Positions 1 through 24,272 of a stretch of 24,272 nucleotides of DNA are shown here, one piece after another. The position numbers were made by a program, and so were the translations under genes. The notes under the pieces were generated by a model. It was not told where the DNA came from, made no database searches, and saw only the letters and a list, made by a program, of their open reading frames with translations. The DNA comes from a virus. The DNA lies in IMG/VR virus record IMGVR_UViG_3300006802_000554, positions 1-24,272 of that record, one strand, 5' to 3'. How positions within the stretch are numbered: position 1 is the first letter of the stretch; each line of letters starts with the position of its first letter.

Positions 1-151
1 AATCGCATTATATACCTAGGCACAGCACGCAAAAGTTGTTTCGCAATGTAAAAACAATGCTGCCCCTCACCCGGAAAAAAGCAAAACCGGACATCTTAGC
101 ACGCTTATTTGCTTTCAACCCTACCCATCCATGATTAAGTTGTTGTAGATT
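1..151. other. Non-coding leader upstream of the terminase genes; possible packaging (cos) region
   Basis: No convincing gene is present. The stretch is AT-richer than the coding region that follows. An imperfect inverted repeat (7-bp arms with one mismatch around AAAA) lies near 44-61, and a short CCGG-A-rich-CCGG element lies near 71-90. In lambda-type phages the cohesive-end site and terminase binding sites sit directly upstream of the small terminase gene, so this is where such a site would be expected. No cos sequence or sure promoter can be recognised by eye. The assignment rests on position only. Confidence 0.3.
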
Positions 152-157
152 TTGCTT

Positions 158-712
158 ATGGCTCTAATTCCCCGTGCTGATGCAGCACGCGCTCTCGGCG
201 TCACGAAAGAAGCGGTGTACGCCGCTATCCGCACTGGGCGGCTAAGTGTCATCACCACTAGAGACGGGCGTGTGCTGGTAAACAGCGAGACAATGCGCGA
301 TGAGTGGCAGCAAAACACGCAGCGCCGCATCGGGGCTGGTCCGCGCCCACCCGCCAACGCCCCACGCCCCCAGCGCCTGGCCCGCCCCATGACCAACACC
401 CCCGCTCCCGCCGAAGAAGTCCCCGACTACAACACCAGCCGCGCCCGCACCGAGCACCTAAAAGCCGAACTTCTGGAGCTGGAACGCCAGCAGAAGGAGT
501 CTCTGCTCGTCCCTGCAGCTGAAATCGAAGCCAAATGGGTCGAAATAATCACCTTGGCACGCACTAAGATACTCGGAATCCCCACAAAAGCTAAGCAGCG
601 CATACCTGACCTCGACGTTTCCGCTATAAGCCTCCTAGACGACATCGTGCGCGAGGCTCTCGAAGACCTGAGCGGCGACATCCCAGACCCCGACTCCCCT
701 GCAGCCGAGTAG
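158..712 (+). CDS. Terminase small subunit (Nu1-like DNA-binding protein)
   Basis: This protein would recognise the packaging site on concatemeric phage DNA and recruit the large terminase. The first 30 residues form a helix-turn-helix of the Nu1/excisionase type (ADAARALGVTKEAVYAAIRTG), followed by a basic, proline-rich linker (about 55-85). A helical, charged C-terminal half (SRARTEHLKAELLELERQQ) is suited to oligomerisation and contact with the large subunit. The length of about 184 residues matches lambda gpNu1. I chose ATG at 158; a TTG two codons upstream at 152 is the longest alternative. It ends 13 bases before the large terminase, as expected for a co-transcribed pair. The family is inferred from the HTH, the size and the neighbour, not from a full alignment. 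Confidence 0.8.
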   Translation: MALIPRADAARALGVTKEAVYAAIRTGRLSVITTRDGRVLVNSETMRDEWQQNTQRRIGAGPRPPANAPRPQRLARPMTNTPAPAEEVPDYNTSRARTEHLKAELLELERQQKESLLVPAAEIEAKWVEIITLARTKILGIPTKAKQRIPDLDVSAISLLDDIVREALEDLSGDIPDPDSPAAE

Positions 713-725
713 TCCTATACAGCGC

Positions 726-2591
726 ATGAGCAACTTACAGCGCCTGGAACGCTCCGCCTTCGCCGCATTTCGCCCACCCCGCCGCCTCACACTCAGCGAG
801 TGGGCCGACGACCACGCCTACCTAAGCGCCGAATCCAGCGCCGAAGGCGGCCGTTGGCGCACTTTGCCCTATCAAAAGGGCATTATGGACGCAATAAGCG
901 ATCCTAAGGTTGAACAAATAACCGTAATGAAATCTGCCCGCGTGGGTTACAGCAAGATCCTCAACCACGTCATCGCGTACCACATCCACCAAGATCCCGC
1001 ACCAATCATGCTGGTGCAGCCCACGATCGAGGACGCCCAGGGCTACTCCAAGGAAGAGATCGCCCCCATGCTCCGCGACACTCCCTGCCTACGTGGCCTG
1101 GTCAGCGAGTCCAAAGCCAAGGACGGCGCCAACACCATCCTCCAGAAACAGTTTCCGGGTGGAACGCTCAGCCTGGTCGGCGCCAACTCGCCCCGAGGCT
1201 TCCGCCGCGTCAGCCGCCGTATCGTCCTCTTCGACGAAGTGGACGGCTACCCCGCCTCCGCTGGTGCGGAAGGCGACCAGATCAAACTCGGCATCCGCCG
1301 CACCGAGTATTACTGGAACCGCAAGATCGTCGCCGGCTCCACCCCCACCATCCGCGACTTCAGCCGGGTGGAGCGCATGTTCCAGCAGTCCGACCAGCGC
1401 CGCTACTACGTCCCCTGCCCCGACTGCAGCCACATGCAGTACCTCCGCTGGCCCAACATCCGCTGGCACGACAACGACCCCGCCACCGCCTCCTACGCCT
1501 GCGAATCCTGCGGCACCCTCATCCCCCACAGCAAGAAGCGCTGGATGGTGGAACGCGGCGAGTGGCGTGCCACCGCCCCCGGCAACGGCCGCCACATCGG
1601 CTTCCACATCTGGGCCGCCTACTCCTACTCTCCCAACGCCTCCTGGGCCAACCTCGTCGAAGAATTCCTCGACGCTAAGCAGAACGCCGAGCAACTCAAA
1701 ACCTTCGTCAACACCGTCCTGGGCGAAACCTGGGAAGACGAATACGCCTCCAAGATTGGCGCCACCTCCCTCATGGAACGCGCCGCCAAGGAGTCCTACA
1801 AGCAACACTGCCCACCCGTCGAAGCCCTCCTGCTTACCGCTGGCTGCGACTGCCAAGACGACCGCCTCAGCGTCAGCGTCTGGGCCTGGGGGCGCGAGGA
1901 AGAGGGCTGGCTCGTCGACCGCATCAAGCTCTACGGCAGCCCCAGCCGCCCCGACGTCTGGAAGCAGCTCGATGAACTCCTCTCCACCCCCTACACCAAC
2001 GAAGCCAACACCCAACTCAAAATCCAAATCATGGCCATCGACTCCGGCGGCCACCACACCCAAGAGGTCTACCAATACGCCCGAGAACGCGCCGCCCTAG
2101 GCGTCATCCCCATCAAAGGCGCTAATCAGAAGGGCAAACCGCCCCTAAGTAAGCCGTCTAAGGTTGACGTTAATTACAACGGTAAGCTGCTTAAAAAAGG
2201 CGTACAAATCTTCAACGTGGGCGTAGACGGAATCAAGTCCCTCCTATTCGGCCGCCTCAAGCACAACGACCCTGGTCCGGGCTACCTCCACTTCTACCCC
2301 ACCATCACCAACGACTACTTCGAGGAACTCACCGCAGAAAAACAGATCCTCCGCTTCCGCAACGGCTTCCCCGAGCGCATCTGGGTCAAAAAGAGCCAAG
2401 CCCCCAACGAAGCACTCGACGAACTGAACTACGCCTACGCCGCACTCCACCGCCTCTACCAGCGTTACGACCGCCGCACCATCTGGGACCAGTTCGAGCG
2501 CACCCTGACCCCCGCTGGTACGCCCCAATCCCCCACACCCGCCACCCCACCTCCCTCCAAACCCCGCCGCAACTTCATCAGCCAGTGGTAA
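726..2591 (+). CDS. Terminase large subunit (lambda gpA family): packaging ATPase and nuclease
   Basis: The packaging motor and DNA-cutting enzyme, acting at the portal vertex of the prohead. The 621 residues are close to lambda gpA (641). An ATPase half carries a Walker-A-like segment (KSARVGYSK, residues 69-77), as variable in this family, and a Walker B (IVLFDE, 165-170). A four-cysteine zinc-ribbon pattern follows (CPDC at 231-234, CESC at 259-262). The C-terminal nuclease half has an acidic strand motif (GCDCQDD, 373-379) and a second acidic motif (AIDSGG, 437-442). The tail is rich in proline, threonine and serine. The start ATG lies 13 bases after the small subunit stop without a clear ribosome site. 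Identity is very secure from the motifs, size and position. Confidence 0.95.
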   Translation: MSNLQRLERSAFAAFRPPRRLTLSEWADDHAYLSAESSAEGGRWRTLPYQKGIMDAISDPKVEQITVMKSARVGYSKILNHVIAYHIHQDPAPIMLVQPTIEDAQGYSKEEIAPMLRDTPCLRGLVSESKAKDGANTILQKQFPGGTLSLVGANSPRGFRRVSRRIVLFDEVDGYPASAGAEGDQIKLGIRRTEYYWNRKIVAGSTPTIRDFSRVERMFQQSDQRRYYVPCPDCSHMQYLRWPNIRWHDNDPATASYACESCGTLIPHSKKRWMVERGEWRATAPGNGRHIGFHIWAAYSYSPNASWANLVEEFLDAKQNAEQLKTFVNTVLGETWEDEYASKIGATSLMERAAKESYKQHCPPVEALLLTAGCDCQDDRLSVSVWAWGREEEGWLVDRIKLYGSPSRPDVWKQLDELLSTPYTNEANTQLKIQIMAIDSGGHHTQEVYQYARERAALGVIPIKGANQKGKPPLSKPSKVDVNYNGKLLKKGVQIFNVGVDGIKSLLFGRLKHNDPGPGYLHFYPTITNDYFEELTAEKQILRFRNGFPERIWVKKSQAPNEALDELNYAYAALHRLYQRYDRRTIWDQFERTLTPAGTPQSPTPATPPPSKPRRNFISQW

Positions 2592-2656
2592 GCCCGCCGC
2601 ACAAAATTGCACTGACCATCTGCAGCTAAGCTGTAACAAGCACCCATAGGTCTTAG

Positions 2657-3238
2657 GTGAACGTCCCGGCCCAAATCACCGCTGGCACGACCGTCGTGTG
2701 GGACGACACCCCGACCACCGACAACTTCGGCGTGCAAGTCGACGCGACCACGCACACCCTCACTTACTACTTCCGCTACAACGAAGTATTCGAGGCAGTC
2801 ACCGCAGCCGCTGCCGCCTCCGGCCTCAACTGGCGCACCACCCTCAGCTCTGGCACCACCGGCCCCATGGCCGCTGGAACGTGGTACTTCAGCGCCGTCG
2901 CCACCAAGATCAGCGGTGGAACGGTCCTCGAACTCGGCCGGGGCACCCTCACCGTCGCCGCCTCCCTCGCCTACGCCGGCAACTCCGCCGCCTACGACGG
3001 ACGCAGCCAGACCCAGAAAGACCTCGATGCCGTCCAGCAGGCCATCCGCACGCTGCTCTCCGGCGGCAGCGTCCAGGAGTACCGCATCGGCCAGCGCAGC
3101 ATCAAGCGCTACGACCTAAGCGAACTGCTCCAGCTCGAAGCCAAGCTCAAGGGCGACGTCAAGCGAGAAGAAGCCGCCCAGCTCATGGCCAACGGCCTAG
3201 GCAATCCGCGCAACATGTTCGTCCGATTCAACGCCTAA
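2657..3238 (+). CDS. gpW-like head-tail joining protein with an extra N-terminal beta domain
   Basis: The last 80 residues (about 113-193) look like the small head-tail joining protein gpW of lambda: helical and charged, with the pattern YRIGQRSIKRYDLSELLQL and an ending GNPRNMFVRF. gpW binds the portal after DNA packaging and prepares the head for tail attachment. The position between large terminase and portal is exactly that of lambda W. Residues 1-110 are a separate beta-rich, Thr/Val-rich domain (VVWDDTP near 13, YYFRYNE near 37, GTWYFSAV near 74) that resembles an immunoglobulin-like fold; lambda gpW (68 residues) lacks it. Start is GTG at 2657 after a 65-base gap, with no ATG upstream. 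The stop is followed by only three bases before the portal. The W assignment is good; the role of the added domain is unknown. Confidence 0.78.
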   Translation: MNVPAQITAGTTVVWDDTPTTDNFGVQVDATTHTLTYYFRYNEVFEAVTAAAAASGLNWRTTLSSGTTGPMAAGTWYFSAVATKISGGTVLELGRGTLTVAASLAYAGNSAAYDGRSQTQKDLDAVQQAIRTLLSGGSVQEYRIGQRSIKRYDLSELLQLEAKLKGDVKREEAAQLMANGLGNPRNMFVRFNA

Positions 3239-3241
3239 GTC

Positions 3242-4831
3242 ATGGGAATCCGAACTGCTCTGGCCCACGCTTTCGGCTTCGGTCCCACCAAGCCCGCCAC
3301 ACCCACGCGCCCCCCAGCCCGCCGCCAATACCAGGGCGCCCTAATCTCGCGCCTCACTGCCGACTGGCTCGCCACCCAGGCCAGCGCCGACGCCGAGATC
3401 CGCACCAGCATCCGCAAGCTCCGCGACCGCTCCCGTGAGCTGGTCCGCAACAACCCCTACGCCAAACAAGCCAAACGCACCACCCAAATCAACGTCGTCG
3501 GCACCGGCATCAAGCTCCAGAGCCAAGTCCTCCAGCTGCGCGGCAACAAACGCGACGAGCGCATCAACAAGCTCCTCGAAGCCAAGTGGGAGGTCTGGAC
3601 CCGCGCCCAGCACTGCGACGTCTCCGGCCGCTACAGCTTCCACCAGTTCGAGTGGCTCGCGACCGGTGCGCTCCCCGAATCCGGCGAAGCCATCTTCCGC
3701 ATCATCCGCCGCCCCTTCGGCTCCTCCCGCGTCCCCCTCGCCCTCCAGATGCTGGAGAGCGACCTCCTCGACGAGGAATACAACGGCGCCACCTCCGCCC
3801 CCACCAACGAATGGCGCAACGGCGTCGAAGTCGACGAGTGGGGCCGCCCTGTCCGCTACGCCATCCTCACCCGTCACCCCGGCGACTCCTGGTTCCAGAA
3901 CCGCACCCAACCCAACGGCAAGCACGTCTTCCTCCCCGCTGCCGACGTCATCCACCTCTTCCTCCCCGAGCGCCCCTTTCAGAACCGAGGCGTCCCCTGG
4001 TTCCACCCCGTCATGGCGGACGTCCACCAACTCCAGGGCTACGAAGAGGCCGCCGTCATCCGTGCCCGCGCTGGTGCGTCCGTCATGGGCTTCATCACCA
4101 ACAACGAAGGCGAACTCACCCCCGACGCCATCGAAAACAACCAGCGCATCAGCGAGTTCGAGCCCGGTATGTTCAAGTACCTCAATGCCGGCGAATCCGT
4201 AACCGTCCCGAACATCGACTCGCCCGACCAGCAGTTCGAGATGTTCGTCCGCAACAAGATCCGCCGCTTCGCCAGTGGCTTCGGCTGCTCCTACGAAACA
4301 CTAAGCCGCGATTTCAGCGAAACCAACTACTCCAGCTCCCGCCTAAGTCTCTTGGAAGACCGCGAGCACTGGCGCGTCATCCAGAACTACCTAATCGAGA
4401 ACTTCCACATGCGCGTGTTCCGCGAGTGGCTAAGCCTCGCGGTGCTTAGTGGGGAGCTTCCCTTCTCAGACTTCGAGCTGCGCCCCGAGCGCTACGACAA
4501 CCCCCGCTGGATGCCTCGCGGCTGGTCCTGGGTCGACCCCCTCAAGGAAGTCAAGGCTTACCGCGAAGCCGAGCAAGCCGGCTACATGACCAAGAGCCAG
4601 ATCGTCGCCCAGAACGGCGGCGACTACGACGAAAACATCGCCGAAATCTCTCGCGAACAGCAGCTCGCCGCCGCCTCCTCCGTCACCCTCGACCGCGACA
4701 TCCTCGACCTAAGCCAGAGCGGCCCACCACCAACCGAGCCCACCCCACCACCTGAGCCCGCCGCTGGTCCGCAGCGTTCCAAACGCCGCCGCACCAAGGC
4801 CGCCGATCCCACCGACTCCGAGACCCCGTGA
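3242..4831 (+). CDS. Portal protein (lambda gpB family)
   Basis: Forms the dodecameric ring at one capsid vertex through which DNA enters and leaves, and which nucleates head assembly. Family-typical segments are an N-terminal helix with RELVRNNPYAKQAKRT (about 64-80), WEVWTRAQHCDVSGR (near 116-130), the strand LESDLLDEEYNG (near 171-182), HLFLPERPFQNRGVPWFHPV (near 238-258), and LEDREHWRVIQ. The length of 529 matches lambda gpB (533). The last 35 residues are proline-rich and then basic, a probably flexible tail; in lambda gpB is trimmed by the head protease. The stop overlaps the GTG start of the next gene in GTGA, so translation is probably coupled. Codons end mainly in C or G. Confidence 0.93.
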   Translation: MGIRTALAHAFGFGPTKPATPTRPPARRQYQGALISRLTADWLATQASADAEIRTSIRKLRDRSRELVRNNPYAKQAKRTTQINVVGTGIKLQSQVLQLRGNKRDERINKLLEAKWEVWTRAQHCDVSGRYSFHQFEWLATGALPESGEAIFRIIRRPFGSSRVPLALQMLESDLLDEEYNGATSAPTNEWRNGVEVDEWGRPVRYAILTRHPGDSWFQNRTQPNGKHVFLPAADVIHLFLPERPFQNRGVPWFHPVMADVHQLQGYEEAAVIRARAGASVMGFITNNEGELTPDAIENNQRISEFEPGMFKYLNAGESVTVPNIDSPDQQFEMFVRNKIRRFASGFGCSYETLSRDFSETNYSSSRLSLLEDREHWRVIQNYLIENFHMRVFREWLSLAVLSGELPFSDFELRPERYDNPRWMPRGWSWVDPLKEVKAYREAEQAGYMTKSQIVAQNGGDYDENIAEISREQQLAAASSVTLDRDILDLSQSGPPPTEPTPPPEPAAGPQRSKRRRTKAADPTDSETP

Positions 4832-7800
4832 ACACCACACCCACCAAGGGGATGCGCGACGAAGCCCAGCGCTACCGCGACTGGAAAGCAGCCGGCCATC
4901 GCGGTGGTACGGAAGTCGCCGCCCGCCGCGCCTCCCAGATCCTCAGCGGCAAGCCCCTCAGCGCCGACACCATCCGCACGATGAGCGCCTGGTTCGCCCG
5001 GCACTCCGTCGACAAGCAAGCCGAAGGCTTCCGCCCCGGCGAATCCGGCTACCCCTCCCCCGGACGCGTCGCCTGGGCCGCCTGGGGCGGCGACCCCGGC
5101 CAACGCTGGAGCGATTCCCTCGCCTCAAAGCTCGACTCCCCCACCACCAAAGCGCTGGAGGGCGCCACCTCTATGGACACCACCGACCGCGAACTCGACT
5201 CCACCATGAGCGCCGGCCAAGCCGCCCTCTACGAGTCCCTCGAAGAGATCACCGACGAACTCGGCGCCTTCGACCAGACCTCCGGCGAGCACGGCGCCCA
5301 CTACATGGCCGAGAGCCCCTTCGCCTCCTCCGGCCTTGTCTGCAGCAACTGCGCCTTCTTCGCCGGCCCCCGCGCCTGCGAGATCGTCTCCGGCGACATC
5401 GCCCCCGAAGGCGTCTGCAAGTTCTGGATCATCCCCGAGCGTCTGATCAGCGAATCCCCCGAGGAGGACGCCGGCCGCCCTTACCCGCAGGAGCACGCCG
5501 CCCGCCTGCGCGACCCCTCCCAGTACGACCGTTTCCGCCGCCGCAACAACGCCGCCGGTGCCGGCGTCGACTTCATCTTCGGCATCAAGTCCGGCCAGTC
5601 TGGCGCCGAACTCCAAACCATCCGCTTCCGCCTCAGCCGCTTCACCGCCGCCGAAGCCCGCGCCTGGCTCAGCGACCACGACTACAAACCCCTCCAGTTC
5701 GAGCCCGCCACCAACGAAAAAGCGCTCGAAGCCCTGGAACGTGCCACCGCCTCCCAGCTCAGCACCGGCGATTACGTCCGCTGGAACAGCTCCGGCGGCA
5801 CCGCCCAAGGCCGTATCGAGCACGTCATGCGCGAAGGCACCCTCGGCGTCCCCGACAGCGAGTTCAGCATCGACGCCACCGCCGAAGACCCCGCCGCCCT
5901 CATCCGCATCTACCGCCAAACCGACTCCACCTGGAACGCCACCGAAACTCTCGTCGGCCACCGCTTCTCTACACTTACCAAAATCCCCGCCCTAAGACTT
6001 ATGGATACGCCGCTGGAACGCGCTACCTCCGAACGCTTCAATCGCACCGAAGCCACGAACTTCCGTGCCATCGAAGAACGTACCTTCGAGTTCCCCTTCA
6101 GCTCTGAGTACCCCGTCAGCCGCTACTTCGGCAACGAAGTGCTCAGCCACGAAAGTGATGCCGCTGACCTCACCCGCCTCAACGATGGAGCGCCCCTGCT
6201 CTTCAACCACAACCCCGACAAAGTTGTCGGCGTAGTTGAACGCGCCTGGATTAACGACTCCGACAAGCGCGGCTACGCCAAAGTCCGCTTCAGCCGCAAC
6301 CAGTTCGCCCAAGAGATCCTTGATGACGTAAAGGACAACATCCTGCGCGGTATCAGTTTCGGCTACGGAATCGACAAAATGGAGGAGCGCAGCGGCAACT
6401 TTGTTGCCACTAAATGGCAGCCGGTGGAAATCAGCGTCGTTTCAATACCCGCAGATCCAACAATCGGAATCGGCCGCTCACTCCTCTCTGAAGTACACCT
6501 TTCCCCCGAATTGATTGACTCACCCGCGTCTATTATGGAAAACGAAGCGCCCGTTTCCGATACGCAAGTAGACGATCCGGCAACACGCTCAGCGGCCCAA
6601 ACCGCATCTACCCCCACTCCCGAAATGGAAAACACCCCTGACCTGGAGGTGGTCCGGTCCAAGGCCGTTGAGGCCGAGCGGACCCGCATCGCCGCCATCA
6701 CCGCACTGGGCGACCGGCACCAGATGCAAGACCTGGCCCGCGAACTGATCGACGGTGGTCGCACCCTCGACGACGCTCGCGCTGCCGTCCTCGACAAACT
6801 CGGCTCTGCCCCCATGGAACAACCCATCCGCTCCACCGACCTCACCACGAACGACGTCGGCCTGTCCACCCGCGAGACCGAGCGCTTCTCGTTTGTCCGC
6901 GCCCTCAACTTCCTCGCCAACCCCTCCGACGCTTCGGCCCGCCGTGCCGCTGAGTTCGAGATTGAAGTCGGCAAGGCCGCCGCACAGAAGTACGAGCGCT
7001 CCAGCAACGGCATCGTTGTCCCCAACGAAGTCCTCCGTCGCGACCTGCTCGCCGGCCTCCCCTCCGCCGGTGGAAACCTCGTCGCCGACGAACTGCTGAG
7101 CGGCAGCTTCATCGACCTGCTCCGCAACCGCCTCGCCCTCGCCAACGCCGGCGTCACGATGCTCAGCGGCCTGCAAGGCAACATCAGCATCCCGAGGCAA
7201 AGTTCGGCGAGTACCGCCTACTGGGTTGGCGAAAATGTTGCACCTACCGAATCGCAACAAGCGATCGACCAGGTGAACATGACGCCCAAAACCGTGGGCG
7301 CCTACGTCGACTACTCCCGCCGCCTGCTCCTCCAGTCCTCGATCGACGTCGAGGGGATGGTCCGTAACGACCTGACCCGCGTCATCGCGCTCGAACTGGA
7401 TCGCGTCGGCATGTACGGCACCGGCTCCTCCAACCAGCCCCTGGGCCTGATCAACACCAGCGGCATCGGCAGCCAAGCCATCACCACCTACGGCACCTTC
7501 GAGGAGTACATCGGCATGGAGACCGACGTTGCCGCCGGCAACGCCGACGCTGGTGCGATGCGTTACATCATCAACGCCTCTGCCCGTGGTGCGCTCAAGT
7601 CGACCGCCAAGAGTGCCTCCGCAGTCGCCGCCGGTTTCGTCTACGAAGACAACGAAATCAACGGCTACCCCGTCATCGCCTCCAACCAGCTCGCTAACAA
7701 CGACGCACTGTTCGGCGACTTCTCCATGATGATCATGGGCATGTGGTCCGGTCTCGACCTCACGGTTGACCCATTCGCCGGTGCCACCGCTGGCACGGTT

Positions 7801-7869
7801 CGCGTCATCGCCCTGCAGGACGTTGACCTGGCCGTCAAGCAGCCGGCTGCTTTCTGCTACGGAACCTGA
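4828..7869 (+). CDS. Prohead protease - major capsid protein fusion with extra N-terminal modules
   Basis: One uninterrupted 1013-residue frame holds several phage-head modules. Residues 9-104 are a compact basic/aromatic domain (EAQRYRDW, AWFARHSVDK, AWAAWGGDPG) found near phage proteases but without a known job. Residues 172-200 have a four-cysteine pattern (C172, C175, C184, C197, then KFW) like high-potential iron-sulfur proteins. Residues 218-295 form a module starting PYPQEHAARLRDP. Residues 314-388 resemble a DUF2945/Tudor-like domain (GDYVRWNSSGG). Residues 405-555 are an HK97-family (U35) prohead protease; likely catalytic residues are H461 (FNHNP) and S510 (ISFGYG), with E534 in PVEISVVSIPADP. 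From about 600 onward is an HK97-fold major capsid protein: a helical scaffold-like arm, then GNLVADELLS and STAYWVGE. Start GTG overlaps the portal stop. Capsid protein could be released by self-processing, or translated separately from ATG at 6535 or 6625. Confidence 0.9.
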   Translation: MNTTPTKGMRDEAQRYRDWKAAGHRGGTEVAARRASQILSGKPLSADTIRTMSAWFARHSVDKQAEGFRPGESGYPSPGRVAWAAWGGDPGQRWSDSLASKLDSPTTKALEGATSMDTTDRELDSTMSAGQAALYESLEEITDELGAFDQTSGEHGAHYMAESPFASSGLVCSNCAFFAGPRACEIVSGDIAPEGVCKFWIIPERLISESPEEDAGRPYPQEHAARLRDPSQYDRFRRRNNAAGAGVDFIFGIKSGQSGAELQTIRFRLSRFTAAEARAWLSDHDYKPLQFEPATNEKALEALERATASQLSTGDYVRWNSSGGTAQGRIEHVMREGTLGVPDSEFSIDATAEDPAALIRIYRQTDSTWNATETLVGHRFSTLTKIPALRLMDTPLERATSERFNRTEATNFRAIEERTFEFPFSSEYPVSRYFGNEVLSHESDAADLTRLNDGAPLLFNHNPDKVVGVVERAWINDSDKRGYAKVRFSRNQFAQEILDDVKDNILRGISFGYGIDKMEERSGNFVATKWQPVEISVVSIPADPTIGIGRSLLSEVHLSPELIDSPASIMENEAPVSDTQVDDPATRSAAQTASTPTPEMENTPDLEVVRSKAVEAERTRIAAITALGDRHQMQDLARELIDGGRTLDDARAAVLDKLGSAPMEQPIRSTDLTTNDVGLSTRETERFSFVRALNFLANPSDASARRAAEFEIEVGKAAAQKYERSSNGIVVPNEVLRRDLLAGLPSAGGNLVADELLSGSFIDLLRNRLALANAGVTMLSGLQGNISIPRQSSASTAYWVGENVAPTESQQAIDQVNMTPKTVGAYVDYSRRLLLQSSIDVEGMVRNDLTRVIALELDRVGMYGTGSSNQPLGLINTSGIGSQAITTYGTFEEYIGMETDVAAGNADAGAMRYIINASARGALKSTAKSASAVAAGFVYEDNEINGYPVIASNQLANNDALFGDFSMMIMGMWSGLDLTVDPFAGATAGTVRVIALQDVDLAVKQPAAFCYGT

Positions 7870-7901
7870 TTCTGAGCAGCAGTCCCCCTGCCCCCTGATT
7901 C

Positions 7902-8141
7902 ATGCGAGTTCTGATCACCAGGCAAGTGATGATCGCAGGGGAGTCCACTCCGGTGGGCTCCTCCCTCGATCTTCCCCATGCCGTTGCCACGCTGCTGATC
8001 AACTCCGGCAAGGCCACCCCCGAGCCGGAGCCCGAGGCAGCCCCCGAGCCATCTGCGGCTCCCGCCAAGTCCCCAGCCAAAGCCCCGGCCCCCGCCAAGG
8101 CTCCGGCCCCCACCAAGCCCCCCGCTCCCACCGAGGACTAA
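7902..8141 (+). CDS. Small head-associated protein with Ala/Pro/Lys-rich tail, function unknown
   Basis: A 79-residue protein. The first 40 residues are a small folded part (RVLITRQVMIAGESTPVGSS, then LPHAVATLLINSGKA), of a type often found just downstream of phage capsid genes. The second half is low-complexity, alternating proline, alanine and lysine with acidic residues (PEPEPEAAPEPS, then APAPAKAPAPTK), so probably unfolded. It lies 32 bases after the capsid ORF and three bases before the next gene. In lambda this position is taken by FI, a packaging accessory factor, but I see no clear FI similarity. It is likely a virion or assembly protein. Confidence 0.6.
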   Translation: MRVLITRQVMIAGESTPVGSSLDLPHAVATLLINSGKATPEPEPEAAPEPSAAPAKSPAKAPAPAKAPAPTKPPAPTED

Positions 8142-8144
8142 GCC

Positions 8145-8555
8145 ATGAGCATCCTGTCCACCGGCCTGGAGAAGCTCCAACACTTCGCCCTGGCCCCCAC
8201 TGCCGTCCGCACCACCAATCTCGACGGCACCGCTGTTGACCTCGCCGACTACGAAGGCGACATCGTGGTCATCCTGGACGTCGCCAACGGCGGCACCAGC
8301 ACCCTGGACGTCAAGATCCAGTCCTCCGACACCTCCGGCGGCACCTACAGCGACGTCACCACCGCCTTTTACCGGGGCGGCTCCGAAGTCGCCTCCGCCG
8401 CCGTCGCCTTCGTCCAAGCCAGCACCACTGCCTCCAAGCAGTACCTTGTCTTCCCCAAAGGCGCCGCCAAGCGCTGGATCAAGGCCGTCTCCACCACCAG
8501 CTCCTCTTCCCACACCTACAGCATCAACGCCGTAGGCACCAAGAAGTACGTCTGA
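8145..8555 (+). CDS. Probable head decoration or structural protein
   Basis: A 136-residue, beta-rich protein with many Thr, Ser and Val residues and no cysteine. The segments VDLADYEGDIVVILDVANGG (about 31-50) and TLDVKIQSSDTSGGTYSDVT (about 52-71) resemble small structural proteins encoded next to capsid genes in many siphoviruses, where they often decorate the shell. The gene lies directly behind the capsid ORF and the 79-residue protein, and before a strong terminator, fitting a product needed in high amounts with the capsid. Start is ATG at 8145, three bases after the preceding stop. The decoration role is inferred from position, size and composition. Confidence 0.55.
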   Translation: MSILSTGLEKLQHFALAPTAVRTTNLDGTAVDLADYEGDIVVILDVANGGTSTLDVKIQSSDTSGGTYSDVTTAFYRGGSEVASAAVAFVQASTTASKQYLVFPKGAAKRWIKAVSTTSSSSHTYSINAVGTKKYV

Positions 8556-8578
8556 GCTGGCACGCTCAATTGCCCCAC

Positions 8579-8609
8579 AACCCCAGGCCCACCACAGCCT
8601 GGGGTTTTT
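8579..8609 (+). terminator. Rho-independent terminator after the capsid genes
   Basis: A perfect 10-bp stem (AACCCCAGGC at 8579-8588 with GCCTGGGGTT at 8597-8606), an 8-base loop and a T run at 8605-8609. It lies between the probable decoration gene and the FII-like gene. It would end or reduce transcripts carrying the highly needed capsid genes; some read-through is needed for the tail genes unless another promoter exists. Confidence 0.88.
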
Positions 8610-8623
8610 CTCTAGGCCCACCC

Positions 8624-8899
8624 ATGAGCTTCACCGAAGACCTGAGCCTGTTCTTCGCTGACTTCGCGGTTCCCGTCACCGCTGGTCCGGTCTCCGGCCC
8701 CGGCATCCTTGACATGCCCACTGAAATCGTTGCAGACGGCACCGTCCTAACCACCGACTACCGCCTCACCGTCCTCACCTCCGATTTCGGCCACCTAGTC
8801 TACGGCGACACCATTCTCGTCGATAACACCACCTACACCGTCCGCGAACTTATGCAACTCGACGACGGTAAGCTGAGCGCAGTAATGCTAATGCGCTAA
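8624..8899 (+). CDS. Head-tail attachment protein (lambda gpFII-like)
   Basis: The 91-residue product resembles lambda FII family joiners: an acidic helical N-terminus (FTEDLSLFFADFAVPV), a strand-loop region (MPTEIVADGTVLTTDYRLTV), and a conserved-looking end in which a two-strand unit precedes YTVRELMQLDDGKLSAVML. FII proteins sit below gpW and provide the surface to which the tail docks. I place the start at ATG 8624; the frame is open back to 8570, but that upstream start would lie within the terminator. It is somewhat shorter than lambda FII (117). Position after the capsid genes and before the U-like gene supports the call. Confidence 0.75.
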   Translation: MSFTEDLSLFFADFAVPVTAGPVSGPGILDMPTEIVADGTVLTTDYRLTVLTSDFGHLVYGDTILVDNTTYTVRELMQLDDGKLSAVMLMR

Positions 8900-8932
8900 G
8901 CACAAGCACTAAACCTACGCACCTCCCCGCAC

Positions 8933-9355
8933 ATGCTTACCCGACGCGAAGAAATACTTAGCGCAATCACCACGCTCTTGGCTGGTACGACCAACGTCGG
9001 CACGCGCATCTACAGAAACCGCGTCGAACCCCTGAGCAAAGGAGAGACGCCCGCTCTGGTCGTCGAACCAGTAAAAGACGTGTGTGAGCAAAACACAAGC
9101 CTCCCTACACTCGACTGGACACTCCGCATCCGCATCGTTGTAATTACACGCGACTTAGTTGCTGATCGAGCTGCTGACCCCACCATCGCCTCGCTCCACA
9201 CCAAACTCATGGAGGATTTAAGTCTCGGCGGCCTAGCAATCGACGTCCAACCAGCTCAAGTAACATTTGACTTTGTAGAGGCTGACACTCCGGCTGGCGT
9301 CTTCTCCTGCGAATACGACATCCGCTACCGCACCTCCGTACTCTCGCTCGCCTAA
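8933..9355 (+). CDS. Tail terminator / minor tail protein U-like
   Basis: A 140-residue protein with an amphipathic N-terminal helix (TRREEILSAITTLLAG), a strand-turn region (RIYRNRVEPLSKGETPALVV), a long strand (DWTLRIRIVVITRDLV) and a C-terminal strand (GVFSCEYDIRYRTSV). This layout and size match the gpU/gpZ-type tail completion proteins, which cap the growing tail tube and bind the head joiner. Lambda gpU has 131 residues and gpZ 192, so U is the better match. No second gene is found that would supply both Z and U. Codon use is less C-rich than in the capsid genes. Start ATG at 8933 has no clear Shine-Dalgarno sequence. Confidence 0.7.
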   Translation: MLTRREEILSAITTLLAGTTNVGTRIYRNRVEPLSKGETPALVVEPVKDVCEQNTSLPTLDWTLRIRIVVITRDLVADRAADPTIASLHTKLMEDLSLGGLAIDVQPAQVTFDFVEADTPAGVFSCEYDIRYRTSVLSLA

Positions 9356-9359
9356 GCCC

Positions 9360-9641
9360 ATGGCACGCTCCACCTCCCAGCCTTCCACCCCCGACGACAC
9401 CGAAGCTCTGAACCTCGACGTCAATGACGGCGAAGCTCTACTCAGCGACGTCGATCTCCTCGATGCAGACGACTTCGAGCCGGCAGCGGAGCAAGTCGAG
9501 CCCGATAAGCCTACGGAGCCGCCAGCGTCTATCCTTGTAGATGAGTTCCACGGGCAGGGTGGCTCTTACATCCGCGATCCCGAAACAGGCGTCCGCACAC
9601 TGATCTCGCGCACGCTTCCCCCCACCCCACCTGAGAGGTAA
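9360..9641 (+). CDS. Small acidic phage protein of unknown function
   Basis: The 93 residues are strongly acidic in the first two thirds (many Asp and Glu between 10 and 55), followed by a short conserved-looking ending, GGSYIRDPETGVRTLISRT. Similar GG-S-Y-x-x-DP-x-TG endings occur in small proteins beside tail tube genes of other phages, but I know no established function. It starts four bases after the U-like stop, and its stop lies five bases before the tail tube gene. The high charge suggests a flexible assembly factor rather than an enzyme; this is inference. Confidence 0.6.
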   Translation: MARSTSQPSTPDDTEALNLDVNDGEALLSDVDLLDADDFEPAAEQVEPDKPTEPPASILVDEFHGQGGSYIRDPETGVRTLISRTLPPTPPER

Positions 9642-9646
9642 TCCCC

Positions 9647-10810
9647 ATGCCCCTTCTCCTCCGCAAAAGCCTCATCCTGATCAAGGCTGAGACCACCTAC
9701 GGCAGCGACATCACCCCCGCCGGCACCGACGCTGTGCTGGTCCGCGATCTCACCATTACTCCGCTGCAGAGTGACATCGTGAGCCGCGACCTGGTACGCC
9801 CCTATCTGGGCGCATCCGAGCAACTTCTGGCCAACACCCGCGTCCAGTGCCAGTTCACCGTCGAACTCGCCGGTTCCGGCACCGCTGGAACGGCCCCCCG
9901 CTTCGGCTCCGCCCTTGAGGCTTGCGGCATGGCCGGGACCGAGACGAATAGCGCCGTCACTGGCACTGCTCAGGCCGGATCATCCAACACGATTACCCTC
10001 GCCGCAGGCGCAAGCGCCACCGACGACGCCTACATCGGTCAGATCATCACGATCACCAGCGGCACCGGCAGCGGCCATGTCGGCATGATCACCGACTACG
10101 TTGGCTCCACCAAGGTTGCCACCGTCCGCGCCATCAGCACCACCTTCGTGCCTGGCGCCTCCAGCGGCTACAGCATCGGCGCCAACGTCTCCTACGCGCC
10201 CGTCTGCTCCAGCTTCACCAGCGTCACCATCTACTACAACGTGGACGGTCTGCTGCACAAGGTCACCGGCGCCCGTGGAACGGTCGTCCTCAACGGTGAA
10301 GTCGGCGCCATCCCGACCCTCCAGTTCACCATGACTGGCATCTACAACTCCCCCACCGACACTGCTGCTCCCGAAGCCACCTACACCAACCAAGCCACCC
10401 CACTCATCTTCAAGCAGGGCAACACCACCGCTTTCCAGCTCTACTCCTACTCCGCCTGCCTCCAGTCGGTCAGCATGGACGTCGGCAACAACATCGTCTA
10501 CCGCGAACTCGTCGGCTGCACTAAGCAAGTGCTGATCACGCAGCGGAACGTCACCGGCACTGTCGTCATCGAAGTTCCCACCATCGCACAAAAGGACTAC
10601 TTCACGGCCGCCATTACGGATGGAACGACCGGCAACTTCAGCTTCGCTCACGGCACCACCGCCGGCAATCGCGTCGGCCTGGTCCTCAGCACCGTGGACA
10701 TCGGCGACCCCTCCTACTCCGGTCAGGACGACATCGCCATGCTGAACCTGCCCTACACCGCCATCCCCACCACAGCCGGAAACGACGAATTCGTCCTAGT
10801 CTTCAGTTGA
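9647..10810 (+). CDS. Major tail tube protein (gpV role) with an inserted domain
   Basis: Stacked hexamers of this protein form the tail tube. The 387-residue sequence opens with KSLILIKAETTYGSDITP and has tube-like strands (VQCQFTVELAG near 66, VTIYYNVDGLLHKVTGARGT near 193, LQFTMTGIYN near 225). Position between tail terminator and chaperones is that of V. Residues about 102-180 (9950-10186) look like a guest domain: SSNTITLAAGASATDDAYIG, then ITSGTGSGHVGMITDY and TKVATV, a module seen in several unrelated phage virion proteins. A better Shine-Dalgarno than elsewhere (GAGAGG at 9633-9638) precedes the ATG, and a terminator follows the gene, both fitting high expression. Confidence 0.8.
   Translation: MPLLLRKSLILIKAETTYGSDITPAGTDAVLVRDLTITPLQSDIVSRDLVRPYLGASEQLLANTRVQCQFTVELAGSGTAGTAPRFGSALEACGMAGTETNSAVTGTAQAGSSNTITLAAGASATDDAYIGQIITITSGTGSGHVGMITDYVGSTKVATVRAISTTFVPGASSGYSIGANVSYAPVCSSFTSVTIYYNVDGLLHKVTGARGTVVLNGEVGAIPTLQFTMTGIYNSPTDTAAPEATYTNQATPLIFKQGNTTAFQLYSYSACLQSVSMDVGNNIVYRELVGCTKQVLITQRNVTGTVVIEVPTIAQKDYFTAAITDGTTGNFSFAHGTTAGNRVGLVLSTVDIGDPSYSGQDDIAMLNLPYTAIPTTAGNDEFVLVFS
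9950..10186 (+). other. Guest domain inserted in the tail tube protein
   Basis: This covers residues about 102-180 of the tail tube ORF. The segment is Gly/Ser/Thr/Ala-rich, reads as short beta strands, and contains the pattern SSNTITLAAGASATDDAYIG followed by GSGHVGMITDY. The flanks (FGSALEACGMAGTET before, VSYAPVCSSFTSVTIYY after) read as one continuous tube domain without it. It probably projects from the tail surface, as Ig-like insertions do in lambda gpV, though here it lies inside the chain rather than at the C-terminus. Confidence 0.5.
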
Positions 10811-10818
10811 GCACGCGC

Positions 10819-10839
10819 ACCAGCGCACCCAGCGCTGGT
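10819..10839. other. Hairpin just after the tail tube stop
   Basis: A perfect 8-bp inverted repeat (ACCAGCGC at 10819-10826, GCGCTGGT at 10832-10839) with a 5-base loop starts eight bases after the tail tube stop. It has no T run, so it is not a terminator by itself. It sits in front of the real terminator and could stabilise the 3' end of the tail tube mRNA. Confidence 0.6.
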
Positions 10840-10848
10840 CCGTACCAC

Positions 10849-10892
10849 GCCACTAAGCATCGCATTTTTCGCGCAATGCTTAGTGGCTTTTT
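10849..10892 (+). terminator. Rho-independent terminator after the tail tube gene
   Basis: A 12-bp stem (GCCACTAAGCAT at 10849-10860 with ATGCTTAGTGGC at 10876-10887), possibly extended inward by CGC/GCG, is followed by five T residues (10888-10892). It separates the abundant tail tube transcript from the chaperone and tape measure genes, which are needed in far lower amounts. Confidence 0.85.
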
Positions 10893-10929
10893 ACTGCTAA
10901 GCTAAGCCTGCAAAACCCCACACAAACTT

Positions 10930-11253
10930 ATGGCGTTCGTCCGTAAGACTATCAAGACGTTCAGCTGGCCCGTGCCGGTCGAGGAGCCCACGGACGGTGG
11001 AGCGTTCACCACCAGCACCTTCGATGCCACCTTCCGTCGCGTCGGTCGTGCCGAGTTCGCCCGCCTCAGCAACAAGGGCGACATGCCTCTCCTCAAGGCC
11101 ATCCTGACGGGCTGGGACGGCATCGACGACGAATCCGGCACTCCCATCCCCTTCACCCAGGAAACCATGAAGGAGTTTGCCGACGACCCCTACTGGATGC
11201 GGGCCGTCCTCAAGGCATACACCGCCACCTTCGACGGCTCAACGGGAAACTGA
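10930..11253 (+). CDS. Tail assembly chaperone (lambda gpG-like)
   Basis: The 107-residue product starts MAFVRKTIKTFSWPVPVEEP, has a central stretch VGRAEFARLSNKGDMPLLKA and the acidic end ETMKEFADDPYWMRAVLKAY, matching gpG-type chaperones in size and position. In lambda, gpG coats the tape measure protein and keeps it soluble before the tube polymerises. The reading frame ends in TGA directly after the slippery sequence at 11244-11250, so that most ribosomes make G while a fraction make G-T. The start ATG lies 38 bases after the terminator T run, without a clear ribosome site. Confidence 0.85.
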   Translation: MAFVRKTIKTFSWPVPVEEPTDGGAFTTSTFDATFRRVGRAEFARLSNKGDMPLLKAILTGWDGIDDESGTPIPFTQETMKEFADDPYWMRAVLKAYTATFDGSTGN

Positions 11254-11612
11254 AAGAGGCCGCCCGGTACTGGGCCGGAGGCAGCAAGCGCGTCGTCGAC
11301 ACCACCCAAGACGATGCCAAAGCCTTCGGCCTGAGCCTGCCGGCCCCCACCCAACCAGACGAATCCGAAGACTTCATCGTCTGGGACGAAAACTGGGACA
11401 TCGTAATGATGTTTCTCCGTATGCAGACCCAATGGACCGTAAGCATGGCCGGCTACGTCGGCCTTCGCTACGACGTCCTGCTCAGTCCGGGCGGCCTCTT
11501 CGACCTATACTGCACTGAGGACCGTCGATCCATGCTTGAGGGCCTACAGGTGATGGAATCCGCCGCCCTAAGCGTTTTCGCCGAGAAGCTGGAGGACAGT
11601 ACAAGTGGCTAA
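10930..11612 (+). CDS. G-T fusion chaperone made by programmed -1 frameshift
   Basis: The frame downstream of the G stop stays open from the slip site to TAA at 11610-11612. Tandem slippage at G_GGA_AAC gives 107 residues of G followed by 120 residues in the -1 frame, about 227 in all. The T part begins LKEAARYWAGGSKRVVD, has the acidic patch ESEDFIVWDENWD, and continues with a helical segment MMFLRMQTQWTVSMAGYVGL. In lambda the T part recruits the tail tube protein to the chaperone-coated tape measure. The T frame has no good start codon of its own near its 5' end, which supports frameshifting. The T end overlaps the tape measure start by eight bases. Confidence 0.85.
11244..11250 (+). other. 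Programmed -1 ribosomal frameshift slippery heptamer (GGGAAAC)
   Basis: The zero-frame codons are GGA AAC, preceded by a G, so the site has the X_XXY_YYZ form G_GGA_AAC and lies directly before the G stop TGA at 11251. Slippage by -1 re-pairs the tRNAs on GGG and AAA. Lambda uses GGGAAAG at the same place. The downstream sequence (about 11258-11285) is GC-rich and might fold, but no strong stem was identified. Confidence 0.88.
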
Positions 11613-14600
11613 GCAGGTACAGGATATTTTTATTCGCTTAGGCGTAGAAAATGGTGAAGCAATTACTGCTCTCCGTAGTTCATTCCGTGAACTCGGCAAA
11701 GTCGTTAGTCCTGTTAGCGCAAACCTAGACGACCTTCGCCAAAAAGTTCTCGACTTCGGTCAAACTAATGCTCGCTCTGAGCAACTAATTAGAGGTCAGA
11801 TTGCTGCCCTAAAAGGTCTTCAAGCCCAAGCCTCACTCACAGGCGATTTATACAAAACTTTAAATAAGGACATAGCGCAATTCCAATTGGAACTGCGGCA
11901 GGTAACTCAGAGCACACAAGGCTTGGCTGAAGCCCTGGTCCGTAACTTACGGGCCGGAACCACCCCCACCACAGTCAACACACTCAGCGAAGCACTAAGC
12001 CAACTTCGCCTTGAACTAAACAATGTTGATCAGTCTACTGCTGAAGGTTCTGCGCGATTTCGTCAATATAATAGTGACATTACGCAACTACAGCAGCAGC
12101 TCAATCGTTTAAGCAGTAGTTATAGAAACGTGGCTAATGCAGCCGTAGATGCTGCTGCGGCTCAGCGAACTACTACTCAAACTCGCAATCTTACTAATCT
12201 TTATCTACGCAATGCGGAAACTTTAGGCACTGCTCAAACACCTATAGTACCTAGCACACAATTTGCGCAGCCTATTGGTCCTAGGCTTCCTCCTGCTCAA
12301 GAAGTCTCAGTGCGCCAACAGGCAGAGGCACAATTAAAGCAAGCACAAGACCGTATGCTGCAACTTATGCAGCAGTACCAAATTGACCGCGTAGAACTAC
12401 AAAACAAATACAATCGCATTTCCTTAGAGGCCGACGAAGTAGCTTTCCAAAAGTCACTTAGGCAGCAGCGCCAAGGTTTTGAGACAGCCTTAGCTGACTT
12501 TGACCGCCGGCTCGAAGCAGCTGACCGCCGCCGCGCTAAAAAGCGCAAAGGCTTCACGGGCCTGGGAGCCGCGCAGACCGCTGGTGCGGTGATCTCAGGC
12601 GGCATCTTCGGCGGCCCCGAAGGCTTCCTCGGCGGCCTTGCCGGCGCAGCTGGCGGCTTCCTCGCTGGTGGTGGTCCGGCCGCCCTAGGTGGCGCTTTCG
12701 CAGGTTCTGCCATCGGCGCTCAGATTGGCGTATTCCGCCAAGCCATTGGAGAGACTGCTACCTACTCCGCCGAAATCGGAAAACTCCGCATTGCATTAGC
12801 CGGAGCTGTAAGCACAACGCAGGAGTATCAAACCGCTATAAATAATATTAGCAGAGCATCAAAAGATTTCAATATCCCCTTGGGTGACGCCACCCAACAA
12901 TTCACCAAACTATCCGCCGCAGTGCTTGGCTCGGGTGGAACGCTCCAGCAGGCTGACACTGCTTTCCGTGGCTTGTCCTCCGCCATCATCGCCACTGGCG
13001 GCAGCCAAGAAGACCTCAACGGCGCTCTACTTGCCGCGATCCAGGTCTACAGCAAAGGCAAAGTCACCGCCGAAGAACTGACCGGCCAAATCGGTGAGCG
13101 CCTTGCCGGCGCCTTCGCCAAATTCGCCGAATCGACCAACAAATCCACCAAGCAACTCAGCGAATCCCTCCGCAAAGGCGAAGTAACCATCGCTGACTTC
13201 AATAAATTCCTCAAGTTTCTCCAAGAAGACTACAAAAAAACTGCTGACGAAATCGCTAAATCCCCCGAACAAGCCGGCGCTCGCCTCAAGCTCGCGCTCG
13301 ACGACCTACGCCTTTCTGTAGGCACGTCTCTCCAACCCATCGGCGCGGATTTCCAGAATTTTGCTAGCACCGCAGTAACAGCACTTACAGCAATAATTAA
13401 CAAAATAAAAGAACTCACAGGCAATGCCGAGAGTCCTGTATTACAAGATTTACTTAGCGGAGAAACTACCAGAGCAGCACTTGAAGCTCGCGCTGCAGAG
13501 CTAAGACCTAAGGCGGGTACTAACCGTTTTGCTCAAGGTGCAGCTAGAGCCGCCTTGAGTGTGTTCCCAGTTGCCCCTCTTTTACCGCAAATCCTTCCTA
13601 GCATCTTTTCTACAGCAGAAAAGAAAGAATTAGACACAATAAACGCTGCTTTGTTAGCGCAGGAACGCATCTTAGATCGCTTGGGTAAAAGCCGGAAAGC
13701 TCAAGCCGACGCCGCCAACGCCGCTGCCGAAGCCGAGCGCAAGAAACTCCTCGAACAAGGAGGCAAAGCCTACCTACAGGCCGTCACGCAGCGCGAAGAG
13801 CAACTCTTTGATGCTCGCAAGCAGTACGAAGAGCAGATCGCCGAAATCCGCAAATCCGCAATCGAGCAAGCCCGTGACCTGGAACGCCAATTCACCGAAG
13901 ACCGCCTCCAAGCTGAACGCGAAGCCGCCGCTCAACTCCGAAACGTGGCGGCAGCACAGGAAGACATCGGTTTCTTACAACGCAAGATTGCCGGCGAAGA
14001 CCCTAATATTGTAGATTTTGAGCAAAAACTTGCAGAAATAAGGCGTAACAGCGAAGCTCGTCGTATCGAAGCAGAGCAGAAAGTTGCCGACACTGAGCGC
14101 AAACAAAAAGAATCCATCGCGGATTTCCAAAAGAAAACCGCAGAAGCCCTGAACAAGGCTAATGAAGCCTACGCTAAACGTATAGGTGAAATACAAGTAA
14201 ACTACGCTAAATCTATGGCCGCAATAATGGACGATGTTACAGGAAGAATAGCTAATCGTTTGACTATTGCTCAACGACTGCTTGACGTTATGACTAGATT
14301 GCAAGACGCACCATATCTAAGGCAAGCTGCAGGTTTCCCAAGCAATCCTGCCGATTACGGTAGAATGGGTAGAACTCCAGAAGAATCTCAGCGGTTATAT
14401 TTTGCTGCAGTCGATAATCTGAATATTATTACGGATAGGCTGCGGAAGGAGCAAGACCGACTTACTAAATTGCTTAATGCCTACGCCGCTCCCCGAGCAG
14501 GAGTGGGTGCTGTTCAACCCCCGACTACGGCTGCGCCTTCTTTTGCATTACCTTCTTCTTTAACTGCCGCAGCTCAAGGAGCTACCAGCGCCCGTCAAGC

Positions 14601-15606
14601 TGCCCAGAACGCCAGCGCACAAGCTATCAGTGCAGATGCAGCAAAACAACAACTAGAACTTATCGTCGGCTTTTACACAGACATAAGTGATAAAATAAAG
14701 CAAATAAACGACGACATTGACCTTCAGGCTTTAGCTTATAGGACAAATGTAAATCCTGAACTACTGAAGCAATTAAACACGCTTCAAGACACATATAACA
14801 TAAGAAGAAAAAATCTACAGACATTGCCTGTAATACCTGGATTTTCAGAGGAAAAGCGCGCTGAACTTTTGAACCAACTCGACGCTCAGTACAAGCGCCT
14901 TGTCGCAATAACCTTACAATACGAAAAACAAAAAGATCTGGTCAAGTACATCCAAGACGCTCGCATAGGCACCGGCTTCCAAGAAGGTATAAACCAATAC
15001 ATCGAGTCCATTGGCACACTCCGCAAAGCCACCTCCGACCTTGCTGTAAGCGGCATCAAAGGCATCGAAGACGCCATCTTCAGCTTGGTAACCACCGGCA
15101 CCGCTAATTTCAAGCAATTCGCCCTTGACATAATTCAGCAGACCACTAGGATAATTATTCAGCAGTTTATTCTGCGCAATATCCTTAGCGGCATAGGCGG
15201 CTTGTTCGGCGGCGGAGGTGGAGGTGGCGGTGGTGCGTACAACATTGGCTTGGCTTCCGCTTCAGCTAACGGCAATGTCTTCGCAAGCAACGGCATCCAA
15301 CCCTTCGCCATGGGCGGCATTGTTACGCAGCCCACGCTGTTCAAGTACGCCAACGGCGGCATCCCTGGTACGGGGCTTATGGGCGAGGCCGGTCCCGAAG
15401 CAATCGTCCCACTCCGCCGAGGACGCGACGGCCGCCTTGGCGTCGCCGGTGGCGGCGGCAACTACAACGTCACAGTCAACGTCGATGCCAAGGGCACCAA
15501 CGCCGAAGGCAATAGCAACAGAGGCGAACAACTCGGCCGCGTAATTTCCCAAGCCGTCCAAGCCGAACTAATTAAGCAGCGTCGGCCTGGCGGTCTACTC
15601 ACTTAA
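11605..15606 (+). CDS. Tail tape measure protein (lambda gpH family)
   Basis: Sets tail length and is ejected with the DNA. The 1333 residues hold an N-terminal coiled-coil-rich part (1-310, many Gln/Leu heptads), a long Gly/Ala hydrophobic stretch (about 313-375), the conserved N-terminal tape measure domain (about 380-575, with LSAAVLGSGG and ELTGQIGERLAGAFAKFAE), a charged coiled coil (about 695-880), and the lambda-type C-terminus (about 1150-1333, with GTANFKQFALDIIQQTTRII, a poly-Gly loop and GLMGEAGPEAIVPLRRG). By the usual rule of roughly 1.5 angstrom per residue the tail would be near 200 nm. The start is GTG at 11605, overlapping the G-T stop. Codon usage alternates between C-ending and AT-rich segments along the gene. 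Confidence 0.95.
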   Translation: MAKQVQDIFIRLGVENGEAITALRSSFRELGKVVSPVSANLDDLRQKVLDFGQTNARSEQLIRGQIAALKGLQAQASLTGDLYKTLNKDIAQFQLELRQVTQSTQGLAEALVRNLRAGTTPTTVNTLSEALSQLRLELNNVDQSTAEGSARFRQYNSDITQLQQQLNRLSSSYRNVANAAVDAAAAQRTTTQTRNLTNLYLRNAETLGTAQTPIVPSTQFAQPIGPRLPPAQEVSVRQQAEAQLKQAQDRMLQLMQQYQIDRVELQNKYNRISLEADEVAFQKSLRQQRQGFETALADFDRRLEAADRRRAKKRKGFTGLGAAQTAGAVISGGIFGGPEGFLGGLAGAAGGFLAGGGPAALGGAFAGSAIGAQIGVFRQAIGETATYSAEIGKLRIALAGAVSTTQEYQTAINNISRASKDFNIPLGDATQQFTKLSAAVLGSGGTLQQADTAFRGLSSAIIATGGSQEDLNGALLAAIQVYSKGKVTAEELTGQIGERLAGAFAKFAESTNKSTKQLSESLRKGEVTIADFNKFLKFLQEDYKKTADEIAKSPEQAGARLKLALDDLRLSVGTSLQPIGADFQNFASTAVTALTAIINKIKELTGNAESPVLQDLLSGETTRAALEARAAELRPKAGTNRFAQGAARAALSVFPVAPLLPQILPSIFSTAEKKELDTINAALLAQERILDRLGKSRKAQADAANAAAEAERKKLLEQGGKAYLQAVTQREEQLFDARKQYEEQIAEIRKSAIEQARDLERQFTEDRLQAEREAAAQLRNVAAAQEDIGFLQRKIAGEDPNIVDFEQKLAEIRRNSEARRIEAEQKVADTERKQKESIADFQKKTAEALNKANEAYAKRIGEIQVNYAKSMAAIMDDVTGRIANRLTIAQRLLDVMTRLQDAPYLRQAAGFPSNPADYGRMGRTPEESQRLYFAAVDNLNIITDRLRKEQDRLTKLLNAYAAPRAGVGAVQPPTTAAPSFALPSSLTAAAQGATSARQAAQNASAQAISADAAKQQLELIVGFYTDISDKIKQINDDIDLQALAYRTNVNPELLKQLNTLQDTYNIRRKNLQTLPVIPGFSEEKRAELLNQLDAQYKRLVAITLQYEKQKDLVKYIQDARIGTGFQEGINQYIESIGTLRKATSDLAVSGIKGIEDAIFSLVTTGTANFKQFALDIIQQTTRIIIQQFILRNILSGIGGLFGGGGGGGGGAYNIGLASASANGNVFASNGIQPFAMGGIVTQPTLFKYANGGIPGTGLMGEAGPEAIVPLRRGRDGRLGVAGGGGNYNVTVNVDAKGTNAEGNSNRGEQLGRVISQAVQAELIKQRRPGGLLT

Positions 15607-15619
15607 TCTCACACAGATC

Positions 15620-15955
15620 ATGGCGACGTTTTCCTACACCCCTAGCTTCTCGCTTTCCGAAAGCAGCCGCCCTCGCGTTCGCCGCTTCCAGGCCGGTGAT
15701 GGCTACGAACAACGTGTGCGCTTCGGCCTCCACACCGACCCCAAGGAATGGAGCCTGCAGTTCAACAACCGCACCGACACCGAACGCGACAACATCCTCA
15801 CCTTCTTCGAGACCCAAGCCGGTGTCACCTCCTTCGACTGGACACCCCCTCGCGGCACCGCCGGTAAGTACGTGTGCGACGAATGGAACCTCGAAATGGT
15901 AAGCTGTAATTTCAACAACATTACCGCCAAGTTTCGTCAGGTCTACGAAGCATGA
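15620..15955 (+). CDS. Minor tail protein M-like (tail tip)
   Basis: The 111 residues match lambda gpM (109) in length and style: TFSYTPSFSLSESSRPRVRR, then YEQRVRFGLHTDPKEWSLQF, then FDWTPPRGTAGKYVCDEW and the ending RQVYEA. gpM is one of the proteins of the tail tip, forming the ring that connects the tape-measure-bearing tip to the tail tube. The gene lies 13 bases after the tape measure and overlaps L by ATGA, so the two are likely translated together. Its position between H and L agrees with lambda order. Confidence 0.9.
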   Translation: MATFSYTPSFSLSESSRPRVRRFQAGDGYEQRVRFGLHTDPKEWSLQFNNRTDTERDNILTFFETQAGVTSFDWTPPRGTAGKYVCDEWNLEMVSCNFNNITAKFRQVYEA

Positions 15956-16668
15956 CCGTACCAGTCTCAGAACTACAATCAATCGCCCCCAGCTCCATCA
16001 TCGAGCTGTACGAGCTGCAGTTCATCCAAGCCATCCAAGGCAGCACAACAATTTACCGCTACCACTCCGGCACAAACGCCCTCTCAACGAACGGCGATCT
16101 GGTCTGGGCCGGTGAGACCTACCAAGCCTTCCCCATCGAAGCAGAAGGCTTCGAGTACTCAGGCAACGGCCAGCTCCCCCGCCCCAAGATCCGCGTCAGC
16201 AATGTCTTCGGCACCGTCACCGCCCTGCTGCTGGCCACTCCCCTCGAAGGCGCCAAGGTCACGCGCATCCGCACCATGGCCCGCTACATCGACGCCGTGA
16301 ATTTCCCCGGTGGTACGAACCCCTACGGCACCCCCGACCCCACCGCCGAATTCCCCCGCGAGGTGTACTACATAGATCGCAAGTCTGCCGAGACCCGCGA
16401 CCTCGTTGAGTTCGAGCTGGCCGCCGCCTTCGACCTCATCGGCGTCCGCGCCCCCAAGCGCCAGTGCATCTCGAACATTTGCCAGTGGGTCTACCGCTCC
16501 ACCGAATGCAGCTACACCGGCACCAATTACTTTACGGAAAATGACGTTGCCACCACCATCGCTAATGATGTGTGCGGTAAGCGGCTAAGTAGTTGTAAGG
16601 TTCGCTTTGGATCAACTGCCCAATTACCATTCGGAAGTTTCCCAGGTGTGGGCACCTACTTCGTGTAA
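15952..16668 (+). CDS. Minor tail protein L-like, probable iron-sulfur tail-tip protein
   Basis: The 238-residue protein (lambda gpL 232) begins VPVSELQSIAPSSIIELYEL and contains YEYSGNGQLPRPKIRVSNV-like tail-tip strands (here EGFEYSGNGQLPRPKIRVSN). The C-terminal part has five cysteines at 172, 177, 186, 208 and 215, within CISNICQWVYRSTEC and CGKRLSSC. Lambda gpL carries a 4Fe-4S cluster on C-terminal cysteines, so a cluster is likely here. The last roughly 45 codons are AT-richer than the rest, next to the endonuclease island. Start ATG overlaps the M stop. A complete stop and normal length show that the endonuclease insertion did not truncate it. Confidence 0.9.
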   Translation: MTVPVSELQSIAPSSIIELYELQFIQAIQGSTTIYRYHSGTNALSTNGDLVWAGETYQAFPIEAEGFEYSGNGQLPRPKIRVSNVFGTVTALLLATPLEGAKVTRIRTMARYIDAVNFPGGTNPYGTPDPTAEFPREVYYIDRKSAETRDLVEFELAAAFDLIGVRAPKRQCISNICQWVYRSTECSYTGTNYFTENDVATTIANDVCGKRLSSCKVRFGSTAQLPFGSFPGVGTYFV

Positions 16669-16696
16669 GATGGTCGGCGTAGGAACTTTTTAGCTC

Positions 16697-17335
16697 ATGG
16701 GTGCTCCATCTATTGATCTGACCGGGGTGCGCTTTGGACGGCTTCTTGTGCTGGGTGTAAGTAGTACAAAAATTTATGAACGCCAACTTGCTTGGGACTG
16801 TTTATGCAGTTGTGGCGTAATTAAGCCAGTGTTGACTTGTACCCTAAAATCTGGTAGCACTAAATCATGTGGATGCTTAAAACGTGAGTGCAAACCACCA
16901 GTGCGTTATACACACGGTTTAAGTAAGTATTCAGGTATAAAAGTATGGGAAGGTATGTTACGGCGTTGTCAAAATAAAAAAGATAAAAACTACATGCTAT
17001 ATGGGGGTAGAGGTATTAAAGTATGTGATAGATGGCTTGATCCTAAAAATTTTGCCGAAGATATGGGAGAAAAGCCTAACGGCTATTCTTTGGATCGCAT
17101 TGATCCTAATGGCGATTACTGCCCAGAAAACTGTAGATGGGCTACACCTGCTGAGCAAGGGGCTAATAAGCGAACAAATCGCATGATTGAGCACGAGGGC
17201 GAAACTTTACATTTAGCTGAATGGTGTAGACGCCTGGGCATGAAACCATCTACTGTGTTTAATAGAATCAGCTCTGGAATGTCTCCTTCACTTGCTTTAA
17301 CAATGCCATCGCGGCGGCAGCGGAGAGCCTCATGA
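16697..17335 (+). CDS. Free-standing HNH-type homing endonuclease
   Basis: The 212-residue product has an N-terminal zinc-binding part (C35, C37, C39 and C58, C60 in KSCGC), a central nuclease part ([20 protein letters not shown] at 84-103, CDRW at 110-113, [19 protein letters not shown] at 131-149) and a C-terminal helix-turn-helix of the NUMOD type ([18 protein letters not shown]). Such genes are selfish elements that cut a related allele lacking them. The DNA is clearly AT-richer, with codons ending in A or T, unlike the neighbouring tail genes. It lies between L and K, not inside either. Its stop overlaps the K start in ATGA, which keeps K translated. An AGGA stands 13 bases before the ATG. 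Confidence 0.88.
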
Positions 17336-18033
17336 CCTGGCGCACTGATGCTCTTGCGCACGCGAAATCGCAAGTTCCTGCGGAAAGCTGCGGCTTAGTT
17401 ACAATTATCGACGGAACTGAGACATACCTCCCCTGCACAAACTTAGCGGAGTCCCCTAATGATATGTTCATTATCGACCCTAATGATTATGCAAATGCTG
17501 AAGATGCCGGTGAAATCATCGGAATCGTTCACAGCCATCCCCGCACACCTCCTACCCCTACCCAGGCCGACGTCGTTTCCTGCGAGAAGTCAGGACTGCC
17601 CTGGTACATCGTCAACCCCACCTCCGAGACCTGGCACGACCTACTTCCCAGTGGCTACGTTCCACCCCTCATCGGGCGCGAGTGGGTCTGGGCCGTCCAA
17701 GACTGCTGGACCCTGGCCCGCGACTGGTACGCCCAACAAGGCATCTACCTCCGTGACTGGGATCGCCCTCCCACTCCCAACGACTTCCTCAAGGACCCCA
17801 CCTTCGACGAATCCTGGGCCGCTACCGGCTTCCGCGAACTGACCGAAGACGAAGCCCTCGCTCCAGGAGACCTCCTCCTCATCCGCCTCAACTGCCCCGC
17901 GCTAAACCACTGCGCTGTCTACCTCGGCGACCAACTCATCCTCCACCACATCCAAGGCCGCCTCTCATCGCGTGACCTTTACGACGGAGCGCTCGTAAGA
18001 TGGACTGGGCGCCGCCTTAGACATGCTTCGTAA
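17332..18033 (+). CDS. Minor tail protein K-like: JAMM plus NlpC/P60 peptidase
   Basis: The 233 residues combine two peptidase domains as in lambda gpK. The N-terminal JAMM/MPN domain shows ESCG (18-21) and HSHP (67-70) with D80; the usual serine of HxHPx6SxxD is a threonine (T77). The C-terminal NlpC/P60 domain has the catalytic cysteine in DCWTLARDW (C125), histidine in NHCAVYLGD (H193), and HH at 205-206. It probably helps to open the peptidoglycan during DNA entry and to mature the tail tip. The first 200 bases are AT-richer than the rest. The start overlaps the endonuclease stop, and the stop overlaps gene I by 11 bases. Confidence 0.92.
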
Positions 18034-18601
18034 AATTCGGCTTTACGGAAAACTCGCTAAGTTTGTTGGGCACCGTGTCCTTAAAGCTGATGTCGCCAGC
18101 ACGGCAGAAGCGATGCGTTTCCTTCTAACGAACTGGCCCGCCCTTGAGCAGCACATGGCCGACCAGTTCTACCGCGTCAGCCTCGACGACCGCGACATCG
18201 ACCTCGACGAACTCCACGATCCCATCGGCCAGCAAACCATCAAAATCGTCCCCGTCGTCTCCGGCGCTGGTGCGGTAGGCCGAATCCTCGCCGGAGTCGC
18301 TCTAATTGTTGGTTCGCTTTTCATTCCTGGAAGTGCTCTGCTCTTCGGCGTTGCACTCAAAAGCGTGGTCTTCGGCATCGGCGCAAGCCTGACCCTAGGC
18401 GGCGTCGCCCAACTACTTAGCCCAATCCCCAAGCTCCCGACTGGTCCGGACACCGATAACGACCCCCGCAAAAGCTACAGCTTCAGCTCGATCCAGAACA
18501 CCAGCCGCCAAGGCGTCCCCGTTCCAGTCGTCTACGGCGAAGTGTTGGTCGGCTCCGTCGTAATCAGCGCTGGCATCGACGTCGCGCAAACAACAGCATG
18601 A
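18023..18601 (+). CDS. Tail assembly protein I-like
   Basis: The 192-residue product starts [20 protein letters not shown], the typical gpI opening, with a ubiquitin-like first part ([20 protein letters not shown], then [20 protein letters not shown]). A glycine-rich hydrophobic stretch of about 50 residues (near 82-132) could span a membrane. The end, [20 protein letters not shown], is the motif that lambda-type I proteins share before J. In lambda gpI is needed for tail-tip assembly but is not found in the finished virion. The start overlaps K by 11 bases, and the stop overlaps J by ATGA. Confidence 0.9.
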
Positions 18602-21600
18602 CCGCTGTAAACCTATTTTCAACTTCCTACGCCCGGATCGTCGATCTGATCAGCGAAGGCGAAATCCAGGGCCTCAAGGCGTCCGAAAAATCCATCTACC
18701 TAGACAACACCCCACTTCAAAACTCAGACGGCACCTTCAACTTCAAAGGCATCGTCGTCAACTACCGCAATGGCACCCAGAACCAGTCGTATCTGACCGG
18801 CACCGAAGACGTAAGCAACGAAGTCGCAGTCGGCGTCACGGTCCAGCAGCTCACTCCGGTGGTCCGAGCCATCACCGACACCACCGTCAACGCCGTAAAA
18901 GTAACCATCTCCTTCGCTGCCCTTCAGAAGTTCCAGAACGACGGCGACATCAAGGGAGCCTCAGTCCAGCTCCAAATCGCCATCCAATACAACGGCGGCA
19001 GTTACACCACCGTAATTGACGACACCATCACAGGCCGCAGCGCCGAACAATATCAGAAACAATACCGCATCAACCTAAACGGTGCCTTCCCTATAAACGT
19101 CAAAGTAACCCGAGTCACACCAGACAGCGAAAACCCAACACTTGCCGATGCTTTTAACTGGACAAGCTACACCGAAGTCACCTACGCCAAACTTACCTAT
19201 CCCAACTCTGCACTCATCTCACTCCGCGTCGATGCAGAGCAATTCAGCAACATTCCCTCCCGCACCTACCACATCCGTGGCATCAAAGTAAAAATCCCAA
19301 GCAATGGCACCGTAAACAGCACAACCGGCGCCATCACCTACAGCGGTGTCTGGGATGGAACGTTCAGCGCCAGCTCAGTCTGGACCTCAGATCCCGCCTG
19401 GTGCCTATGGGACCTAATCACAAGCACCCGCTACGGACTCGGCAACCACATCGCAGCCGCCCAGCTCGACAAATGGGCCTTCTACGCCGCCTCGCAGTAT
19501 TGCGGAGAAACAGTCGCCAACGGCTTCGGTGGAACGGAACCACGCTTCTCCTGCAACGCCAACATCCAGACCGCTGAAGACGCATACAAGCTCATCAACA
19601 ACATGTGCTCGGTGTTCCGTGCCATGCCTTTCTGGAGCACCGGTGCGCTCACCGTCTCCCAGGACAAACCTGCCGATCCCCTCTACCTGTTCACCCTCGC
19701 CAACGTCACAGAAGAGGGCTTCACTTACAGCGGCTCCAGCCTTAAGACACGGCCTACCGTCGCCGTCGTCCAGTACCTGGACATGGACCTTCGCGACACG
19801 GCCTACGAAGTCGTTGAAAACGCAGACGGCATCTCCAAATTTGGCATAATCAAGGAAGAGATTTCCGCGTTTGCATGTACGTCACGCGGTCAAGCTCGCC
19901 GCATCGGTGAATGGCTCCTCTACTCCGCCCTCTACGAAACCGAAACCTGCACCTTCACCACTTCGATTGACGCCGGTGTGATCGTCCGTCCAGGTCAAAT
20001 CATCGAAGTAAGCGATCCAGTCCGCGCTGGATCGCGTCGTGGCGGTCGCATCACCTCCGCTACCACCTCAAACGTCACCGTTGACGACGCCACCGGCCTT
20101 ACCGCCACCGATACTCCCGTCATCTCCGTCATCCTCCCCGACGGCACCGTCGAGAGCCGCGCTGTCACCACCGTCACCGAAAACGTCATCACCCCCAGCA
20201 CCCCCTTCTCCGTCGCCCCCAACCCAAACAGCGTCTGGATCTTCGAGACCTCAACCCTCCAAACCACGACCTGGCGCGTACTCACCGTCCAAGAACAAGA
20301 CGACTGCCTCTACACCGTCACCGCTCTCGCTTACAACGCCTCCAAATACAACTACGTCGAGCGCGACATTCCCCTCGAAACCCGTTCTGTAAGCACACTG
20401 CTCGACATCCCAACCACTCCAACCAACCTCGACCTCACCGAAGCCCTCTACACCTACACAAACCAAGTCCGCTCCAAGATCATCGTCACCTGGCGCAACG
20501 TCCTAGGCGTACCTCAATACCGCGTGAACTGGCGCAAGGACTCCGGCAACTGGACCTCCGTGGTCCGCCAACAACAGGACTACGAAATCCTCGACGTCAC
20601 CCCCGGTTTCTTCGAGGTCGAAGTTTACAGCCTCAACGCCCTAGGCATCGCTTCCACAAATGCGCTTACCGGCTCGATCGACGCCCTAGGCAAGACCGCG
20701 CCACCAGCAGACGTCGCCACCTTCACCGCCACCATCGACCCCGATGTCGGCATCAGCCTCACCTGGACCGCTGTCTCCGATCTCGACCTCCAGGGCTACG
20801 AAATCTGGCAAGGACCCTCCTGGGGCGCTGGCACGAAAATCGGCGTCTTCTTCGCCACCTCCAAAAAGCTCGGCCTGCTCCCCGCTGGCACGACAACGTG
20901 GTGGATCAAAGCCCTCGACACCTCCGGCACCTACTCCACAAATGCAACTAGCGCTTCCGTAACTGTCCTCGCCGCAGTCGCTCCAGTCATCTCCGGCGTT
21001 TTCAGCAACGACAGCCTCAACCTCACATGGACCCGCGTCGCCGGAACATGGAGCACCGTCTACTACGAAATTCGTTACGGCTCCATGTCCGACACCTGGA
21101 GCACTGCCACCGTCTACGGCACTTCCCAAAGCAGCACAATCTCAATCAAAGTGAACTGGAGCGGTGGCCGCCGCTTCTTCATCGCTGCAGTCGATCTCGT
21201 CGGTAATTACGGCGCTTCAGCCACCTTCGACGCCATGGTGACCGCACCATCGCAACCCACCATCACTCAGCAAGTCATCGACAACAACGTCCTCCTCCAG
21301 TGGACTGACGCCACCCAAACACTCCCCATCGTCTCCTACGAACTAAGGAAAGGATCGACCTGGGCCAGCGCCACCATCATCGGAACCAAGCAAGGCAAAT
21401 TCACCACAGTCTTCGAGACCGCCGCTGGCACGTACACCTACTGGCTCGCTGGCATCGACTCCGCCGGTAACTACGGCACCCCCGGCAGCGTCACCGCCTC
21501 CGTAAACCAGCCGCCCGATTACGTTCTCAAATCCGACATAAACAGCACTTTCTCCGGCACTAAGACCAACACCGCAGCCTTTGAAGGCGGCCTAATCGCT

Positions 21601-22431
21601 AACGTTAACACCACTGAAACTTGGGAATCTCACTTCACCTCTCGAAGCTGGACAACCCTCCAAGACCAAATAGACGCTGGCTACGCCTACTACGCAATGC
21701 CATCCGTAAGTACAGGCCAATACTACGAAGACATTGATTACGGAACAGTCCTCGCTGGCTGCAAAGTCACTGCCTCCATCACTGACAACAGCATCGCAGG
21801 TACTATGTCAATCACCCCCAATATCAGCCTTAGGGGTACATCAACCACCGCCGCAACTTACTCCCAAACCACAACAACAATTACCGTCACATCCAACTCA
21901 CACGGCCTAGTCGCTAATCAGCTTGTCTACCTCAACTTCACAAGCGGCACAGCCACCACTGGAACTTACGTGGTCGCCACCGCCGCCACCGACACATTCA
22001 CCGTAACAAGCGCAACCAGCACCACCACAAGCGGAAACGTCTCCTGGACCGGCTGGACAAGCTACTCCAATGTAAGCAGCGTCTTCGGCACCAACTTCCG
22101 CTATATCCGCGTCCAGTACGACTTCGCCTCCTCGGGTGGAACGGACCTCCTCCAAATCACCGCCCTCAACATTCGCCTCGACACCAAGCTGCGGACAGAC
22201 TCCGGCGTCGCCACCGCCGACTCCGGCGACAGCGGTGGCACGACCGTAAACTTCAACGTAGATTTTATTGATGTAGACTCAATCACAGTTTCACCGCTTA
22301 CTACCAGCCCTGTCATTGCCGTCTATGATTTTGTGGACGCCCCTAATCCCACAAGTTTCAAGGTGCTTCTTTTCAACACGTCTGGCACACGAGTCAGCGG
22401 CACATTTAGCTGGAGTGCGAGAGGAGTCTGA
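18598..22431 (+). CDS. Tail tip host-specificity protein J
   Basis: The central tail-tip hub that contacts the receptor. The 1277 residues (lambda J 1132) open with a conserved hub part (YARIVDLISEGEIQGL near 10-25, SLRVDAEQFSNIPSRTYHIR near 208-228, WTSDPAWCLWDLITSTRYGL near 262-281, RPGQIIEVSDPVRAG near 462-476). Several fibronectin-III-like repeats follow between about 605 and 970 (LTWTAVSDLDLQGYEIW, LNLTWTRVAGTW, LLQWTDATQTLP). The C-terminal beta-sandwich region has VNTTETWESHFTSRSWTTLQ and ends FKVLLFNTSGTRVSGTFSW. A guest domain interrupts it at 21847-22041. The C-terminal part usually decides receptor choice. The start overlaps I by ATGA, and the stop shares one base with the fibre start. 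Confidence 0.95.
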   Translation: MTAVNLFSTSYARIVDLISEGEIQGLKASEKSIYLDNTPLQNSDGTFNFKGIVVNYRNGTQNQSYLTGTEDVSNEVAVGVTVQQLTPVVRAITDTTVNAVKVTISFAALQKFQNDGDIKGASVQLQIAIQYNGGSYTTVIDDTITGRSAEQYQKQYRINLNGAFPINVKVTRVTPDSENPTLADAFNWTSYTEVTYAKLTYPNSALISLRVDAEQFSNIPSRTYHIRGIKVKIPSNGTVNSTTGAITYSGVWDGTFSASSVWTSDPAWCLWDLITSTRYGLGNHIAAAQLDKWAFYAASQYCGETVANGFGGTEPRFSCNANIQTAEDAYKLINNMCSVFRAMPFWSTGALTVSQDKPADPLYLFTLANVTEEGFTYSGSSLKTRPTVAVVQYLDMDLRDTAYEVVENADGISKFGIIKEEISAFACTSRGQARRIGEWLLYSALYETETCTFTTSIDAGVIVRPGQIIEVSDPVRAGSRRGGRITSATTSNVTVDDATGLTATDTPVISVILPDGTVESRAVTTVTENVITPSTPFSVAPNPNSVWIFETSTLQTTTWRVLTVQEQDDCLYTVTALAYNASKYNYVERDIPLETRSVSTLLDIPTTPTNLDLTEALYTYTNQVRSKIIVTWRNVLGVPQYRVNWRKDSGNWTSVVRQQQDYEILDVTPGFFEVEVYSLNALGIASTNALTGSIDALGKTAPPADVATFTATIDPDVGISLTWTAVSDLDLQGYEIWQGPSWGAGTKIGVFFATSKKLGLLPAGTTTWWIKALDTSGTYSTNATSASVTVLAAVAPVISGVFSNDSLNLTWTRVAGTWSTVYYEIRYGSMSDTWSTATVYGTSQSSTISIKVNWSGGRRFFIAAVDLVGNYGASATFDAMVTAPSQPTITQQVIDNNVLLQWTDATQTLPIVSYELRKGSTWASATIIGTKQGKFTTVFETAAGTYTYWLAGIDSAGNYGTPGSVTASVNQPPDYVLKSDINSTFSGTKTNTAAFEGGLIANVNTTETWESHFTSRSWTTLQDQIDAGYAYYAMPSVSTGQYYEDIDYGTVLAGCKVTASITDNSIAGTMSITPNISLRGTSTTAATYSQTTTTITVTSNSHGLVANQLVYLNFTSGTATTGTYVVATAATDTFTVTSATSTTTSGNVSWTGWTSYSNVSSVFGTNFRYIRVQYDFASSGGTDLLQITALNIRLDTKLRTDSGVATADSGDSGGTTVNFNVDFIDVDSITVSPLTTSPVIAVYDFVDAPNPTSFKVLLFNTSGTRVSGTFSWSARGV
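21847..22041 (+). other. Guest module nested in the C-terminal domain of J
   Basis: Residues about 1084-1148 of J read as a small separate beta module (TTITVTSNSHGLVANQLVYL, then FTSGTATTGTYVV and TDTFTVTSATSTTTSGNV). The sequences on both sides (TPNISLRGTST before, SWTGWTSYSNVSSVFGTNFR after) read as adjacent strands of one beta-sandwich. This SHGL-type module is seen in unrelated phage tail proteins. The boundaries are approximate. Confidence 0.55.
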
Positions 22432-23411
22432 TGGCTAACGCAAACTGGTCTAATCCTACACTCACAAGCACTTACACAAACTTCGTCTCCGAGGTCAAGA
22501 ACCGCGACGAAGACCTAGCCCTGCAATTTGACGGCACCACCAGCACCAACATCCCCACCAACACCATCAGGTGGGACAGCACCGCTAATCGCTGGAAAAA
22601 GTGGTCAGGTAGCGCCTGGGCCGAACTCACCAGCACCTACGCCCTCACCGCGCTTACCACAACCGGCGCCGCCTCGATCGGCACCACCCTCGGAGTCACC
22701 GGCGCCGCAACACTCAGCGGCGGTGGAACGTCCACCACTCCAGCCGCCGACACCAACACCACCGCAATCGCCACCACGGCATTCGTGATCGGCCAGGCCG
22801 CGTCGGTCGCACCAGCGCAGGACGGCACCGCTGCCGTTGGTACGTCCCTCCGCTACGCCCGCCAGGATCACGTCCACCCCACCGACACCACTCGCGCTCC
22901 CCTCGCCTCACCCACATTCACCGGCACCGTCACCATCCCCGCTGGTGCGAGCATCTCCGGCTACGCCCCACTCGCTTCCCCCACCTTCACTGGCACCGTC
23001 ACCATCCCCGCTGGCGCCAGCATCTCCGACTACGCCCCCCTGGCCACCCCCTCCTTCACTGGTGCGGTCTCCGGCAACTCAACCTTCTCCGACTCCAAGG
23101 GAGAACTCCGCACCATCCCGCAGAACGCCCAGACCTCCGCCTACGCCCTCGTCGCAGCGGACCACGGCAAGCACATCTCCATCACCACCGGTGGCGTCAC
23201 CGTCCCCGCTTCCGTCTTCTCCGCCGGTCAAGCCGTAAGCATTTACAACAACTCGTCGGCTTCGCAGACGATCACTACCTCCGCCGTAACCGCCTACCTG
23301 GCTGGCTCGAACACCGTAAAAACCAGCTTCACCCTGGCGACCCGAGGCCTCTGCACCGTCTTCTGCGTCGCCTCAAACGTCTTCGTCCTTAGCGGCGGCG
23401 GCCTCACATGA
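22431..23411 (+). CDS. Tail fibre protein with collagen-free repeat shaft
   Basis: The 326-residue product has an N-terminal attachment part (ANWSNPTLTSTYTNFVSEVK) followed by a fibre-like region rich in Thr, Ala and Gly (LTTTGAASIGTTLGVTGAAT). Next is a segment shared with side-tail-fibre proteins (TTAIATTAFVIGQAA, then DHVHPTD), two 23-residue repeats (PLASPTFTGTVTIPAGASIS plus three residues) at 157-202, and a start of a third. The end domain (LRTIPQNAQTSAYALVAADH, then GGVTVPASVFSAG and VFVLSGGGLT) is of a type seen at the tips of several tail fibres. It probably trimerises and binds the host surface. Start ATG at 22431 shares a base with the J stop (TGATG); the stop overlaps the next gene by four bases. 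Confidence 0.85.
   Translation: MANANWSNPTLTSTYTNFVSEVKNRDEDLALQFDGTTSTNIPTNTIRWDSTANRWKKWSGSAWAELTSTYALTALTTTGAASIGTTLGVTGAATLSGGGTSTTPAADTNTTAIATTAFVIGQAASVAPAQDGTAAVGTSLRYARQDHVHPTDTTRAPLASPTFTGTVTIPAGASISGYAPLASPTFTGTVTIPAGASISDYAPLATPSFTGAVSGNSTFSDSKGELRTIPQNAQTSAYALVAADHGKHISITTGGVTVPASVFSAGQAVSIYNNSSASQTITTSAVTAYLAGSNTVKTSFTLATRGLCTVFCVASNVFVLSGGGLT
22899..23036 (+). repeat. Two tandem 69-bp repeats in the tail fibre gene
   Basis: Units at 22899-22967 and 22968-23036 each encode 23 residues beginning PLASPTFTGTVTIPAGASIS and ending GYA or DYA. The DNA differs mostly at third codon positions, so the repeat is older than a recent duplication. A partial, more divergent third unit (PLATPSFTGAVSG) follows from 23037. 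Such repeats form the shaft of trimeric fibres. Confidence 0.9.
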
Positions 23412-24040
23412 CCATTCAACAGCTCCTTCTTTCTGGCGCTACTCCCCCACCCCTTTTCGTAGATTCAGCTCAAGCAGCCGCCTCGGCATCTTCCATAACC
23501 CTTACAGCTACAGGCGGCACTGCCACAGGCGACATCATGCTGTTTTTTGCCAGCGCTGCTGGTAATGGCAACCTGACTTGGACACCACCTTCTGGCGTAA
23601 CCGAAGTCAAGGATGCAGGAATCTTACCAAACATGTTCTTCGGTTACAAATATGCAACCGCAGGCGGCACACAATCTTACACATTTACCGCTTCAAAATC
23701 TGCATATATTCACGGTACTGTTATCATATACCGCAACATCTCCACGCTCGTATCCAAGTACAGTACCTCATCCAATCAATCAACTCACGTACTTAACATG
23801 ACTGGAACTGGAGGATACATAACCCCTTGCACATTCGTAGCCTATGCAGCCTCTGGCCAGAATGGTGTTACCTGGAGCGTAACAGGAGGTAGTCCAACCA
23901 CCTTGTATTCAGGAACAACAGGAACGAACGGCCTAGTTTGGATTGTACTGAAGGAAGACGCTGTAACCAATACCAATTACTCACTAACCCTAGGCACAAA
24001 CTTCAATACAATCCAAGGTATGCTCGTCGCCATACGCTAA
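23408..24040 (+). CDS. Beta-rich tail-associated protein, possible receptor or carbohydrate binder
   Basis: The 210 residues are almost all short strands: SITLTATGGTATGDIMLFFA, NGNLTWTPPSGVTEVKDAGI, FFGYKYATAGGTQSYTFTAS, then YIHGTVIIYRNI and LVWIVLKEDAV. The pattern 'can be handled as a short-lived observation, TPPSGxTEV, YKYATAGG, YxFTxS, YRN' is typical of small proteins encoded with phage tail fibres. They are thought to sit on the tail or to bind surface sugars, but no enzyme motif is visible. The gene overlaps the fibre gene by ATGA-type coupling and has AT-richer codons than the fibre, suggesting separate acquisition. Function is inferred from fold style and position. Confidence 0.6.
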   Translation: MTIQQLLLSGATPPPLFVDSAQAAASASSITLTATGGTATGDIMLFFASAAGNGNLTWTPPSGVTEVKDAGILPNMFFGYKYATAGGTQSYTFTASKSAYIHGTVIIYRNISTLVSKYSTSSNQSTHVLNMTGTGGYITPCTFVAYAASGQNGVTWSVTGGSPTTLYSGTTGTNGLVWIVLKEDAVTNTNYSLTLGTNFNTIQGMLVAIR

Positions 24041-24075
24041 GCCCCCTACGCCCGCCTACCTTCCGCAACAAACCT

Positions 24076-24272
24076 GTGATTCTGCCCGACCACGAAATCC
24101 GCCGCCTCTGCCGCATGAAGGCGATGGTCAGTCCCTACAACGAGGAGAACCTCAACCCCGCCAGCCTCGACGTCACCCTTGGCGACCGCATCATGATCGA
24201 GGTTCCCCACACCCCCGAGCTTCAGCAAGTACTTATCTCGGACCACACCCAAGACGACCCTTACTGGATTCA
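24076..24272 (+). CDS. dcd: dCTP deaminase / dUTPase-fold protein, N-terminal part (cut by window end)
   Basis: Reading from GTG at 24076, the frame is open to the window end and gives about 65 residues. They begin VILPDHEIRRLCRMKAMVSP and continue EENLNPASLDVTLGDRIMIE. The segment NPASLDVTLG is the hallmark of dCTP deaminases (usual form NPAS-x-D-x-x-LG), which turn dCTP into dUTP in thymidylate supply. The start is chosen by alignment of the typical opening (M-I-L-x-D-x-E-I); no ATG or clear Shine-Dalgarno sequence is near. It lies 35 bases after the last tail gene. The rest, with the catalytic residues, is outside the window, so deaminase and bifunctional dCTP deaminase/dUTPase cannot be told apart. 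Confidence 0.8.
   Translation, partial: MILPDHEIRRLCRMKAMVSPYNEENLNPASLDVTLGDRIMIEVPHTPELQQVLISDHTQDDPYWI

Follow-up and report, generated by a model that had tools for sequence, protein, structure and literature searches.

The single 1013-residue frame that encodes the head protease and the capsid of this aquatic phage very probably gives rise to two proteins rather than one. Comparison with related sequences suggests that a 44-kDa scaffold-capsid protein, initiated at the internal ATG 6625, builds the shell, whilst the full 110-kDa form would be a minor subunit that carries the protease and four small N-terminal modules (A to D). This nested capsid start is strongly supported by the comparative evidence, and we found no description of an internal start in such fusions in the literature searched, i.e., the open-access literature, outside which most subscription papers lie.

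The window, meaning the whole stretch of 24,272 bases analysed here, is an IMG/VR virus record with a lambda/HK97-like late operon (Table 1); among cultured phages, the cyanosiphoviruses S-CBS1/S-CBS3 and S-LBS1 and the roseophages CRP-811/821 stand closest to it. Its coding strand is rich in C from end to end (GC skew about -0.07 to -0.33), its G+C content drops from ~0.65 to 0.44 around 14-15 kb, within the tape-measure gene, and an HNH endonuclease gene is inserted in the tail-tip region at 16697-17335, with minor tail protein genes of phrog_18 and phrog_30 type on either side.

Table 1. Features of the late operon and of the protease-capsid fusion gene, in window positions
Feature	Position	Strand	Residues	Remarks
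TerS	152-712			
TerL	726-2591			
Head-tail joining gene	2657-3238			
Portal	3242-4831			
Protease-capsid fusion, full-length ORF	4828..7869	+	1-1013	GTG start, stop included; 1013 aa, 109.9 kDa; intact in relatives; followed by head-closure, tail terminator, tape measure and tail-tip genes
GTGA overlap, fusion start / portal stop codon	4828..4831	+		
Module A	4834..5139	+	3-104	Basic (pI 10.1) helical domain, phrog_2859 (match 3-101)
Module B	5299..5451	+	158-208	Four-cysteine HiPIP-like motif, Cys172/175/184/197
Module C	5467..5721	+	214-298	RPYPxEHAARL domain
Module D	5740..5982	+	305-385	Tudor-like beta barrel
S78 / HK97-type prohead protease	6070..6477	+	415-550	Pfam, phrog_617, conserved catalytic residues
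Catalytic His	6208-6210	+	461	
Catalytic Ser	6355-6357	+	510	
Linker	6478..6624	+	551-599	Poorly conserved; leader of the proposed internal start; contains the rejected ATG 6535
Strongest synonymous-site constraint in the ORF	6619..6699	+	598-624	
Proposed internal start codon ATG	6625..6627	+	600	
Proposed nested gene, scaffold-capsid protein	6625..7869	+	600-1013	414 aa, 44.0 kDa
Scaffold (delta-like) domain	6625..7068	+	600-747	16.1 kDa; boundary from R4C 8gta
Mature HK97-fold capsid protein	7069..7866	+	748-1013	Predicted 27.9 kDa

The fusion frame and its front modules

That protease and capsid are joined in one frame, as an earlier note had read from the letters alone, is borne out by Pfam: Peptidase_S78 (PF04586) matches residues 447-545 with 38.5 bits (gathering cut-off 21) and Phage_capsid (PF05065) residues 748-1012 with 145.8 bits (cut-off 24.2), and the two catalytic residues it had named, H461 and S510, are invariant across 17 diverse relatives. 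The phrog_617 'major head protein' profile aligns with residues 415-1013 (E=3.3e-156, profile positions 23-622 of 626), and fusions of this kind are already known, both from phrog_617 and from curated NCBIfam protease/MCP fusion models. The frame is uninterrupted in 181 of the 183 loci examined, the two exceptions being a locus truncated by the end of its contig and Faecalibacterium phage FP_Epona, where protease and capsid are encoded separately in two genes. Given these intact frames in relatives, neither the fusion nor its array is an artefact, and the hidden stop or frameshift that the earlier note had named as fatal to its reading was looked for and rejected. The frame offers no start codon ahead of 4828; GTG 4828 lacks a Shine-Dalgarno sequence (-3.0 kcal/mol) and is likely a translationally coupled, presumably weak start. 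A 1227-aa open frame in one locus (L325), considered as a triple fusion, is merely an open stretch upstream of the start.

The basic/aromatic domain, four-cysteine cluster, PYPxEHAARL module and Tudor-like domain that had been distinguished ahead of the protease are all real, recurring entities. Module A is modelled as a helical domain (AlphaFold, mean pLDDT 85.5) and is virus-specific, its fold matches being viral proteins only, many of them named prohead protease, portal or XkdF, with no solved homologue in the PDB either by sequence or by fold. It is seen on other prohead proteases and portals too: in unrelated tailed viruses it mostly belongs to the gene for the head protease, or to a gene close by, ahead of the one for the capsid (Actinomycetia phage DSL-LC01, haloarchaeal HGTV-1, phiPsal1, Limnohabitans DC31 and Vibrio phages), or in portals, and in one case, PaBG, it is a stand-alone small protein. 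Besides portal and prohead protease, viral proteins that carry the names Dps, ParB/sulfiredoxin, HAD-like and TUDOR have predicted folds similar to that of module A, which may be a head-targeting module.

The four cysteines of module B are conserved, and the module itself occurs in some close relatives and not in others. It matches the HiPIP model NF041615 weakly (19.1 bits, E=0.0012, cut-off 100) and HiPIPs of the PDB at E=0.04-0.12, and structure prediction gave no confident model for it. Module C was found in 92 distinct sequences. Module D matches Hva1_TUDOR (PF11160) over residues 314-360 with 26.0 bits (gathering cut-off 24.1), and a beta barrel is predicted for its region (pLDDT about 72-92 by block), with no solved homologue by sequence and no fold match at E<=0.001. 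Neither Tudor nor head-protease modules are mentioned in the account of polyvalent phage proteins in PMC5512222.

Such a long array had been thought unusual, which does not hold, since all four modules, in the window's order, are present in 36 of the 80 IMG/VR loci closest to it, and arrays occur in S-CBS1/3 and CRP-811/821 as well. Profiles of the four modules recover the arrangements A-B-C-D, A-C-B, A-C-D, A-D, A-D-C, A-C, A, C-D and none, the modules being placed upstream of the protease; entire modules distinguish phages that are 98-99% identical in their protease-capsid parts, and a 52-tip tree requires 26 changes of arrangement. These varied arrangements, together with the occurrence of modules elsewhere, show that modules A to D are accessory and exchangeable, and that the array is one state of a fast-changing combinatorial set. 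The modules would act in the procapsid interior, or travel there with the protease.

Two neighbouring annotations deserve mention. In Roseobacter phage CRP-823 (L102:1480-4408) the annotation splits the fusion into two overlapping genes, owing to a frameshift inside module C, either a sequencing error or a natural split, that cuts A and part of C off the protease-capsid part; CRP-821 is intact. In DSL-LC01 (L263:4512-10183) one gene, labelled high potential iron-sulfur protein, stands directly upstream of three annotated capsid maturation protease genes, two of which match modules A and B; the proximity of Fe-S-like modules to head proteases may thus be more widespread.

The proposed start codon between protease and scaffold

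Two internal ATGs, 6535 and 6625, had been put forward as possible capsid starts, and they fare very differently. ATG 6535 is rejected, its Met570 being kept in about 3% of relatives, whilst ATG 6625 is strongly supported: Met600 is invariant in all aligned cyanophage-type relatives, most of the linker before it is not conserved, and it is here, at the start of the scaffold domain, that conservation resumes. The 16 or so distant phages examined also have a Met at their scaffold start. The window thus shares one feature with nested head genes of the Mu I/Z kind, a conserved in-frame candidate start that follows the protease and opens the scaffold; a second, the Shine-Dalgarno sequence ahead of it, is absent from the window.

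Most members outside the cyanophage group have a Shine-Dalgarno sequence about 5-10 nt before the linker ATG (e.g., AAGGAGaacactATG in CRP-811 and cGGAGGacgcaATG in R4C, where the linker Met opens MSDPIQN). For a test of this signal, 80 loci from bacterial genomes, together with reference phages, were thinned to 78 nonredundant members outside that group, and the linker ATGs were compared with other ATGs in frame within each gene, as controls, and with synonymous recodings. The linker (72 aa), its boundaries set by regular expressions, holds an ATG in 78/78 of them, and the best linker Shine-Dalgarno is at -6.9 kcal/mol, versus -4.4 at control ATGs matched for the best-of-n choice (p=9e-11) and -4.8 in the recodings (p=6e-10); the control ATGs do not differ from their own synonymous recodings (-3.9 vs -4.0). 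The same is seen in sister fusion families (S1 type and ClpP-like type), whose capsids are of other types and some of which have a ClpP-like protease: with linkers delimited by a fixed offset, the values are -7.3 versus -4.8 at controls (p=8e-6) and -5.4 in recodings (p=2e-5).

ATG 6625 itself has no Shine-Dalgarno sequence (dG -0.7), nor have most of its counterparts in the close cyanophage-type group, and most gene starts in the window are likewise without one. Among 38 sequences, synonymous conservation along the entire ORF peaks at codons 598-613, with 615-631 next (permutation p<2e-4), and in more divergent sets at codons 603-617 (14 sequences) or 610-624 (7 sequences; permutation p=0.001), whilst codons 415-550 have almost no synonymous invariance (0-6%). 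This peak indicates that selection acts at the nucleotide level at the proposed start. The site is also poor in mRNA structure, at the 98th percentile for openness. At cyanophage-type IMG/VR sites, however, 5-51% of synonymous recodings equal or exceed the real site in openness, and in S-CBS3 as many as 89% do, so that the openness is partly due to residue composition and was not retained as independent evidence.

Mature shell, proposed scheme and its rivals

The deposited capsid chain of phage R4C (PDB 8gta) comprises exactly residues 362-629 of that phage's 629-aa fusion and matches the family profile at E=9e-112. As R4C Gly362, where the chain starts, aligns with Gly748, the mature capsid of the window phage is predicted to be residues 748-1013, derived from the 44.0-kDa Met600 precursor. 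By analogy, the R4C structure implies that the front part of the fusion is absent from the mature shell. The R4C capsid paper describes 415 MCP copies in a T=7 shell, and the R4C papers found do not discuss the protease, cleavage, internal initiation or the front part; nor does the text searched say by what means the first residue of the deposited chain was set.

The earlier note had rightly seen the stoichiometry problem that a 1:1 fusion creates, and had set removal of the front part and an internal start against each other as solutions. This opposition falls away: the R4C structure implies removal, and an internal start explains the dosage, by avoiding that the head is filled with hundreds of proteases. 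In the scheme that we favor, initiation at ATG 6625 would yield the abundant 44-kDa form, made of scaffold (600-747) and capsid (748-1013), and initiation at GTG 4828 the rarer 110-kDa form, made of modules A to D, S78 protease, scaffold and capsid; low expression of the latter would fit a weak GTG that overlaps the portal stop. The long form would co-assemble with the short one via their common capsid domain, which would bring protease and modules inside the procapsid sub-stoichiometrically and without a separate targeting signal. The protease would then cut near residue 748, and scaffold, protease and modules would be removed from all subunits, leaving a shell of ~28-kDa proteins. The frame, its domains, the conserved start signature, the nucleotide constraint and the front part missing in a solved relative are what computation gives directly; initiation in vivo, the product ratio, co-assembly and the exact cut site in the window phage are what we infer from them.

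In principle, all shell subunits could be made as the 1013-residue chain, in a true 1:1 polyprotein from which protease and array are cut 415 times over. The frame, uninterrupted in 181/183 loci, permits this, and a catalytically intact protease could remove itself fully; yet the material to be removed, 415 x (66+16) kDa = 34 MDa or an estimated 41,000 nm3, would nearly fill an HK97-size prohead (inner radius ~22 nm), and the conserved Met, the Shine-Dalgarno beyond synonymous expectation, the constraint at the start and the recurrence in sister families would be left unexplained. We consider this improbable. It is harder still to believe that the conserved Met and Shine-Dalgarno are disused remnants of a recent fusion, in which the stop codon between protease and capsid genes was lost. 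FP_Epona does show the unfused state, with a Shine-Dalgarno-led capsid gene, but the fusions occur across a wide range of bacterial phyla, with identities of 35-45%, and over such distances an unused Shine-Dalgarno should have decayed to synonymous expectation, and it has not; moreover, the cyanophage group, which lacks the Shine-Dalgarno, still keeps the codons after the ATG.

Least credible of all is that the constraint at 6619-6699 reflects some other element, be it a homogenised recombination junction or an internal promoter or RNA element. The frequent exchange of the upstream array on the 52-tip tree might suggest a shared junction that could be homogenised; the array, however, changes upstream of the protease, about 180 codons off, the intervening codons 415-550 are almost free of synonymous invariance, and the Shine-Dalgarno in other families would find no explanation. 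The nested start accounts for these observations, and we retain it.

Relation to known head genes, and meaning

Like the window, phrog_617 and NF045541/NF045540 have protease, scaffold and capsid in one frame and in the same order, but their descriptions mention neither the internal start nor the N-terminal array of our reading. Against NF045541 (prohead protease/MCP fusion) the window scores 185.6 bits, over residues 416-710 only and below the cut-off of 525, owing to a capsid domain of a different type; the true member, S1, scores 621 bits. S-CBS1, S-CBS3, S-LBS1 and CRP-811/821/406 share the window's gene order and a homologous fusion (31-49% identity in tblastn alignments), and differ from its A-B-C-D at the front: A-C in the S-CBS phages, A-D in CRP-811 and A-C plus an extra stretch in CRP-821, all without module B, A alone in CRP-406, and no array in S-LBS1. 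The gene of vB_DshS-R4C is likewise a homologous fusion but has no array of modules A to D.

The proposed 414-aa product has the layout of HK97 gp5 (385 aa) with its delta domain, and HK97 gp4/gp5 run, as here, from protease to scaffold-capsid, but as two genes with nothing fused upstream of the protease. FP_Epona also has nothing fused before its related protease (45% identical), and its separate scaffold-MCP gene has its own AGGAGG start. At this locus (L103:2483-4619), plausibly a picture of the pre-fusion state, the scaffold is related and the capsid type different. In lambda C/Nu3 an in-frame internal start downstream of the protease gives a second, shorter head protein, which is scaffold alone, the capsid being a separate gene. 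Mu I/Z and PaMx73 gene 27, whose scaffold starts at Val177 with a Shine-Dalgarno (PMC4378225), share this arrangement, and the scaffold start inside a Mu-type protease gene is the closest published analogue. Whereas the nested product of those phages is scaffold only, that of the window would include the capsid, so that the protease would ride in as an extended capsid subunit.

It is tempting to go further and suppose that fusions generally use a nested scaffold-capsid start, and that in aquatic phages the rare long form also delivers modules A to D (B possibly a [4Fe-4S] HiPIP-like one) as swappable procapsid cargo, released by the protease and acting in the head or in the newly infected cell; in this full extent the idea is speculative and rather unlikely.

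Entries that give a phage 'major capsid protein' as a protease fusion are numerous, and they are silent on how the protease dose is controlled. The same internal start is seen in protease-capsid fusions of many unrelated bacteria and, if this conserved embedded start is true, fusion entries describe two proteins, it is at the internal Met that the real capsid precursor starts, and in some tailed phages the protease is loaded as a minor version of the shell subunit. The front of the gene, where nearly identical protease-capsid parts carry different arrays, is therefore a fast-exchanging site for head modules, among them the virus-specific helical A, the HiPIP-like B and the Tudor-like D.
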